A DNA stretch of 64,000 nt, taken from assembly GCF_005938655.1 (NCBI RefSeq), contig NZ_VCQT01000025.1, positions 1 through 64,000 of the forward strand. Reading direction: 5' to 3'. Each line of letters opens with the position of its first letter. The first letter of the stretch is position 1. The DNA is from Alloalcanivorax gelatiniphagus (lineage in GTDB: Bacteria > Pseudomonadota > Gammaproteobacteria > Pseudomonadales > Alcanivoracaceae). Positions 1-64,000 of this stretch are shown piece after piece. A program made the position numbers and the translations under genes. The notes beneath the pieces are model-generated. The model ran no database searches, was not told the DNA's origin, and saw nothing but the letters and a program-made list of their open reading frames with translations.

Positions 1-1079
1 GGGCCCGGGCCGGGCGCAACCGCGACAAACTGAAGCGGGTCGCCGCCGGGCTCAGCGGCGACGCCGACGCCCCCGCCCTGGTGGAGGCGGACAGCGCCGA
101 CCCGCGCAGCCTGGCCGAGCTGGCCGCCGCCCCCCGGGCGCTGGCCACCACCGTGGGCCCGTACATGCGCCATGGCGAGCCGCTGGTGCGGGCCTGCGTG
201 GAACAGGGTACCCATTATTGCGATCTTACCGGCGAGCCGGAGTTCGTGAACACCCTGATTCCCCGCTACCACGAGGCGGCCCGGAAGGCCGGCTGCGCCA
301 TCGTCAATTGCTGCGGCTTCGATTCCATTCCCCATGACGCCGGCACCCTGTTCACCGTGGGCGAGCTGGCGCGGGCCCATGGCGGCCGCTTGAACGCCCC
401 GGTGCAGGTGGAAGCGGCGGTGTCGTTCTCCGCTTCCTTCTCCGGTGGAACCTGGCAATCGGCACTGGAAGCATTCGCCCGGCCCCGGGAGAACCAGCAG
501 CGCCTGCGCGATGCGCAGGTGCGCCTCAAGCAGTGGTATCCGCGCCGGGTCGGCACGCTGTCATCCCGCCCCCATAAGGACCAGGAACTGGGCGGCTGGC
601 TGGCGCCCATGCCGACCATCGATCCGTTGGTGGTGCTGCGCTCGGCCCAGGCCCTTGAGGAGTATGGCCCGTCGTTTCGCTATGGCCATTATCTGCGCAC
701 CGGCGGCCTGCCCCGCTTGATGGCCGGTGCCGCCGGCGTCGGTGGGCTGGTGCTGGCCGCGCAGATCGGTCCGCTGCGGCGACGGCTGTTGAAAAGCCGG
801 CCCGCCGGCGAAGGGCCGGATCAGGCGACCCGGGCCCGGTCCTGGTTCCAGGTCCGTTTTCGCGGCCGCTGTGGCGACACCGAGGTGCGCTGCCGGGTGG
901 CCGGCGGCGACCCGGGCTACGATGAAACCGCGAAAATGCTCTCGGAAACCCTGATGGGGCTGGGTCTGGATCAAGCCGGCCCGGCGCACACCGGCGTGGT
1001 CACGCCGGTGATGGCCCTGGGCGAGCGTTTGATCGAGCGGCTGATGGCCGCCGGCATGGTGTTCGAGCGGGAGGCCTGA
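1..1079 (+). CDS. Saccharopine dehydrogenase-family oxidoreductase (trans-acting enoyl reductase type), 5' end missing
   Basis: The frame is open from base 3, so the true start lies upstream of the window and the N-terminal nucleotide-binding loop is not visible. The visible part matches the saccharopine-dehydrogenase-like NAD(P)-binding family: the stretch VGPYMRHGEPLVRACVEQGT, then HYCDLTGE, and NCCGFDSIPHD further on, are typical. A hydrophobic patch (LMAGAAGVGGLVLAAQIG) sits in the second half, as in membrane-associated members. The family reduces or rearranges acyl or ketone substrates, but the substrate here is unknown. It ends one base before the convergent hydrolase at 1080, so the two stop codons abut. 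Confidence 0.85.
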   Translation, partial: ARAGRNRDKLKRVAAGLSGDADAPALVEADSADPRSLAELAAAPRALATTVGPYMRHGEPLVRACVEQGTHYCDLTGEPEFVNTLIPRYHEAARKAGCAIVNCCGFDSIPHDAGTLFTVGELARAHGGRLNAPVQVEAAVSFSASFSGGTWQSALEAFARPRENQQRLRDAQVRLKQWYPRRVGTLSSRPHKDQELGGWLAPMPTIDPLVVLRSAQALEEYGPSFRYGHYLRTGGLPRLMAGAAGVGGLVLAAQIGPLRRRLLKSRPAGEGPDQATRARSWFQVRFRGRCGDTEVRCRVAGGDPGYDETAKMLSETLMGLGLDQAGPAHTGVVTPVMALGERLIERLMAAGMVFEREA

Positions 1080-1940
1080 TCAGGCCTCCGGGGCGTCCAG
1101 AAACTTGCGCACCTCGGTGGCCACCGGCGCCGGGTCATCCATATGCAGATGGTGGCGGCCCGGCAGCCGGCCCACGGTGACATCGGCCAGCCAGGCGATG
1201 CGATGGTCGAAGCGGCCGTCGCCGCCGAGCCCCTGGTCGCCGAGAATCAGCAGGGTCGGAACCGGGATCGCCCGCACGAAACCTTCCACCTGCTCCTCGG
1301 TGAGGCGCAGCGACGAGGTCAGCCGCAGGCGCGCGTCGGCGCGCCAGGTCCAGCCCCCTTCCACTGGTTCCAGGCCGCGTTCGCAGAGCAGCCGGGCGGA
1401 GGCTTCCTCCAGCCCGCCCAGCGCCGGCAGCCGGGCGGCCACCGCCTGTTCGGGGTCGGCGTACACCGGTTTGCGTTTACCCGGCAGGGTCAGCATCTGC
1501 TCGATTGCCTTGCGCAGGGTCTCCGGGGCGTCGCCACCGGCGGTGGCCGGCGGGCCCAGGCCCTCGATCAGCACCAGCTTGTCCACCCGCTCCGGGAAGG
1601 TGCCGGCGAACAGGCAGGCCACCCCGGCGCCCATGGAGTGGCCCATCAGTACGAAGCGCTCCCAGCCCAGGGCGTCGGCCACCGCCAGCACGTCGCGCAC
1701 ATGGTCCACGTAATGGGTGGCCTGGTGCGGCGGCCGGTGGTCGGAGTGGCCGTGGCCGGCGAAATCCAGCGCCACCATGGGGTTTGGCAGCTTGCCCGCC
1801 AGCGGCAGGAACGAGGCGGCGTTGTCCAGCCAGCCGTGCAACGCCAGGATCGGCACGCCCTCGCCCTGCCATTGCAGCGCCGCCAGTTGCTGGCCATGGA
1901 CCTGGAAGCGACGTTCCGTGGGCGGCTCAGAGCGCCACAT
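1080..1940 (-). CDS. Alpha/beta-fold hydrolase
   Basis: This is a predicted serine hydrolase of about 286 residues. It shows the [13 protein letters not shown] oxyanion region, the nucleophile elbow GHSMGAG and a late catalytic-His candidate in GRHHLHMDD. The start at ATG 1940 is preferred because GGGAG lies about 8 bases upstream; it overlaps the end of the upstream hydrolase gene by 14 bases. A longer frame opening at 1967 has less support. The overlap and shared orientation suggest a two-gene operon of hydrolases. The family contains esterases, lipases and epoxide hydrolases, so the substrate cannot be assigned. Confidence 0.88.
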
Positions 1941-2769
1941 CACGCTGCTCCCGATGGTCGGCGCCAAGCAGATCGTCCAGGGTGGCCAGCACCAGGGCGG
2001 CGGTGCCCTCGGGACGTTCCAGCGGGTACATGTGGCTGCCCGGCGCGAACAGCCGCTTCATGCGGTGGCGCCGGGCATGGCGGGCGCCACCCTTCTGGAA
2101 CAGGTCCGGCGACCCTTCCCCGGTGATCAGAGCGCCGGGCACCTTGAGGCGGGGCAGCGAGGTGACGCCGGTGGGGGTCTCATTGAACACCGCCACTTCC
2201 ACCTCCGGGCGGAAGCGCAGCCGCCAGCCGTCCCCGTGGCGTTCCAGGCCGTGCTCCAGGTAGTGCTTCAGGGAGCGCGGATCAAATGCCTTGAACAGGC
2301 CCCGGGAGTTGAAGTAGCTCTCCACGTCGTCCCAGCTGGCCCAGTAGTCCAGGCGCCCCTTGCTCTTCTTCGCCGGCGAGAGCGCCTCCCCGAAACCGAT
2401 CGCCTTGCCCACCCGGAAGACCAGCCCGTGGAGGCCATTGGCCACCGGCGGGTCGAGCATCACCAGCGCCTGGAACCAGTCCGGATGGCGGTGCGCCACC
2501 CAGAACATCAGCACCGACCCCATGGAGTGGCCCAGGCCGATCATCGGCTTGGGCAGGGGCTCAAGAAAGGCCTCCAGTTCCAGGCTCAGGCTTTCCCAGT
2601 TGGCGTCCACCGGATAGCGCGGGTCCTGCCCCAGGCACTCCGCCACGCGCACGTCGTAGTGGTCGCGGAGGGGGTCGAGAAAGGTGTCGTAGCTATGGCC
2701 GGGAACACCGTTGGCGTGGGCAAACGCCAGCACCGGCTTGGGACCGGGCCGCGGGGCGGCGTCGTTCAT
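1927..2769 (-). CDS. Alpha/beta-fold hydrolase
   Basis: A second serine hydrolase, about 280 residues. [18 protein letters not shown] is the oxyanion-hole region, [10 protein letters not shown] is the nucleophile elbow, and [13 protein letters not shown] near the C-terminus supplies the catalytic His. The start at ATG 2769 follows a strong GGAGGA; the open frame extends a further 31 codons upstream but without a ribosome site. It is the first gene of the pair with the downstream hydrolase and is divergent from xthA, with about 115 bases between the starts. Substrate unknown. Confidence 0.88.
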
Positions 2770-2883
2770 TGTCTGTCTCCTCCAATCCGAGCGCGGATGA
2801 TAACCTCCCCGCCGGCCAAACTCATGGATCGATTCAACCACCGGCCATGCGGTGGTGTACAATGCGCCGCAAACGGAGGTGAT

Positions 2884-3708
2884 ATGACGCTGATTTCATT
2901 CAATATCAATGGCATTCGCGCCCGTCTCCATCAGTTGGAGACGTTGCTGGAAAAGTATCAGCCGACCCTGGTGGGTCTGCAGGAAACCAAGGTTCAGGAC
3001 AGCGAGTTTCCGGAGCAGGCGGTACGCGACCTGGGCTACCACCCCTACTACTTTGGCCAGAAGGGCCACTATGGCGTGGCGCTGCTCACCCGCGAGCCGC
3101 TCGAGGCGGTGCGCTACGGCTTCCCCGGCGATGGCGAGGATGCACAGAAGCGCATGATCATCGGCCGCTTCAATGACGCCGACGGCAAGCCGGTCACCGT
3201 GCTCAACGGGTATTTTCCCCAGGGCGAGAACCGGGAGCATCCGGTGAAATTCCCGGCCAAGGAAAAGTTCTACCAGGATCTGCAGGACTACCTGGAACAG
3301 CACCACAGCCCGGACGAACAGCTGGCGATCATGGGCGATTTCAATATCTCCTCCACCGACCGGGATATCGGCATCGGCGAGGCCAACCGCAAGCGCTGGC
3401 TGCGCGAAGGCAAAACCAGCTTCCTGCCCGAGGAACGGGAATGGTGGCAACGTCTGCTGGGCTGGGGCCTGACCGATACCTTCCGTCACCGTTTCCCGGA
3501 CACCGACGACGTGTTCTCCTGGTTCGACTATCGCTCCAAGGGCTTCGACCGGGACCCGCGCCGGGGCCTGCGTATCGACACCGTGCTGGCCACCCCGGCG
3601 CTGCTGGAACGGCTCACCGACACCGGCGTGGATTACGATATTCGCGGCATGGAACGGCCCTCGGACCACTGTCCGGTGTGGAGCCGGTTCGATAACCTGC
3701 CCTCATGA
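2884..3708 (+). CDS. xthA: Exodeoxyribonuclease III
   Basis: An AP endonuclease and 3'-5' exonuclease of base-excision repair, 274 residues against about 268 in Escherichia coli. The exonuclease-endonuclease-phosphatase fold motifs are in order: [18 protein letters not shown] (metal-binding Glu), [16 protein letters not shown], a central WFDYRS and the terminal PSDHCPV with the catalytic Asp-His. The ATG at 2884 follows a near-perfect GGAGGTGAT only a few bases away. Its stop overlaps the start of the next gene as ATGA, so the two are translationally coupled. Confidence 0.95.
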
Positions 3709-4715
3709 GCGTTCATGTCCACCTGAAGAAGCTGCGCCCGGGGCTCGATTCCCTGGGCTTCATCATCGACCTGGTGATGATCGTGCTGGTGATCGTCAAC
3801 CTGGCGCTGATCGTGTTCGACTGGGCCTTTCGGGTGGAATCGGTGCAGGAATTGCTGCGCGCCGGGGTACCCGGGTTCTTCACCTTCTACAAGGAACAGA
3901 TCCACGCCAATTTCTTCGAAATCGATCTGGCCTTCGTCACCGTCTATCTCACCGAGTTCGTCATCCGCTGGGGCTTCGCCATCGGCCGGCGCACCTATCA
4001 CCGCTGGTTCTTCTACCCGTTCATACACTGGTACGACCTGCTTGGCTGTATTCCGGTGGGAAGCTTCCGCTGGCTGCGGATTCTGCGGGTGGTGAGCCTG
4101 ATGTTCCGGCTGCAGAAGATGGGTGTGGTGGATTTCCGCGACACCTATCTGGGCCGCACCGTGATCAAGTACTACAAGGTGTTGATGGAGGAAATCTCCG
4201 ACCGGGTGGTGATCAATGTGCTGGAAGGCGCGCAGCGGGAAATCCGCACCGGCGGCCCGATGATGCACCGCATCGAAAGCGAGGTGCTGGCGCCCCGCCG
4301 TGAGCAGCTGGTGGACTATGTGGCCGGCCGGGTGGCCGCGGCCGCTTGCCGGGGCCACGAACAGTATCGGGACCGGCTCGGCGAATACCTGGTTTATCTC
4401 ACCGACGAAGCGGTGCAGCGCACCGCCGCCGGCCAGCGCCTGGCGCGGATGCCGGTGGCCGGGCCCCGCGCCATCGCCCTGCTCGGCGAAACCGTGCGCG
4501 ACAGCGGCACCGCGCTGGTGGACCAGTTGGTGGAAGACATCAGCTCACCGGCCAACCGGCCCCAGCTGGACAAGCTGATCGACGACCTGATCATCGCGTC
4601 CGGCGGCGGTGGCGAACAGCTCAACGAGATGGTGAAACAGACGCTGCTGGAAATCCTCGACCATGTGAAGGCCCAGGTGGCGGTGCAGCACTGGAAGGAA
4701 GACGAACAATTCTAG
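3705..4715 (+). CDS. Voltage-sensor-like membrane protein (ion transporter family) without a pore module
   Basis: 336 residues. Four N-terminal membrane segments are visible at about 17-40, 70-93, 101-118 and 119-138. The fourth carries regularly spaced basic residues (R122, R125, R128, R135, K138), and the second has an acidic and basic pattern (E84, R88) as in voltage-sensor domains. After this there is no pore helix, no TxGYG-like filter and no further membrane pair. About 195 soluble residues follow, predicted helical and ending in an amphipathic region rich in charged residues. It overlaps xthA by four bases. It may be a proton channel or a sensor. The function is unknown. Confidence 0.7.
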
Positions 4716-5173
4716 CCCGGGCCGCGCATCCATAGCAGGCGGGCGCCACCGGGCGCCGCCACCTCCACGTCCAGCGCCGCCACCGTGCCGACCCGGAACG
4801 AAGGCCGCGCGGTCGGCTCGCCGATCCAGGCGGCGGTGAGCAGGGACACCAGCGGCATATGGCTGACCAGCACCGTGTTGTCCTGTTCCGGCTGTAGTAT
4901 CAGCCAGTCGAAAAACGCCTGGGGACGCGCCTCCGGCACCAGCCAGCCGCAGGCCTCCTGCTCCTGGCCACCGAACGCCCGGGCGATGCACAGGGCGGTT
5001 TGCTGGGCCCGGCGGTAGGGGCTGGCGATCAGCCGCTCCACCTGTATTCCCTCCGCGCGCAGATCCTGCCATAACGCCAGCACCTCCAGACGGCCACGCT
5101 CGGTGAGCGGCCGTTCCGCGTCGGTGGGAGCCTGGGCCACGGCTTCACCGTGACGGCACAGATAGAGTCTCAA
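4712..5173 (-). CDS. sixA: Phosphohistidine phosphatase SixA
   Basis: A small histidine phosphatase of 153 residues. The N-terminal LCRHGEA motif carries the catalytic His, ASPYRRAQQT is the second conserved arginine region, and VSHMPLVS supplies the second active-site His. In Escherichia coli SixA removes phosphate from histidine phosphocarrier domains such as NPr or ArcB. The start is TTG at 5173, overlapping the gpsA stop as TTGA. The gpsA-sixA order is the usual one in pseudomonad-like genomes. Its stop overlaps the end of the convergent channel-like gene by four bases. Confidence 0.93.
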   Translation of the reverse strand: MRLYLCRHGEAVAQAPTDAERPLTERGRLEVLALWQDLRAEGIQVERLIASPYRRAQQTALCIARAFGGQEQEACGWLVPEARPQAFFDWLILQPEQDNTVLVSHMPLVSLLTAAWIGEPTARPSFRVGTVAALDVEVAAPGGARLLWMRGPG

Positions 5174-6216
5174 GCGGTTCCCCCGTGAAAACTGAACTCC
5201 ACGTCGTGCTTGTGCTCGCCGCCCATCAACCGGGCGATCATGGTGTCCAGCGGCTTGCCCTCGTAGATGATCTCATAGAGCGCCGTGGCCAGCGGCATAT
5301 AAACGCCCAGCTGCCGGGCCCGGGTGGCCACCAGGCGGATGGTGTTGAGGCCCTCGGCGGTCTGGCCCAGGGCTTCCAGGGCCTGGTCCAGGTCCTGGCC
5401 ACTGCCCAGGGCGTGGCCGAGCCGGTAGTTGCGCGACAGCGACGAGGAGCAGGTGGCGATCAGATCCCCTACCCCGGACAGTCCCAGGAAGGTGAGCGGG
5501 TTGGCGCCCAGCTCCACAGCGAAGCGGCTCATTTCCGCCAGCGCCCGGGTCAGCATGAAGCTGCGGCTGTTCTCGCCGATGCCGATGGCCGCCGCCATGC
5601 CGGAGGCCACCGCGTAGATGTTCTTGAGCGCCCCACCCAGCTCCACGCCGTAGATGTCCGGGTTGTCGTAGACGCGGAAGTAGTCGCAGCCCAGCGCCGT
5701 CTGCACGGTCTGGCACAGGGCCTGGTCCGGGCTGGCGATCACGGTGCCGGTGAATTTCCGTTCGACGATTTCCCGGGCCAGGTTGGGTCCGCTCAGCACG
5801 CCGATGCGCGCCTGCTCCCATTCCCGCTTGAGCAACTGGCTCATCAGCAGAAAACCGTCTTCATAAATGCCCTTGGTGCAGCTCACCACCAGGGTGCCCT
5901 CGGCCACCTTGGGACGGGCCTGGCGCAGCACCTCCACGAAGGCGCTGGAAGGCACCGCCACGAACACCAGGTCGGCGCCGTCCAGCACCTCATCCAGGCT
6001 TTCCGTGGCCTGCACGCCCTCGGGCAGGGACTGGCCCGGCAGGTAACGCGGGTTTTCCCGGTCCTCGTTGATGGCGGCGGCGGTTTCCGGGTCCCGCACC
6101 CAGAGCCGGGTACAGTGGCCGTTTTCCGCCAGAATGCTGGCCATGGCGGTCCCGAAACTGCCACCCCCCAGGATCGCGGCGGTGTGTCGGTTCTGGTCCT
6201 GTTCGTTGTGCTCCAT
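5170..6216 (-). CDS. gpsA: Glycerol-3-phosphate dehydrogenase [NAD(P)+]
   Basis: Makes sn-glycerol 3-phosphate from dihydroxyacetone phosphate for phospholipid synthesis. 348 residues, normal for the family. The Rossmann loop ILGGGSFGTAMA is near residue 15, VSCTKGI follows, GPNLAREI marks the substrate region, and ELGGALKNIYAVASG carries the catalytic Lys. The C-terminal half contains FLGLSGVGDLIATC and NYRLG. The start at ATG 6216 has GAGGGG about 10 bases upstream. It is cotranscribed with sixA. The window shows no obvious regulator site. Confidence 0.96.
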   Translation of the reverse strand: MEHNEQDQNRHTAAILGGGSFGTAMASILAENGHCTRLWVRDPETAAAINEDRENPRYLPGQSLPEGVQATESLDEVLDGADLVFVAVPSSAFVEVLRQARPKVAEGTLVVSCTKGIYEDGFLLMSQLLKREWEQARIGVLSGPNLAREIVERKFTGTVIASPDQALCQTVQTALGCDYFRVYDNPDIYGVELGGALKNIYAVASGMAAAIGIGENSRSFMLTRALAEMSRFAVELGANPLTFLGLSGVGDLIATCSSSLSRNYRLGHALGSGQDLDQALEALGQTAEGLNTIRLVATRARQLGVYMPLATALYEIIYEGKPLDTMIARLMGGEHKHDVEFSFHGGTA

Positions 6217-6317
6217 CGGGCGGCGCCCCTCGGCTTCGGCGCGCGCCGGGCCGTGCTTGACGGCGGCGGCGCGCGGGAAATTTCCGGCATCATAGGACCT
6301 GCCGGATCAAAATGCGA

Positions 6318-8198
6318 TCAGGCGCGTTCCGCCTGGGCCTGCAGCAACCGGTTGAGGCGCCGGGCGGTGGCCGCCGGGTCCTTGGGCAGGCGCCCCTCGG
6401 CGAGCAACGCCTGGTCCAGCAGCAGCTCGGCGATCTCGTCGAAACCGGCCTGGTCCTCGATGCCCTGCAGCCGCGCCAGCAGCGGGTGGGACAGGTTCAC
6501 CTCCAGGGCTGGCTTGCTCTCCGGCGCCGGCTGGCCGGCGGCCTCCAGCATCTGACGCAGCTGCGGGCCCAGTTCGTCCTCGCCGAGCACCAGACAGGCC
6601 GGGGATTCCACCAGCCGGCCGGTGGGCCGCACCTCGGTGACCTGGTCGCCGAGGCTGTCCGCCAGCCGCTTGATCAGCGGATCATCCTGCTCGGCGGCCT
6701 TGGCCTCCTCCTCCCGGTCGTCCATGTCCAGCTGGCCCCGGGCCGCGTTGACCAGTTTCTTGCCCTGATACTCGTCCAGGTAGTTGGTCATCCACTCGTC
6801 CACCCGGCCGGTGAGCAGCAGTACCTCGATGCCTTTCTTGCGGAACACTTCCAGGTGCGGGCTGTTGCGGGCCGCGTCCAGATTGTCGGCGAGCAGGTAG
6901 TAGATCTTGTCCTGGCCGTCGCCGGCCCGTTCCAGGTAACGGTCCAGGGACACCGCGCCGGGGGCGCCTTCCTCGGTGGAGGGGAAACGCAGCAAGGCGG
7001 CGATGGCCTCCCGGTTGTCCGGGTCCTCGCCGATGCCTTCCTTCAGCACCTCACCGAACTGGGCCCAGAAGGTGGCGTACTTGTCCTGGTCGTTGCCCAG
7101 TTTCTTGAGCATCTGCAGCACCCGCTTGGTGAGCGCGGCGCGGATCTTGCGCACCGGGCCGTAGTCCTGCAACAGCTCGCGGCTCACGTTGAGCGGCAAG
7201 TTGGGCGCGTCGATCACGCCCTTGATAAAGCGCAGGTACATGGGCAGGAACTGCTCCGCGTCGTCCATGATGAACACGCGCTGCACGTACAGTTTCAGGC
7301 CACGGCTGGCGTCACGGTGGTACAGGTCGAACGGGGCCCGGGCCGGCACATACAGCAGGCTGGTGTATTCCAGGGCGCCTTCCACCTTGTTGTGGCTCCA
7401 GGTCAGGGCATCCTGGAAATCGTGGCTGATATGCCGGTAGAAGTTCTGGTATTCCTCGTCGCTGACCTCGGTGCGCGGCCGCTGCCACAGGGCGGTGGCG
7501 GAGTTGACGGCGCGCCATTCGCTTTCACCCTGCTCGCCCTCGCCGCCGGTTTCCGCCTGTTCAGGCATCAGAATCGGAAAGGCCACGTGGTCGGAATACT
7601 GCTGCACCACCGAGCGCACCTTGTCGGCGTCCAGGAATTCCCGGGCATCGTCGCGCAGGTGCAGCACCACGGAGGTGCCACGCTGTTCGCGCTCGACGGT
7701 CTCCACGGTGAATTCGCCCTGGCCGTCGCTTTCCCAGCGCACCCCGGCGGAGGCCGGCTCGCCGGCCCGGCGGCTGAACACCTCCACCCGCTCGGCGACG
7801 ATAAAGGCGGAATAGAAGCCGACCCCGAACTGACCGATCAGCTGGGCGTCCTTCTTGCGGTCGCCGGTCAGGTTGGCCAGGAATTTCTCGGTGCCGGAAC
7901 GGGCGATGGTGCCCAGGTTGTCCACCGCGTCCTCGCGGCTCATGCCAATGCCGTTATCGGCGATGGTCAGGGTGCCGGCGTCGGCGTTCACCGACAGCCG
8001 GATCCAGGGTTCCGGATCGTTTTCCATCAGGCTGTCGTCGTCCAGGGCCTGGAAACGCAGCTTGTCGCAGGCATCGGAGGCGTTGGAAATCAGTTCCCGC
8101 AGGAAGATTTCCCGGTTGCTGTAGAGGGAATGCACCATCAGGTGCAGCAGGCGGGATACTTCCGCCTGGAAACCACGGGTTTCGCGGTCCTGACTCAT
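6318..8198 (-). CDS. htpG: Molecular chaperone HtpG (Hsp90)
   Basis: 626 residues. The N-terminal GHKL ATPase domain shows REIFLRELISNASDACDK, then IADNGIGMSREDA, GTIARSGT and IGQFGVGFYSAFIVA. A middle domain (VSRELLQDYGPVRKIRAALT) and a C-terminal dimerisation region follow, as in bacterial Hsp90. The ATG at 8198 is chosen because GGAG lies 9 bases upstream; a GTG five codons further out is the only longer option. The gene stands alone, transcribed away from gpsA's upstream side, with a promoter candidate overlapping the end of the upstream epimerase gene. Confidence 0.97.
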   Translation of the reverse strand: MSQDRETRGFQAEVSRLLHLMVHSLYSNREIFLRELISNASDACDKLRFQALDDDSLMENDPEPWIRLSVNADAGTLTIADNGIGMSREDAVDNLGTIARSGTEKFLANLTGDRKKDAQLIGQFGVGFYSAFIVAERVEVFSRRAGEPASAGVRWESDGQGEFTVETVEREQRGTSVVLHLRDDAREFLDADKVRSVVQQYSDHVAFPILMPEQAETGGEGEQGESEWRAVNSATALWQRPRTEVSDEEYQNFYRHISHDFQDALTWSHNKVEGALEYTSLLYVPARAPFDLYHRDASRGLKLYVQRVFIMDDAEQFLPMYLRFIKGVIDAPNLPLNVSRELLQDYGPVRKIRAALTKRVLQMLKKLGNDQDKYATFWAQFGEVLKEGIGEDPDNREAIAALLRFPSTEEGAPGAVSLDRYLERAGDGQDKIYYLLADNLDAARNSPHLEVFRKKGIEVLLLTGRVDEWMTNYLDEYQGKKLVNAARGQLDMDDREEEAKAAEQDDPLIKRLADSLGDQVTEVRPTGRLVESPACLVLGEDELGPQLRQMLEAAGQPAPESKPALEVNLSHPLLARLQGIEDQAGFDEIAELLLDQALLAEGRLPKDPAATARRLNRLLQAQAERA

Positions 8199-8241
8199 CG
8201 TTATGTTCTCCACCAGAAATCAGTGTGTAAGGCTGGCTGCA

Positions 8242-8270
8242 AAGATAAGCCCGACCCCACGGATTTCAAG
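8242..8270 (-). promoter_or_regulatory. Candidate htpG promoter overlapping the upstream stop codon
   Basis: On the minus strand CTTGAAA starts at 8270 and shares bases with the TGA of the upstream epimerase gene. As a sigma-70 site it reads TTGAAA, a 16-base gap, then TATCTT. CTTGAAA is also the perfect -35 sequence of heat-shock sigma-32 promoters, but the expected CCCCAT-type -10 is not present. Heat-shock control is therefore only a possibility. Confidence 0.35.
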
Positions 8271-9171
8271 AGTCAGCGACCAGATCGGCCAGCGCCTGTT
8301 CCAGAACCGGGTGGCGAAAACTGAAGCCCTGGTCCTCCAGCCGGCGCGGATAGACCCGCTGGCCGCCCAGCAGCATGCCGGACAGCTCACCGAGCAGCAG
8401 CTTGAGCAGCGGCGCCGGCGCCACCCAGGGCGCCGGGCGATGCACCGCCGAGGCCAGGGCACGGTGGAAATGCCGCTGGGTCACCGGATGGGGGGCGGTG
8501 GCGTTGAAAATGCCCTCCACCGCCGGGCTCTCCAGGGCGCGCATCAGAATGGTGGTCATATCGTCCAGGTGAATCCAGCTCAGCCACTGGGCGCCGTTGC
8601 CGAGCCGCGCCCCCAGGCCAAGGCGGTACACCGGCAGCAGCTTGGCGAGCATGCCGCCGTCCCGGCCCAGCACCACGCCGGTGCGGATCAGGCACAGGCG
8701 CATGCCCAGCCGCTGGGATTCCCGGGCGGTCTGTTCCCAGCTGTCGCAGAGCCGGTAACCGAAATCCTTGCGGCGGGCGGAGCTGTGCTCGGTGAGTTCC
8801 GCGTCGCCGGCATCGCCGTAGAAGCCCACCGCCGAACCGCTGACCAGCACCGGCGGGGTGTGCGTCAGGCGCCGGCACAGCTCCACCACCGCCCGGGTGG
8901 TGCGCACCCGGGAGGCCAGCAAGCGGTCCTTGCGGGGCCCGGTCCAGCGGCCGCTGAACAGGTTCTCGCCGGCCAGGTTGACGATGCCGTCCAGCACCTC
9001 GTGGTCGGCGATTTCGTCCAGGGAAGCCACCACCCGGGTATCCGGCGGCAGCACCGGGCGGGCCCGGGCCGGACGGCGGCTCAGCACCACCGGCCGGTGG
9101 CCGGCACTGACCAGGCGGGCGCACAGGGCCCGCCCGATAAAACCGCTGCCGCCGGTGACCAGAACCTTCAT
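8266..9171 (-). CDS. TIGR01777-family epimerase/NAD-dependent sugar-nucleotide-type oxidoreductase (YfcH-like)
   Basis: 301 residues of the extended short-chain dehydrogenase type. The Rossmann motif VTGGSGFIGRALC is at residues 5-17, and IVNLAGENLFSGRW and LVSGSAVGFYGDAG follow, typical of YfcH proteins. The usual Tyr-x3-Lys catalytic pair is not conserved in this branch. A C-terminal DUF1731-like segment carries LLLGELSGMLLGGQRVYP. Its start overlaps the stop of the upstream membrane-protein gene by four bases (ATGA), so the two are probably cotranscribed. The physiological role is not established for the family, though YfcH affects cell division in some species. Confidence 0.9.
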   Translation of the reverse strand: MKVLVTGGSGFIGRALCARLVSAGHRPVVLSRRPARARPVLPPDTRVVASLDEIADHEVLDGIVNLAGENLFSGRWTGPRKDRLLASRVRTTRAVVELCRRLTHTPPVLVSGSAVGFYGDAGDAELTEHSSARRKDFGYRLCDSWEQTARESQRLGMRLCLIRTGVVLGRDGGMLAKLLPVYRLGLGARLGNGAQWLSWIHLDDMTTILMRALESPAVEGIFNATAPHPVTQRHFHRALASAVHRPAPWVAPAPLLKLLLGELSGMLLGGQRVYPRRLEDQGFSFRHPVLEQALADLVADS

Positions 9172-10787
9172 GGCGTCTCCTTGAGGGTGTCGATGTCCTC
9201 GATGGGAAAGAAGTACTCCATACTGCCCGCTCCCATCGGCACCGCCAAGGTCAGTTGCCGCTGGTCGAGCCCGCGCAACAGGCCCTGGTGTTGCTCACCG
9301 CTGGTCAACGTCACCGTCACCCGGCGGCCGATCAACTGTTTGGCACCGTCCAGCACCGGCGCGGGGCCGGCGTCATCGGAGGCCCGGGCGGCATCGCCAT
9401 TTCCCTGGGGCCGCGCATCCGCCGGCGGCTTGCCGGTCAACGGTGAACCGGTCGACGGCGGTTCCGCCTGATCGCCGCCCGGGCCGGCGGCGGGCAGCAG
9501 CAGCCGGGTACCGTCGGCCAGCCGCACCTCCCGCACCCGTTCCGCGCCCAGCGTCCATTCCGCTTCGCCGGCGCCCAGGCGCAGGGTCAGCCACAGCCGG
9601 TCGCCGGTCACCCGGGTGAGCCGGCCTTCCCGGGTCTGGCCGGTGCTCTCCACCACGGTTACCGGCTGGCCGGTGTAAGCCACCAACTCGGCGAAGGCGT
9701 CCAGCCGGCGCACCGGCGCCGCCGCCAGGTCGGCCCGGTCGGGGCCCCGGGCCTCCCGGAAGCGGTCCTCGCTGGCGCCGCTGAGCACCTGCCGGTCCAG
9801 CGACCCCGGGGTCACCGCCCAGCCCGCCGAGGTTTCCTCCAGCGCCATGCGGCGCCGTTCCACGGTGCCGTCACGCAGCGCCACCCGGGCCTGCACCTGG
9901 CCGCGACCGTCGGCGCGACTCAGGTTCACGTTCTCCACCCGGATACTCTGCACGGCGCCGTCCGGGTACTGGGTGTGCAGGTACTGCCGGGCCACCCAGG
10001 CCAGGGTGTCCGGGTGGTCGAAGAACAGGTCCACGCGGCCGTCCCGGTAACGCAGGTGATCGGCGTGGGCGGTGAAGTCACCGACCAGATAGCTCTTGGC
10101 ACTGTCCGGCAGCGCCAGTTGCAGGGCGCCGCTGAAGCGGCCGTCGCCGAGTGGCGCCAGCGCCAGCTCCAGGCGGTAGCCCTGCTTGAAAATGCGGGTT
10201 TCCGGATAGCTTTGCCCATCCGGGGTCCAGGACAGGTGAATCTCCGGGCCGTCGCTCTGGGCCGAGTCCACCAGCAGGGTGCGGCGCTCGTCCAGGTCCT
10301 CCGCCGGCCAGCCGAGCAGAATGCTCAGCGAACGCTCCGGCAGAAAGCCCTCCCCTTCCTGCACACTGAGCACGCCGTTGATCAGGGTCACCCGGGCGGC
10401 GGCATCCAGGGCAGCGCCGCGCAGGCGTCCGGCCAGGGGCTTGCCCTCACCGCGCACCATCAGCAGGCTGGCCTCCGGCGACTGCACGAAGGAGGTGGCC
10501 ACGGTGTCGGTGGCGCCGCGCAGCACCTGCCCCGGCGCCACCGCCGGCGCCAGCATCACGCGCTGCACATAGAACAGGCCGGCGCCGGTGAGCAGGCACA
10601 CCAGCCCCAGCACCCGCAGCAATGCCAGCAGGCCATAGTGGCCCCAGTGTTCCTGCACCTGGCGCCAGCCGGCCAGCGGCAACAGAAAAAGCAGCGTGCT
10701 GTGACCGTGGGCACCGGCCTGTCTGACCAGCCCCACCGTGGCCATGATCAGCAGGCTGATGCCGGCCACGATAAGCCATTCCGCCAT
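9168..10787 (-). CDS. Membrane protein with two C-terminal Sm/LSm-like modules, function unknown
   Basis: 539 residues from ATG 10787. The N-terminus has hydrophobic segments at about 4-21 and 30-40 and a clear one at about 53-77, followed by a long soluble domain. Two C-terminal blocks resemble each other and the Sm fold: residues 367-424 (YTGQPVTVVESTGQTREGRL) and 483-537 (IGRRVTVTLTSGEQHQGLL), joined by a Pro/Gly-rich linker at about 432-478. I do not recognise a named family for the whole protein. A GTG eight codons upstream (10811) is an alternative start; GGA lies just before the chosen ATG. Confidence 0.72.
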   Translation of the reverse strand: MAEWLIVAGISLLIMATVGLVRQAGAHGHSTLLFLLPLAGWRQVQEHWGHYGLLALLRVLGLVCLLTGAGLFYVQRVMLAPAVAPGQVLRGATDTVATSFVQSPEASLLMVRGEGKPLAGRLRGAALDAAARVTLINGVLSVQEGEGFLPERSLSILLGWPAEDLDERRTLLVDSAQSDGPEIHLSWTPDGQSYPETRIFKQGYRLELALAPLGDGRFSGALQLALPDSAKSYLVGDFTAHADHLRYRDGRVDLFFDHPDTLAWVARQYLHTQYPDGAVQSIRVENVNLSRADGRGQVQARVALRDGTVERRRMALEETSAGWAVTPGSLDRQVLSGASEDRFREARGPDRADLAAAPVRRLDAFAELVAYTGQPVTVVESTGQTREGRLTRVTGDRLWLTLRLGAGEAEWTLGAERVREVRLADGTRLLLPAAGPGGDQAEPPSTGSPLTGKPPADARPQGNGDAARASDDAGPAPVLDGAKQLIGRRVTVTLTSGEQHQGLLRGLDQRQLTLAVPMGAGSMEYFFPIEDIDTLKETP

Positions 10788-11160
10788 TTTCCTATGATCT
10801 CCCCAGTGCACCCGGCGGCGCGCCGGCGGCGTGCCGTCCGGTCAGCTTACAAAGGGCGCCGGGTGCAATCCACCGTTTCCCGGACCAGCGGCACCGGGGC
10901 TATGACGCCCATCACATTGCCGCCGGCCCGGCGCTAAACCAGGCGTCATCGGCGGTGCGCGCCGGGCCGTGACCGGATCGCTTTTTCCGGTCATCGGTTT
11001 TCATCAAAAAAGGCTTGTCTGGACGAAAAACAGACGTTATATAGGCGCTGAGGTGGTCAGGAAAACGACCGGCGACAAGCACTCTCTCCACCGTCGCCCG
11101 GTTCGGCTCCTTGGCACCCGGTTGTTTGAGGCCGTTCCCAATTTGGTGAAGGAGGCGACC
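10788..11160. other. Divergent intergenic region between the Sm-like membrane gene and the PA3496-family gene
   Basis: 373 bases without a convincing gene. The right half holds the promoter described at 11015-11043 and a GTGACCGG/CCGGTCAT hairpin near 10968-10995. The left half is GC-rich and shows no recognised site. Confidence 0.6.
11015..11043 (+). promoter_or_regulatory. Promoter of the PA3496-family gene with an internal inverted repeat
   Basis: TTGTCT (11015-11020) and TATATA (11038-11043) are separated by exactly 17 bases, a good sigma-70 arrangement. Between them lies the inverted repeat GTCTG (11017-11021) and CAGAC (11031-11035), a possible operator overlapping the spacer. The transcript would carry a leader of about 110 bases before the ATG at 11161. 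Confidence 0.55.
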
Positions 11161-11400
11161 ATGAGTAACCGACGCGCTGAGACAGAATATGAGTCGGATG
11201 AGTTGCTGATGAATGATGACTATGAAGTGGAAGATGACCTGGAAGAGGATGTCCAGGAAGAGAAGGCGGCCCGCGCCCGCGGTTTCAATATGGACATGCG
11301 CCATCGTATCGAGGATCGCCTGGAGGAACGTCGTCTCAAGCGCGAGCTGAACGACTACGACTTCTTCGGGCTGGAAGACGACGAGGACGTATTGCACTGA
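11161..11400 (+). CDS. PA3496-family putative regulatory protein
   Basis: A very acidic 79-residue protein. Its N-terminal half is rich in Asp and Glu (ESDELLMNDDYEVEDDLEED). The C-terminal half holds the family signature of a basic helix, RHRIEDRLEERRLKRELND, followed by an acidic tail. The start ATG has a perfect AAGGAGG nearby. The family is widespread in pseudomonads and relatives, but its biochemical role is unknown to me. Downstream, at about 11414-11445, AGCATCGG pairs with CCGATGCT and may end transcription, though there is no U-tract. Confidence 0.8.
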   Translation: MSNRRAETEYESDELLMNDDYEVEDDLEEDVQEEKAARARGFNMDMRHRIEDRLEERRLKRELNDYDFFGLEDDEDVLH

Positions 11401-11683
11401 CGGTTTCTTGAAAGCATCGGTGGCGCTGACGCACCGCCGATGCTGAACACGCTGAACACACGGGCTGAACACACGGAAAGTCTCGCTCCGGCGCCCGGCG
11501 TCTCCGGGCGATACGGCGTTTCCGCTGTAACGCCGGTGTCATTTCCGCCTATCCCAACCGTAACTGACTTTCCGACGTGGCGCTTTGCCACGCCGCTTGG
11601 GGCGTTTTGCCGCATCCGCCCCCTCCCCCGCTTTCCTATACTCGCCCCGGTTTGATAACAACACTCGAACAAGGGGACCTTCC

Positions 11684-12670
11684 ATGCGTATCGCCATTCC
11701 CGCCCTGCTCGGCCTGGGCACAATTCTGCTGGCCGGCTGCGGCGGCTCCAGTTCATCTTCCTCCAGCGACGACACCGGTGGTAATCCGTCCGCCGCTGCA
11801 AGAGTATCCATTCCGTTCCGCGCGGTGGTCGGCAATGAACCGTTTGAATGCGGCCGCACCTACAGCGGCATCGGCTTGAACGGCGGCAACAACGCGGTGG
11901 CCAACGACGCCCGGCTGTTCATTCACAATGTCCGTTTCATCACCAACGACGACCGCGAAATCCCGGTCACCCTGGACGACCAGGTGGCCGCCCACCAGAA
12001 GGCGGGCGTGGGAGAAGAAGGCATCGCCCTGCTCGACCTGCGCGACAAAAGCCTGGGCTGCACCGGCGAGGAAGCCAACCCGGATTACTACGATACGATC
12101 ACTGGCCGGGCGGACATCGCCAACGAAAACATCCGCGCCCTGCGTTTCTCCGTGGGCGTGCCCGAGAAGTACAACCATATTGACGCCCAGGGCGGCCAAC
12201 CGCAGGTGGACGCGGATTCCGGCGAACCGATTCCCGGCAGCACCGCCACCGGCCCGCTGATCGCCAGCGGCATGGGCGCCGGAGGCATGCACTGGAGCTG
12301 GGCCATGGGCTACGTGCACGCGCGCCTGGAAATGAAGCTGCCGGAAGGCAGCAACGTGTTCTTTATCCACCTGGGCAGCACCGCCTGCGAGGGCGAAGCG
12401 GTGAACGGTGAGCGCACCTGCGCCAACGGCAACCGTCCGGATGTGGAAGTGGACGGCTTCGATCTCCGCCAGCACGCGGTGCGGATGGACCTGGCAAGCC
12501 TGTTGTCCGGTAACGACATCACCGTGAACCAGGGCGGGCCGTTCGGCTGCATGTCCTCGGACGTGGACCAGGATTGCCTGCCGATCTTCGAGCGGCTGGG
12601 TCTGCCCTTCCCCGGCGGCGATCCGGACGGCGACTTCGCGCCGGTGTTCAGTGCCGTGGACGCGGATTGA
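11684..12670 (+). CDS. MbnP-like lipoprotein (AZL_007920/MXAN_0976 family, WxW motif)
   Basis: 328 residues. A lipoprotein signal ends LLAGC at Cys19, followed by a Ser run. The mature protein has the family features: an immunoglobulin-like beta start (RVSIPFRAVVGNEPFECG), six further cysteines (56, 126, 235, 246, 289, 298), and the HWSW motif (W204, W206) near SGMGAGGMHW. In the studied MbnP/MbnH pair the di-heme partner converts a tryptophan of MbnP to kynurenine, and related proteins bind copper. Which Trp is modified here is not shown. It is followed after six bases by the di-heme gene. The ATG has AGGGGA upstream. Confidence 0.88.
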   Translation: MRIAIPALLGLGTILLAGCGGSSSSSSSDDTGGNPSAAARVSIPFRAVVGNEPFECGRTYSGIGLNGGNNAVANDARLFIHNVRFITNDDREIPVTLDDQVAAHQKAGVGEEGIALLDLRDKSLGCTGEEANPDYYDTITGRADIANENIRALRFSVGVPEKYNHIDAQGGQPQVDADSGEPIPGSTATGPLIASGMGAGGMHWSWAMGYVHARLEMKLPEGSNVFFIHLGSTACEGEAVNGERTCANGNRPDVEVDGFDLRQHAVRMDLASLLSGNDITVNQGGPFGCMSSDVDQDCLPIFERLGLPFPGGDPDGDFAPVFSAVDAD

Positions 12671-12676
12671 TTATCC

Positions 12677-13876
12677 GTGATCCCAACCCGGCTTTTCCTC
12701 CCAGCCCTGTGTCTGCTGCTGGCCGCCTGTGGCGGCGGCAGCAGTACCCGGGTGGACGATCAAAACGCCTCGGCGTCGGACTTCAACTGGAACATGCCCG
12801 GTTGGGTGCCGCTGCCCATGGAACCTTCCAACAATCCGATCGCTGAAGAAAAATTTCAGCTTGGCCGTCACCTGTTCTACGACACCGATCTGTCCGGCAA
12901 CGGCACCATCAGTTGCGAGTCCTGCCACCAACAGGACAAGGCCTTCACCGACGGCCGCGTGCGTCCGGTGGGCGCCACCGGCGAAGTGCATCCCCGTAAT
13001 GCCCAATCCATCGCCAATGCCGCCTGGCTGCGTACCCTGACCTGGGGCAACCCGGCCTTGACCGAGATCGAGCAGCAGGTGGTGGTGCCCCTGTTCGGCA
13101 TTGATCCGGTGGAACACGGCATCAACGAAGCGAACCAGGACATGGTGCTGGCGCGCCTGCAGGAAAAGCCGGAATACCAGAGCCTGTTCGCCGCCGCCTA
13201 CCCGGAGCAGGATGACCCGCTGTTCGGCGAACTGGCGTGGCAAAACATCGTCCGCTCACTGTCCAGCTTCGTGCGCGGCATGACCTCGTTCCGCAGCGAC
13301 TTCGACCGCTACAACGCCGGTGACGTGGGCGCCCTGAGCGCCTCCGCCAAGCGCGGCATGAACCTGTTCAACAGCGAACGGCTGGAGTGCTTCCACTGCC
13401 ACGAGGGCTACACCCTCACCGCGTCGGTGCGGGACCGCCGTATCACGCCCACGGTGCCGGCGCCGTTCAACAACACCGGGCTCTACAACATCGATGGGAT
13501 CAGCGGTTATCCGGCGCCCAATACCGGCAAATACGAACTGAGCGGCAACCCGGCGGACATGGGCCGGTTCCGGCCGCAATCGCTGCGCAACGTGGCGCTG
13601 ACGGCACCCTATAACCATGACGGTTCCACCGCCACGCTTCGCGATGTGATCCGCAACTATGCCGCCGGTGGCCGCAATATCACCACGCCGCCCCATGTGG
13701 GCGACGGCCGCATGAACGTGAACAAGGACCCGTTCATCGTCTCGTTCACCATCAGTGAAGCGGAGATCGATGACGTGGTGGCTTTCCTTGAATCGCTCAC
13801 CGATCACGAACTCATCAACGACCCGCGCTATGCCAATCCGTGGCTCGACGTTACTGTTCAGGATACCGCTCCATGA
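12677..13876 (+). CDS. MbnH-like di-heme enzyme (MXAN_0977 family, cytochrome c peroxidase/MauG superfamily)
   Basis: 399 residues from GTG 12677. A lipobox LLLAAC places the lipidated Cys at 18. Two c-type heme sites are present, CESCH at 80-84 and CFHCH at 238-242, with the MauG-like domain between and after (NIVRSLSSFVRGM, FRPQSLRNVALTAPYNHDGS). Known MbnH forms a high-valent bis-Fe(IV) state and oxidises Trp to kynurenine in MbnP. Here the same pairing and order are conserved, so the immediately upstream lipoprotein is the expected substrate. Its stop overlaps the next gene's ATG as ATGA, giving a three-gene operon. Confidence 0.9.
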   Translation: MIPTRLFLPALCLLLAACGGGSSTRVDDQNASASDFNWNMPGWVPLPMEPSNNPIAEEKFQLGRHLFYDTDLSGNGTISCESCHQQDKAFTDGRVRPVGATGEVHPRNAQSIANAAWLRTLTWGNPALTEIEQQVVVPLFGIDPVEHGINEANQDMVLARLQEKPEYQSLFAAAYPEQDDPLFGELAWQNIVRSLSSFVRGMTSFRSDFDRYNAGDVGALSASAKRGMNLFNSERLECFHCHEGYTLTASVRDRRITPTVPAPFNNTGLYNIDGISGYPAPNTGKYELSGNPADMGRFRPQSLRNVALTAPYNHDGSTATLRDVIRNYAAGGRNITTPPHVGDGRMNVNKDPFIVSFTISEAEIDDVVAFLESLTDHELINDPRYANPWLDVTVQDTAP

Positions 13877-15110
13877 AACGTGTTTTTTTGTTTTCAACGG
13901 TGGCGCTGGCCGGCGCCGCCCAGGCCCACTACATCCCGACAATGCAGACGCCCACCACCGTGGACGCGGATCTGGTGGCCACCTGGCGCTCCGCCAGCCT
14001 GGTGGAGGAATACGACTACTGGCAGGTGCCCGGCACACTGATGGGCGGCCATGCCTGGCCGGCCCAGGAAGGCGTTCAGGTGGATGAGATGAACCTGTCC
14101 CTGAATCACCGCATCGATGAAAATCTGTTTGGCGGCGTCGGCCTGGCCAGCCATCCGGAGGGCGACGACAGCCACGGCGGCGTGGAGCTGGAGCATGCCT
14201 ATGTGGGCTGGATTCAGAGTGACGGCCCCTGGGTGGCCGAGGTGGGCCGGCTTTCCGCCGCGTTCTCACCGTCGCTGATGGCCCACGCCTCTCAACGTCT
14301 GGCCAGCGAAGCACCGCTCGCCAACGATGTGTTCTTCGGTCGCCATTTCCACGACGACGGCGCCCGTTTCTGGTGGCACGAAACCGCCGGCGTCTCCGCC
14401 GGTGCCGAGATCTGGCGCGGCAAGGCCTTCCCCGCCACCGACAGCGGCGACGGCGGCGCCTGGGATGTGTTCGCCCGTTACCAATGGCAAAGCGAGCGGT
14501 GGTCCTTCCAGGCCGGTGGCTGGTTCTACAGCGCCGCCGCCGAAGCACGGGCGGACCACCGCTACGGCGGCGGCCATCAGCATGTTCCGGTGGCGCCGCC
14601 GGGGGAAACCGCCACCGCCTTCTCCGATATTCGCTATACCGGGGATACCGACATCCATGGCCTGCATATGGAACTCGCCTATCGTATTAGCAGCGACTGG
14701 CGTCTGGCTCTGGAAGGGAATGGATGCGGGCGAAACTGGACGGGGTGGTGCACGATGCCATTGGTCGACAGGCGGACCTGGACGGCACCCAGGACGGCGG
14801 CTGGATTCAACCGTCCGTGCACTGGCGCCAACACACTTTCGCGGTACGCGCCGAGCAGCTGACCACCGACAACGATCTGGTCGGTCCGGCGGCGCCACAG
14901 CTGGGCGACGAATCCGGCCTGGCCAACCCGGACGAACACGACCCGCGCCGCTTTACGGCGATCTGGCGCTGGCAGTGGCGTGACAACGTGGCCCTGCGCG
15001 CCGAGGCGATCCGCGATGAGAGCCTGCCGGAAACGGAGAACCGCTGGACCCTGGGGGTGATCTGGCAGCAGCGCCTCTGGCCCGTGGGACCTGCCCGCCA
15101 TCATCATTGA
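13873..15110 (+). pseudogene. Outer-membrane beta-barrel-type protein of the MbnP/MbnH operon, broken by a -1 frameshift
   Basis: The ATG at 13873 gives a signal peptide (MKRVFLFSTVALAGAAQA), then alternating aromatic and polar strands typical of a small porin-like barrel. The frame continues to about codon 281. There the sense continues in a different frame, from about 14716 (EWMRAKLDGVVHDAIG) to the TGA at 15108. Restoring one G to the GGG at 14716-14718 would give a single protein of about 412 residues ending in a strand. Unshifted, the product ends at 14862 with a non-homologous-looking tail. This could be a real mutation or a base-calling error in a G run. Substrate unknown. Confidence 0.75.
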
Positions 15111-15196
15111 TTGCTCCGGATAGGCTCAGCCGCCCACAAATAGGAGGGGCCGGGCGGCACTCCGCTTGAGTCGCGATCGCTCCGGGTGCCGCCGTT

Positions 15197-15219
15197 ATCG
15201 CGACTGAAGTCGCTCCTAC
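15197..15219. repeat. REP element copy
   Basis: ATCGCGACTGAAGTCGCTCC followed by TAC, one arm of the REP family seen throughout the window, lying between the frameshifted barrel gene and the sucD terminator. Confidence 0.8.
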
Positions 15220-15238
15220 CGAGTGGCTAGGCGCAACC

Positions 15239-15279
15239 CACAAAAAAAGCCCGCCGGATGGCGGGCTTTTTTTGTGGTG
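15239..15279 (-). terminator. Bidirectional rho-independent terminator after sucD
   Basis: A CCCGCC/GGCGGG stem flanked by an A run on one side and a T run on the other, so it works for sucD on the minus strand and for anything reading rightward on the plus strand. Confidence 0.9.
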
Positions 15280-15293
15280 AGGAAGGTGCTGAC

Positions 15294-16169
15294 TTACCAG
15301 CCAGTGGCCTTCTTCACGCCCTCGCCGATTTCGGCGGGGTTACGGACGGTGACCACACCGGCCGCTTCCAGGGCGGCGAACTTCTCGTCCGCGGTGCCCT
15401 TGCCACCGGCGATGATCGCGCCGGCGTGGCCCATGCGTTTGCCCGGAGGCGCGGTGACACCGGCGATGTAGCTGACCACCGGCTTGGTCACGTGCTCCTT
15501 GATGTAGGCAGCGGCTTCATCTTCCGCGGTGCCGCCGATCTCACCCACCATGACGATGGCTTCGGTCTGCGGGTCGTTCTGGAACATTTCCAGCGCGTCG
15601 ATGAAGGTGGTGCCCGGGATCGGGTCGCCGCCGATACCGATACAGGTGGACTGGCCGTAACCCAGTTTGGTGGTCTGGTTGACCGCCTCGTAGGTCAGGG
15701 TGCCGGAACGGGACACGATGCCCACCTTGCCCGGCTTGTGAATGTGACCGGGCATGATGCCGATCTTGCATTCACCGGGGGTGATCACACCGGGGCAGTT
15801 CGGGCCGATCAGGCGCACATTGCCCTTGCGGACGATGTATTCCTTCACGTACAGCATGTCCAGGGCGGGGATGCCCTCGGTGATGCAGACGATCAGCTCG
15901 ATGCCGGCGTCGGCGGCCTCGATGATGGAGTCCTTGCAGAACGCCGCCGGTACGTAGATCACGGAGGCGGTGGCGCCGGTTTCCTTGACCGCGTCGGCCA
16001 CGGTGTTGAACACCGGCAGGCCCAGATGGGTCTGGCCGCCCTTGCCCGGGGTCACGCCGCCGACCATCTTGGTACCGTACTCAATGGCCTGTTCGGAGTG
16101 GAAGGTGCCCTGGCTGCCGGTGAAACCCTGGCAGATTACCTTGGTGTTCTTGTCGATCAATACGCTCAT
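15294..16169 (-). CDS. sucD: Succinyl-CoA synthetase alpha subunit
   Basis: 291 residues. The nucleotide-binding domain starts [18 protein letters not shown], the CoA site and phosphohistidine region are near [17 protein letters not shown] (active His just before AGA), and [16 protein letters not shown] is well conserved. It forms succinyl-CoA synthetase with SucC, converting succinyl-CoA to succinate with formation of a nucleoside triphosphate. Its ATG overlaps the sucC stop as ATGA. It is the last gene of the suc operon and is followed by a strong terminator. Confidence 0.97.
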
Positions 16170-17335
16170 TTGGCACCTCCCGCGGCTTTCACCACCTGCT
16201 CGGCGGCGTCGTCAAAACTCTTGGCGGCGATGATGTTCATGCCGCTGTCGGCCAGCTTCTGGGCGCCCAGCTCGGCGTTGTTGCCTTCCAGACGCACCAC
16301 CACCGGCACTTCGACGCCCACTTCTTCCACGGCGCCGATGATGCCTTCGGCGATCAGGTCACAACGGACGATACCGCCGAAGATGTTGACCAGAACCGCT
16401 TGCACCTGGTCGTCGGAGAGGATGATCTTGAACGCTTCGGTCACGCGCTCCTTGGTGGCGCCACCGCCCACGTCCAGGAAGTTGGCGGGCTGGCCGCCTT
16501 TCAGCTTGACCAGGTCCATGGTGCCCATGGCCAGGCCAGCACCGTTGACCATGCAGCCGATGTTGCCTTCCAGGGCCACGTAGTTCAGTTCCCACTCGGC
16601 GGCGCGGCGCTCGCGCTCGTCTTCCTGGGAAGGATCTTCCAGGGCCTTGATGTCCGGGTGGCGGAACAGCGCGCTGCCGTCCACGTTGATCTTGGCGTCC
16701 AGGCAGTGCAGATCGCCCTGCTCGGTGATCACCAGCGGGTTCACTTCGATCAGCGCCAGGTCCTTGTCGTCGAACAGCTTGGCCAGACCGGTGAAGATCT
16801 TGGCGAACTGACCGACCTGCTTGCCTTCCAGGCCGAGCTGGAACGCGATCTGGCGAGCCTGGTAAGGCTGCGCCCCGACCAGCGGGTCCACTTCCGCCTT
16901 GAGGATTTTCTCGGGGGTTTCCTCGGCCACTTTCTCGATTTCCACGCCGCCCTCGGTGGACGCCATGAACACCACCCGACGGGTGGCGCGATCAAGTACC
17001 GCGCTCAGGTACAGTTCCCGGGCGATGTCGGTGCAGGTTTCCACCAGGATCTTGGAAACCGGCTGACCGTGCTCATCGGTCTGGAACGTGACCAGACGCT
17101 GGCCCAGCCATTTCTTGGCGAATTCCGCCGCTTCCTCGGGGCTGTCGACCAGCTTCACACCACCGGCCTTACCACGGCCACCAGCGTGTACCTGGGCTTT
17201 GACAACCCATTTGTCGCCACCGATTTCCTTCGCCTTGGCGGCCACCTCTTCAGGGGTGTCGCAGGCGAATCCCTTGGAAACCGGCAGGCCGTAATCAGCA
17301 AACAGCTGTTTAGACTGATACTCGTGGAGATTCAT
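16166..17335 (-). CDS. sucC: Succinyl-CoA synthetase beta subunit
   Basis: 389 residues of the ATP-grasp type. [20 protein letters not shown] opens the protein, [17 protein letters not shown] is the nucleotide loop, and EVNPLVIT and [18 protein letters not shown] belong to the metal-binding and carboxylase-like part. It is the partner of SucD and sits between lpd and sucD, so the order on the minus strand is sucA-sucB-lpd-sucC-sucD. About 97 bases separate it from lpd, with no clear terminator between them. Confidence 0.97.
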
Positions 17336-17432
17336 GCCTTAACTTCCATCAAATGTCTGTGGATAGCGCTCCCGGCGCAGATTCAGGGCCGCGTTGGGCC
17401 CTGACCGGATCAGGGCCCGTTGCGCGCGAGCC

Positions 17433-18878
<1,446 letters not shown>

Positions 18879-18890
18879 CTATCCCTTTGT

Positions 18891-20153
18891 TCAGATGTCC
18901 AGCAGCAGCCGGGCCGGATCCTCGATGAAGTTCTTCACGGTGACCAGGAACTGCACCGCTTGCTTGCCGTCGATCAGGCGGTGGTCGTAGGACAGCGCCA
19001 GATACATCATCGGCAGAATCTCCACCTTGCCGTCCACGGCCATGGGCCGTTCCTGGATCTTGTGCATGCCCAGGATCGCGGTCTGCGGCGGGTTAAGAAT
19101 CGGCATGGACATCAGCGAGCCGAACACACCGCCATTGGAGATGGTGAAGGTGCCGCCGGTCATCTCTTCGATGGACAGTTTGCCCTTCTGGGCTTTCTGA
19201 CCGTAGTCGATGATCTGGGATTCCACTTCCGCCAGACCTTTCTGGTCGGCGTCGCGCACCACCGGTACCACCAGGCCGCGCTCGGTGGAAACCGCCACGC
19301 CCACGTCGTAGTAACCGTGGTAGACCACGTCGTCACCGTCGATGGAGGCGTTCACTTCCGGGTAGCGCTTGAGCGCTTCCACGCAGGCGCGAGTGAAGAA
19401 GCCCATGAAGCCCAGACGCACGCCGTGGGCCTTCTCGAAGGCGTCCTTGTAGTTCTTGCGCATGTCCATGATCGGCTTCATGTTGACCTCGTTGAAGGTG
19501 GTCAACATGGCCGCGTTCTGCTGGGCGGACACCAGCCGCTCGGCAATGCGCTTGCGCAGACGGGTCATCGGCACGCGGCGCTCTTCGCGCTCGCCGGGCT
19601 CCGCCTCGGGGATCGGGGCCGCTTTCGATTCGGAAGAGGAGGACGCCGGCTTCTCCTGGCGGTTGGCCAGAGCCTTCTCCACGTCTTCCTTGGTGATGCG
19701 GCCATCGCGGCCGGTGCCTTTCACGTCACCGGCGGACAGACCGTGCTCACTCATCAGCTTGCGAGCGGCGGGGCCGGCCTGGGCGTCGCCATCACCGCCT
19801 TCGGACTCGGCGGACTCACTGGCGGCCTCGGTTTTCTGCTCTTCGGCCTTGCCTTCGTCGGCCTTGGCTTCGCTTTTGCTCTCTTCCTGCTTGGCGGCAC
19901 CGCCACCGGAGCCGCTGCCGGCTTCCAGGTGACCCAGGACTTCCTGGCTTTCCACCGTGTCGCCTTCGTCCTTGAGGATCTTGCCCACCACGCCATCGCT
20001 GGGGGCGACTACCTCGAGGACCACTTTGTCGGTTTCGATGTCCACCAGCAGCTCATCACGCTTGACCGCCTCGCCTTCTTTCTTGTGCCAGGTGGCCACG
20101 GTGCCGTCCGCCACGGATTCCGGGAACTGTGGGGCTTTGATTTCTGTCGCCAT
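18891..20153 (-). CDS. sucB: Dihydrolipoyllysine-residue succinyltransferase (E2 of 2-oxoglutarate dehydrogenase)
   Basis: 420 residues. An N-terminal lipoyl domain carries the modified Lys in [11 protein letters not shown] charged Ala/Glu/Lys-rich linker follows, then the peripheral-subunit-binding domain ([20 protein letters not shown]), a second linker and the catalytic acyltransferase domain with the C-terminal [14 protein letters not shown] motif. A single lipoyl domain is normal for SucB. It lies 15 bases upstream of lpdA in the same operon. Confidence 0.97.
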
Positions 20154-20189
20154 GCTGATTCCTTTAAACCCTTTTCGGTTCGCTTTCGC

Positions 20190-23027
<2,838 letters not shown>

Positions 23028-23365
23028 CGTCGCTCGTTCCTTAGCCGGGCGAACGTCACGCCTGTGGGCATGTCTGCTGCTGTCCACAGGGCTGCGACCC
23101 TGTTACCCGCGCTTATCGCTGTTTACGGAAACGGCGCCTTTTAAGCTCCGTCTCCACCCTGCTTGTCGCGACTCCGGGGTTGCCGGAATCGCCCGGTATT
23201 GTAGTACGTTTATGGGGCCATTGTTAGGCGGTACAAGACCATGGTAGAGCCCAATTTGCCCCGATCTGGTCTTTGCACCCCGGCGAAAGGCCCAAAATGC
23301 CCGCAAACGCCGTCAAGCTTAACGAAACCCGCCGGTCACGGCCCCACCCCGTCGCATTCGGAAAC
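23028..23365 (-). promoter_or_regulatory. Upstream region of sucA
   Basis: About 340 bases between the sucA start and the terminator cluster after sdhB. A minus-strand TACAAT at 23203-23198 is a plausible -10, but no good -35 pairs with it. The length, and the terminators upstream, indicate that suc has its own promoter. Confidence 0.35.
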
Positions 23366-23366
23366 A

Positions 23367-23389
23367 AAAAAACGCCGGGAGCGTTTTTT
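23367..23389 (-). terminator. Distal terminator of the sdh-suc junction (duplicate copy)
   Basis: AAAAAACGC and GCGTTTTTT form a 9-bp stem with a CGGGA loop. The same hairpin is repeated at 23442-23464. On the minus strand it ends in a T run, so it stops transcription leaving sdhB. Confidence 0.8.
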
Positions 23390-23416
23390 GACGTCGCGCC
23401 AGCGACGGCCCGAAGG

Positions 23417-23440
23417 GCGCCCGCCATGGACGGTGGGCGC
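23417..23440. repeat. GC-rich inverted repeat between the duplicated terminators
   Basis: GCGCCCGCC (23417-23425) pairs with GGTGGGCGC (23432-23440) with one G-T position. It lies inside the segment flanked by the two identical hairpins. Confidence 0.55.
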
Positions 23441-23441
23441 A

Positions 23442-23464
23442 AAAAAACGCCGGGAGCGTTTTTT
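23442..23464 (-). terminator. Middle terminator of the sdh-suc junction (duplicate copy)
   Basis: Identical in stem and loop to the hairpin at 23367-23389 (AAAAAACGC, CGGGA, GCGTTTTTT). The spacing between copies is 75 bases. Confidence 0.85.
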
Positions 23465-23470
23465 GACGCC

Positions 23471-23496
23471 AAAAAAAAGGCGGCCCGCAGGCCGCC
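23471..23496 (-). terminator. Proximal terminator immediately after sdhB
   Basis: GGCGGCC (23479-23485) pairs with GGCCGCC (23490-23496), followed on the minus strand by a run of eight T (23478-23471). It is ten bases beyond the sdhB stop. Confidence 0.9.
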
Positions 23497-23505
23497 TCTT
23501 CTCAC

Positions 23506-24222
23506 TCACACGCCCCGTTCAAGGAGCATGGAGCGAATGTGCCCGATGGCCCGCGTGGGGTTGAGCCCCTTGGGACAGACACTGACACAGTTCATGATGC
23601 CGTGGCACCGGAACAGGCTGAACGGGTCGTCCAGCCGGGACAGGCGCTCCTCGGTGGCATTGTCACGGCTGTCCGCCAGGAAGCGGTAGCTCTGCAACAG
23701 GGCCGCCGGGCCCAGGAACTTCTCCGGGTTCCACCAGAAGCTCGGGCAGCTGGTGGAGCAGCACGCGCACAGAATGCACTCGTACAGACCGTCCAGCTTG
23801 GCCCGGTCTTCCGGGGTTTGCAGGCGCTCGATGGCCGGCGCCGGCTGGTCGTTCTGCAGGTAGGGCTGCACCTTCTCGTACTGCTCGTAGAACACACCCA
23901 TGTCCACGACCAGGTCACGGATCACCGGCAGGCCGGGCAGCGGACGCAGCACCAGCGGCTTCTTGCCTTCCTTCACGCCCGGCGCCACTTCGGACAGCGG
24001 GGTGATACAGGCCAGGCCGTTCTTGCCGTTGATGTTCATGCCGTCGGAACCGCACACGCCCTCGCGGCAGGAGCGGCGGTAGGCCAGGCTCTCGTCCTGT
24101 TCCTTCACCAGAGCGAGGATATCGAGCACCATCAGGTCCTTGCCCTGGGTGTCGACCTCGTACTCCTTCATGGTCGGCTCGCGGTCGGTGTCCGGGTTGT
24201 AGCGGTAGATACTGACTTTCAT
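23506..24222 (-). CDS. sdhB: Succinate dehydrogenase iron-sulfur subunit
   Basis: 238 residues. The ferredoxin-type N-terminal domain binds [2Fe-2S] through CREGVCGSDGMNINGKNGLAC. The C-terminal domain has CILCACCSTSCPSFWW and CHGIMNCVSVCPKGLNP, which hold the [4Fe-4S] and [3Fe-4S] clusters. It links the flavoprotein SdhA to the quinone site of SdhC/SdhD. Last gene of sdhCDAB, 16 bases after sdhA. Confidence 0.97.
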   Translation of the reverse strand: MKVSIYRYNPDTDREPTMKEYEVDTQGKDLMVLDILALVKEQDESLAYRRSCREGVCGSDGMNINGKNGLACITPLSEVAPGVKEGKKPLVLRPLPGLPVIRDLVVDMGVFYEQYEKVQPYLQNDQPAPAIERLQTPEDRAKLDGLYECILCACCSTSCPSFWWNPEKFLGPAALLQSYRFLADSRDNATEERLSRLDDPFSLFRCHGIMNCVSVCPKGLNPTRAIGHIRSMLLERGV

Positions 24223-24238
24223 GGCTACACGTCTCCGA

Positions 24239-26014
24239 TTAGTAGGTCCGGACCTTGGGCTGGAAGGTGTCCACGGTCTTCGGCTTGAAGTTCACTTCGC
24301 GCTTGCCCAGCTGCTTGGTACGCGGATCGTAGATGGAATGGCACAGCCAGTTCTCATCGTCCCGGTCCGGGTAGTCGTAGCGGGAGTGGGCGCCGCGACT
24401 TTCGGTGCGGTTGTAGGCCGCGATCGCGGTGGCCTCCGCCACTTCCAGCAGGTTGTCCAGCTCCAGGGCTTCCACACGGGCGGTGTTGAAGGCGTTGCTC
24501 TTGTCTTCCAGATGGGCGTTGGCGATGCGCTCGCGCAGGTTGGCCAGCTTTTCCACGCCCTCTTCCATCAGATCGCCCTTGCGGAACACACCAAAGTGAT
24601 TCTGCATGGTGCTCTGCAACTCCTTGCGCAGGACCGGCACGGATTCGCCGCCCTTGGAGTCGTTCCAGCGGTTGACCCGGCTCAGCGCGGCGTCGATGTC
24701 GTCGTCGCTGGGCTCGTACTGGGTCATGCCCTGGCGCAGCGCGTCCTCGATATAGAGGCCGGCTGCGCGGCCGAACACCACCAGGTCGAGCAGCGAGTTG
24801 CCGCCCAGGCGGTTGGCGCCATGCACTGATACACAGGCTACTTCGCCCACCGCGAACAGACCGTTAACAACCTGATCCTCGCCTTCGTGGCCGCCGCTCA
24901 TTTTCAGCGCCTGGCCATGAACGTTGGTGGGAATACCGCCCATCATATAGTGGCAGGTGGGAACCACCGGGATCGGCTCCTTCACCGGGTCGGTGCCGGC
25001 GAAGGTGATGGCCAGCTCACAGATGCCCGGCAGGCGACTGTGCAGCACTTCCTCGCCGAGATGGTCCAGCTTCAGGTACACGTAGCTGCCATCCGGGCCG
25101 TCGCCGCGACCGTCCAGAATCTCCATCATCATGGAGCGGGCCACCACGTCACGGGACGCCAGGTCCTTGGCGTTGGGGGCATAACGCTCCATGAAGCGCT
25201 CGCCGTCCTTGTTGATCAGGTAGCCACCTTCGCCACGACACCCTTCGGTGACCAGCACGCCCGCGCCGGCGATGCCGGTGGGGTGGAACTGCCACATCTC
25301 GATGTCCTGGACCGGCACGCCGGCACGCAGGGCCATGCCCACGCCGTCGCCGGTGTTGATCAGGGCATTGGTGGTGGAGGCGAAGATACGGCCGGAACCG
25401 CCGGTGGCGAACACCGTGGCCTTGGCCTTGAAGAATACGGTCTCGCCGGATTCGATGCTGATGGCGATCACGCCACAGACGTTACCCTGGGCGTCCTTGA
25501 CCAGCTCGGCGGCGTACCACTCATTATAGAACTGGGTGCCGTTCTTCAGGTTTTGCTGGTACAGGGTGTGCAGCAGCGCGTGACCGGTACGGTCGGCGGC
25601 GGCACAGGTACGGGCGGCCTGACCGCCTTCACCGAAGTTCTTGGACTGACCACCGAAAGGACGCTGGTAGATGCGGCCTTCCTCGGTGCGGGAGAACGGC
25701 AGACCCATATGGTCCAGCTCGAACACCGCTTCCGGACCCACCTGACACATATATTCGATGGCGTCCTGGTCACCGATGTAGTCGGAGCCCTTGACGGTGT
25801 CGTACATGTGCCAGCGCCAATCGTCATTGGGATCGGCGGAGGCGATCGCACAGGTAATGCCGCCCTGGGCGGACACGGTGTGCGAACGGGTCGGAAACAC
25901 CTTGGAAATCAGCGCGGTTTTGAAACCGGATTGCGCCATCTGCAGGGAGGCACGCATGCCCGCGCCCCCGCCACCAACGACGATCGCGTCAAAAGTAATG
26001 GTACGAATGGACAT
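24239..26014 (-). CDS. sdhA: Succinate dehydrogenase flavoprotein subunit
   Basis: 591 residues. The FAD loop [18 protein letters not shown] is at the N-terminus, [15 protein letters not shown] contains the His that binds FAD covalently, and [36 protein letters not shown] and the C-terminal RSxH-type region ([16 protein letters not shown]) form the active site. It oxidises succinate to fumarate at the inner face of the cytoplasmic membrane. Three bases separate it from sdhD. Confidence 0.98.
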
Positions 26015-26017
26015 GGG

Positions 26018-26389
26018 TTATGCGCCTCCCCAGATCGTCAGCAGACCCCAAAGGATGTAGACCAGCAGCAGCAGCGCGATGGCCATTTGCCCCACCAGAC
26101 GAACACTGGTGGCGGCCTTGCCAAACGTCAGGCTGGTCAGGTAGTCGGTGGTCACGCTCCACAGGCCGATCCAGGTATGGGCGGCCACGGAGAACAGCAT
26201 CAGGGTATTGGCGATGCGCATCGGCACCGAACCCATGAAGGCACTCCAGGTGGCGTAATCCAGATCACTGTTGCAGATCAGATAGCCGACCATGCCGATC
26301 ACATACACCGCGATCACCACGGCGGAGACCCGTTGAATCAGCCAGTCATAAAGGCCGTTACGGCCAAGGCTCGTTACGCTCGTTACCAT
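26018..26389 (-). CDS. sdhD: Succinate dehydrogenase membrane anchor subunit
   Basis: 123 residues with three hydrophobic segments (about 20-42, 55-77 with the heme-ligand candidate HTWIGLWSVTTDYL, and 97-119). With SdhC it forms the quinone-binding, heme b-containing anchor. The ATG at 26389 overlaps the sdhC stop by seven bases. Order and length match the gammaproteobacterial operon. Confidence 0.93.
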   Translation of the reverse strand: MVTSVTSLGRNGLYDWLIQRVSAVVIAVYVIGMVGYLICNSDLDYATWSAFMGSVPMRIANTLMLFSVAAHTWIGLWSVTTDYLTSLTFGKAATSVRLVGQMAIALLLLVYILWGLLTIWGGA

Positions 26390-26757
26390 ATCCAGGCTCC
26401 TGCCAGCAGAATCAGCACCACGGTGACGATGAACGTGAGCTTGGCGCCACGTCGGCCGCCTTCGAGGGTCTCACCCACGCCGGCGTCCATGATCAGGTGG
26501 CGGATGCCGGCCACCAGGTGATAGGAAATAAAGGACAGGATCGCCCACAGCACCAGTTTGGCGAAGGGCGAGGTCATCACTTGTTTCAGGTCCGCAAAGC
26601 TCTCGGGGGACGCCAGGGAGCGATCCATCATCCACAGCAACACGGGCAGGGCCACGAAGATGGCCACACCGGTAATGCGGTGGGTGATGGACGCAATGGC
26701 GGTGACCGGGAACTTGATCGTCGTCAGATCGAGGTTAACGGGTCTCTTGTCGTTCAC
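26383..26757 (-). CDS. sdhC: Succinate dehydrogenase cytochrome b556 subunit
   Basis: 124 residues. RPVNLDLTTIKFPVTAIASI and the ITHRITGVAIF motif are the family signature (quinone-site Ser and Arg region), and SYHLVAGIRHLIMDAG supplies the heme-ligand His. Three membrane segments. The start is GTG at 26757 with only a weak ribosome site, TAGG, upstream. First gene of sdhCDAB and divergent from gltA. Confidence 0.94.
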   Translation of the reverse strand: MNDKRPVNLDLTTIKFPVTAIASITHRITGVAIFVALPVLLWMMDRSLASPESFADLKQVMTSPFAKLVLWAILSFISYHLVAGIRHLIMDAGVGETLEGGRRGAKLTFIVTVVLILLAGAWIW

Positions 26758-27332
26758 GGTAGCCTACACTTTTGCCGGGCCCCGGCGGTGACCGGAGCGG
26801 TTGTCGGGAACTTGGCACCAACGGCGGCGTCGTAACACCTGTGAGGTTTGGCCGATGCTGCCCGGGCCGGGGTGGAGCCCACTGAAGCCTGATCACCACG
26901 CCATGCCGGGCCATGGGGTCCGGGCGGCGCAGGCGGGAGACTTCGTCGCGGGCGGCAGTATATCGCCGCGCCTGCGGCAAAACAAACGTCAACCACCTGT
27001 TTTTATAGTAGACGGAACCGGTGTGGCCGGCTCGTGAAGGGGCCCGGGACGAACGCCCTCCCCCGCCCTTAATCGCTTGTTTTCCAAAGCCCTTTGCCCG
27101 GCGCCCGGGCGGCAGGCGGCAGCGGAATGCCCTCTGCCGGTGCGTGTAATCGACTGTTTACCCTACAAAAGTGGCCAACGGGGGCGCCGGCTTCTCGTTG
27201 ACAAAGACCCATCAAAACTTTAACGTCCCCCGCGCTCTGGAGGACCTTCCCCACGGGACCCACGGCGATTGAGCCACCAGGTTAATCGCGCGCCCGGCGG
27301 GTGTACCCTCTATACACCGAGGAGAAATTCCC
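26758..27332. other. Divergent regulatory region between sdhC and gltA
   Basis: 575 bases with no supported gene. It must hold the promoters of both operons. The left part is GC-rich, containing CCGGGCCCCGGCGG near 26775. The right part is more AT-rich and holds the gltA promoter candidate. No operator is recognised with confidence. Confidence 0.6.
27198..27226 (+). promoter_or_regulatory. Candidate gltA promoter
   Basis: A consensus -35 TTGACA (27198-27203), a 17-base gap, and a weak -10 TAACGT (27221-27226). It is about 105 bases before the gltA ATG. The -10 match is poor, so activation by a regulator would be expected if this is the true site. Confidence 0.35.
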
Positions 27333-28619
27333 ATGACCGAGAAGAAAGCCATTCTCAAGGTAGAGGGCCGCGACGATCTGGAATTGCCGATCCTGACGCC
27401 TACCCTGGGCCGCGATGAGATCGACGTTTCCTCCCTGACCGCCAATGGCCTGTTTACCTTCGACCCGGGCTTCACGTCCACCGCCTCCTGCGAATCCAAG
27501 ATCACCTATATTGATGGTGAAGTCGGTAAGCTGCTGCACCGGGGCTACTCCATCGAGGATCTGGCCGCCAAGTCCGACTACCTTGAAGTGTGCTACCTGC
27601 TGCTCAACGGCGAACTGCCGAATGCCGAGCAGAAAGAGGCCTTTGTCGGCACCGTGAAAAACCACACCATGGTGCACGAGCAAATCCGCAATTTCTTCAA
27701 CGGCTTCCGCCGTGACGCCCATCCCATGGCGATCATGTGCGGCGTGGTGGGCGCCCTGTCCGCCTTCTACCACGACTCCCTGGACATCACCAATCCCGAG
27801 CACCGTGAGATCACCGCCTATCGGCTGATCGCCAAGATGCCGACGATCGCGGCGATGTGCTACAAGTACGGCCTCGGCCAGCCGCTGATGTATCCGCGCA
27901 ACGACCTCGGCTACGCGGAAAACTTCCTGCACATGATGTTCGGTAATCCGTGCGAGGAAACCCAGGTCAGCCCGACCCTGGCGCGGGCCATGGACAAGAT
28001 TTTCATCCTGCACGCCGACCACGAGCAGAACGCCTCCACCTCCACGGTGCGTCTGGCGGGCTCCTCCGGCGCCAACCCGTTCGCCTGCATCGCCGCCGGC
28101 ATCTCCGCCCTGTGGGGTCCCGCCCACGGCGGTGCCAACGAAGCAGTGCTGAACATGCTCGACGAAATCGGCGACATCAGCCAGATCGAAACCTACATCG
28201 CCAAGGCGAAGGACAAGAACGATCCGTTCAAGCTGATGGGCTTCGGCCACCGGGTGTACAAGAACTACGACCCGCGCGCCACCGTGATGCGTGAGTCCTG
28301 CCACGAGGTGCTCAACGAGCTGGGCGTCAACGATCCCAAGCTCGAGCTGGCCATGAAGCTGGAAGAAATCGCGCTCAGCGATCCCTACTTCAAGGAGAAG
28401 AAGCTGTTCCCGAACGTGGACTTCTACTCCGGCATCATCCTCAAGGCGATTGGCATCCCGACCTCCATGTTCACCGTGATCTTCGCCCTGTCCCGCACCG
28501 TGGGCTGGATCGCGCACTGGAACGAGATGATCTCCAACCCCTACAAGATCGGCCGCCCCCGCCAGCTCTACACCGGCGAGAAAGAGCGCACCATGGTGCC
28601 GCTCAACGAGCGCAAGTAA
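27333..28619 (+). CDS. gltA: Citrate synthase (type I)
   Basis: 428 residues. Condenses oxaloacetate with acetyl-CoA. Visible are [13 protein letters not shown]-type helices, the substrate His in [27 protein letters not shown], the [14 protein letters not shown] motif with catalytic His, and the catalytic Asp region [10 protein letters not shown]. The length is that of the hexameric NADH-inhibited type I enzyme. A GGAG site precedes the ATG, and a terminator follows 20 bases after the stop. Divergent from sdhCDAB, as in many gammaproteobacteria. Confidence 0.97.
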
Positions 28620-28640
28620 CACGCGCTCCGCGTCGATCCG

Positions 28641-28667
28641 AAAAGCCGCCTCCGGGCGGCTTTTTTT
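28641..28667 (+). terminator. Rho-independent terminator of gltA
   Basis: GCCGCC and GGCGGC form a stem with a TCCG loop, followed by seven T; an A run precedes it. Confidence 0.92.
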
Positions 28668-28729
28668 ATGCCCACCCAGTGCCTACACTGCTGACCGGAG
28701 TTTCTGGATCAGTCTGATAGGGAAAGACA

Positions 28730-29806
28730 ATGAAAAAAATCATCGTGGCACTGATCATTGTGGCGCTGGCCGCCTATTTATTGTTCTGGCCGGTGCCGGT
28801 GGAACCGGTGGCCTGGCAGGCGCCGGCGGCGCCGGCCCTGGAAGGCCGCTACGGGATCAATGACAAGCTCGACGGCGTGGGGCGCCTGGCCGCCGGAGAA
28901 GGGGTGGGCCCGGAAGACGTGGCCATCGACGAGGCCGGCAATCTGTACGTGGGCTACCAGGACGGACGACTGGTGCGCTTCAACCCGGACGGTAGCGATC
29001 CGGACCTGATCGTCAACACGGACGGCCGCCCCCTGGGCCTGGACTTCGCCCCGGACGGCACCCTGGTGGTGGCCGACGGCTACCGGGGCCTGCTGCGGGT
29101 CAACCCGGACTCCGGCGCCCTCACCGTGCTCACCGACAGTGCCGACGGCGTGCCGTTCCGCTTTACCGACGACGTGGACGTGGCCTCCGACGGCACCGTC
29201 TATTTCACCGACGCCTCCTCCAAGTTCGGCCCGGCCATGCACGCCCGGGACGACATCATGGAGCACGGCGGCCACGGCCGCTTCCTGCGCTTCGACCCGG
29301 CCACCGGCGCCACCACGGTGCTGATCGACGGCCTGCAGTTCGCCAACGGCGTGGCCCTGTCCCGGGACGAGGACTTCGTGGTGGTCACCCAGACCGGCAG
29401 CTATAACGTGCTGCGCTACTGGCTCAAGGGCGACCGGGCCGGCCAGCATGAGGTGTTCTTCGACAATTTGCCGGGCATTCCGGACGGCATCTCCGCCAAC
29501 GGCGATGGCACCTTCTGGGTGGCCCTGTTCGCGCCGCGCAACGACACCCTGGACGCACTCTCCGACAAACCGCTGCTGCGCAAGCTGGTGTTCCGTCTGC
29601 CGGCCTTCATGCAACCGCAGCCGGCCCGCCATGCCTTCGTGCTGGGCCTGGACGAGCAAGGCCAGGTCACCGCCAACCTGCAGCACCAGGACGAAGGCGC
29701 CTTCGCGCCGATCACCAGCGTGGAGCAGCACGGCCAGCGCCTGTACCTGGGCAGCCTGACCCGCGACAGCTTCGCCGTTTACCCGCTCACCCCCCGTCAG
29801 GAGTAA
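28730..29806 (+). CDS. SMP-30/strictosidine-synthase-like beta-propeller protein
   Basis: 358 residues. An N-terminal membrane anchor (residues about 4-20) is followed by beta-propeller repeats of the kind found in SMP-30/gluconolactonase and strictosidine-synthase-like proteins. Visible blades include GPEDVAIDEAGNLYVGYQDG, GRPLGLDFAPDGTLVVADGY, TDDVDVASDGTVYFTDASSK and LQFANGVALSRDEDFVVV. The domain is periplasmic by topology. Bacterial members include lactonases and esterases, but the substrate is not predictable. Four bases separate it from the next gene, suggesting cotranscription with the dehydrogenase. Confidence 0.82.
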   Translation: MKKIIVALIIVALAAYLLFWPVPVEPVAWQAPAAPALEGRYGINDKLDGVGRLAAGEGVGPEDVAIDEAGNLYVGYQDGRLVRFNPDGSDPDLIVNTDGRPLGLDFAPDGTLVVADGYRGLLRVNPDSGALTVLTDSADGVPFRFTDDVDVASDGTVYFTDASSKFGPAMHARDDIMEHGGHGRFLRFDPATGATTVLIDGLQFANGVALSRDEDFVVVTQTGSYNVLRYWLKGDRAGQHEVFFDNLPGIPDGISANGDGTFWVALFAPRNDTLDALSDKPLLRKLVFRLPAFMQPQPARHAFVLGLDEQGQVTANLQHQDEGAFAPITSVEQHGQRLYLGSLTRDSFAVYPLTPRQE

Positions 29807-29810
29807 TGCC

Positions 29811-30692
29811 ATGACCACCGCCGCCTTTATCGGCCTGGGCAATATGGGCTACCCGATGGCCGGCCACCTGGCCCGCGCCGGGATTCAGGTTACCGTCTAC
29901 AACCGCAGCGCGGACAAGGCGCGGCGCTGGGTGGAGGAATACGGCGGCGGCCGGGCGGATACCCCGGCCCAGGCCGCCCGGGGCGCCGGGTTGGTGTTCG
30001 TGTGCGTGGGCAATGACCGGGACCTGCGCCAGGTGACCCTGGAGCAGGATGGCGCGGTGTCGGCCCTGGAGCCGGACGCGGTGCTGGTGGACCACACCAC
30101 CGCCAGTGCCACCATGGCGGAGACCCTGGACGCGGCCTGCCGCGAGCAAGGCGCCCACTTCATGGACGCGCCGGTGTCCGGCGGCCAGCAAGGCGCGGAA
30201 AACGGCCAGCTGTCGATCATGTGCGGCGCCGCGCCGGCCACCTTCGAGCGGCTGTCGCCGGTGCTCGCCCACTACGGCAAGACCGTGGTGCACATGGGCC
30301 CGGTGGGTCAGGGCCAGCTCACCAAGATGGCCAACCAGATCTGCGTGGCCAGCGTTATCCAGGGGGTGGCGGAGGCGATCTCCTTCGCCCGGGATGCCGG
30401 CCTGGACGCGGAAAAGGCCATGCAGGTGATCGGCGCCGGCGCCGGCGGCTCCTGGCAGCTGGTCAACCGCCACCGCACCATGCTGGCCGACCAGTACGAC
30501 CACGGTTTCGCCGTGGACTGGATGCGCAAGGATCTGGACATCTGCCTGGCCGAGGCCACCCGCCTGGGCAGCAGCCTGCCGACCACCGCCCTGATCAACG
30601 AGTTCTACAAGGAAGTGCAGGCCATGGGCGGCGGCCGCTGGGACACCTCCAGCCTGCTACGCCGGCTGCGCCGGGACCGCGACCAGGACTGA
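29811..30692 (+). CDS. NAD(P)-dependent beta-hydroxyacid dehydrogenase (3-hydroxyisobutyrate dehydrogenase family)
   Basis: 293 residues. AFIGLGNMGYPMAGHLARAG is the nucleotide-binding start, DAPVSGGQQGAENGQLSIMC the substrate loop, and the catalytic Lys sits in GQGQLTKMANQICVAS. The C-terminal all-helical domain includes the conserved KDLDIC. The family covers 3-hydroxyisobutyrate, tartronate semialdehyde and glyoxylate reductases; the substrate is open. It follows the beta-propeller gene closely and ends exactly where the convergent amidohydrolase gene ends. Confidence 0.9.
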   Translation: MTTAAFIGLGNMGYPMAGHLARAGIQVTVYNRSADKARRWVEEYGGGRADTPAQAARGAGLVFVCVGNDRDLRQVTLEQDGAVSALEPDAVLVDHTTASATMAETLDAACREQGAHFMDAPVSGGQQGAENGQLSIMCGAAPATFERLSPVLAHYGKTVVHMGPVGQGQLTKMANQICVASVIQGVAEAISFARDAGLDAEKAMQVIGAGAGGSWQLVNRHRTMLADQYDHGFAVDWMRKDLDICLAEATRLGSSLPTTALINEFYKEVQAMGGGRWDTSSLLRRLRRDRDQD

Positions 30693-31745
30693 TCAGTCCT
30701 GGCGGTCGGGCTTGGCCCGGGCGCCCTGCTCCGGCACCAGCGCCAGGGCGTTGTCCCGGGCCAGCGCCCGGGCCACGTCCTCCGGCAGCGCGCCCAGCAG
30801 CGGCCGGTAGGCGTCGAGAATCTTCTTCATGCTGTCGAAATGGCCCACCAGATCGGTGCCCAGGGTAAAGCGATCCGGGTGGTCCTCGATCAGCTTCAGC
30901 CAGCTGTCGTCCGGCTCGCCGTCATCGAGCAGATAGTGCTCGCGGACGCTCCAGGACAGGTCGATGTAAAGATTGTCGTAGCGGTCCAGCAGCGCCCGGA
31001 TGATCTCCGGCAGCGTATCCAGCGGCGCCTGGCGCTTCTCCACCCCGCCACTGGTGCCGGCATGGGCCAGCACGAAACGGGTGTCCGGGTGCGCCGCCAG
31101 CGCGTCCTCCAGTTCCTGCAGATAAATCGGCGTTTCCTCGCGCAGCGAGGTCAGGTTGCTGTGCAGCAGCACCGGCAGCTGGTAGCGGCCGGCCAGGTCG
31201 TACACCTTCATCAGCGCCGGATGGTTGGCCCGGGGCGTCTCGCCACTGGTCAGGGCGGTCAGGTCATCGTGGCGGGTAATCACCTCGCCGATGCCCCGCC
31301 ACAGCCCCGGGTAGCGCTCGATCAGCGCCTCCACGTGGCGGGCCGCGTGCATGTCGGTGGGGTTGAAGCCACTGATAAAGGGAATCAGCCGGCGCCGCTG
31401 GGATTCCGGCAGCTTCAGCAGGGCCCGGGCCAGCAGGTCGTCGGTGGCGCTGTAGTAGTAGAGCGGCGCTTCGTCGCCCAGATAATAGCGGGGCCGGCGC
31501 GGCGCGCTGGCTTCCCATTTCTTCATTACCGGCAAACCGAACACCCAGGCCTGCTCCACCCCGGCCCGGTCCATGGCCTTGAGCATGGCGGCGCTGCCCT
31601 CGCTCTCCTGCATGAAGTCCACGTAGTGCAGGTGGGCGTCCACCCAGGCATAGTCCCGCTGGTTATTGGCCCGCTCACTGGCCGCTGTGGGTTGGGCGGC
31701 GGACAAACCGCTGATCAACAGTGCCAGTGCCACGACGATACGCAT
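30693..31745 (-). CDS. Exported amidohydrolase-family protein
   Basis: 350 residues with a signal peptide (cleavage likely near SAAQPTAAS). The TIM-barrel metal hydrolase begins with WVDAHLHYVDF, then VLLHSNLTS, FVLAHAGTSGG and a late Asp in LGTDLVGHFDS, fitting the amidohydrolase 2 (ACMSD-like) group. The periplasmic location is inferred. GGGAGAAGG precedes the ATG. Substrate unknown. It is divergent from the Xre/RES pair. Confidence 0.85.
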   Translation of the reverse strand: MRIVVALALLISGLSAAQPTAASERANNQRDYAWVDAHLHYVDFMQESEGSAAMLKAMDRAGVEQAWVFGLPVMKKWEASAPRRPRYYLGDEAPLYYYSATDDLLARALLKLPESQRRRLIPFISGFNPTDMHAARHVEALIERYPGLWRGIGEVITRHDDLTALTSGETPRANHPALMKVYDLAGRYQLPVLLHSNLTSLREETPIYLQELEDALAAHPDTRFVLAHAGTSGGVEKRQAPLDTLPEIIRALLDRYDNLYIDLSWSVREHYLLDDGEPDDSWLKLIEDHPDRFTLGTDLVGHFDSMKKILDAYRPLLGALPEDVARALARDNALALVPEQGARAKPDRQD

Positions 31746-31836
31746 TCCCTTCTCCCTGTTCCGGTTCGCAAAGGCTCGGTGAAAAGACCCCGGCGGGCAA
31801 CGGCGGTTTCGCCGTCCCCGGGTGTTTGAACATTGT

Positions 31837-31879
31837 TTGACAGTCCGCCCGGGGGTTAATGTCCATTTGTGGACATTAA
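31837..31879 (+). promoter_or_regulatory. Operator and promoter of the Xre/RES toxin-antitoxin operon
   Basis: A perfect 10-bp inverted repeat, TTAATGTCCA (31856-31865) and TGGACATTAA (31870-31879), with a 4-base spacer. A consensus -35 TTGACA at 31837-31842 places the expected -10 position inside the left arm, the layout expected for autorepression by the antitoxin. The first codon is 49 bases past the palindrome. No strong -10 hexamer is seen. Confidence 0.6.
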
Positions 31880-31927
31880 AGGCTTTATTCGCTTACTATG
31901 GACGTAACCTTTTCGAGGAGAAGCCCC

Positions 31928-32326
31928 ATGCAAGCGGTTCCGGCTGCCCAACCTCTGGATGATCAAGCCCGCCATGCGGCACTGCGGGCGGTGTTGCGTC
32001 TGTTCGAGCACTGGCAGTGCTCGGAGAAGGAAAAGATGGCCCTGCTCGGGGTCGGCCGCTCCACCCTGCACAAGTATCAAGGCCGCCCGGACAGCGCGCG
32101 CATCAGCAACGACCTGCTGGAACGGCTCAGCTATCTGCTGAATATCCATCAGGCACTGCGCACCCTGTTCGCCAACAAGGAGAACGTGTACGGGTTCGTG
32201 CGGCTGCCCAACCACAACCCGTTCTTCAACGGCGCCAGCCCCATGGATGTGATGAGCAACGGCCGCGTGGCCAGTCTCTATGAGGTGAACCGGCAACTGG
32301 ACAGCCTGCGCGGAGGCCAGTGGTGA
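31928..32326 (+). CDS. Xre/MbcA/ParS-type antitoxin
   Basis: 132 residues. An N-terminal helix-turn-helix region (about 30-60, WQCSEKEKMALLGVGRSTLH) is followed by the DUF2384 toxin-binding domain, with NIHQALRTLF and the conserved NPFFNGASPMDVM near the C-terminus. Such antitoxins block RES toxins and repress their own operon. GGAG precedes the ATG. The TGA overlaps the GTG of the toxin gene. Confidence 0.9.
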   Translation: MQAVPAAQPLDDQARHAALRAVLRLFEHWQCSEKEKMALLGVGRSTLHKYQGRPDSARISNDLLERLSYLLNIHQALRTLFANKENVYGFVRLPNHNPFFNGASPMDVMSNGRVASLYEVNRQLDSLRGGQW

Positions 32327-33024
32327 CGGTCCCCGAGGATCTGCCGCTGCACGGGTTTCCGGATCAGGACGCCTACCGGCTGGTGAATGGCAGGTACCCG
32401 CCCATCGAGATCTTCGACGACGTGGCCGATCAGGCCGACTTCGAGGCGCTCTACGCGGTCCAGGCGCTCACCAATCCGCGCCTGCGGATGCAGGTGGGCG
32501 AGCTGCACCGGGTGCCGCCGGATCGCCGCCCCTGGGGAATTCCCGGCTGCAACTACGCGCTCGGCCCGTTCGTGCATCTCAGCCCGCTGGGCTCGCGCTT
32601 CTCCGACGGCGACTACGGCGTGTTCTACTGCGCCGAGCGCATGGCCACCGCCATCGCCGAGACCCGCTACCACCAGCAGCATTATTTTCGGAACGTGCCC
32701 GGGCTCAAATACGACCGCATCGTCATGCGTGGCCTGCGGGTGCGCTTCAGCGCCCGGCTGCGCGACATCCATACGCCCTACCGGGACGACCACGGCTGGT
32801 ACCGGCCGGACGACTACGGCCCGGCGCGGCGGCTCGGCCGGAGCCTGTTCGACGCCGACGAGCACGGCCTGGCCTACGGCTCCGTGCGCCATGAAGGCGC
32901 CCTCTGCTTCGCCCTGCTCTCTCCGCACCTGATCCAATCGGTCACCCCCGCCACCCATTACGAATACATCTGGGACGGCGAGAACATCGCCCACGTGCTC
33001 ACCATCCGACGGCTGGGCGTTTAG
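32323..33024 (+). CDS. RES-domain toxin (NAD+ phosphorylase type)
   Basis: 233 residues from GTG 32323; a second GTG lies just before it at 32320. The RES domain shows YRLVNGRYPP with its conserved Arg, GVFYCAERMATAIAETRYHQ with the Tyr and Glu expected in the active site, and a C-terminal EGALCFALLSP with the Ser region. Characterised relatives degrade NAD+ and halt growth. Coupled to the antitoxin by a GTGA overlap. The stop codon TAG lies inside a truncated REP arm (TAGGAGCGACT), so REP sequence directly abuts the gene. Confidence 0.88.
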   Translation: MTVPEDLPLHGFPDQDAYRLVNGRYPPIEIFDDVADQADFEALYAVQALTNPRLRMQVGELHRVPPDRRPWGIPGCNYALGPFVHLSPLGSRFSDGDYGVFYCAERMATAIAETRYHQQHYFRNVPGLKYDRIVMRGLRVRFSARLRDIHTPYRDDHGWYRPDDYGPARRLGRSLFDADEHGLAYGSVRHEGALCFALLSPHLIQSVTPATHYEYIWDGENIAHVLTIRRLGV

Positions 33025-33032
33025 GAGCGACT

Positions 33033-33320
33033 GTAGGAGCGGCTTCAGTCGCGATAACGTTGACGCCAGAACCGATCGCGGCTGAAGCCGCTCCTACAAA
33101 AGCGTGCCAGCCTGGGCTTCGGGCTTCGTCGAGGGGCAACGACAAGTATCCTCGGGACTGCGCCCCTTCCAGGATCGCTGTAGGAGCGACTTCAGTCGCG
33201 ATGAAGATGACGCCAGGCCGATCGCGGCTGAAGCCGCTCCTACAAAAGCGTGCCAGCCTGGGCTTTCGGCTTCGTCGAGAGGCAACAACAGGTATCCTGG
33301 GGCAGCCCGGCCTAGGCGGC
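33033..33320. repeat. Two 147-bp tandem REP units
   Basis: REP pairs at 33033-33097 and 33180-33243 each have GTAGGAGC facing GCTCCTAC arms around a short centre. The flanking DNA is also duplicated (ACAAAAGCGTGCCAGCCTGG in both, then a GGCTTCGTCGAG block with a few changes), giving a period of 147 bases. No gene is seen between 33025 and 33424; this region is repeat plus GC-rich filler. Confidence 0.85.
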
Positions 33321-33424
33321 CCCGCCGGAAATCACAGATTTCCGGCGTTCGCCGGCGCGAAGCTGTGCTTCGCGAATTCCCGGCTCACCCCCTAGGGGAG
33401 TGCGCCTCCCCCAGAGGTGAAACG

Positions 33425-33464
33425 CCAAATAAAAAAGCCCCGGAGCCGGGGCTTTTTTATTTGG
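33425..33464 (-). terminator. Terminator after tRNA-Glu
   Basis: AAATAAAAAAGCCCCG and CGGGGCTTTTTTATTT form a long symmetric hairpin next to the tRNA-Glu CCA end. It works in either direction. Confidence 0.9.
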
Positions 33465-33537
33465 CGTCCCCTAGGGGAGTCGAACCCCTGTTACCGCCGT
33501 GAAAGGGCGGTGTCCTAGGCCACTAGACGAAGGGGAC
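33462..33537 (-). tRNA. tRNA-Glu (anticodon TTC)
   Basis: 76 bases including an encoded CCA. GTCCCCT pairs with AGGGGAC, the T-loop reads GGTTCGACTCC, and the anticodon stem ACCGC/GCGGT-type encloses a loop with TTC. It lies downstream of gltX, the synthetase that charges it, on the same strand, and five bases after tRNA-Ala. Confidence 0.95.
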
Positions 33538-33542
33538 GTATT

Positions 33543-33618
<76 letters not shown>

Positions 33619-33733
33619 AAAACTGTCCCACCGGGTCATGCCCTGTGTGGAGCCGCGTATTTTACGCAGCGCCCCTACCCTGTCAAGCACTCGCCGGCGG
33701 TTTTTGACGGTTCGGTGTCCGTCTGCTCAACGC

Positions 33734-35224
33734 TTAATCAGTTTGTTGAAAAAGTGCACCGAATTCCTTTTCCAGCTTCTTGGTTTGCTTCTTTGAGACG
33801 CCACCCAGCACCTCGATGGCGTGGCGCAGTCGGGCGCGGCTCAGGTCCGGGCCCAGCACTTCCATGCTGTCCACCACCGAAAAGCTGGCGCTGGTGCCGG
33901 CAATGGCCACGAATACCGGGAACAGGAAGTCCTTGATCTTCACGCCCAGGGCGTCCGCCAGAGTCTTGGCGTCGGCGAACAGTCCGTCCCGTTGCCAGTC
34001 GCGGCGGGCTTCGCAGGCCCACAGATAGAACTGCAGCCATTGCTTCTGGGCATCCAGGTCGTGGTTGGGGTGCTGGAAGTCCGCTTCCGTCACGGTCACC
34101 TGGCCGGCGAAACAGAAGCCGGCCTTGTCGATCACCTCACCGAAGGTCTCCACCCGCTGTTTGACGTGGGGCAGCACCTTCAGGGCGTAGTCCCGGTTGA
34201 AGGCCCAGTGCACCAGTTGGTCCAGGAACTGTTCGTCGGACAGGTCACGCAGCCATTGGCCGTTCAGCCAGCTAAGCTTCTCCACGTCGAACACCGGCCC
34301 GCCCAGGGACACCCGCTGGATGTCGAAGGCGGCCTGCATGTCGTCCAGGGTGAAGCGTTCCCGCTCGTCGGGCATGGACCAGCCCATGCGGCCCAGGTAG
34401 TTGACCACCGCCTCGGGCAGAAAGCCCATGCGGCGGTAGTAGTTGATGCTGGTGGGGTTCTTGCGCTTGCTGAGCTTGGATTTGTCCGGGTTGCGCAGCA
34501 GCGGCATATGGCACAGCACCGGCATGTCCCAGCCGAAGTACTCATAGAGCAGCTTGTGCTTGGGCGCGGAGTTGAGCCATTCCTCGCCCCTCAGCACATG
34601 GGTGATTTCCATCAGGTGGTCATCCACCACATTGGCCAGGTGGTAGGTGGGCATGCCATCGGACTTGAGCAGGATCTGCGCGTCCACCAGGGCCCAGTCC
34701 AGTTCCACCGGGCCGCGCAGCAGGTCGTGGATTTCACAGCGGCCATCCCGGGGCACCCGCATACGGATCACATAGGGGGCGCCGGCGGCCTCGCGGCGGG
34801 CCTGCTCGTCGGCGTCCAGCTCCAGATCCTCGGGCTTGAGCGCCCGGTTCTCGCCGGCTTCCTTGAGCGCGGCGCGCAGCTGGTCCAGTTCCTCGGCGCT
34901 GCGGTAGCACTTGAAGGCGTGCCCCTCGGCCAGCAGCCGCTCGGCGTGCTCCCGGTAGATATCCGCCCGTTCGCTCTGGCGGTAGGGGCCATGGGGGCCG
35001 CCCACGTCCGGGCCCTCGTCCCAGTCCAGACCGAGCCAGCGCAGCGAATCCAGGATCGCCTGTTCGGAGGCGTCGGTGGAGCGGCTCTGATCGGTGTCCT
35101 CGATACGAAGGATGAACTGACCGCCATGCTGGCGGGCGTAGCAGAGATTGAACAGAGCGATGTAGGCGGTGCCCACGTGGGGGTCGCCGGTGGGTGAAGG
35201 CGCCACCCGGGTGCGAACGGTCAT
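33734..35224 (-). CDS. gltX: Glutamyl-tRNA synthetase
   Basis: 496 residues. The class I signature is [19 protein letters not shown] and the second signature is [11 protein letters not shown]. The rest follows the pseudomonad-type GluRS ([40 protein letters not shown]). It charges tRNA-Glu, whose gene sits about 200 bases downstream on the same strand, so cotranscription of enzyme and substrate RNA is possible. The -10 candidate TATAAT lies about 40 bases upstream, inside a terminator loop. Confidence 0.96.
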
Positions 35225-35251
35225 GCTGACTCCGTGGCCGGATACAAAAAC

Positions 35252-35287
35252 AAGAGGGCCCGCATTATAGAAGATGCGGGCCCTCTT
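35252..35287 (-). terminator. Terminator of the DUF1328 gene
   Basis: A perfect 14-bp inverted repeat, AAGAGGGCCCGCAT (35252-35265) and ATGCGGGCCCTCTT (35274-35287), with an 8-base loop, followed on the minus strand by GTTTTTG. Confidence 0.88.
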
Positions 35288-35292
35288 ATCAG
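35264..35292 (-). promoter_or_regulatory. Candidate gltX promoter embedded in the terminator hairpin
   Basis: On the minus strand CTGATA (35292-35287), a 17-base gap, and a perfect TATAAT (35269-35264). The -10 spans the hairpin loop and the gap runs through one stem arm. It lies about 40 bases before the gltX ATG. Confidence 0.5.
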
Positions 35293-35332
35293 CCGGTCCC
35301 GGAAGGAACCGGCTACTGGTGCGGAAAAGCCG

Positions 35333-35491
35333 TCAGCGTCGGCGTCCCAGCACCAGACTCACGATCCAGATCACCAAAAAGACCACAAACAGAATCTTGG
35401 CGATGCCGGCTGCCGTGCCGGCGATACCACCAAACCCCAGTACCCCTGCGATAATGGCAATAACGAGAAAAATCAGACTCCATCCCAACAT
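35333..35491 (-). CDS. DUF1328 small membrane protein (YtjA-like)
   Basis: 52 residues with two hydrophobic helices ([19 protein letters not shown] and [17 protein letters not shown]) separated by a Gly/Ala-rich turn and ending in three Arg. GGGAG lies upstream of the ATG at 35491. The family is widespread and stress-associated in some bacteria, but no function is established. A strong terminator follows. Divergent from dusA. Confidence 0.85.
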
Positions 35492-35643
35492 GGTTTTCTC
35501 CCTGCGTTGTCTTCGGTGTTGTCTATGAAAGACGAAGCAGAAAAACCCGGCAAGATGCTTTTACACGAATATACCTTTGTTTTCGGTGTTTTTCGGTTCG
35601 CCCGGTTTCCCGTTGCCGTCATCGCCGTGCGATAATCGGCGCC

Positions 35644-36702
35644 ATGTCCGATCATCTTTCCCCCAGCGCCCCGGCGGTCTGTCCCGGCCCCCCGGCGGCC
35701 CCCGCGCCGGCCCCCTTGTCCCGGCGTTTTTCCATTGCGCCAATGATGGCCTACACCACCCGCGACTTCCGCTATCTGGCGCGGCTGATCACCCAGCGTA
35801 CCCTGCTCTATACCGAGATGGTGGTGGCGCCGGCGGTGATCCATGGCGACCGGGACCGGCTGCTGGGCTTCGACGCCGCCGAGCACCCGCTGGCGGTGCA
35901 GCTGGGCGGCAGCGACCCGGCCCAGTTGGCGGAGGCGGCGCGGATCTGCGCCGACTACGGCTATGACGAAATCAATCTGAACGTGGGCTGCCCGTCGGAC
36001 CGGGTTCAGCAAGGCAAGATCGGCGCCGTGCTGATGGCGGAGCCGGATCAGGTGGCCCGTTGCGTGGACGCCATGAGCGCGGCCACCGACGTGCCGGTGA
36101 CGGTGAAAACCCGTATCGGCATCGATGACCAGGACGACTACGCTTTCCTGCACCGCTTCGTCAGCCATATGGACCGGGCCGGTTGTCGCAGCCTGACCAT
36201 CCATGCCCGCAAGGCCATCCTGGCGGGGCTGTCGCCCAAGGAAAACCGGGACATCCCACCGTTGATCTATGAGCGCGCCTACGCCATCAAGCAGGATTTC
36301 CCGCACCTGGAGATCATCCTCAATGGCGGGCTGCGCGACATCGACGGCATGCTCGCCCACCTGGGCCAGGTGGACGGCCTGATGGTGGGCCGCGAGGCCT
36401 ACATGAACCCCTGGTTCCTGGCCGACGTGGACAGCCGCGTGTTCGGCGAGCCGGGCCCGGCGCCGGACCGGCGCGCGGTGGCGGAGGCGTTTCTGCCCTA
36501 CCTGCGGCGCCGCCACGCGGAGGGCGTGCACCCCAAACACGTGCTGCGCCATGCGCTCAATCTGTTTCAGGCGGTGCCCGGTGCCCGGGCCTACCGCCGC
36601 CATCTCAGCGAGAACGCCCACCGCCGGGACGCCACGCCAAAGGTATTCGAAGAAGCACTGGCTCTTTTGGACGCGGCCACCGTTGGCTATGCTGCTTCTT
36701 GA
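35644..36702 (+). CDS. dusA: tRNA-dihydrouridine(20/20a) synthase
   Basis: 352 residues. The FMN barrel begins RRFSIAPMMAYTTRDFRYLA. NLNVGCPSDRVQQGKIGAVL carries the catalytic Cys, TVKTRIGIDD and LTIHARKAILAGLSPKENR are DusA-specific, and LNGGLRDIDGMLAHL and MVGREAYMNPWF close the FMN site. It reduces uridine 20 and 20a in the tRNA D-loop. A Pro/Ala-rich N-terminal 25 residues is longer than usual, so a later start is possible, but no better ribosome site is obvious. Confidence 0.94.
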   Translation: MSDHLSPSAPAVCPGPPAAPAPAPLSRRFSIAPMMAYTTRDFRYLARLITQRTLLYTEMVVAPAVIHGDRDRLLGFDAAEHPLAVQLGGSDPAQLAEAARICADYGYDEINLNVGCPSDRVQQGKIGAVLMAEPDQVARCVDAMSAATDVPVTVKTRIGIDDQDDYAFLHRFVSHMDRAGCRSLTIHARKAILAGLSPKENRDIPPLIYERAYAIKQDFPHLEIILNGGLRDIDGMLAHLGQVDGLMVGREAYMNPWFLADVDSRVFGEPGPAPDRRAVAEAFLPYLRRRHAEGVHPKHVLRHALNLFQAVPGARAYRRHLSENAHRRDATPKVFEEALALLDAATVGYAAS

Positions 36703-36756
36703 ACACTCATGCAACGCAGGCCGCCAGGACGGCGCGCCAACAGGAAGGTGCAGATC

Positions 36757-37713
36757 ATGACGAGCAAACGGCAACAACTGGAACAATGGACCACGGTGGT
36801 GGCGGATACCGGCGACCTGGAGAAGATCGCCACCCTGCGTCCCCACGATGCCACCACCAACCCGTCCCTGCTGCTCGCCGCGGCCCGCGACGAGCGCTTC
36901 CGCTACCTGCTCGATCAAGCCCGTGAGCTGGCCCGGGAAATGGGCCATGGCGACGACCTGGCCTGGTGCTGCGACGCCTTCGCCTGCGTGACCGGCCAGG
37001 CGGTGCTGGAACATATTCCCGGGCTGGTCTCCACCGAGGTGGACGCGCGCCTGTCGTTCGACGCCGCCGCCACCGTGGAAAAGGGCCGCCGGTTAATCGC
37101 CCTGTACCGGGAACTGGGCGTGGACAGCGACCGGATTCTGATCAAGGCCGCCGCCACCTGGGAAGGCATCCAGGCGGCCCGCGTGCTGGAAGAGGAAGGC
37201 ATCCACTGCAATCTGACCCTGGTGTTCGCGGTGGAGCAGGCGCTGGCCGCCGCCGAGGCCGGCGCCACCCTGATCTCCCCGTTCGTGGGCCGTATCCGCG
37301 ACTGGCACGTCAAACAGGGGCTGGAGATCAACCATATCGACCAGGACCCGGGCGTGCAGTCCGTGCGCCGTATCTTCCACCTGTTGAAGGCCCGGGGCCT
37401 GGAAACCATCGTGATGGGCGCCAGCTTCCGTAACGCCGCCGAGATCGAAGCCCTGGCCGGCTGCGACCGCCTGACCATCAGCCCGGCGCTGCTGGACGAG
37501 CTGGCCAACGACCACGGCGAGCTGGAGCGGCGCCTGGAAGATACCAGCGTGGAACCGGAAAGCGACTGGCAGCCAATGAACGAAGCGGCGTTTCGCTGGT
37601 CACTGAATGACAACCCCATGGCCTGCGATCTGCTCAGCGACGGCATCCGGCGTTTCGCCGCCGACCAGCGGGCTTTGGAACTACGGCTCAGCGAGGAGGA
37701 GATCGCCGCGTGA
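36757..37713 (+). CDS. tal: Transaldolase
   Basis: 318 residues of the classic type. TTVVADTGDLEKIATLRPHD and ATTNPSLLLAAA open the barrel; ILIKAAATWEGIQAARVLE carries the Schiff-base Lys; and LISPFVGRIRDW and VMGASFRNAAEIEALAGCDR are conserved. It moves a dihydroxyacetone unit in the non-oxidative pentose phosphate pathway. GGAAGG precedes the ATG. Its TGA overlaps the next gene's GTG. Confidence 0.96.
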   Translation: MTSKRQQLEQWTTVVADTGDLEKIATLRPHDATTNPSLLLAAARDERFRYLLDQARELAREMGHGDDLAWCCDAFACVTGQAVLEHIPGLVSTEVDARLSFDAAATVEKGRRLIALYRELGVDSDRILIKAAATWEGIQAARVLEEEGIHCNLTLVFAVEQALAAAEAGATLISPFVGRIRDWHVKQGLEINHIDQDPGVQSVRRIFHLLKARGLETIVMGASFRNAAEIEALAGCDRLTISPALLDELANDHGELERRLEDTSVEPESDWQPMNEAAFRWSLNDNPMACDLLSDGIRRFAADQRALELRLSEEEIAA

Positions 37714-38150
37714 AATGGCTTGCCCGCCTGTTCCCCACTGAACAGCGGACCACCGAAACCAGTACCCAGGACCTGCACCGCGCCGCCGCCGCCCTGTTAA
37801 TGGAGGTGGCGCGCACCGACGGCAAGGTGGACGAACAGGAAGAACGTCTGCTGGTCCAGGCGGTAAAACGGCACTGGCAACTGGACCAGACCGAGATGGA
37901 CGACATCGTGGCGGAACTGCGCGAACGGGTGGAAGCCGCCACCGATCTGTTCGAGTTCACCCTGCCCCTGCGCGAACGCTGGGACCCGGAGACCCGGGTC
38001 CGGCTGATCTATGACATGTGGGCCATCGCCGCCGCCGACGGCAAGGCGGACGTTCACGAAGAGCAGCTGATCCGGCGGGTTTCCGACCTGTTGTACGTGT
38101 CCCACGGCGACTACATTCGCGGCAAGCTGGCCGCCCTCGGCGAGCAGTAA
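37710..38150 (+). CDS. TerB-family protein (tellurite-resistance-like fold)
   Basis: 146 residues, all helical. RAAAALLMEVARTDGKVDEQE and DMWAIAAADGKADVHEEQLIR are the two repeat-like acidic motifs typical of TerB-like proteins, where Asp and Glu may bind metal. GTG start at 37710, overlapping tal by four bases, with GAGGAGG upstream. The role is unknown; the tal-terB coupling suggests a housekeeping rather than a tellurite job. Confidence 0.8.
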   Translation: MKWLARLFPTEQRTTETSTQDLHRAAAALLMEVARTDGKVDEQEERLLVQAVKRHWQLDQTEMDDIVAELRERVEAATDLFEFTLPLRERWDPETRVRLIYDMWAIAAADGKADVHEEQLIRRVSDLLYVSHGDYIRGKLAALGEQ

Positions 38151-38168
38151 CCCTCCCCCACCCTCCAC

Positions 38169-38234
38169 GTAGGAGCGGCTTCAGCCGCGATCCGGGTGAT
38201 AACAACCCATGATCGCGGCTGAAGCCGCTCCTAC
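38169..38234. repeat. REP pair
   Basis: GTAGGAGCGGCTTCAGCCGC faces its inverted copy across a short centre (GATCCGGGTGATAACAACCC then ATGATCGC). It lies between convergent terB-like and mlaA genes and could act as a bidirectional terminator. Confidence 0.88.
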
Positions 38235-38246
38235 GCCGGGTTCGGC

Positions 38247-39170
38247 TTACCAGCCGTCGTCACCATTCATGTCCGGGTCCTCGTCCGGCAGCGGCGGCGC
38301 CGCCGCGTCCGGTCCCTCGATCTGCACCAGCCGCCGCTGCAGGTAGGCGTTGCGGATAAAGGTGTAGCGGTCACCGACGATATTTTTCTCCAGGTCCAAC
38401 AGATCCGCGCGCAGATCAATGCCGTACAGCGCCGCCACGCCGTAGCGGGTCAGGTCATCGTCGATGTAGGTGGGCGGCCACAGATAGGCGCTGGGGTACA
38501 GGGTGCCGGTGTCACGCACCGACGACGGCCCCAGGATCGGCAGCACCAGATAGGGGCCGGACGGCACGCCCCAGCGGCCCAGGGTGACATCCAGGTTGGT
38601 GTCGGAGTTGTTCAGGTTCATATCGCTGGCCACGTCGAACAGCCCGGCCAGACCCAGGGTGGTGTTCACCGTGAAGCGGCCCAGGTTGCTACCGGCCTCC
38701 CCCCAGCGCCATTGCAGCGCATAGTTGATGGAGTCGCCGATGTCGGCCAGGTTGCTGAAAAAGCGCGTCACCGTGTCGTCCAGCCACTGGGGGGTGATCC
38801 AGCGGTAGCCCTTGGCGGTGGGCTTGATGGCGTAGCGGTCGACGAAATCGTTGAAGCCGAAGATCTTGCGGTTGAAGCCCTGCCAGGGGTCGCGCTTCTC
38901 GAACTCGGCGGCGCCGCCGCGATCAAAGGGCGTGGACGCCTCGCCCCAATCGTCACCGGCATCGGCCATATCGGCGCCATCGGCGGCGTCAGCAGCTTCA
39001 GCGGTATCGGCGGCGCCGGCGGCACGGGGATCATCCCGGGCCGGGGCCTGGGACGGGGGCGACGCTTCCTCGGCGGGAGATTGGGAAGGCGAGTGAGCAC
39101 AGCCGGCCAGGGCGACCCATAACAGAGCAGGAATCCATACGCGCACGGGCAAAAGTCCTTTATTTGTCAT
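38247..39170 (-). CDS. mlaA: MlaA-family outer-membrane lipoprotein
   Basis: 307 residues. A lipobox VALAGC is followed by a long acidic Ala/Asp-rich low-complexity region (about 30-85), then the VacJ domain: DPWQGFNRKIFGFNDFVDRY, ANLGRF-like segments (GSNLGRFTVNTTLGLAGLFD) and GPYLVLPILGPSSVRDTGT. MlaA removes phospholipid from the outer leaflet and passes it to MlaC. The linker is longer than in the Escherichia coli protein. A TATAAT on the minus strand at 39190-39185 is a possible -10. Confidence 0.93.
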   Translation of the reverse strand: MTNKGLLPVRVWIPALLWVALAGCAHSPSQSPAEEASPPSQAPARDDPRAAGAADTAEAADAADGADMADAGDDWGEASTPFDRGGAAEFEKRDPWQGFNRKIFGFNDFVDRYAIKPTAKGYRWITPQWLDDTVTRFFSNLADIGDSINYALQWRWGEAGSNLGRFTVNTTLGLAGLFDVASDMNLNNSDTNLDVTLGRWGVPSGPYLVLPILGPSSVRDTGTLYPSAYLWPPTYIDDDLTRYGVAALYGIDLRADLLDLEKNIVGDRYTFIRNAYLQRRLVQIEGPDAAAPPLPDEDPDMNGDDGW

Positions 39171-39263
39171 TTTGTCGTGGGCGCATTATAGCGGCGCGCC
39201 CGGTGGGCAGGGCAACCGCCGACAGGCCGGCAACCGCCGTTGCCCCGGCCACCGGGGCGTTGT

Positions 39264-40031
39264 CTAGTGGTCTTGCCCCGGGCGGGTACCCAGGATCACG
39301 CCGCGCTGGCGCAGGCCGGCCAGCAGGTCGGCGCCGAATGTCCGCAGGGCGGCCGGGGCCGGGTGGCCCATTTCCTCGCCCAGGCGCGCCAGCAGCTGTT
39401 CGCCGCTGGCGTCCGGGTGCGCCTCGGTCAGCGCCAGCAGGCGGGCGGTGGCGGCGTTGATTTCCATAAACGCCACGCTTTCGGCCTGGTCCCGATAGAT
39501 CAGCAGCCACACCGGCTGCTCCGGCGGCGTGGTCGGGCGATGGTCCGGGCCGATCCGGTGCACCGGCCAGCGGTACCCCAACACCCGGTGCAGGGGCGAC
39601 AGGCAGGGGGCGCCGTGCAGCAGGTCCCCGTCCGGCTGGACCGGGACGGCGGCCGGCTCCTGGGCGGTTTCCAGCACCACCTCCATCCATTCGTAATGGG
39701 CCAGCTCCACCAGAAACGGCGGGGCGTCGTCGCCGGGCTGGTATTCCTCCGACAAAAACGTCACGAACTCCCCGGCGATATCGAGAAAATACGGCGACCG
39801 TGAGCCGTGGTCGTGGAAGAAGGCGCGCACCAGAGCCCGCCAGGCCGGCTCGTCATGGAGCGAGCGCAGTACCGGAAAGCCCTTTTCCAGGAAGCCGTTG
39901 ATGTTGTTGAAGAACAGCTTGCGGTAGACCGCCAGCCGCCGCTCCTCGATACCGCCCGGCGGCGGGTGGCGCTCGGGATCACGGAGATGGGCGGCGAATT
40001 GCCGCTGGATGCGCTGGAACTCCGGCTCCAT
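39264..40031 (-). CDS. HvfC/BufC-type RiPP maturation partner (DUF2063)
   Basis: 255 residues. The DUF2063 N-terminal domain has IEERRLAVYRKLFFNNINGF and LEKGFPVLRSL, then FFHDHGSRSPYFLDIAGEFV. The C-terminal part is variable. In HvfABC-type systems this protein works with the multinuclear iron oxygenase HvfB to modify cysteine residues of the precursor. Its ATG overlaps the stop of the upstream gene by one base (TGATG). Last gene of the operon; no strong terminator follows before mlaA. Confidence 0.88.
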   Translation of the reverse strand: MEPEFQRIQRQFAAHLRDPERHPPPGGIEERRLAVYRKLFFNNINGFLEKGFPVLRSLHDEPAWRALVRAFFHDHGSRSPYFLDIAGEFVTFLSEEYQPGDDAPPFLVELAHYEWMEVVLETAQEPAAVPVQPDGDLLHGAPCLSPLHRVLGYRWPVHRIGPDHRPTTPPEQPVWLLIYRDQAESVAFMEINAATARLLALTEAHPDASGEQLLARLGEEMGHPAPAALRTFGADLLAGLRQRGVILGTRPGQDH

Positions 40032-40906
40032 CAGGCGCTCCGGATCGACCGGGCGGCGCCCTGGTCGTGGTGGGCCCGCTGCATATCACCGATATGGCGC
40101 AGCTCATCGCACAGCGCCTCGAACGGCGGAAAGTTGAAGTCGCGCTCCAGCAAGGTGGGCAGCACCCCGAATTCACGGTAAGCCACTTCCAGAAGCCGCC
40201 ATACCGGGTCGATCACCTCGGCGCCGTGGGTGTCCACCTTCAGGTCTTCGGCTTCGTCGTAATGGCCGGCCACGTGCACATAGAAAATGCGCTCGCCGGG
40301 CAGGCCACGGATGAAATCGGCGGCATCGTAGCCGTGATTGATGCCATTCACATAGGCATTGTTCACGTCCAGCAACAGGCCGCAGTCGGCCTCTTCCAGC
40401 ACCGCGCGCACGAACTCCAGCTCGCCCAGGGCGGCGCTTTCCTGCACCGGCGGCGTGGCGTAGTAACTGACGTGTTCGATGCCAATGCGCTGGCCGAGAA
40501 AATCCTGCACCCGGCGGATACGTTCCGCCACGTAGTGCACCGCTTCCTCGGTAAAGGGAATCGGCATCAGATCGTAAAGATGGCCGTGGTCACCGCAATA
40601 GCTCAGATGCTCGGTGTAACAGAGCACGCGGTGTTCGGCGAGAAACCCCTTGATCTGACCAAGCAGCTCGAAATCCAGCGGCTCGGGGCCGCCCAATGAC
40701 AAACTCAGGCCATGGCTGACAGAGGGGAAGCGTTCGGTAAAGGCGCGGAACTCACGCCTCAACCGCCCGCCCATGGGAATCCAGTTCTCCGGCGCCACTT
40801 CCAGAAAGTCCACCGGAGGCGATACCGCCTGGGACAACGGGCCCATCAGGGCCCGTCGCAATCCCAGACCGGTACCGGTCACGGGGAAGCGGGTCATGGG
40901 AGACAC
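40031..40906 (-). CDS. HvfB/BufB-type multinuclear non-heme iron oxygenase (DUF692)
   Basis: About 291 residues. A TIM-barrel family with metal-binding His, Asp, Asn and Glu motifs visible as [49 protein letters not shown] and LLERDFNFP. Related enzymes convert precursor Cys to oxazolone-thioamide or thiooxazole groups. The start is uncertain between GTG 40906 and ATG 40897; no strong ribosome site precedes either. It lies 36 bases after the precursor gene. Confidence 0.92.
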
Positions 40907-40942
40907 ACTACCGGCACGAGAGGAACAGTGGGCATCGGCCGC

Positions 40943-41215
40943 TTAGCCTTTGCCGCCGCAGCTGCCCTCGGATTTCTTGTCGGCGCCGCCGCAGCTGCCT
41001 TCGCCTTTCTTATCGCCCTTGTCGCCGCAGGTGCCTTCACCGCACTTGCCTTCACCGTCCTTGGAGTGATCGCCGGCCAGTTGATAGCCACTCTGCAGAT
41101 CGGTGGCACCGAACGGGTTGTCGGCGGCCTGTACCGCGGGAATGGACATTGCCGAAGCGACGACGGCGGCGCCAAGGGTGGCGGCCAGCGGGTTGAGTTT
41201 TCTTTCTTTGGACAT
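40943..41215 (-). CDS. HvfA/bufferin-type modified-peptide precursor (copper-binding RiPP)
   Basis: 90 residues. An N-terminal signal peptide (cleavage likely after SIPAVQA, about residue 30) makes it periplasmic. The C-terminal part is Gly, Lys, Asp and Glu rich and holds four E-G-x-C-G units: EGKCG (55-59), EGTCG (60-64), EGSCG (72-76) and EGSCG (83-87). These four cysteines (58, 63, 75, 86) are the only ones. In studied relatives such cysteines are modified by the DUF692/DUF2063 pair and bind Cu(I). GGAG precedes the ATG. First gene of the operon. Confidence 0.9.
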   Translation of the reverse strand: MSKERKLNPLAATLGAAVVASAMSIPAVQAADNPFGATDLQSGYQLAGDHSKDGEGKCGEGTCGDKGDKKGEGSCGGADKKSEGSCGGKG

Positions 41216-41341
41216 GATCGATCTCCTGAAACGCATATTCGCTGATTGTATGAAGCTTATTGTGCCCGGCGCGGGTGGCGCCGAGCACCCATAGAGACAC
41301 GAACCAGGTAAAGATCACGTGGAGACGAGTGTTTCTTTTTG

Positions 41342-42472
41342 TCAGCGCACCCGGTTCAGTACCACGCTGCCGATGGAGTAACCGGCACCGAAGGAGCAGA
41401 TCACGCCGTGGGTGCCCACGTCCAGGTCCGAGCTGTGCTTGTGAAAAGCGATGATCGAACCGGCGGAGCTGGTGTTGGCGTAATCGTCCAGAATCACCGG
41501 TGCTTCCTCGCGGGTCGCGTCCCGGCCCAGCACGCGGCGGGCGATAAACTCGTTCATGCTCAGGTTGGCCTGGTGCAGCCACATGCGTTTCACGTCGCTC
41601 ACCGGCACCTGCAGATCGCTCAGGTGGGAAGTGATCTGTTCCGCCACCATCGGGCAGACTTCCTTGAACACCTTGCGCCCTTCCTGGCGGAACAGCTTGT
41701 CGCGGGCGCCCACGCCGGACGGATCGGTGCGGTTCAGAAAACCGAAATTATTACGGATATTGTTGGAAAAACGGGTCTGCAGCCGGGTGCCCAGCACTTC
41801 CCACTGGGTGTCGCTGGTAGCATCGTCGGCGCGCTCCAGAATCACCGCCGTGGCCACGTCACCGAAGATGAAATGGCAATCCCGATCCTGCCAGGCCAGG
41901 TGACCGGAACAGATTTCCGGGTTGACCATCAGCACGCGGCGGGCGGAGCCGTTGCGGATCGCGTCCACGCCGGTCTGGATACCGAAGGTGGCGCTGGAAC
42001 AGGCCACGTTCATGTCATAACCCCAACCGTGTTCCATGCCCAGGGCCTGCTGCACTTCCACGGCCATGGCCGGATAGGCGCGCTGCATGTTGGAACAGGC
42101 CACCAGCACCGCGTCCAGGTCGTCGGCGCTCAGGCCCGCGTTGTCCAGCGCCTGGCGCGCCGCCTTGACGGCGATCTCCGCCTGCACCGACAGTTCGTCG
42201 TCACCGCGCTCGGGAATGCTCGGGCACAGGCGGTCCGGGTCCAGGATGCCTTCCTTATCCAGCACGTAACGCTGCTTGATGCCGGAGGCTTTTTCGATAA
42301 AGGCGCTGTTGGACGGGGTCAGTGCTTCCCGTTCACCGGCCTCGATGGCCGCCGCGTGCTCGCGGTTGTGGCGCTCAACGTATTCGTTGAAGGAAGCCAC
42401 CAGTTCGTCGTTGGTAATGGATTTTTCAGGGGTCCAGAGTCCGGTCCCGCTGATCACTACGGAATGGGTCAC
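41342..42472 (-). CDS. Beta-ketoacyl-ACP synthase III-like thiolase-fold enzyme
   Basis: 376 residues from GTG 42472 (GAGGA upstream); the open frame extends to 42535 without a ribosome site. The catalytic triad is Cys in VACSSATFG, His in [10 protein letters not shown] and Asn in [10 protein letters not shown], as in FabH. It has an insertion region around [14 protein letters not shown] that ordinary FabH lacks, so it belongs to the longer KAS III-like branch seen in pseudomonad relatives. It may start fatty acid synthesis or make a special acyl product. It stands alone. Confidence 0.87.
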
Positions 42473-42576
42473 AAGCCTGTCCTCGCACAAAGGGCGCCCC
42501 GGGCAGGGATCGCCTCGACAGTGTAAATAGGTCAATTATCCGGATATGACAGGTCCGGCGCAAAGGGTGTGGCTCG

Positions 42577-42637
42577 GATCGCGGCTGAAGTCGCTCCTAC
42601 AGCATCACCCCTGTAGGAGCGACTTCAGTCGCGATCC
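42577..42637. repeat. REP pair
   Basis: GATCGCGGCTGAAGTCGCTC at 42577 faces GTAGGAGCGACTTCAGTCGC at 42613, separated by a short spacer. It sits just after hrpA on its 3' side. Confidence 0.85.
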
Positions 42638-42641
42638 AAGC

Positions 42642-45600
42642 TCAACAGGCCTCCCACTGCTTGTTGAGCCGCTTGGCGGACACCGTCACCCGCGTGCCCA
42701 ACGGCTGGGCGAACAGGCTGACCCGGTACTCCTCCATCATCCAGCGGAACAGGCGCAGCGGTTCCGGCTGCCGCCAGACCGGTGTGTCCCCGGCGCGGCG
42801 CTGGAAGCGCTCCCGGTAATCCTCCAGTTCCGCCACCAGCGCCCGATCACGGCCGGTCTGGCCGCCCAGTTTTTCCAGCCGCTGGGTCACCGCCGCCAGA
42901 TAACGGGGGTATTCGCGCAACCATTCCGACTCCGGCGCCAGGGGAAAATCGTCGCCAAACAAATCCGCCAGCTGGGTTTTCAGGTCCCGGTGGGCATGGG
43001 CCCAGGCCAGCGGAAAATTCTTTTCCAGCCGCGCCATGGTGTCGCGGTAGGCGGCGAACAGATCGCCGTAGTCGCTGAGCGCCTTTTCCGCCGCCGCCAC
43101 GAAACCGCCGCGCCCGGCATCGAACCGGGCACGCCAGCTGTCCGCGTCGCGCACCGGCTGGTCGTGAAAGTGGAAATGTTCGGCGGCGATGCGCAGCAGA
43201 ACCCGCTCCAGGCCCTGCCGGCCCAGTTCGGATTTTTCCGCTTTCAGTTTCTGGAAGCCCGGGCGCTGGCCGGCGAAGCGTTTCAGCCCGCGCACCTGGT
43301 CGCCCAGCGCCAGCAACGCCAGCCGCGCGCAGCCATAGCCGTGGTACCAGGCGGCGTCAGCGGCGTCGGCACAACGCCGCAGCGCCACCCGGTCGCCCCG
43401 GTCTTCCAGGGCCGGGTAATGGCGCAACCGCAGGCCGCCCTGCGTGCGCTCCTCGCTGTCCGGCAGGGTGCCGAAGCACCAGTCGCGCCCTTCCAGCTCC
43501 GGCTCGTCGTCCACCGTCGGCGCCGCCGCCACCTGCTCGGCGAAGGCGCGGCGCAGGGCCGCCGGGTCACGGCCTTCGCGCAGGGTGTTGCCCTGGTCGT
43601 CCACCACCCGCACGTTCATGCGCAGATGGTCGGCCAGACGGTCCACCGGCCATTCTTCCTGCTCCACCCGGACCCCGGTGATGCGCTGCAACGCCCGGGT
43701 CATGGCCGGCAGCAACGGCTGGTCCGGCGACAGCGCTTCCATCAGGGCGGTGACGAAATCGGGCACCGGGACGAAATGGCGCCGGCGGGCCTTGGGCAGG
43801 CCGCGGATCAGGGCTTCCAGTTTTTCCCGCAGCAAACCGGGCACCAGCCAGTCCAGGCGCCAGTCATCCACCTGCCCCAAGGCCGGCGCCGGCAGCACCA
43901 GGGTGACGCCGTCGGTGTCGCCGGTGGGGTCGAAACTGTACTCCAGGGGCAGGCTCAGACCATCCAGCTCCAGGCGGTCGGGGAACGCCTCCTCGCCCAC
44001 CTCCGGATTGCGTGACAACAGGAAGTCGTCGTCCATGTGCAGCGCCCGACGCTGGGCCTCGGTGGCCTGCTTGCGGTACCAGGTGTCCAGATGGGTCAGG
44101 CTGTACAGGCCGTCCGGAAGCCGTTCGTCGTAGAACGCCACCCGCGCCTCCTCGTCCACCAGAATGTCCCGGCGGCGCAGCTTGTGTTCCATCGCCTCCA
44201 GCTGTTCCAAGCGCTCCCGGTTGGCCTTCACGAAGGCGGGCTCGCGGCTCAGCTGGCCGGCCACCAGGCCCTCGCGGATCATCAGTTCCCGGGCCAGCTG
44301 CGGGTCCAGGGGGCCGTAGTTCACCCGCCGCCCGGACGCCAGGATCAGGCCGAACAGATTGACCTGCTCCTTGGCCATCACGCAGCCGCGCTTCTTCGAC
44401 CAGTGCGGTTCGAAGTACTGGCGCTTGATCAGGTGGGCCGCTTCCTGTTCCACCCACTGCGGCTCGATGCTGGCCACGCAGCGGGCGAACAAACGGCTGG
44501 TCTCCACCTGCTCGGCGGCCATCAACCAGCGCGCCTTGGTCTTGCTCAAGGCGGAGCCCGGCCAGATCAGCGGCTTGCGGTTGCGGGTGGACAGCCACTC
44601 GCCCTCCTCGCTGCGCTGCATCACATTGCCCAGCAGCCCGGTCAGCAGCGCCCGGTGCACCGACTGGTAATCCGCCGGCTCGGCGTTCAGCACCCAGCCC
44701 TGCTCCCGGGCCAGCAGCAACAACTGCCGATGGGTGTCGCGCCACTCGCGCATGCGCGACGGCGCCAGAAAGCTCTTTTTCAGGGTTTTCTCGAACTGAT
44801 TGCGGGTCAGTTCCTCACGCTGCTCCTCCGCCCAGCGCCACAGATTCAGGAACCACAGGAAATCACTGTCCTTGTCCTCGAACGGCTGGTGGGCCTGGTC
44901 CGCCTGTTGCTGTTTGTCGCGCGGGCGTTCCCGGGGATCCTGCACCGCCAGGGCGGCGACGATCACCAGCACCTCGGCGAGCGCCTTCTTGTCGGCGCCG
45001 CCCACCACCATGCGCGCCAGGGTCGGGTCCAGCGGGAAGCGGGCCAACTGGCGCCCCAGAGGGGTGGGCTTGCGGCCCTTGTCGAGGGCGCCCAGTTCTT
45101 CCAGCAGCCGGTAGCCGTCGCGGATAAAGCGCCCGTCCGGCGGCTCCATGAACGGAAAGTCCTCCACCGATCCCAGGCGCAGATCCGCCATTTGCAGAAT
45201 CACCGCCGCCAGATTGGTGCGCTGGATTTCCGGGTCGGTGAACGCCGGCCGCTGCAGAAAGTCGTCCTCGTCATAGAGCCGGAAGCAGATGCCCGGCATC
45301 AGCCGGCCACTGCGCCCGGCACGCTGGTTGGCGCTGGCCTGGGACACCGGCTCCACCGGCAGCCGCTGCACCTTGGAGTGCACGCTGTAGCGACTGATGC
45401 GGGCGGTGCCGGCGTCGATCACATAGCGAATACCGGGCACCGTCAGGGAGGTTTCCGCCACGTTGGTGCTCAACACCACCCGCCGGCCCCGGTGCGAGGA
45501 AAACACCCGCTGTTGCTCGGCGCCGCTCAGGCGCGCGTACAGGGGCAGCAGCTCGGTGTCCCGAAAATCACAGTGTTTAAGGTGATGATGGACATCGCGA

Positions 45601-46493
45601 ATGTCCCGCTCGCCGCTGAGAAACACCAGCACGTCCCGAGCCGGCGGCGGCCCGTCCCGGCGTTCCTCGCGCTGGATTTCGCGCAGCACGTCCTCCACCT
45701 GGGGCCCCAGGTCCCGCTCTCCCTCCGACGGCCGGTAACGGAGTTCCACCGGATAGGTGCGCCCGGACACCTCGAACACCGGCGCGCCCTGGAAATGATC
45801 GGCGAAGCGCTGGTGGTCGATGGTGGCGGAGGTAATGATCACCTTCAGATCCGGGCGCCGGGGCAGCAGCTGCCGCAGATAGCCGAGCAAAAAGTCGATG
45901 TTGAGACTGCGCTCGTGGGCCTCATCGATGATCAGGGTGTCGTATTGATTCAGGAACCGGTCGTTCTGAATTTCGCTGAGCAGCATGCCGTCGGTAAGCA
46001 GCTTGATCAGGCTGTCCTCGCCCACCTGCTCGCTGAAGCGCACCTTGTAGCCGACCTTCTCGCCGACCCGGCTTTGCAGTTCCTCCGCCAGCCGTGCCGC
46101 CACCGAACGGGCCGCCAGCCGGCGCGGCTGGGTGTGGCCGATGTAACCGTCCACGCCACGGCCCAGCTCCAGGCAGATCTTGGGCAACTGGGTGGTTTTG
46201 CCGGAGCCGGTTTCGCCGGCCACCACCACCACCTGATGGTCACGGATGGCCGCCGCCAGCTCTTCCCGGTGGCGCACCACCGGCAGGTCCGGCCACGCCA
46301 GCGGCGCCGTCACCAACGCCTGGCGGCGGGCCCGGGCGGCCACCGAGGTCTCGATGGCGGCGGCCACCTTGTCGCGGCCGCCGGCGCTGAAACGCCGGGC
46401 CAGGCCGTCCAGGCGTTTTTTCAGACGCGGGCGATCACCGCCCCGGGCCTGCCGCAGACGTTGATAAAGATCCTGTAATGAAGTTTCGGTCAT
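42642..46493 (-). CDS. hrpA: ATP-dependent RNA helicase HrpA
   Basis: 1283 residues, normal for HrpA. A DEAH-box helicase with VVVAGETGSGKTTQLPKIC (Walker A), LIIDEAHERSLN (motif II), ITSATIDHQRFADHF (motif III) and STNVAETSLTVPGIRYVID, then the helicase-associated and OB-fold domains and the long HrpA C-terminal region (DUF3418). ATG 46493 is chosen; the frame continues to 46583 only because a REP arm is open in it. Implicated in RNA processing and stalled-ribosome rescue in Escherichia coli. Confidence 0.96.
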   Translation of the reverse strand: MTETSLQDLYQRLRQARGGDRPRLKKRLDGLARRFSAGGRDKVAAAIETSVAARARRQALVTAPLAWPDLPVVRHREELAAAIRDHQVVVVAGETGSGKTTQLPKICLELGRGVDGYIGHTQPRRLAARSVAARLAEELQSRVGEKVGYKVRFSEQVGEDSLIKLLTDGMLLSEIQNDRFLNQYDTLIIDEAHERSLNIDFLLGYLRQLLPRRPDLKVIITSATIDHQRFADHFQGAPVFEVSGRTYPVELRYRPSEGERDLGPQVEDVLREIQREERRDGPPPARDVLVFLSGERDIRDVHHHLKHCDFRDTELLPLYARLSGAEQQRVFSSHRGRRVVLSTNVAETSLTVPGIRYVIDAGTARISRYSVHSKVQRLPVEPVSQASANQRAGRSGRLMPGICFRLYDEDDFLQRPAFTDPEIQRTNLAAVILQMADLRLGSVEDFPFMEPPDGRFIRDGYRLLEELGALDKGRKPTPLGRQLARFPLDPTLARMVVGGADKKALAEVLVIVAALAVQDPRERPRDKQQQADQAHQPFEDKDSDFLWFLNLWRWAEEQREELTRNQFEKTLKKSFLAPSRMREWRDTHRQLLLLAREQGWVLNAEPADYQSVHRALLTGLLGNVMQRSEEGEWLSTRNRKPLIWPGSALSKTKARWLMAAEQVETSRLFARCVASIEPQWVEQEAAHLIKRQYFEPHWSKKRGCVMAKEQVNLFGLILASGRRVNYGPLDPQLARELMIREGLVAGQLSREPAFVKANRERLEQLEAMEHKLRRRDILVDEEARVAFYDERLPDGLYSLTHLDTWYRKQATEAQRRALHMDDDFLLSRNPEVGEEAFPDRLELDGLSLPLEYSFDPTGDTDGVTLVLPAPALGQVDDWRLDWLVPGLLREKLEALIRGLPKARRRHFVPVPDFVTALMEALSPDQPLLPAMTRALQRITGVRVEQEEWPVDRLADHLRMNVRVVDDQGNTLREGRDPAALRRAFAEQVAAAPTVDDEPELEGRDWCFGTLPDSEERTQGGLRLRHYPALEDRGDRVALRRCADAADAAWYHGYGCARLALLALGDQVRGLKRFAGQRPGFQKLKAEKSELGRQGLERVLLRIAAEHFHFHDQPVRDADSWRARFDAGRGGFVAAAEKALSDYGDLFAAYRDTMARLEKNFPLAWAHAHRDLKTQLADLFGDDFPLAPESEWLREYPRYLAAVTQRLEKLGGQTGRDRALVAELEDYRERFQRRAGDTPVWRQPEPLRLFRWMMEEYRVSLFAQPLGTRVTVSAKRLNKQWEAC

Positions 46494-46543
46494 GAAAATC
46501 CGTGTTGGCGGAAAGCGGCCGCCCCCACGGTGTCCAAAACGCC

Positions 46544-46566
46544 GTAGGAGCGGCTTCAGCCGCGAT
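46544..46566. repeat. REP arm upstream of hrpA
   Basis: GTAGGAGCGGCTTCAGCCGC followed by GAT, between the M61 peptidase gene stop and hrpA. Confidence 0.8.
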
Positions 46567-46579
46567 ATCAATCGCCATA

Positions 46580-48406
46580 TCAACCGCGATTAAGCAACCA
46601 CGCCCGTCCTTTGTCATTAAGATGGCCACCGTCGATGCTCAGCCAGGCGGTGGTGGCCTCGGACGGCGCCAGGGTGACGCTGAAACGCATCAACTCATCG
46701 CGGCGGAAGGCGTGCACTTCCACCCGCTCGCCCTCGGCGTAGGCGGCCAGCATCGTGTCCAGATTGGCGGCGTCCACCTTGAGGCCGTCCACGGCGATGA
46801 TCACATCGCCGGCGGACAGGCCGGCGGCCATGGCGGCGCCCTGCTCATAGGCCAGTTGCACCCGGGCGCCGGCCGGGTCGGCGGCCACCCGCACGCCCAG
46901 GTTCACCGGCGCCTCGCCGCTGGCGGCGCCGGGTTTTCCAGCCCCTGGTTTGCCACCTGGTTTGCCACCTAGGTCGCCATGCCCTTCGGCGGCGCGCCAA
47001 TGCAGGGTGATACCGCGCTCCGCCAGCAGTTCCGCCAGCGGCAGGTCCTCGGTGCTGTACAGGGCCTGGCGGAAGAAATCGCCCAGGTCGGCGCCGGCCA
47101 CTTCCTCCGCCAGCGGGCGGATGCCCTGCTCCGGCACCCCTTCGCCGGTCTGCCCATAACGCTGCCACAGCAGCCGCATCAGATCGTCCAGGCCACGGGC
47201 GTCGTCGGTGAGCCGGCGCAGGGTCAGGTCCAGGGCCAGGGCGATCAGCGCGCCCTTGGCGTAATAGCTGACAATGGCGTTGGGGGCGTTTTCGTCCCGC
47301 TTGTAAAAGCGTGTCCAGGCATCAAAGCTGGATTCGGTAACGGTCTGCTTGTGGCGGCCCTCGCCCCGGTACACCCGGGTGATGGTCTGTCCCAGCAGCT
47401 CCAGATAGCTTTCCGGTTTAATCAACCCGGTGCGCGCCAGGGACAGGTCGTCGTAGTAGCTGGTGATGCCCTCGAACGCCCACAGCAATTCGGTGTGCAC
47501 CTCGCCGCGCAGGTCGAACGGCGTGAACGCCGCCGGCTTGATGCGCTTCACGTTCCAGGTATGGAAGTACTCGTGGCTGCACAGGCCCAGATAGCTCCGG
47601 TAGCCGTCACGGACCCGGTCCGGGCCGTCGGTGCGCAGCGGCAGGTCGGTACGCGGGCTCATCAGGCTGGTGGAGTTGCGGTGCTCCAGGCCGCCATAGC
47701 CGTTGGTGACCAGGGTCATGAACACATAGCGGTCCATGGGCGCCGGCTCGCCGAACAGCTTGATATGGTGCTCGCAGATCGGCTTCAGGTCCCGGCACAG
47801 CCGCGCCATGTCCGCCCGCTGCCGGCCGCTGAGCACCACCTGGTGGGGCACGCCGCAGGCCTCGAACTCGGCGTGCTCGAAGTCGCCCATCTCCACCGGA
47901 TGATCCAGCAGGGCGTCATAGTCGTCGGCGCGGAAACGGCCGAAGCCCAGCTCCGGGCCGCTCACCCGTTGCAGCCCGGTGGCCAGTTTCCAGGTGCCAT
48001 AGGCGGCGCCCTCCGGCGCCTCGATGTCCACCTGGCAGGGCTGGTCCTCGAAACCCATGGCGGCGAGGAACACACAGGGGCCGTTGAAATAGCCGTGGGT
48101 GGTGTCCAGGTGGGCGCCGCGCACCGACAGGTCCCAGGCGTAGACCTGATAGTCCACGGTCACCGGGCCGCTGACCGGCGGCAACTGCCAGGTCTGCTTG
48201 TCGATCTTGGCCACGTCCAGGGGCTGATCGCCGGCGCGGGCTTCCAGGCTGACGATATGGCGGGCGAAATCACGAATCATGTAGCTGCCCGGAATCCAGG
48301 CCGGCAGGGTCAGCCCCTGGCCTTCCGGGGTGGGCTCGGCCACCGTCAGGGACACCTGGAAAAGATGGGCTTCCGGTCTCAGGGGACGAATCCGATAGTG
48401 AATCAC
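46580..48406 (-). CDS. M61-family metallopeptidase with PDZ domain
   Basis: About 608 residues. The start is GTG 48406 with AAAGGAG a few bases upstream; an earlier GTG at 48439 is weaker. An N-terminal beta domain precedes the gluzincin core: SHEYFHTWNVKRIKP (zinc site) and the Glu in LLWAFEGITSYYDDL. A C-terminal PDZ domain (LAYEQGAAMAAGLSAGDVII) follows a Gly/Lys/Pro-rich linker with GGKPGGKPGAGKPG repeats. The family includes glycyl aminopeptidases. No signal peptide is evident, so a cytoplasmic location is inferred. Confidence 0.92.
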   Translation of the reverse strand: MIHYRIRPLRPEAHLFQVSLTVAEPTPEGQGLTLPAWIPGSYMIRDFARHIVSLEARAGDQPLDVAKIDKQTWQLPPVSGPVTVDYQVYAWDLSVRGAHLDTTHGYFNGPCVFLAAMGFEDQPCQVDIEAPEGAAYGTWKLATGLQRVSGPELGFGRFRADDYDALLDHPVEMGDFEHAEFEACGVPHQVVLSGRQRADMARLCRDLKPICEHHIKLFGEPAPMDRYVFMTLVTNGYGGLEHRNSTSLMSPRTDLPLRTDGPDRVRDGYRSYLGLCSHEYFHTWNVKRIKPAAFTPFDLRGEVHTELLWAFEGITSYYDDLSLARTGLIKPESYLELLGQTITRVYRGEGRHKQTVTESSFDAWTRFYKRDENAPNAIVSYYAKGALIALALDLTLRRLTDDARGLDDLMRLLWQRYGQTGEGVPEQGIRPLAEEVAGADLGDFFRQALYSTEDLPLAELLAERGITLHWRAAEGHGDLGGKPGGKPGAGKPGAASGEAPVNLGVRVAADPAGARVQLAYEQGAAMAAGLSAGDVIIAVDGLKVDAANLDTMLAAYAEGERVEVHAFRRDELMRFSVTLAPSEATTAWLSIDGGHLNDKGRAWLLNRG

Positions 48407-48492
48407 ACCGACTCCTTTGCGGGTGGGGAAGCTGGTCACTCAAGGCTCATCATGATACATGTTCAGCACTGTTTCAGGGGACCCCATCCACC

Positions 48493-49407
48493 ATGACTTC
48501 GGACTGTTTCGTAATTGGCGCCGGCGACGGCCACAGCATCGGCGTGCACGAATGGCGCGCCGCCGACCCGATCGGCACCTTGATCTGGCTGCACGGCATG
48601 GGCGAGCACGGCGCCCGCTACCAGGCGCTGGGTGAAATCCTCGCCGAGCACGGCTGGAATCTGTACTGCCCGGACCATCGCGGCCACGGCATCAGCATGG
48701 ACACCGACCAGCCCCCCGGCCATTTCGCCGACCAGGACGGCTGGGACAAGGTCATCAACGACGTGGAAAAAGTGGTGGAGACGGTGGCCGAGCGCCAACC
48801 GGGCGCCCTGGTGCTGGGCGGCCACAGCATGGGCTCGTTCCTGGCCCTGGCCGGCGCCGAACGGTTCGGCGACCGCCTGGACGGCCTGGTGCTGTGCGGC
48901 AGCGACTACCACGCCGCCGGCTATTACCGGACGCTGCTGCCGGTGATCCGCTGGCAGCAGCGCCGCCAGGGCCCGCGCGGCCTGAGTAACCTGATCGACG
49001 CCCTCACCTTCCGCGCCTGGGCACGCAGCGTGCCGGACGCGGCCACCCCGTTCGACTGGCTCAGCAACGACCCGGCCCAGGTGGCCGCCTACATCGACGA
49101 CCCCAAGTGTGGCTTCCAATGCACCAACGCCACCTGGGTGTCGCTGGTCTCGGCCCTGGCCCGGATTCACTCCGGCAAGGGCCTGGCGGCGCTGCCCAAA
49201 AACCTGCCGGTGCTGCTGCTGGGCGGCCGCAAGGACCCGATGAGCGGCGGCGGCAAGGGCATGGACCGGCTGGAAAAAGCCCTACGCCGCCGCGCCCTGC
49301 CCCTGCAACGCCTGGACTGCCCGGAAGGCCGCCATGAAATCCTCAACGACTACTGCGCCCCGGAAGTCCGGCAGACGTTGTTGGAGTGGTTGAATCGGAG
49401 GCTTTAA
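48493..49407 (+). CDS. Monoacylglycerol-lipase-like alpha/beta hydrolase
   Basis: 304 residues of the S33 (hydrolase_4) type. LIWLHGMGEHGARYQALGEI, YCPDHRGHGIS and the nucleophile elbow GGHSMGSFL are typical of monoacylglycerol lipases, with the catalytic Asp and His in LLLGGRKDPMS and DCPEGRHEIL. Close relatives act on acylglycerols or lysophospholipids. Divergent from the M61 peptidase, with 86 bases between starts. A heptamer array begins immediately after the stop codon. Confidence 0.88.
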   Translation: MTSDCFVIGAGDGHSIGVHEWRAADPIGTLIWLHGMGEHGARYQALGEILAEHGWNLYCPDHRGHGISMDTDQPPGHFADQDGWDKVINDVEKVVETVAERQPGALVLGGHSMGSFLALAGAERFGDRLDGLVLCGSDYHAAGYYRTLLPVIRWQQRRQGPRGLSNLIDALTFRAWARSVPDAATPFDWLSNDPAQVAAYIDDPKCGFQCTNATWVSLVSALARIHSGKGLAALPKNLPVLLLGGRKDPMSGGGKGMDRLEKALRRRALPLQRLDCPEGRHEILNDYCAPEVRQTLLEWLNRRL

Positions 49408-49527
49408 CTGCAAGCTGCAAGCTGCAAGCTGCAAGCTGCAAGCTGCAAGCTGCAAGCTGCAAGCTGCAAGCTGCAAGCTGCAAGCTGCAAGCTGCAAGCT
49501 GCAAGCTGCAAGCTGCAAGCTGCAAGC
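49408..49527. repeat. Tandem heptanucleotide array (CTGCAAG, about 17 copies)
   Basis: 120 bases of the unit CTGCAAG without interruption, starting on the base after the hydrolase stop. The unit is not a multiple of three. It would be length-variable by slippage. Confidence 0.95.
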
Positions 49528-49586
49528 CAGAACAGCCTGACGGCCCCTAAGAACCCGTCAAGCCTTAATGGAGGTGTTTTGCCTGT

Positions 49587-49612
49587 AGCTTGCAGCTTGC
49601 AGCTTGCAGCTT
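49587..49612. repeat. Inverted copy of the heptanucleotide repeat
   Basis: 26 bases of AGCTTGC-type repeat, the reverse complement of the array at 49408-49527. The two can pair across about 60 bases, forming a long hairpin between convergent genes. Confidence 0.9.
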
Positions 49613-49643
49613 CAGGCCCGAGGCCTGAGGCCTGAGCCTCTAA

Positions 49644-51722
49644 TCATTCCGGCTGCGCGGAAATGTTGTTTTCCACCGTGAATTCCACGTAACCCAGATA
49701 CCGGTTGCGGATCTCGCGCACGTATTTCACCGGTTCCGAGCCGCGCACGTAGCCGAACCGGGCCTGGCGGGCGTATTGGGGGCGGGACAGCAGCAGCATG
49801 GCGCTTTCCACGTTGTCGAACCAGCGGTCCGGGTCCTTGCCCAGGCGTTGGGCCAGGCGCCGGGCGTCTTCCACGTGGCCGGAGCCGGCGTTGTAGGCGG
49901 CCAGGCCGAAATAGAGTTTCTGCGCCAGTTCCAGCCGTTGTGGAAAGCGGTCCTCCAGCCATTGCAGGTAGGCCATGCCGGCGGCAATGCCCTGCTCCGG
50001 GTCGTGGGGGTCGCTGAAGCCGAACTGGCGGGCGGTGCGCGGCATCACCTGCATCAGGCCCTGGGCACCGGCGAACGAGCGGGCATCCGGGTTGAACTTG
50101 CTTTCCTGATACATCTGCGACACCACCAGGCGCCAGTCGAAACCGTATTTCAGGGCGTATTCCTTGATCAGATCGTCATAGGGCGAGATCTGCTTGCCCG
50201 CTTCCACCCGGTATTCCTCGTGCAGGCGGATGGTCTTGGGTTCGGTGAAATAGCGGTTGAAGGTGACGTTGTAGAACAGGCCCTTGTAGTTGCGGCCGAT
50301 GTAGCCGTCCAGCTGCTTTTTCAGCGCCGGCTGATTGGCGCGCAGGCCCCAGGCGATGTGGCGCTCGCCTTCCAGGGTCCACAGCGGCTGAATGTCATCG
50401 CGGTAGGTGCTTTCCAGGGCCGCCAGGTGGCTGTCCACCATGGTCAGGTCCGCGTCGCCGTCGGCCACCTGCTGAATCAGCATCTCCGAGGTGACCCCCT
50501 CCAGCCGTCGCAGGGACAGGTCGATGCCGCTGGCGCGCAGCCGCTCCAGGCTGTCCACGAAGGCGCTGTCGGCGGCCACCGTCACGGTGCGCCCGTCCAA
50601 TTCGTTCACCGACTCGAACGGCGCCTCGTCGGCGCGGCCGATAATCTGTTCGTGCACTTCCAGGTAGCGCTTGCTGAAGTGCCAGCCGGCCTGCTTGCGT
50701 TCCTCGGTGACGGTCATGGAGGCGGCGATCACATCGCCGGCGCCCTCTTCCAGGGCCTGGAACATTTCCGAGGCGCTGTTGCGCACCACCATGCGCACCC
50801 GCAGGCCGTGTTGCTTGGCGAAATGGCGGATCAGGTCGTAATCGAACCCCATCAGTTCACCGCGCCAGAGGAAGTAGCTGGCCGGGTTGTTGGAGGTGAT
50901 CACGCGCAGCACGCCCTCCGCCTTGATCGCCTTCCAGTCCCGCTGCACCCGCTTCTGCACCGAGGCGCTCACATGGTGGCTGACGATGAACTCATTGATC
51001 GCCGCGCGCAGCTCCGGGTTGCCCTGGCGCACCGCCCAGGCAATGCGCCGGCGCTCCTGCACCACCGGCCCCCGGCGCAGGTCGTCATAGTCCATCAACA
51101 GGCTTTCCAGCATGTTGCCGTCGACGATGGTGGCGCCATAGAGACCCTCGGCCACCGCGTCCAGCAGCGCCACGTCGGAGGTGTCGCCGGGCAGGGTTTC
51201 CACCTTGATGTCGTCGAAGCGCTCCGCCAGCCCGGCGGCGGTTTCCGCGTAGGCGGTGCCTTCCGGTACCGCCAGGGTCATCGCGCCCAGCCCGGCCAGG
51301 TCGTCGCCTTCACGGCTGGTCGGCACCACCAGGTATTCGTCGATCACCGCCACCGGCGTACAGAACGCCACCGACTCGCCCCGGTCCTCGGTGACCGAAT
51401 AGTTGCTGACGATCATGTCGGCGCCACCGTCGTTCAGCAGTTCCGCCAGCGCCCCGGTGCTGTCGGCGTAGACCCAGCGCGGTTCCAGCCCCAGCGCTTC
51501 GGCGGCGGCCTCGGCCTGCTCACGAAACTCCTGCAACGGCACGCCCTCGCGCACCAGTGCCTGTTCTTCATCGAAACGTGGCGCCGCCAAACGCAGCACG
51601 CCCCGTTCGCGCAGCGCCTCCAGGTCGCCGGTTTCAGTGTAGTCAGGGCCCTGGCCGCAGCCGGCCAGCAACAGCAACGTCAGCGCCGCCAGCAGCGTGG
51701 CGGTTACCGGGTTTTGAGTCAT
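49644..51722 (-). CDS. MltF-like lytic transglycosylase with two substrate-binding-type domains
   Basis: 692 residues, well above the usual 480-520 of MltF. A lipobox LLAGC (Cys22) is followed by two tandem family-3 solute-binding-type domains, about 38-248 and 268-478. The second has GVLRVITSNNPASYFLWRGE and MGFDYDLIRHFAKQHG. The SLT domain (about 515-640) has YQESKFNPDA with the catalytic Glu540, and GAQGLMQVMPRTARQ. It cleaves glycan strands at the membrane. The extra sensor domain is unusual. The ATG is at 51722. Confidence 0.88.
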   Translation of the reverse strand: MTQNPVTATLLAALTLLLLAGCGQGPDYTETGDLEALRERGVLRLAAPRFDEEQALVREGVPLQEFREQAEAAAEALGLEPRWVYADSTGALAELLNDGGADMIVSNYSVTEDRGESVAFCTPVAVIDEYLVVPTSREGDDLAGLGAMTLAVPEGTAYAETAAGLAERFDDIKVETLPGDTSDVALLDAVAEGLYGATIVDGNMLESLLMDYDDLRRGPVVQERRRIAWAVRQGNPELRAAINEFIVSHHVSASVQKRVQRDWKAIKAEGVLRVITSNNPASYFLWRGELMGFDYDLIRHFAKQHGLRVRMVVRNSASEMFQALEEGAGDVIAASMTVTEERKQAGWHFSKRYLEVHEQIIGRADEAPFESVNELDGRTVTVAADSAFVDSLERLRASGIDLSLRRLEGVTSEMLIQQVADGDADLTMVDSHLAALESTYRDDIQPLWTLEGERHIAWGLRANQPALKKQLDGYIGRNYKGLFYNVTFNRYFTEPKTIRLHEEYRVEAGKQISPYDDLIKEYALKYGFDWRLVVSQMYQESKFNPDARSFAGAQGLMQVMPRTARQFGFSDPHDPEQGIAAGMAYLQWLEDRFPQRLELAQKLYFGLAAYNAGSGHVEDARRLAQRLGKDPDRWFDNVESAMLLLSRPQYARQARFGYVRGSEPVKYVREIRNRYLGYVEFTVENNISAQPE

Positions 51723-52060
51723 ACGTTCGATCCCTCCTGCGCACCAATCTAACCGAAAAGGGTGATCGGCGGCGAATTGTTAAATGGAGGGTGCAAGGCG
51801 CGGCGTGAGGGGAACGAAAAAAAGTTCAGGGATGGCGGCTGTAGGAGCGGCTTCAGCCGCGATTAACGGCGGTGCCATCGCCAGCTGATCGCGACTGAAG
51901 TCGCTCCTACACAAGGGCCGCGATGAACCGGGATGGGGGATGGAAACTGTAGGAGCGGCTTCAGCCGCGATTAACGGCGGTGCCATCGCCACCTTATCGC
52001 GACTGAAGTCGCTCCTACACAAGGGCCGCGATGAACCAGAATGCGGGATGGAGGCTGTAG
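51723..52060. other. REP-rich intergenic region, left side of the insertion element
   Basis: No gene is supported. It contains two complete REP pairs and the first four bases of a third, listed separately as a 108-bp-period array. Confidence 0.7.
51841..52060. repeat. REP array with exact 108-bp period, left part
   Basis: Units begin at 51841, 51949 and 52057 (GTAG), each consisting of a REP pair (GTAGGAGCGGCTTCAGCCGC facing GCGACTGAAGTCGCTCCTAC) and conserved filler such as CACAAGGGCCGCGATGAACC. The third unit is cut after GTAG by the insertion element, and continues at 53249. Confidence 0.93.
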
Positions 52061-52082
52061 ATACCGTCTCTCCTATCCGGAC

Positions 52083-53060
52083 TCAACCCCCAGCGGGTTG
52101 GGTCTGGAATGGGGTTTGCCGATGCAGCACGCCGAAGGCGATGTGCATCAGCTTGCGCATTGCCGCAGTCAGTGCGGACATGGGCGTTTTTCCGGCCTGC
52201 CGCAACCGAGTGTAGAACCCTTGAACCACCGGGTTGTAGCGGCTTGCGGTCAGCGCCGCCATGTAAAGCCGTCGGCGCATCGCCGGCGAGCCTTTCTTGG
52301 TTAGACGCGGTCGACCTCGCACCGAGCTGCCCGATGTCCATTCGCATGGCACCAGCCCCACGAACGCCGCCGCCTGGCGAGCGCTGCGGAACGTCTTGCC
52401 TCGCAACAGAACCATCAGATGGACCGAGGTGACTTCACCGATTCCGGGGATGCTCTCAAGCAGCGCCTGGTCGCGTTTGAGATCACCATCGCCGTCGATA
52501 TGGTCTTTGATCTCTTCGCGCAGCCGTTTCGCCTCGCCCTGCAGGGCCAGCAGAACCTGATCGATCGATGACACCGTCTCCGTATCCCGGCTGAACATCG
52601 CTTTCTCTCGCCGATTCTCTTCCCGCTGGATGTCTTGCTGGACAGTCTCCAGACGACCGGCGAGGCGCCGTAACCGCCGAATCGCCGCCGGTTCCGGTTG
52701 CCACCGGGGTGGCTGCCGGTCGAGCCCGTAGCGCGCCAGAAGCTGGCTGTCCTTCTTGTCCGTCTTGCCTGAGTGGCCCAACGCATGGCCGTAATGCCGG
52801 ACCTGGGCGGGGTTCACGACATGGACCTGGACACCGACTTCGTGCAGCCATTCGGCCACCGGCTCGTGGTAAATACCCGTGGCTTCCAGATACACGCGCA
52901 AATCCCGGGCTTGCTCACCGGTTTGGCGGGTCAGCCAGTCGATCAATGCGGGAAAGTGTTTGGGGTGGTTGGTGAAGACCTTGGTCTTCACTTTGCCGTT
53001 TTCACGCAGCCAGCATAGGTCCAGCTTGCTCTTACTAACGTCGATGCCGATGTAAGCCAT
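52083..53060 (-). CDS. IS110-family transposase (DEDD type)
   Basis: 325 residues. The RuvC-like domain starts MAYIGIDVSKSKLD (D7), continues with VYLEATGIYHE (E59) and TDKKDSQLLA (D101, D104), the expected acidic set. The C-terminal transposase_20 domain has SIPGIGEVTSVHLMVLL, then the serine region WTSGSSVRGRPRLTKKG and MRRRLYMAALTASRYNP. It appears intact. Such enzymes use a bridge RNA to choose donor and target. The weak ribosome site GGTAGAGAG lies where the predicted RNA stem ends. Confidence 0.95.
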   Translation of the reverse strand: MAYIGIDVSKSKLDLCWLRENGKVKTKVFTNHPKHFPALIDWLTRQTGEQARDLRVYLEATGIYHEPVAEWLHEVGVQVHVVNPAQVRHYGHALGHSGKTDKKDSQLLARYGLDRQPPRWQPEPAAIRRLRRLAGRLETVQQDIQREENRREKAMFSRDTETVSSIDQVLLALQGEAKRLREEIKDHIDGDGDLKRDQALLESIPGIGEVTSVHLMVLLRGKTFRSARQAAAFVGLVPCEWTSGSSVRGRPRLTKKGSPAMRRRLYMAALTASRYNPVVQGFYTRLRQAGKTPMSALTAAMRKLMHIAFGVLHRQTPFQTQPAGG

Positions 53061-53232
53061 CTCTCTACCTTGCCTTGTCTGTGCAGCCTCTCTTCTAACC
53101 GGAAGTGGCTTGGATACCGTTCAAGTTTTGAGAGAAACAGCCCGGTGGTCCGATCTACAACACAGGTTCACGGACCTCAGGAGCGGCTCGGGTTGCCACC
53201 GGGCTGATAGGATGATGGTAGCTAACCATCAA
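53061..53232 (-). ncRNA. Predicted bridge RNA of the IS110 element
   Basis: Read on the minus strand, in order: a 7-bp hairpin (arms at 53213-53219 and 53225-53231); a target loop closed by CCCGGTGG (53141-53148) and CCACCGGG (53196-53203), enclosing CTACA (53155-53159) and AGGAGCGGCT (53179-53188) with an AGGT/ACCT inner hairpin; and a donor loop with CTTGT (53074-53078) and GATACCGT (53113-53120), possibly closed by CTCTC/GAGAG. AGGAGCGGCT equals the right REP flank and GATACCGT the element's left end; CTACA and CTTGT are the reverse complements of the left flank TGTAG and the right end ACAAG. Confidence 0.7.
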
Positions 53233-53248
53233 CCCGTGGAGAGACACA

Positions 53249-53316
53249 AGGAGCGGCTTCAGCCGCGATCAACGGCGGTGCCATTGCCACCTTATCGCGA
53301 CTGAAGTCGCTCCTAC
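53249..53316. repeat. REP array, right part of the split third unit
   Basis: AGGAGCGGCTTCAGCCGCGA to TCGCTCCTAC continues the unit begun at 52057. Joining 52060 to 53251 restores a unit identical in layout to the two complete ones. Confidence 0.92.
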
Positions 53317-53348
53317 ACAAGGGTTCCGGGTACCCACAGCGAAGAACC

Positions 53349-53376
53349 AAAAAAAAGGGGCGCCCGAGGGCGCCCC
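53349..53376 (-). terminator. Terminator after the thrombospondin-repeat lipoprotein gene
   Basis: GGGGCGCCC (53357-53365) and GGGCGCCCC (53368-53376) with a very short loop, followed on the minus strand by a run of T. Confidence 0.9.
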
Positions 53377-53401
53377 ATGATCTGACTGATCAGAGAGAGT
53401 A

Positions 53402-54826
53402 TCAAGGTGCCGGGGTGGTGCCGGCGCAGACGCGGTGGATGCGCAGCTCGTCGCTGACGTTGAGCAGGCCCGCGTACTCCAGTTCCACGCTGTCGAAGGT
53501 CACCGCGCTGGTGTCCACTTCGGCGGACAGGAAGCGCTGGTTGCTGTCCAGGGACAGGCCCAGCAGTTCCAGATCAAGCAGGCCGCCGTCCACGGTGAAG
53601 CTCTGTACCACCTGGCCGTTGTCCACCAGACGCAGGGTCAGGAAGTTGCCGAGCAGGCCCAGGTTGAGCAGCGGAGAGGCCGGGTCGGAGATCACGAAGC
53701 CGATGCGGTCAATGCCAGTGAAGTCATTGCTGTCGTCAATGGCGTCGGCGTGGATCTCGGCGCCGCCGTAGATCAGTGCCGCGGACACGTTCATCTGGGC
53801 AAAGTTATCGTCGATGTTATCGATGATGTAGCCCGGGTTTTCCACGCTGGCCACGGCCAGACCGGTGGAGCTGCCGGAGGCCTGGAAGTCCGTGTTCAGC
53901 AGCGGCTGGTAGGCGCTGGTGGCATTACAGGTGAAACCGTTGGTGTCGCACACATCGCCGATGCCGTCGCCGTCCGCGTCCGCCTGGTCGGCGTTGGCGA
54001 TGGTCGGGCAGTTGTCGATGTCGTCCGGCACGCCGTCGTCATCCTCGTCCTGGGTGTTGTCCACCGGGCAGCCGTTGTTGATGGCCGGGCCGGGGGTGCG
54101 CGGGCACTCGTCGTCCACGTTGTTCACGCCGTCGCCGTCCTGGTCGTCGTCGCAAACGTCGCCCACGTTATCACCGTCCAGGTCTTCCTGGTTCGGGTTG
54201 GGCACCAGCAGACAGTTGTCGCTTTGGTCCGGCACGCCGTCGCCGTCGGTATCGCCGTCACAGGCGTCACCGGTGCCGTCACCGTCGGTGTCCAGCTGAT
54301 CGTTGTTGGCGGTGTAGGGGCAGTTGTCGTCGTCGTTGGGCACGCCGTCGTCGTCGATATCGTTGTCACAGACATCGCCGATGCCATCTCTATCGATATC
54401 GGACTGGTTGGGGTTCGGAACCGCCGGACAGTTGTCCTTGTTGTCCTCGATGCCATCACCGTCCTGGTCGATGTTGTTGTCGCAGGCGTCGCCGATGCCG
54501 TCACCGTCGGTGTCGGTCTGGGCCGGGTTGGCCACGCGCGGACAGTTGTCGGTGTCGTTGTCGACGCCATCGTCATCGATGTCGTCGTCACAGGCGTCGC
54601 CGATGCCGTCCTGGTCCTGGTCCAGCTGGCTGTGGTTGGCCACCGCCGGGCAGTTGTCCTGGTCATCGGGAATGCCGTCGTTGTCCTGGTCGTCGGGCAC
54701 GTTGGGCGTGGGATCACCGCCGCCACCGCCACCACCGCCGCCGCCACTGCTGGCGTTACAGCCGTAGATGCCGGCGCCAAGCACGGCGAGCAGGACCAGC
54801 ATGGTCAGATTCTTGATGTTCAACAT
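53402..54826 (-). CDS. Lipoprotein with thrombospondin type 3 repeats
   Basis: 474 residues. The ATG at 54826 follows GGAG by seven bases. A lipobox GIYGC precedes a Gly run, then roughly seven calcium-binding TSP3-type units such as [12 protein letters not shown] and [13 protein letters not shown] fill about residues 45-290. A C-terminal beta-rich domain of about 180 residues follows, with two Cys likely paired (FTCNATSAY and HRVCAG). Acidic repeats suggest calcium-dependent stiffness at the cell surface. Eleven bases separate it from the OmpA gene upstream, so they form an operon. Confidence 0.88.
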
Positions 54827-54837
54827 GTCGATTCTCC

Positions 54838-55929
54838 TCACTTCTCGGTGACGCGGAATTCGACGCGGCGGTTCATCGCGCGGCCGGATTCGTTGTCGTT
54901 GCTGGCCACCGGCTCCAGTTCACCGTAACCACGGGCGGTGAGCCGGTCGGCGTCGACGCCGCGCATCACCAGATACTGGCGCACCGCTTCGGCACGCTGG
55001 CTGGACAGCTGTTGGTTGTAGTTGGCGTTACCGACGCTGTCGGTGTGGCCGGCCACCTCCACGCGGAAGTCGGTCTGCGCCTTGAGCGAGTCCGCGATCC
55101 GGTTGAGGGTCGATTCAGAACCGGCGGTGAGCCGCGCCGAATCAAATTCAAAGTTGATGTTGCTGAGCGTCACGGTCTGGTTGGCGATCAAACAGCCCTT
55201 GGCGTCCACCTGCCCGCCCTGCAGGGTGTTCGGGCACTGGTCACGATCGTCCGGTACGCCGTCGCCGTCGGAATCAATGGAAGGCTTGGGCTGGATGCGC
55301 ACCTCGCGGGTTTCCACCACCACTTTTTCCTTGGTGACCACCTTGGTGTAGCCGAGCGGGAATTCCACGCCCAGTGCCAGGCGCACATCGCCGAAGGGAC
55401 CGTCGCCGCGGGCCGGGCCGGCACCGTCGAAATCGTCATAGACGTAGCGCACGTCGCCACGGAATTTCAGGCCGTTGTCGAACACCGGGCCGGTGACCGC
55501 GCCGAAGCCGGCGGTGGCGCCGAAGTTGGTGTCCTGGTCGTTATCGGGCAGCACTTCCTGGTCGATGGCGCCCACGGTGACGATGGCATAGGGCGTGAAC
55601 CCGGTGCGGTCACCGAACGCATAGGCCAGGCCCGTGGTCAGATGGTATTGATAGAAGTCCTGGGTGTTGGGAATGCCCGGGTCCATCTTGTAGAACCCGA
55701 ACTCGGTTTCCCACCAGACGCGATCGGAGAGCTGGCGACCATAAAAGACGCCATAGCCGGAAGCATCGTCGTTGTATTGACGGTCCTCGTCCAGATCCAC
55801 GTAGGCGCCGAAGCCACCCACGTACTGGCGCGTATTCATATCCTCTTCGTAATGTTCCTCCGCCAGAGCCGGCTGCATCGCCAGCCCCACGGCCACTACC
55901 AATGCGGATAATTTGAAGCTTGCTTGCAT
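54838..55929 (-). CDS. OmpA-family outer-membrane protein
   Basis: 363 residues from ATG 55929. A signal peptide (ending PALAE) precedes an eight-stranded-type barrel (about 25-200). A linker has one TSP3-like unit ([16 protein letters not shown]), and the OmpA C-domain shows [40 protein letters not shown] and [10 protein letters not shown], which bind peptidoglycan. Shared TSP3 motifs with the downstream gene suggest joint surface function. A CGAGGGGGG tract precedes the start. The gene is divergent from the ceramidase-like gene. Confidence 0.92.
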
Positions 55930-56187
55930 GGTGTTACCCCCCTCGGGTATCAACGGATTACACTGCAAGCATTGGAATAGCTGGAGGGCATAAAAAAAAC
56001 AGAGTTCCCGTGACTTCCAGTAGGAATAGTGTTGAAAACATCACTCCGGGTTTTCATAACGTGTCCCAGCGTTGTCGCTTTGTATCCCTTCCGTACCAAC
56101 GTCACCGCTGGACCGCTTTTTTGTTGTGCGACCCGGGACCCAATGGTACGTTCGTACAAATATAAAAATTCAAGGATCGGACAGCTC

Positions 56188-58209
56188 ATGCCTCCCGCCC
56201 GTCGATCACGCCGGCGCCTGGGAATGGGGTTGCTGGTGTTGCTGCTGCTCGCCGGCGCCGCCCTGCTCCACACAGCCTGGCCATTTCTGTTCTATCCCCG
56301 CGCGTCACTCAGTTTCCAGGTGCCGGCGCCGCGCCCGGCAGCGCTCTCCGGCCCGGCCCTGGCCGGTGTCGCCGAGGTGGATATCACGCCGGCCATCGGC
56401 CTGCCCAAGTTCGGCTATTCCGCCTGGGCCGCCGACGGCGACGGCCTGCGCACCCGGCTCAAGGCCCGGGCCTTCTACCTGCACGGTCCCGGGGGCACGC
56501 CGCTGGCCCTGGTTCAGCTGGACCTGGGCGCCGGCTCCCTGCCCCTGCATTACGCGGTGGCGCAGCGCATCGCCGAACACACCGATGTACCCGCCCAGGG
56601 CCTCAGCCTGCTGGTCACCCACACCCACTCCGGGCCCGGCCAGTACCTGGGCAGCGATGTCTATAATGTGTTCGGCGGCAACCGACCCGGTTTCGACCCG
56701 GTGCTGTTCGACTTCCTGGCCGAGCGCATCAGCAGCGCGGTGATTCGCGCCTACCAGGGCCGCCGCCCGGCACGGTTCGCCACCGGCGCCCGGCAGGTGT
56801 GGGGGCTGACCCGCAACCGCTCGATACAGGCCTGGGCCCGCAACCATCAGCTGGACCCGGACACCCTGGACGGCAATACCGAGCGGCGCGCGGTGAACCC
56901 GCGCATGACCCAGCTGCGCATTGATCTGCAGGCGGACGATGGCCGCTACTATCCGGCCGGCGCCCTGACCCTGTTTTCCATCCACGGCACCGCCATCCCC
57001 GCCTTCACCGGCCCCTACCACGCGGACGTCTGGCACTGGCTGGCGCGGGGGCCCGTCCGCCGCTTCACCGCCGATGAACTGCCCTGGCCCCTGGTGCACG
57101 GCGCCGTCCAGGCCACCCATGCCGACAACAACCCGGCCTGGCTGCCGGAACATCGTGGCGACCTGGAAGCCCGGCGCATCGGCACCGCTCTCGGCGAGCA
57201 GGCCGCCGACCTGTTCGAATCCCTGGGCGAGCGGATGTCGCCGCGCCTGGTCACCGCCGCCGGCGCCCGCCAGCTCGATCTGCTGGCACTGGACGACGAC
57301 CAGCGCCACGGGCTGTGCCCGAGGGCGGTGGTGGGGGCGTCGGTGGCCGGCGCCGCCAACGGCGATGAGGTGTTCCCGATTTCCTATCTGCCTTTCTTGC
57401 AGGAAGGCTGGCCCCGGCGGCTGTTCACCGACGGCTGCCAGGGCGTCAAACAATGGATGCTGTCCAAGGCCCAGCTGCTGCTGGCGCCGGAAGCGTTTCC
57501 GCACCGCGCCCTGTTCCAGGTGCTGCGCGTCAACGATCTGGTGCTGGTGCCGCTGCCCTGGGAAATTACCCTGGAAAGCGGCAACCGGCTGCGCGGCGCG
57601 GTGCTCGACACCCTGCCCGACGGGCAGGACTGGCGGGTGGAGATCTCCAGCCTGGCCAACGGTTTCTTCGGCTACGCGGTCACCCCGGAGGAATACGGCG
57701 CCCAGTTCTACGAGGGCGGCCATACCCTGTACGGGCCACACACCCTGGACTTTCTCACCGCGCAGAGCGCGCGGCTGAGCGCCGACCTGTGGCGCACCGG
57801 CCAGGTGGCGGAGCTGCCGGCGCGGGCCGACTTCAACCTGCTGCGCCACGATTACTGGCCCACCGCCGCGCGGGATCACAGCTGGGCCCGGCAATGGCGA
57901 CAGAGCGCGCGCTTCCATGAAGCCAAGGACGAACAGGGCCCATACTGGGCCTGGCGATTCCACGGTGAACCCCCCGGGGCCCTGACCCTGCACCAGACGC
58001 TGCTAAGGGTTACCCGCACCGAGGACCGGGCCCTGGTGATCGACGACGAAAGCGGCGACCTGGCCCTGCGTCTGATCGACCAGAACCAACAGGGTGCCGA
58101 CTATGAGGTGCGCTGGTACCACCCGCCGCCGGCACCGCCGGGCCACTTCCAGCTGCGGATTCTGGCCGGCGAGCACGCCCCCGGGCTCACCTCTCCGGCG
58201 TTTCCCTGA
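56188..58209 (+). CDS. Membrane-anchored neutral ceramidase-like protein
   Basis: 673 residues from ATG 56188. An Arg-rich N-terminus and one transmembrane helix (about 12-33, LGMGLLVLLLLAGAALLH) anchor a periplasmic domain. LVTHTHSGPGQYLGSDVYN is the zinc-binding motif of neutral ceramidases, and SIHGTAIPAFTGPYHAD is a second metal region. The usual TQNxGDVSPN stretch appears as VVGASVAGAANGDEV, so part of the canonical active site is changed. The C-terminal immunoglobulin-like domain is retained. It may act on another lipid amide. It starts about 260 bases from ompA on the opposite strand. Confidence 0.78.
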   Translation: MPPARRSRRRLGMGLLVLLLLAGAALLHTAWPFLFYPRASLSFQVPAPRPAALSGPALAGVAEVDITPAIGLPKFGYSAWAADGDGLRTRLKARAFYLHGPGGTPLALVQLDLGAGSLPLHYAVAQRIAEHTDVPAQGLSLLVTHTHSGPGQYLGSDVYNVFGGNRPGFDPVLFDFLAERISSAVIRAYQGRRPARFATGARQVWGLTRNRSIQAWARNHQLDPDTLDGNTERRAVNPRMTQLRIDLQADDGRYYPAGALTLFSIHGTAIPAFTGPYHADVWHWLARGPVRRFTADELPWPLVHGAVQATHADNNPAWLPEHRGDLEARRIGTALGEQAADLFESLGERMSPRLVTAAGARQLDLLALDDDQRHGLCPRAVVGASVAGAANGDEVFPISYLPFLQEGWPRRLFTDGCQGVKQWMLSKAQLLLAPEAFPHRALFQVLRVNDLVLVPLPWEITLESGNRLRGAVLDTLPDGQDWRVEISSLANGFFGYAVTPEEYGAQFYEGGHTLYGPHTLDFLTAQSARLSADLWRTGQVAELPARADFNLLRHDYWPTAARDHSWARQWRQSARFHEAKDEQGPYWAWRFHGEPPGALTLHQTLLRVTRTEDRALVIDDESGDLALRLIDQNQQGADYEVRWYHPPPAPPGHFQLRILAGEHAPGLTSPAFP

Positions 58210-58293
58210 CCGCCGCCGCGAATTTGCCGGCCCGGTCCGGTGACAGCGCCGGACACGCTGCTACACTGTGTCCTCGTTCAACGGAGGTCGTCC

Positions 58294-58905
58294 ATGAGGA
58301 CACTGCTTTTCTCGCTGGCCATGCTGTCGCTGACAGGCCTGGCCGGCTGCGCCAGCACCACCCAGATCACCACCCGCACCGTCACCGACAGCCCGCCGCC
58401 GCCGGCCACCTCCGTGCTGCTGGCGGCGCAGAGCCCGGAAAGCGATACCCGGGAAACCTGGGAGCTGATCTGCCGGCCGGTATTCGCCCGCAGCGGCCTC
58501 ACCGTGCATCTGGCCCACCAGGAAGTACCGTTCTGGGACCAGGACGGCCGCGCCGCGTTGAGCGACTGGGCCGGCCAGCACCAGGTCGACCGCATCCTGC
58601 TGGTGGATCTGACCGGGCTGCTGACCTCGGCGCCCAACCTGCCGGACCAGCGCGAACTCAACCCGCTCAACCAGGACACCGAGGTGCAACCCACCTGGCG
58701 CCTGGGCCTGGACGGGCAGCGCATCCAGCGGGCGCCCCTGGAAGACACCGAGGACCGCTTCCCCGCCTACCTGATGGACGGCACCGGTGCCTCCCTGTGG
58801 TACGGCATCGCCCGCACCCACGAGGCCAATGACCAGGCCGCCATCGCCAAGAGCCAGTGCCGCGCCCTGCGCGATGCCCTGCGCCAGGCCGGCCTGCTGC
58901 CCTGA
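58294..58905 (+). CDS. Lipoprotein, function unknown
   Basis: 203 residues. A signal ends with the lipobox GLAGC. The mature part has no domain I recognise; two conserved-looking features are ETWELICRPVF and DRILLVDLTGLL, and two Cys outside the lipid site (near residues 67 and 190) may pair. GGAGG precedes the ATG. It lies 84 bases after the ceramidase-like gene and about 100 before msrA, all on one strand. Confidence 0.7.
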   Translation: MRTLLFSLAMLSLTGLAGCASTTQITTRTVTDSPPPPATSVLLAAQSPESDTRETWELICRPVFARSGLTVHLAHQEVPFWDQDGRAALSDWAGQHQVDRILLVDLTGLLTSAPNLPDQRELNPLNQDTEVQPTWRLGLDGQRIQRAPLEDTEDRFPAYLMDGTGASLWYGIARTHEANDQAAIAKSQCRALRDALRQAGLLP

Positions 58906-59010
58906 CCCCGCCGCCCCGGGCATTGATACCCGGGGCGGACGCCCCCATCTGCTGAGCATGCAGCGGGCCCCTTGGCCCCCTGCCCCTGATCCAGCATCCA
59001 TGGAGGTACC

Positions 59011-59631
59011 ATGAAAGCCGTGATTCCCGGAACATCCCTGGCGATCCACCCGGACCGGTTCCCCGACCCGGCGGACACCCTGCCCGCCGACCGGGACGCC
59101 GGCCGCGCCATTCTCGGTGGCGGCTGCTTCTGGTGCGTGGAGGCGGTGTACGCCGCCCTGGACGGAGTCGCCAGCGTGGTCTCCGGCTACGCCGGCGGCG
59201 ACGCGGACAATGCGAATTATGAAGCGGTGTGCGGCGGCCGCAGCGGCCACGCGGAAGTGGTGGAGGTCACCTACGACCCGGCCCGCATCGGCTTTGGCGA
59301 CCTGCTCAAACTGTTCTTCTCGGTGGCCCACGACCCCACCCAGAAAGACCGCCAGGGCAACGACCGGGGACCCCAATACCGCTCCTCGATCTTCCCCGTG
59401 GACGAGGACCAGGAACGGGTGGCGCGAGCCTACATCGCCCAACTGGACAACGCCGGCGCCTTCACCGCGCCCATCGTCACCACCATCGAAACCGGCCACC
59501 CGTTCCACCCGGCGGAGGAGTACCACCAGGACTTCGCCCGCCGTAACCCCAACCAACCCTATATTCAGCACGTGGCGCGGCCCAAGCTGGACAAGCTTCA
59601 CGCCGCCTTTCCCGATCTGCTGAAATCCTGA
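59011..59631 (+). CDS. msrA: Peptide methionine-(S)-sulfoxide reductase
   Basis: 206 residues. The catalytic motif [18 protein letters not shown] is intact, followed by [46 protein letters not shown] and [10 protein letters not shown]. It reduces the S-form of methionine sulfoxide. A second Cys in EAVCGG may serve in resolution. A GGAGG site lies before the ATG. 28 bases separate it from msrB, giving a repair operon covering both sulfoxide forms. Confidence 0.96.
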
Positions 59632-59659
59632 ACGACTCACTGATCAAAGAGGTTCGTCC

Positions 59660-60085
59660 ATGAGTACGTCCGCCAGCGGTTACGACCTGACGCCGCTCAC
59701 CGACGCCGAGAAGCAACAGCGCGCCGCCGGCCTCACCGCCGAGGAACGCCGCATCCTACTCAACCAGGGCACCGAACCGCCGTTCTGCGGCGGCCTGCTC
59801 GACAACAAGGAAAGCGGCACCTACCAGTGCAAGCTGTGCCACCTGCCCCTGTTCCGCTCCGACGAGAAATTCGAATCCGGCACCGGCTGGCCCAGCTTCT
59901 ACCAGCCGGTGGACCCGGAGCACGTCAAGGAACTGCGCGACGACAGCCACGGCATGATCCGCACCGAAATCCGCTGCGCCCGCTGCGACGGCCACCTGGG
60001 CCATGTGTTCCCCGACGGCCCGCCGCCCACCGGCCTGCGCTACTGCCTGAACTCCGCCTCACTGGTGTTCAAGGCCGGCGACTGA
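59660..60085 (+). CDS. msrB: Peptide methionine-(R)-sulfoxide reductase
   Basis: 141 residues. Zinc sites CKLCHLPL and [12 protein letters not shown], the [14 protein letters not shown] substrate pocket and the catalytic Cys in [12 protein letters not shown] are all present. It reduces the R-form of methionine sulfoxide, complementing msrA just upstream. AGAGG precedes the ATG. Confidence 0.96.
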
Positions 60086-60163
60086 GCGATCCGCGCCCGC
60101 CGGGCTTGTCTCGGCGGGCGGTCCTGCTAAACTAGCCCGCCTCGCCCGTCCGGGCGGGAACGT

Positions 60164-60239
<76 letters not shown>

Positions 60240-60301
60240 TTCTTTTTCCCCTGGCTTTTCTCCCCGGTCCGCTTGTCCGGAATCCCCCGCAGGAGCACGC
60301 C

Positions 60302-60661
60302 ATGAAACAGCCCTCTCGCATTCAATGCAAACGTGTCCACGACCCGGCGGAGCCGTCCGACGGTTATCGCGTGCTGGTGGACCGGATCTGGCCCCGCGGC
60401 ATCAAAAAAGAAGCCCTCAAAGCCGACGACTGGCGCAAGGACCTGGCGCCTTCCTCGGAGCTGCGCAAATGGTTCGGTCACGATCCGGCACGCTGGGCCG
60501 CCTTCTATCAGAAATACCATGCCGAGCTGCGACAGCGGCGCGACGCGGTGGAGGCGTTGCTGAGCGCCTGCGACGGTGGCGTGCTGACCCTGCTGTTCGC
60601 CGCCCGCGACCGCGAGCACAATAACGCGGTGGCACTGCGGATGTTTTTGCAATCCGATTGA
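60302..60661 (+). CDS. DUF488-family protein
   Basis: 119 residues. IQCKRVHDPAEPSDGYRVLV and DRIWPRGIKKEALKADDWRK are the signature start, with LRKWFGHDPARWAAFYQKY and LLFAARDREHNNAVAL later. The family is widely conserved; its function is not established and no catalytic residues can be assigned. GGAG precedes the ATG. It follows the tRNA-Thr gene by 62 bases. Confidence 0.88.
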   Translation: MKQPSRIQCKRVHDPAEPSDGYRVLVDRIWPRGIKKEALKADDWRKDLAPSSELRKWFGHDPARWAAFYQKYHAELRQRRDAVEALLSACDGGVLTLLFAARDREHNNAVALRMFLQSD

Positions 60662-60773
60662 GCTTCGCTGAACCCGTACGTTGACCGTGAAACCGACGGG
60701 CGCCTCCGACATCGGGCCCGCGGATCCGGGCACCGCCCGCGTCCCATTCGGCGGCAAATCGTCTTTGCATTTT

Positions 60774-60791
60774 GATACGTTATAACATATT
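60774..60791 (+). promoter_or_regulatory. Zur-like operator palindrome
   Basis: GATACGTTATAACATATT is an imperfect palindrome (7 of 9 pairs) around the perfect GTTATAAC core, close to the GATATGTTATAACATATC-type zinc-uptake-regulator sites known from several Proteobacteria. It lies 126 bases before the receptor gene start in an otherwise GC-rich stretch. No other operator is apparent. Confidence 0.55.
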
Positions 60792-60916
60792 GTTCGTCGC
60801 CGATTAGGGAGGTCACCGTTCGGGGCCGCGCGCGTTGTCGGCCAGAACATTGATGTTCGTCCGCTTTCTTTTTATTGCCAGCACGTCCGGTCCAGGGCGT
60901 CGACAATGGGACATCG

Positions 60917-63010
60917 ATGTTCAAGCCATCCTTTTTTCTTGCCGTTTCCGCTTTTCTTGTCTACCCGGGCAGCGCGGTTCGCGCCGCCGAAACGCCCTCT
61001 TCCGTGAACGCCGACCTGGACGCGGTGGTGGTGACCGCCAACCGCACCGCCACCCAGCGGCGCGAAGTCGCCGCACAGGTGGAGGTGATCAACCGGGAGG
61101 AGCTGGCCCAGACCCCCGCCGCCTTTGCCACCGACTTTCTGAAAAAGCTCAGCTCCGTGGATGTGATTCAGTATCCCGGCGGCCGTTCCGGGGTCGGGAT
61201 GCGCGGCTTCCGGCCGGAATTCTCCGGCACCAACCAGCGGGTATTGGTCTTGATCGACGGTCGTCCGGCCGGGGTCACCAGTCTGGGTAATCTGCCCATG
61301 GCCGGCGTTGAGCGCGTGGAAGTGGTCAAAGGCTCCGCGTCCGCCGTGTACGGTTCTTCCGCCATGGGCGGGGTGATCAACTTCATCACCCGGGACTCCC
61401 GCGGGTCGGTGTCCGGCGGTGTCGGCATCGCCGCCGGCAGCTACGAAACCCTGCGCGCGGACGCGCACGCCGGCGGCAGCCTGACGTCGCGGCTCGATTT
61501 CGACGTGGCCTTTGATGAGCGCAGCCAGTTCGACGATTACGATGTGGGCCGCCAATCCCGGTATTTCGACGATGGCTTCCATCAGGGCGGCGGCGCCAAG
61601 CGACCCTTCACCTCGTACCAGACCCGCTCCGGTTACGCGCGGCTGGGTTATGGGTTGACCCCGGACTGGCGTGTGGATCTGCGCGGCCAGGTGCTACGCG
61701 GTAATGATGTGGAATCCCCCGGCGCCGAATCCGACCGCGAATTGAACCAGGGCCGCTCCAATGTGAACGGCTACGGCTTCGACCTGTCCTTGGCCGGCCG
61801 GGTTGGCGACCATCAGCCCACGGTGCGGGCCTACACCACCCGGGAAGCCTACGACAGCCACAAGGCCGCCGGCGGCGAGTTGCTCTACAACGACAGCGAC
61901 CGCGATACCCGGTTTCACGGCGCGCAGCTGCGCGACGCCTGGACACTGAGCCAGCGCTGGCTCTGGGTGTACGGCCTGGACTACGAGGAAGTGACCAACA
62001 CCAATCGCCGCTACAACGCGGACGGCGAACGCCTGGGCCCTTACTCACCGGACGATGAGCGGGAAACCCTGGGCGTCTATTCCCAACTCACCTCCAAGTG
62101 GCTGGACAACCGCCTGATCGTGGATGTGGGCGCCCGCTACGATGAAATCGAGAACCGTGCCAAGGCCACCCCCTATCGGGAAGACCTGGTGCCCGGCAGC
62201 TCACGGTTCGATACCTTCAACCCGCGCGCCGGGGTGGTGTTCTTCCCGCAGCAGGATCGCCGCTGGCGCCTGCATGCCAGTGCCGGTCGCGGCTTCGTGG
62301 CGCCGCTGACCCGCGAAACCGCCGGGCGTACCGAGGAGATCGTCGGCCAGCGCCTGCAGATCACCTACAGCAACCCGGACCTGGACCCGGAAACCAGCAC
62401 TACCTACGACGTCGGCGTGGGCTACCAGGCCGATGCCTGGAACGCGGACCTGACCGGGTTCCAGACCCGGGTGAAGAACAAGATCGAAACCGTGATCCTG
62501 ACCAGCACCAATGATCTGCGCGAAACCACCTATGTGAACGCCAGCAGTGCCCGCGCGGACGGTCTCGAGGCCACCTTCGGCGTGGATCTTGATCGCTGGC
62601 TCAGCGCCCTGCCCGGCAGCCTTCGGTTCACCGGCACGTCCACTTATTACACCAAGCGTGAACAGGAACTGCCGGGCGGTAAGGAACCGTTGCGCAACGT
62701 GGCCCGCTTCAAAATGAACGCGGCGCTGGATTACGAAGGCGCGCGGTTCGGCGCCCGCCTCGCCGCCCGTTACGTCAAGGGCATGCAGGATAACGATTAC
62801 AGCTCCGGGCGTTATTTCAGCGGCGGCCAGGAGCGCCGGTTCGAATTCGACAGCACCACGGTGGTGGACGCGGACCTGCGCTGGTACCTCACCAGCCACC
62901 ATACCGTCGGCCTGCAGGTGGAGAATCTGTTTGATCGCTACTACTACGAGAAGGCCGACTACCCGGCCGCCGGCCGTTTGATTCTGGCCAGCTACCGCTA
63001 CGATTTCTAA
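60917..63010 (+). CDS. TonB-dependent outer-membrane receptor
   Basis: 697 residues from ATG 60917. A signal peptide ends near GSAVRAAE. The plug domain starts with the TonB-box-like DAVVVTAN, then has VRVLVLID-type strands and VERVEVVKGSASAVYGSSAM. A 22-strand-type barrel follows and ends with YYEKADYPAAGRLILASYRY and a terminal Phe. The HQGGGAKRP loop with few His gives no clear substrate. The Zur-like site upstream suggests zinc. It is followed 10 bases later by an ExbB-like gene. Confidence 0.93.
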   Translation: MFKPSFFLAVSAFLVYPGSAVRAAETPSSVNADLDAVVVTANRTATQRREVAAQVEVINREELAQTPAAFATDFLKKLSSVDVIQYPGGRSGVGMRGFRPEFSGTNQRVLVLIDGRPAGVTSLGNLPMAGVERVEVVKGSASAVYGSSAMGGVINFITRDSRGSVSGGVGIAAGSYETLRADAHAGGSLTSRLDFDVAFDERSQFDDYDVGRQSRYFDDGFHQGGGAKRPFTSYQTRSGYARLGYGLTPDWRVDLRGQVLRGNDVESPGAESDRELNQGRSNVNGYGFDLSLAGRVGDHQPTVRAYTTREAYDSHKAAGGELLYNDSDRDTRFHGAQLRDAWTLSQRWLWVYGLDYEEVTNTNRRYNADGERLGPYSPDDERETLGVYSQLTSKWLDNRLIVDVGARYDEIENRAKATPYREDLVPGSSRFDTFNPRAGVVFFPQQDRRWRLHASAGRGFVAPLTRETAGRTEEIVGQRLQITYSNPDLDPETSTTYDVGVGYQADAWNADLTGFQTRVKNKIETVILTSTNDLRETTYVNASSARADGLEATFGVDLDRWLSALPGSLRFTGTSTYYTKREQELPGGKEPLRNVARFKMNAALDYEGARFGARLAARYVKGMQDNDYSSGRYFSGGQERRFEFDSTTVVDADLRWYLTSHHTVGLQVENLFDRYYYEKADYPAAGRLILASYRYDF

Positions 63011-63020
63011 GGAGCCTTCC

Positions 63021-63569
63021 ATGGCCACGCCCCTCGATACGCTGCGTTTGATTCTGCACGGCATCGCCGATCTGCTGGCCTGGCCGGTGATGGTCGGGTT
63101 GTTGCTGGCCGCCGCCCTGACCCTGATCGCGGTGGGCCAGTGCCTGCGCCAGGGGCTGACGCGCCGGCGGCCGGACGCCGGGCTGGAACACCTCGACCGG
63201 GCGGCACGGGAAGCCGGCGACACCCCGCTTTCGCTGCGTCTGGAACGGATTCTGGTGGAGGCCGAACACCGCCAATGGCGGGCCGTCACCCGCCTGCGAC
63301 TGCTGGTGCGGGTGGGGCCGGCGCTGGGCCTGATGGGGACGCTGATTCCCATGGCCCACGCCCTGCAGGGGCTTGCCGAGGGCCAGATGCCGGCCCTGGC
63401 GGGCAATATGGTCACCGCCTTCGCCGCCACCGTGCTGGGCCTGGCGATCAGCGTGGTGGCGTTCCTGTTGGCGGCGGTGCGCGAGCGCTGGGCCCGCGAT
63501 GACGGCGCCGAGCTGGCACTGCACGCCGAGTCCCTTCTGGCCGGACCGGAGAGCGCCGCCCATGCATGA
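63021..63569 (+). CDS. MotA/TolQ/ExbB-family proton channel protein
   Basis: 182 residues. Three membrane segments (about 20-40, 97-115 and 127-152) surround a cytoplasmic region; GPALGLMGTLIPMAHALQGL and NMVTAFAATVLGLAISVVA are the conserved ExbB-type helices. It would energise the receptor with its partner. GGAG precedes the ATG. It overlaps the next gene by eight bases. Confidence 0.9.
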   Translation: MATPLDTLRLILHGIADLLAWPVMVGLLLAAALTLIAVGQCLRQGLTRRRPDAGLEHLDRAAREAGDTPLSLRLERILVEAEHRQWRAVTRLRLLVRVGPALGLMGTLIPMAHALQGLAEGQMPALAGNMVTAFAATVLGLAISVVAFLLAAVRERWARDDGAELALHAESLLAGPESAAHA

Positions 63570-63921
63570 GCACCGCCTGCTGCGCCGCCATCGCCGCTTC
63601 ACGGAAAGCGCCCTGGACGACGACCCGTTATCCGGCATCGCCAATCTGTTCGATGTCAGTCTGGCCTTTATCGTGGCACTGATCCTGGCGCTGTTTTCGT
63701 TGTTCTCACTGCAGGATTTTCTCGATCCCGACAGCCGGGTCACGGTGATGACACAGAACGCCGCCGGTGAGACCACCCTGATCACCAAGGAGCGCGAGAG
63801 CATCAAGGTACAGAAGGTCAGTGATCGGGAGCTGAGCGGTGCCGGCACCCGTTTGGGCACCGCCTACCGGCTTGCCGATGGCCAGGTGGTGTATGTGCCG
63901 GAAGATGGGGAGACACCATGA
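63562..63921 (+). CDS. DUF2149-family membrane protein
   Basis: 119 residues. A basic N-terminus (HEHRLLRRHRRF), one transmembrane helix (LFDVSLAFIVALILALFSLF) and a small periplasmic domain of about 70 residues give an ExbD-like topology. DUF2149 proteins commonly accompany ExbB-like channel genes. It overlaps both neighbours (eight bases with exbB, four with the next gene as ATGA), so it is tightly coupled. It probably acts as the ExbD-type partner. Confidence 0.85.
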   Translation: MHEHRLLRRHRRFTESALDDDPLSGIANLFDVSLAFIVALILALFSLFSLQDFLDPDSRVTVMTQNAAGETTLITKERESIKVQKVSDRELSGAGTRLGTAYRLADGQVVYVPEDGETP

Positions 63922-64000
63922 CGCCCTGGTGGAGAGGGGCGGCTCTGGTCGCGGCCACGTTCACCGTGCTGCTGTGCGCCACCATGGCGAGCGCCGCGCC
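63918..64000 (+). CDS. Exported protein, cut by the window end
   Basis: Only 27 codons are visible. MTPWWRGAALVAATFTVLLC and ATMASAA form a clear signal peptide. It is coupled to the DUF2149 gene by an ATGA overlap. In related operons a CobN-like metallochelatase or a periplasmic binding protein can follow, but nothing here decides that. Confidence 0.6.
   Translation, partial: MTPWWRGAALVAATFTVLLCATMASAA

What the first reader, a model, noticed from the sequence alone, without database searches (positions are those of the whole stretch)
52057..53316. IS110 element split a REP unit, and its bridge RNA guides can be read from the sequence
Seen: the element sits in the third of three REP units spaced exactly 108 bases apart, splitting CTGTAG from GAGCGGCTTC. 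Its 190-base non-coding end carries AGGAGCGGCT (equal to the right flank) and GATACCGT (equal to the element's own left end), plus CTACA and CTTGT (reverse complements of left flank TGTAG and right end ACAAG). These lie in two loops preceded by a hairpin, the order known for IS110-type bridge RNAs. Inference: this is a functional RNA that targets the REP family.
Basis: partly seen in the sequence, partly recalled or inferred. Interest (0 to 1): 0.9.

Follow-up and report, generated by a model that had tools for sequence, protein, structure and literature searches.

The report
RNA-guided jumping gene targeting REP repeats
A small bacterial jumping gene appears to carry an RNA that reads its landing site, here a short hairpin repeat present hundreds of times in the host genome; it is a well-supported new example of a recently discovered mechanism, not a new mechanism.

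Summary
A 1190-nt IS110-group element (52061-53250, minus strand) splits the third of three 108-nt REP units; removing it restores the unit. Its 325-aa recombinase matches NCBIfam "IS110 family RNA-guided transposase", is closest in the PDB to IS621 and keeps five catalytic residues. Its 190-nt left end encodes a bridge RNA: a covariance model built without the window finds it as the only hit in 64 kb, E 2e-42, and also finds the IS621 bridge RNA. Guides AGCCGCTCCT and TGTAG match the split REP; ACGGTATC and ACAAG match the element's own ends. In 40 genome-plus-guide rows the left guide matches its own flank at 6.4 of 7 positions, 2.8 when shuffled, 0 of 100,000 shuffles as good. Five of five element ends found here lie at the predicted half-target; the 12-nt target occurs 624 times. 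IS621 already shows mechanism and REP targeting, so this is a new member of a known kind. Two extras: the right guide mostly reads the GTAG tag shared by REPs while the left guide varies by host, and sibling copies in one genome have diverged guides. No RNA or transposition was tested.

The parts
52061..53250 (-). whole IS110-group element, 1190 nt counting one CT core; the other core copy is 52059-52060
   Evidence: flanks join to restore a 108-nt REP unit; junctions read
52083..53060 (-). recombinase gene, 325 aa; D7, E59, D101, D104 and S243 correspond to IS621 D11, E60, D102, D105, S241
   Evidence: Pfam PF01548 and PF02371; NCBIfam NF033542 E 2e-65; IS621 8wt6 E 2e-61; residue positions, IS621 residues from passages of PMC11208158
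53061..53250 (-). left non-coding end that encodes the bridge RNA
   Evidence: covariance model without the window: 144.4 bits, E 2.1e-42
53210..53235 (-). 5' hairpin of the RNA
   Evidence: fold; compensatory pairs in homologues, columns 16-47 of A1
53196..53205 (-). 5' arm of the target-binding-loop stem (pairs with 53139-53148)
53179..53188 (-). left target guide plus core, AGCCGCTCCT on the minus strand, equal to the REP on the element's left side
53155..53159 (-). right target guide plus core, TGTAG on the minus strand, complementary to CTACA of the right flank
53139..53148 (-). 3' arm of the target-binding-loop stem
53113..53120 (-). left donor guide, ACGGTATC, equal to the element's own right end
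53074..53078 (-). right donor guide, ACAAG, complementary to the element's own left end CTTGT
52061..52082 (-). right non-coding end; in a circle, TTGAGT (52081-52086) and TATCTT across the junction would form a sigma-70-like promoter with 17-nt spacing
   Evidence: shuffle p 0.043; 8 of 12 consensus letters at the junction, 7 and 6 at the two integrated ends
51829..51936 (+). REP unit 1 (inverted REP pair plus spacer)
51937..52044 (+). REP unit 2
52045..52060 (+). first 16 nt of the split REP unit 3, ending TGTAG
53251..53342 (+). remainder of the split REP unit 3

Best explanation
This is an IS110-group insertion sequence of the IS621 kind. By analogy with IS621 it leaves as a circle whose joined ends form a promoter; the left end is then transcribed into a bridge RNA. 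One loop of the RNA pairs with the target (AGCCGCT-C + CT core + AC, the foot of a REP hairpin), the other with the circle junction (ACGGTAT + CT + TGT). The recombinase exchanges strands at the CT core and inserts the element without duplicating anything but the core. Shown here: gene family, catalytic residues, exact insertion point, conserved RNA, and a guide-target match specific to each element. Seen in the sequence but not shuffle-tested: the donor-guide matches. Inferred: transcription, circle formation and present activity.
For: Recombinase family and residues. Empty site restored. Held-out model finds the RNA, E 2.1e-42, and the IS621 bridge RNA, E 8.7e-7. Left guide against own left flank: mean 6.4 of 7 over 40 genome-plus-guide rows (25 at 7, 11 at 6, 3 at 5, 1 at 0), shuffled mean 2.8, 0 of 100,000 shuffles as good; own flank best or tied best in 36 of 40, strictly best in 23 of 40. 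Right guide: 3.9 of 4 in 30 rows, shuffled 3.28, 0 of 20,000 as good. Target-loop stem. Own genome: 3 of 3 right ends at TGTAG, 2 of 2 left ends at GGAGCGGCTT. Genomes with several copies, matches at 7 of 7: G025 8 of 8, G643 5 of 5, G734 3 of 3, G000 2 of 2, G427 6 of 9, G639 2 of 4, G020 2 of 3, G804 0 of 2; the rest of these are at 6 of 7.
Against: No expression or activity data. Only one complete copy in this assembly; the others are cut at contig ends, so the C4 right end cannot be shown to lie in a REP from both sides. The left-end search also gave two short weak matches, 35 and 23 nt, E 0.12 and 0.77, which I did not count as ends. Rfam gave no match for the RNA at gathering threshold. 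The C11 left end has a changed right donor guide, so at least one copy may be dead. The promoter score is modest and passes its own shuffle test in only 5 of 31 elements. One row scored 0 of 7 (L076; out of register by one in the alignment, kept in the count) and two distant relatives (L011, L012) only 5 of 7. The single-sequence fold does not give the donor loop.
Confidence: 0.95

Rival explanations
1. IS110 element in a REP, but the non-coding end is only a regulatory leader or antisense region, and the target is chosen by the protein reading the REP hairpin.
For: [quoted passage not shown] mentioned in PMC11208160 section 5). REPs are palindromes, and 19 of 44 target sites have a hairpin better than shuffles at p 0.05 or less.
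Against: Guides differ between related elements and match each element's own flank. Three copies in one genome, 96-97% identical, carry different guides that match their own site at 7, 7 and 6 of 7. The window's own site did not pass the hairpin test (p 0.19).
Confidence: 0.03
2. The guide-REP matches are copied REP sequence or chance: a REP fragment happened to be captured in the non-coding end.
For: The target 12-mer is present 624 times in this genome, so REP-like sequence is easily at hand.
Against: The match lies at the loop position fixed by alignment, comes with three further matches in the expected order, and recurs in relatives whose flanks are unrelated to this REP; shuffling flanks destroys it.
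Confidence: 0.01
3. The element works as described but is now a dead passenger: architecture intact, no longer mobile. (Compatible with the best explanation as far as origin goes.)
For: One complete copy; the C11 left end shows a changed donor guide; a relative in the same genus has an in-frame stop in its recombinase (L004).
Against: The window copy has an open 325-codon frame, the five catalytic residues and four matching guides; three right ends and two left ends show past transposition in this genome.
Confidence: 0.25

Closest known systems
IS621 (E. coli, IS110 group; structures 8wt6 and others)
   Same: Recombinase family and five catalytic residues; left-end bridge RNA found by the model made from this element's relatives; CT core; a REP site with right target CTAC (sequence printed); about the same gene length.
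   Different: 42% protein identity; guide GAGCCGCTC instead of GTATCGGGC before the core, hence a different REP; left end 190 against 205 nt. The 8-nt inverted pair GTCTCTCC/GGAGAGAC near the two ends was not compared with IS621.
ISCro4 (IS110 group; 9t56)
   Same: Recombinase similar along residues 3-320, E 3e-57.
   Different: Its RNA and target were not compared here.
ISPpu9, ISPpu10, ISPa11 (Pseudomonas IS110-family elements in REPs; PMC1525189, abstract and first part of the discussion read)
   Same: IS110-family elements with high selectivity for REPs.
   Different: Described in 2006 without guides; their RNAs and recombinases were not compared here.
ISEc11 and ISEc21 seekRNA elements (PMC11187229, passages read)
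   Same: RNA from the long non-coding end picks the target; natural redirection between relatives with 72% identical transposases reported.
   Different: There between related elements; here guide differences are seen between 96-97% identical copies in one genome.

Membership tests
IS110 family, IS110 group | DEDD RuvC-like N-terminal domain (PF01548) and C-terminal domain with conserved serine (PF02371) | tested here: met
   PF01548 E 1.8e-25, PF02371 E 1.7e-22; D7, E59, D101, D104, S243
IS110 family, IS110 group | long left non-coding end upstream of the gene, short right end (opposite of the IS1111 group) | tested here: met
   190 nt left (core included), 22 nt right
IS110 family, IS110 group | insertion around a short core without other target duplication | tested here: met
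   CT at both ends; flanks join to the REP unit
IS110 family, IS110 group | excision as a circle that forms a promoter across the junction | tested here: inconclusive
   TTGAGT-17-TATCTT at the joined ends, p 0.043 for this element; the junction beats both integrated ends in 23 of 31 elements, but only 5 of 31 pass a shuffle test on their own; no circle observed
bridge RNA of the IS621 type | conserved structure: 5' hairpin, target loop, donor loop | tested here: met
   held-out model E 2.1e-42; IS621 found by the same model; hairpin and target-loop stem; donor loop by comparison only, not in the single-sequence fold
bridge RNA of the IS621 type | target guides complementary to the insertion site and covarying with it | tested here: met
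bridge RNA of the IS621 type | donor guides complementary to the element's own ends | tested here: met
   ACGGTATC and ACAAG; only 5 nt for the right donor guide; no shuffle test, since the donor ends hardly vary. An automatic best-match search picked other places for some relatives.
bridge RNA of the IS621 type | RNA is transcribed and binds the recombinase | not testable with these tools
   needs small RNA-seq and a binding assay
REP (GTAG-tagged) as target | short palindrome with GTAG at one end, high copy, inverted pairs, RAYT in the genome | tested here: met
   TGTAGGAGCGGCTTCAGCCGCGA 286 exact copies against 0 for the reversed control; paired units; a Y1_Tnp gene flanked by REP pairs on both sides. 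The hairpin of the window's site alone was not better than shuffles (p 0.19).
TIGR-Tas | Tas endonuclease with tandem guide array | tested here: not met
   NF052498 only 19.9 bits against a cut-off of 100; no array was searched for

The most novel reading that the evidence does not exclude
Most elements of this clade (23 of 31 genome-plus-right-target combinations) use a two-part address for parasitising REPs: the right guide is held on GTAG, the tag that REPs share across species, while the left guide is free to follow the REP stem of each host and shifts stepwise through single-mismatch intermediates. Related IS110 elements could thus track the spread of REPs from genome to genome without any change in their protein.
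Probability: 0.45. Interest if true: 0.55.

Novelty: new member of a known kind. Interest (0 to 1): 0.4.

Why it matters
It adds a clean natural case in which an RNA guide read from sequence agrees with the landing site of a mobile element, in a genome with 624 such sites. It lets one ask how an RNA-guided element changes target: sibling copies with diverged guides in one genome, and two species of one genus whose elements each carry a guide close to their own REP, are natural snapshots of retargeting. It also adds recombinases with other guides and many natural landing sites for comparison with IS621.

Tried and rejected
Rfam scan of the window: no match for this RNA at gathering threshold. 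RNAalifold on the MAFFT alignment missed the target-loop stem and counted the right donor guide against the left end as a stem, so the target-loop stem was tested separately. Phage records gave 21 records with weaker relatives, not followed. The hairpin test of target sites was mixed: 19 of 44 at p 0.05 or less, the window site not among them, IS621 counted twice, so 'all targets are REPs' is not claimed. Repeats of the target in the flanks of each copy, one mismatch allowed: 27 of 54 copies against 4 of 54 for the reversed pattern. One of the two Y1_Tnp genes found in the genome (L078, 3324 bases) has no exact copy of four REP-arm patterns beside it. A structure prediction was not run: sequence similarity to IS621 left little for it to decide. 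Of 69 loci with a full or nearly full relative of the recombinase, 8 were left out of the guide-target rows: L008, L018, L030, L037, L045, L048, L070 (left junction not found by my pattern, flank missing, contig edge, or not processed) and L074 (same site as L073); L001 is the window itself. The 62 sources given to (L039 added) made 63 rows. The guide column was fixed from the window row of the model alignment, not from flanks.

Full report
What is there. On the minus strand a 1190-nt element runs from 53250 to 52061 between two REP half-sites. Its gene (52083-53060) encodes 325 residues that match Pfam PF01548 and PF02371 and NCBIfam NF033542, IS110 family RNA-guided transposase (2e-65). The nearest solved relatives are IS621 (2e-61) and ISCro4 (3e-57). 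The five residues whose mutation abolished IS621 recombination (D11, E60, D102, D105, S241; passages of PMC11208158) are present as D7, E59, D101, D104 and S243. The left non-coding end is 190 nt and the right 22 nt, the layout of the IS110 group and not of IS1111 (PMC11208160 passages).

Insertion site. The flanks carry CT (AG on the plus strand) once at each end. Joining them restores the third of three 108-nt units, identical to the other two at 90 and 93 of 108 positions. Each unit holds a pair of REPs in opposite orientation. The REP 23-mer TGTAGGAGCGGCTTCAGCCGCGA occurs 286 times exactly in the 4.2-Mb genome against 0 for the reversed control. The 12-nt target AGCCGCTCCTAC occurs 624 times against 5 for the reversed control, and the arm with one difference, AGTCGCTCCTAC, 398 times against 1. 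A 158-aa Y1 transposase gene (L079:1438-1911) is flanked on both sides by REP pairs, the arrangement known for RAYT genes (recalled; PMC2817692 on RAYTs and REPs was seen in the listing only). The genome's other Y1_Tnp gene (L078) has no such REP beside it.

The RNA. I aligned the left ends of 24 relatives without the window (A1) and made a covariance model. It finds the window at 53250-53060 with 144.4 bits, E 2.1e-42, and nothing else up to E 10. In 19 further loci that were not in the model it found one match each, down to IS621 (26.2 bits, E 8.7e-7), whose RNA is experimentally established (PMC11208160 section 5). In the consensus of A1, 21 of 30 pairs have at least one sequence with both sides changed; 5 of the remaining 9 (columns 1-5 with 192-196) are the right donor guide against the left end and not an RNA stem. 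That consensus missed the stem of the target loop. Tested apart on 25 sequences, the window included, this stem pairs 7.92 of 8 positions on average with its own partner arm, against 6.54 with arms shuffled among elements; 0 of 20,000 shuffles reached it. The fold of the window sequence alone is more stable than shuffles (z -2.9, 2 of 200 as good) and shows the 5' hairpin and the target-loop stem, but puts weak pairs on the guides and does not show the donor loop, which rests on the family model.

Guides. In the window the target loop carries AGCCGCTCCT (equal to the left target) and TGTAG (complementary to the right target); the donor loop carries ACGGTATC and ACAAG, matching the element's own ends. 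To test this without choosing guides by their match, I fixed the guide column by alignment and compared 63 rows. Of 63 rows, 44 match their own flank at 7 of 7 positions before the core, 15 at 6, 3 at 5 and 1 at 0; the row at 0 (L076) is out of register by one. After keeping one row per genome and guide, 40 rows average 6.4 of 7 against 2.8 when flanks are shuffled, with 0 of 100,000 shuffles as good. The own flank is best or tied best in 36 of 40, strictly best in 23 of 40. The right guide agrees at 3.9 of 4 positions in 30 rows against 3.28 shuffled, 0 of 20,000 as good, including changes from CTAC to CTGA (L012, L031, L032, L060) and CTCT (L075) that the guide follows; L011 (2 of 4) and L005 (3 of 4) do not agree fully.

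Other copies in this genome. Three right ends (C18, C21, C4), found by the protein search, all follow TGTAG, and two left ends (C18, C11), found by the left-end search, both precede GGAGCGGCTT. Two further left-end matches of 35 and 23 nt (E 0.12 and 0.77) were not counted. Only C18 is complete; the others are cut at contig ends. The C11 left end reads ACATGG where the window's right donor guide region reads ACAAGG, so that copy may be dead.

Relation to REPs elsewhere. The right target is CTAC in 23 of 31 genome-plus-right-target combinations and 47 of 59 copies. CTAC read on the other strand is GTAG, the tag of a REP superfamily found in many prokaryotes (PMC3733652: title, abstract start, passages). 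The left guide differs by host. In the same genus, G001 has 69 copies of GCARGCTCCTAC and 1 of the window's 12-mer; its element carries guide CAGGCTC before the core and sits at CAAGCTC, one mismatch. The window's genome has 0 and 624. Four other genomes of the genus have 25 to 165 copies of the window's target without a relative of the recombinase at E 1e-60. In G020 three copies that differ at 36 to 48 of 1197 positions carry guides AGTCGAC, ATCCGAC and ATTCGAC before the core; the first two match their own sites fully, the third at 6 of 7, and the third lies one change from each of the others. In G639 one guide sits at two sites with one mismatch each and at one full match. This is compatible with retargeting through tolerated mismatches, but rests on few copies. 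It is not shown that every relative targets a GTAG palindrome: 19 of 44 sites pass a hairpin test and the window's does not; the target recurs in the flanks of 27 of 54 copies against 4 of 54 for a reversed control.

Promoter. In the circle the joined ends would read TTGAGT-17-TATCTT; the joined form scores above both integrated ends in 23 of 31 elements, but only 5 of 31 pass a shuffle test on their own. This agrees with the junction promoter reported for IS110 elements (PMC11208160 section 5) without proving it here.

Novelty. Bridge RNAs, their covariation with targets over thousands of IS110 elements, and IS621 in REPs are published (PMC11208160, passages and section 5; PMC11208158, passages). 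REP targeting by other IS110 elements was reported in 2006 (PMC1525189, abstract and first part of the discussion). Natural redirection between related elements is in PMC11187229 (passages). One search for the GTAG address, 'bridge RNA' + 'REP' + 'GTAG', found 0 papers in an open-licence library that lacks most subscription journals; the target logo figures of PMC11208160 could not be seen. The finding is therefore a new member of a known kind, with a natural data set on guide change attached.

Noticed in passing
L079:1438-1911 (G000:C9): A 158-aa Y1 transposase (RAYT-like) gene flanked on both sides by inverted REP pairs of the AGTCGC type, a possible source of this genome's REPs.
   Followed up: partly
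L039:1-201 (G000:C11): A second left end of the element, 95% identical, whose right donor guide region reads ACATGG instead of ACAAGG; possibly a dead copy.
   Followed up: no
L006, L013, L015 (G020): Three 96-97% identical copies in one genome with three different left guides, one of them intermediate between the other two.
   Followed up: partly
L064:1299-1489 and L064:2765-2955 (G639): Two bridge-RNA matches 1466 nt apart: two elements of the family lie close together.
   Followed up: no
L004 (G001): The relative in the same genus has an in-frame stop in its recombinase gene, while its bridge RNA still fits the family alignment.
   Followed up: no
L003:1585-1636 (G000:C4 contig end): The element sequence at the contig end runs into letters that resemble a sequencing adapter (recalled, not tested), so contig ends in this assembly should be read with care.
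   Followed up: no
L011 (G036): The right flank reads CTCGTAT, like the element's own left end, where the guide predicts CTGA: possibly a tandem or joined-end relic.
   Followed up: no
L077 (Saccharobesus litoralis plasmid): Repeats of the target (AAGCATAAATGCTCGCCTAC and variants) lie next to the element on its right side.
   Followed up: no
51907-51915, 52015-52023 and 53313-53321: The REP units contain CTTGTGTAG on the minus strand, sharing CTTGTGT with the element's left end; probably chance, since relatives share that end in unrelated flanks.
   Followed up: no
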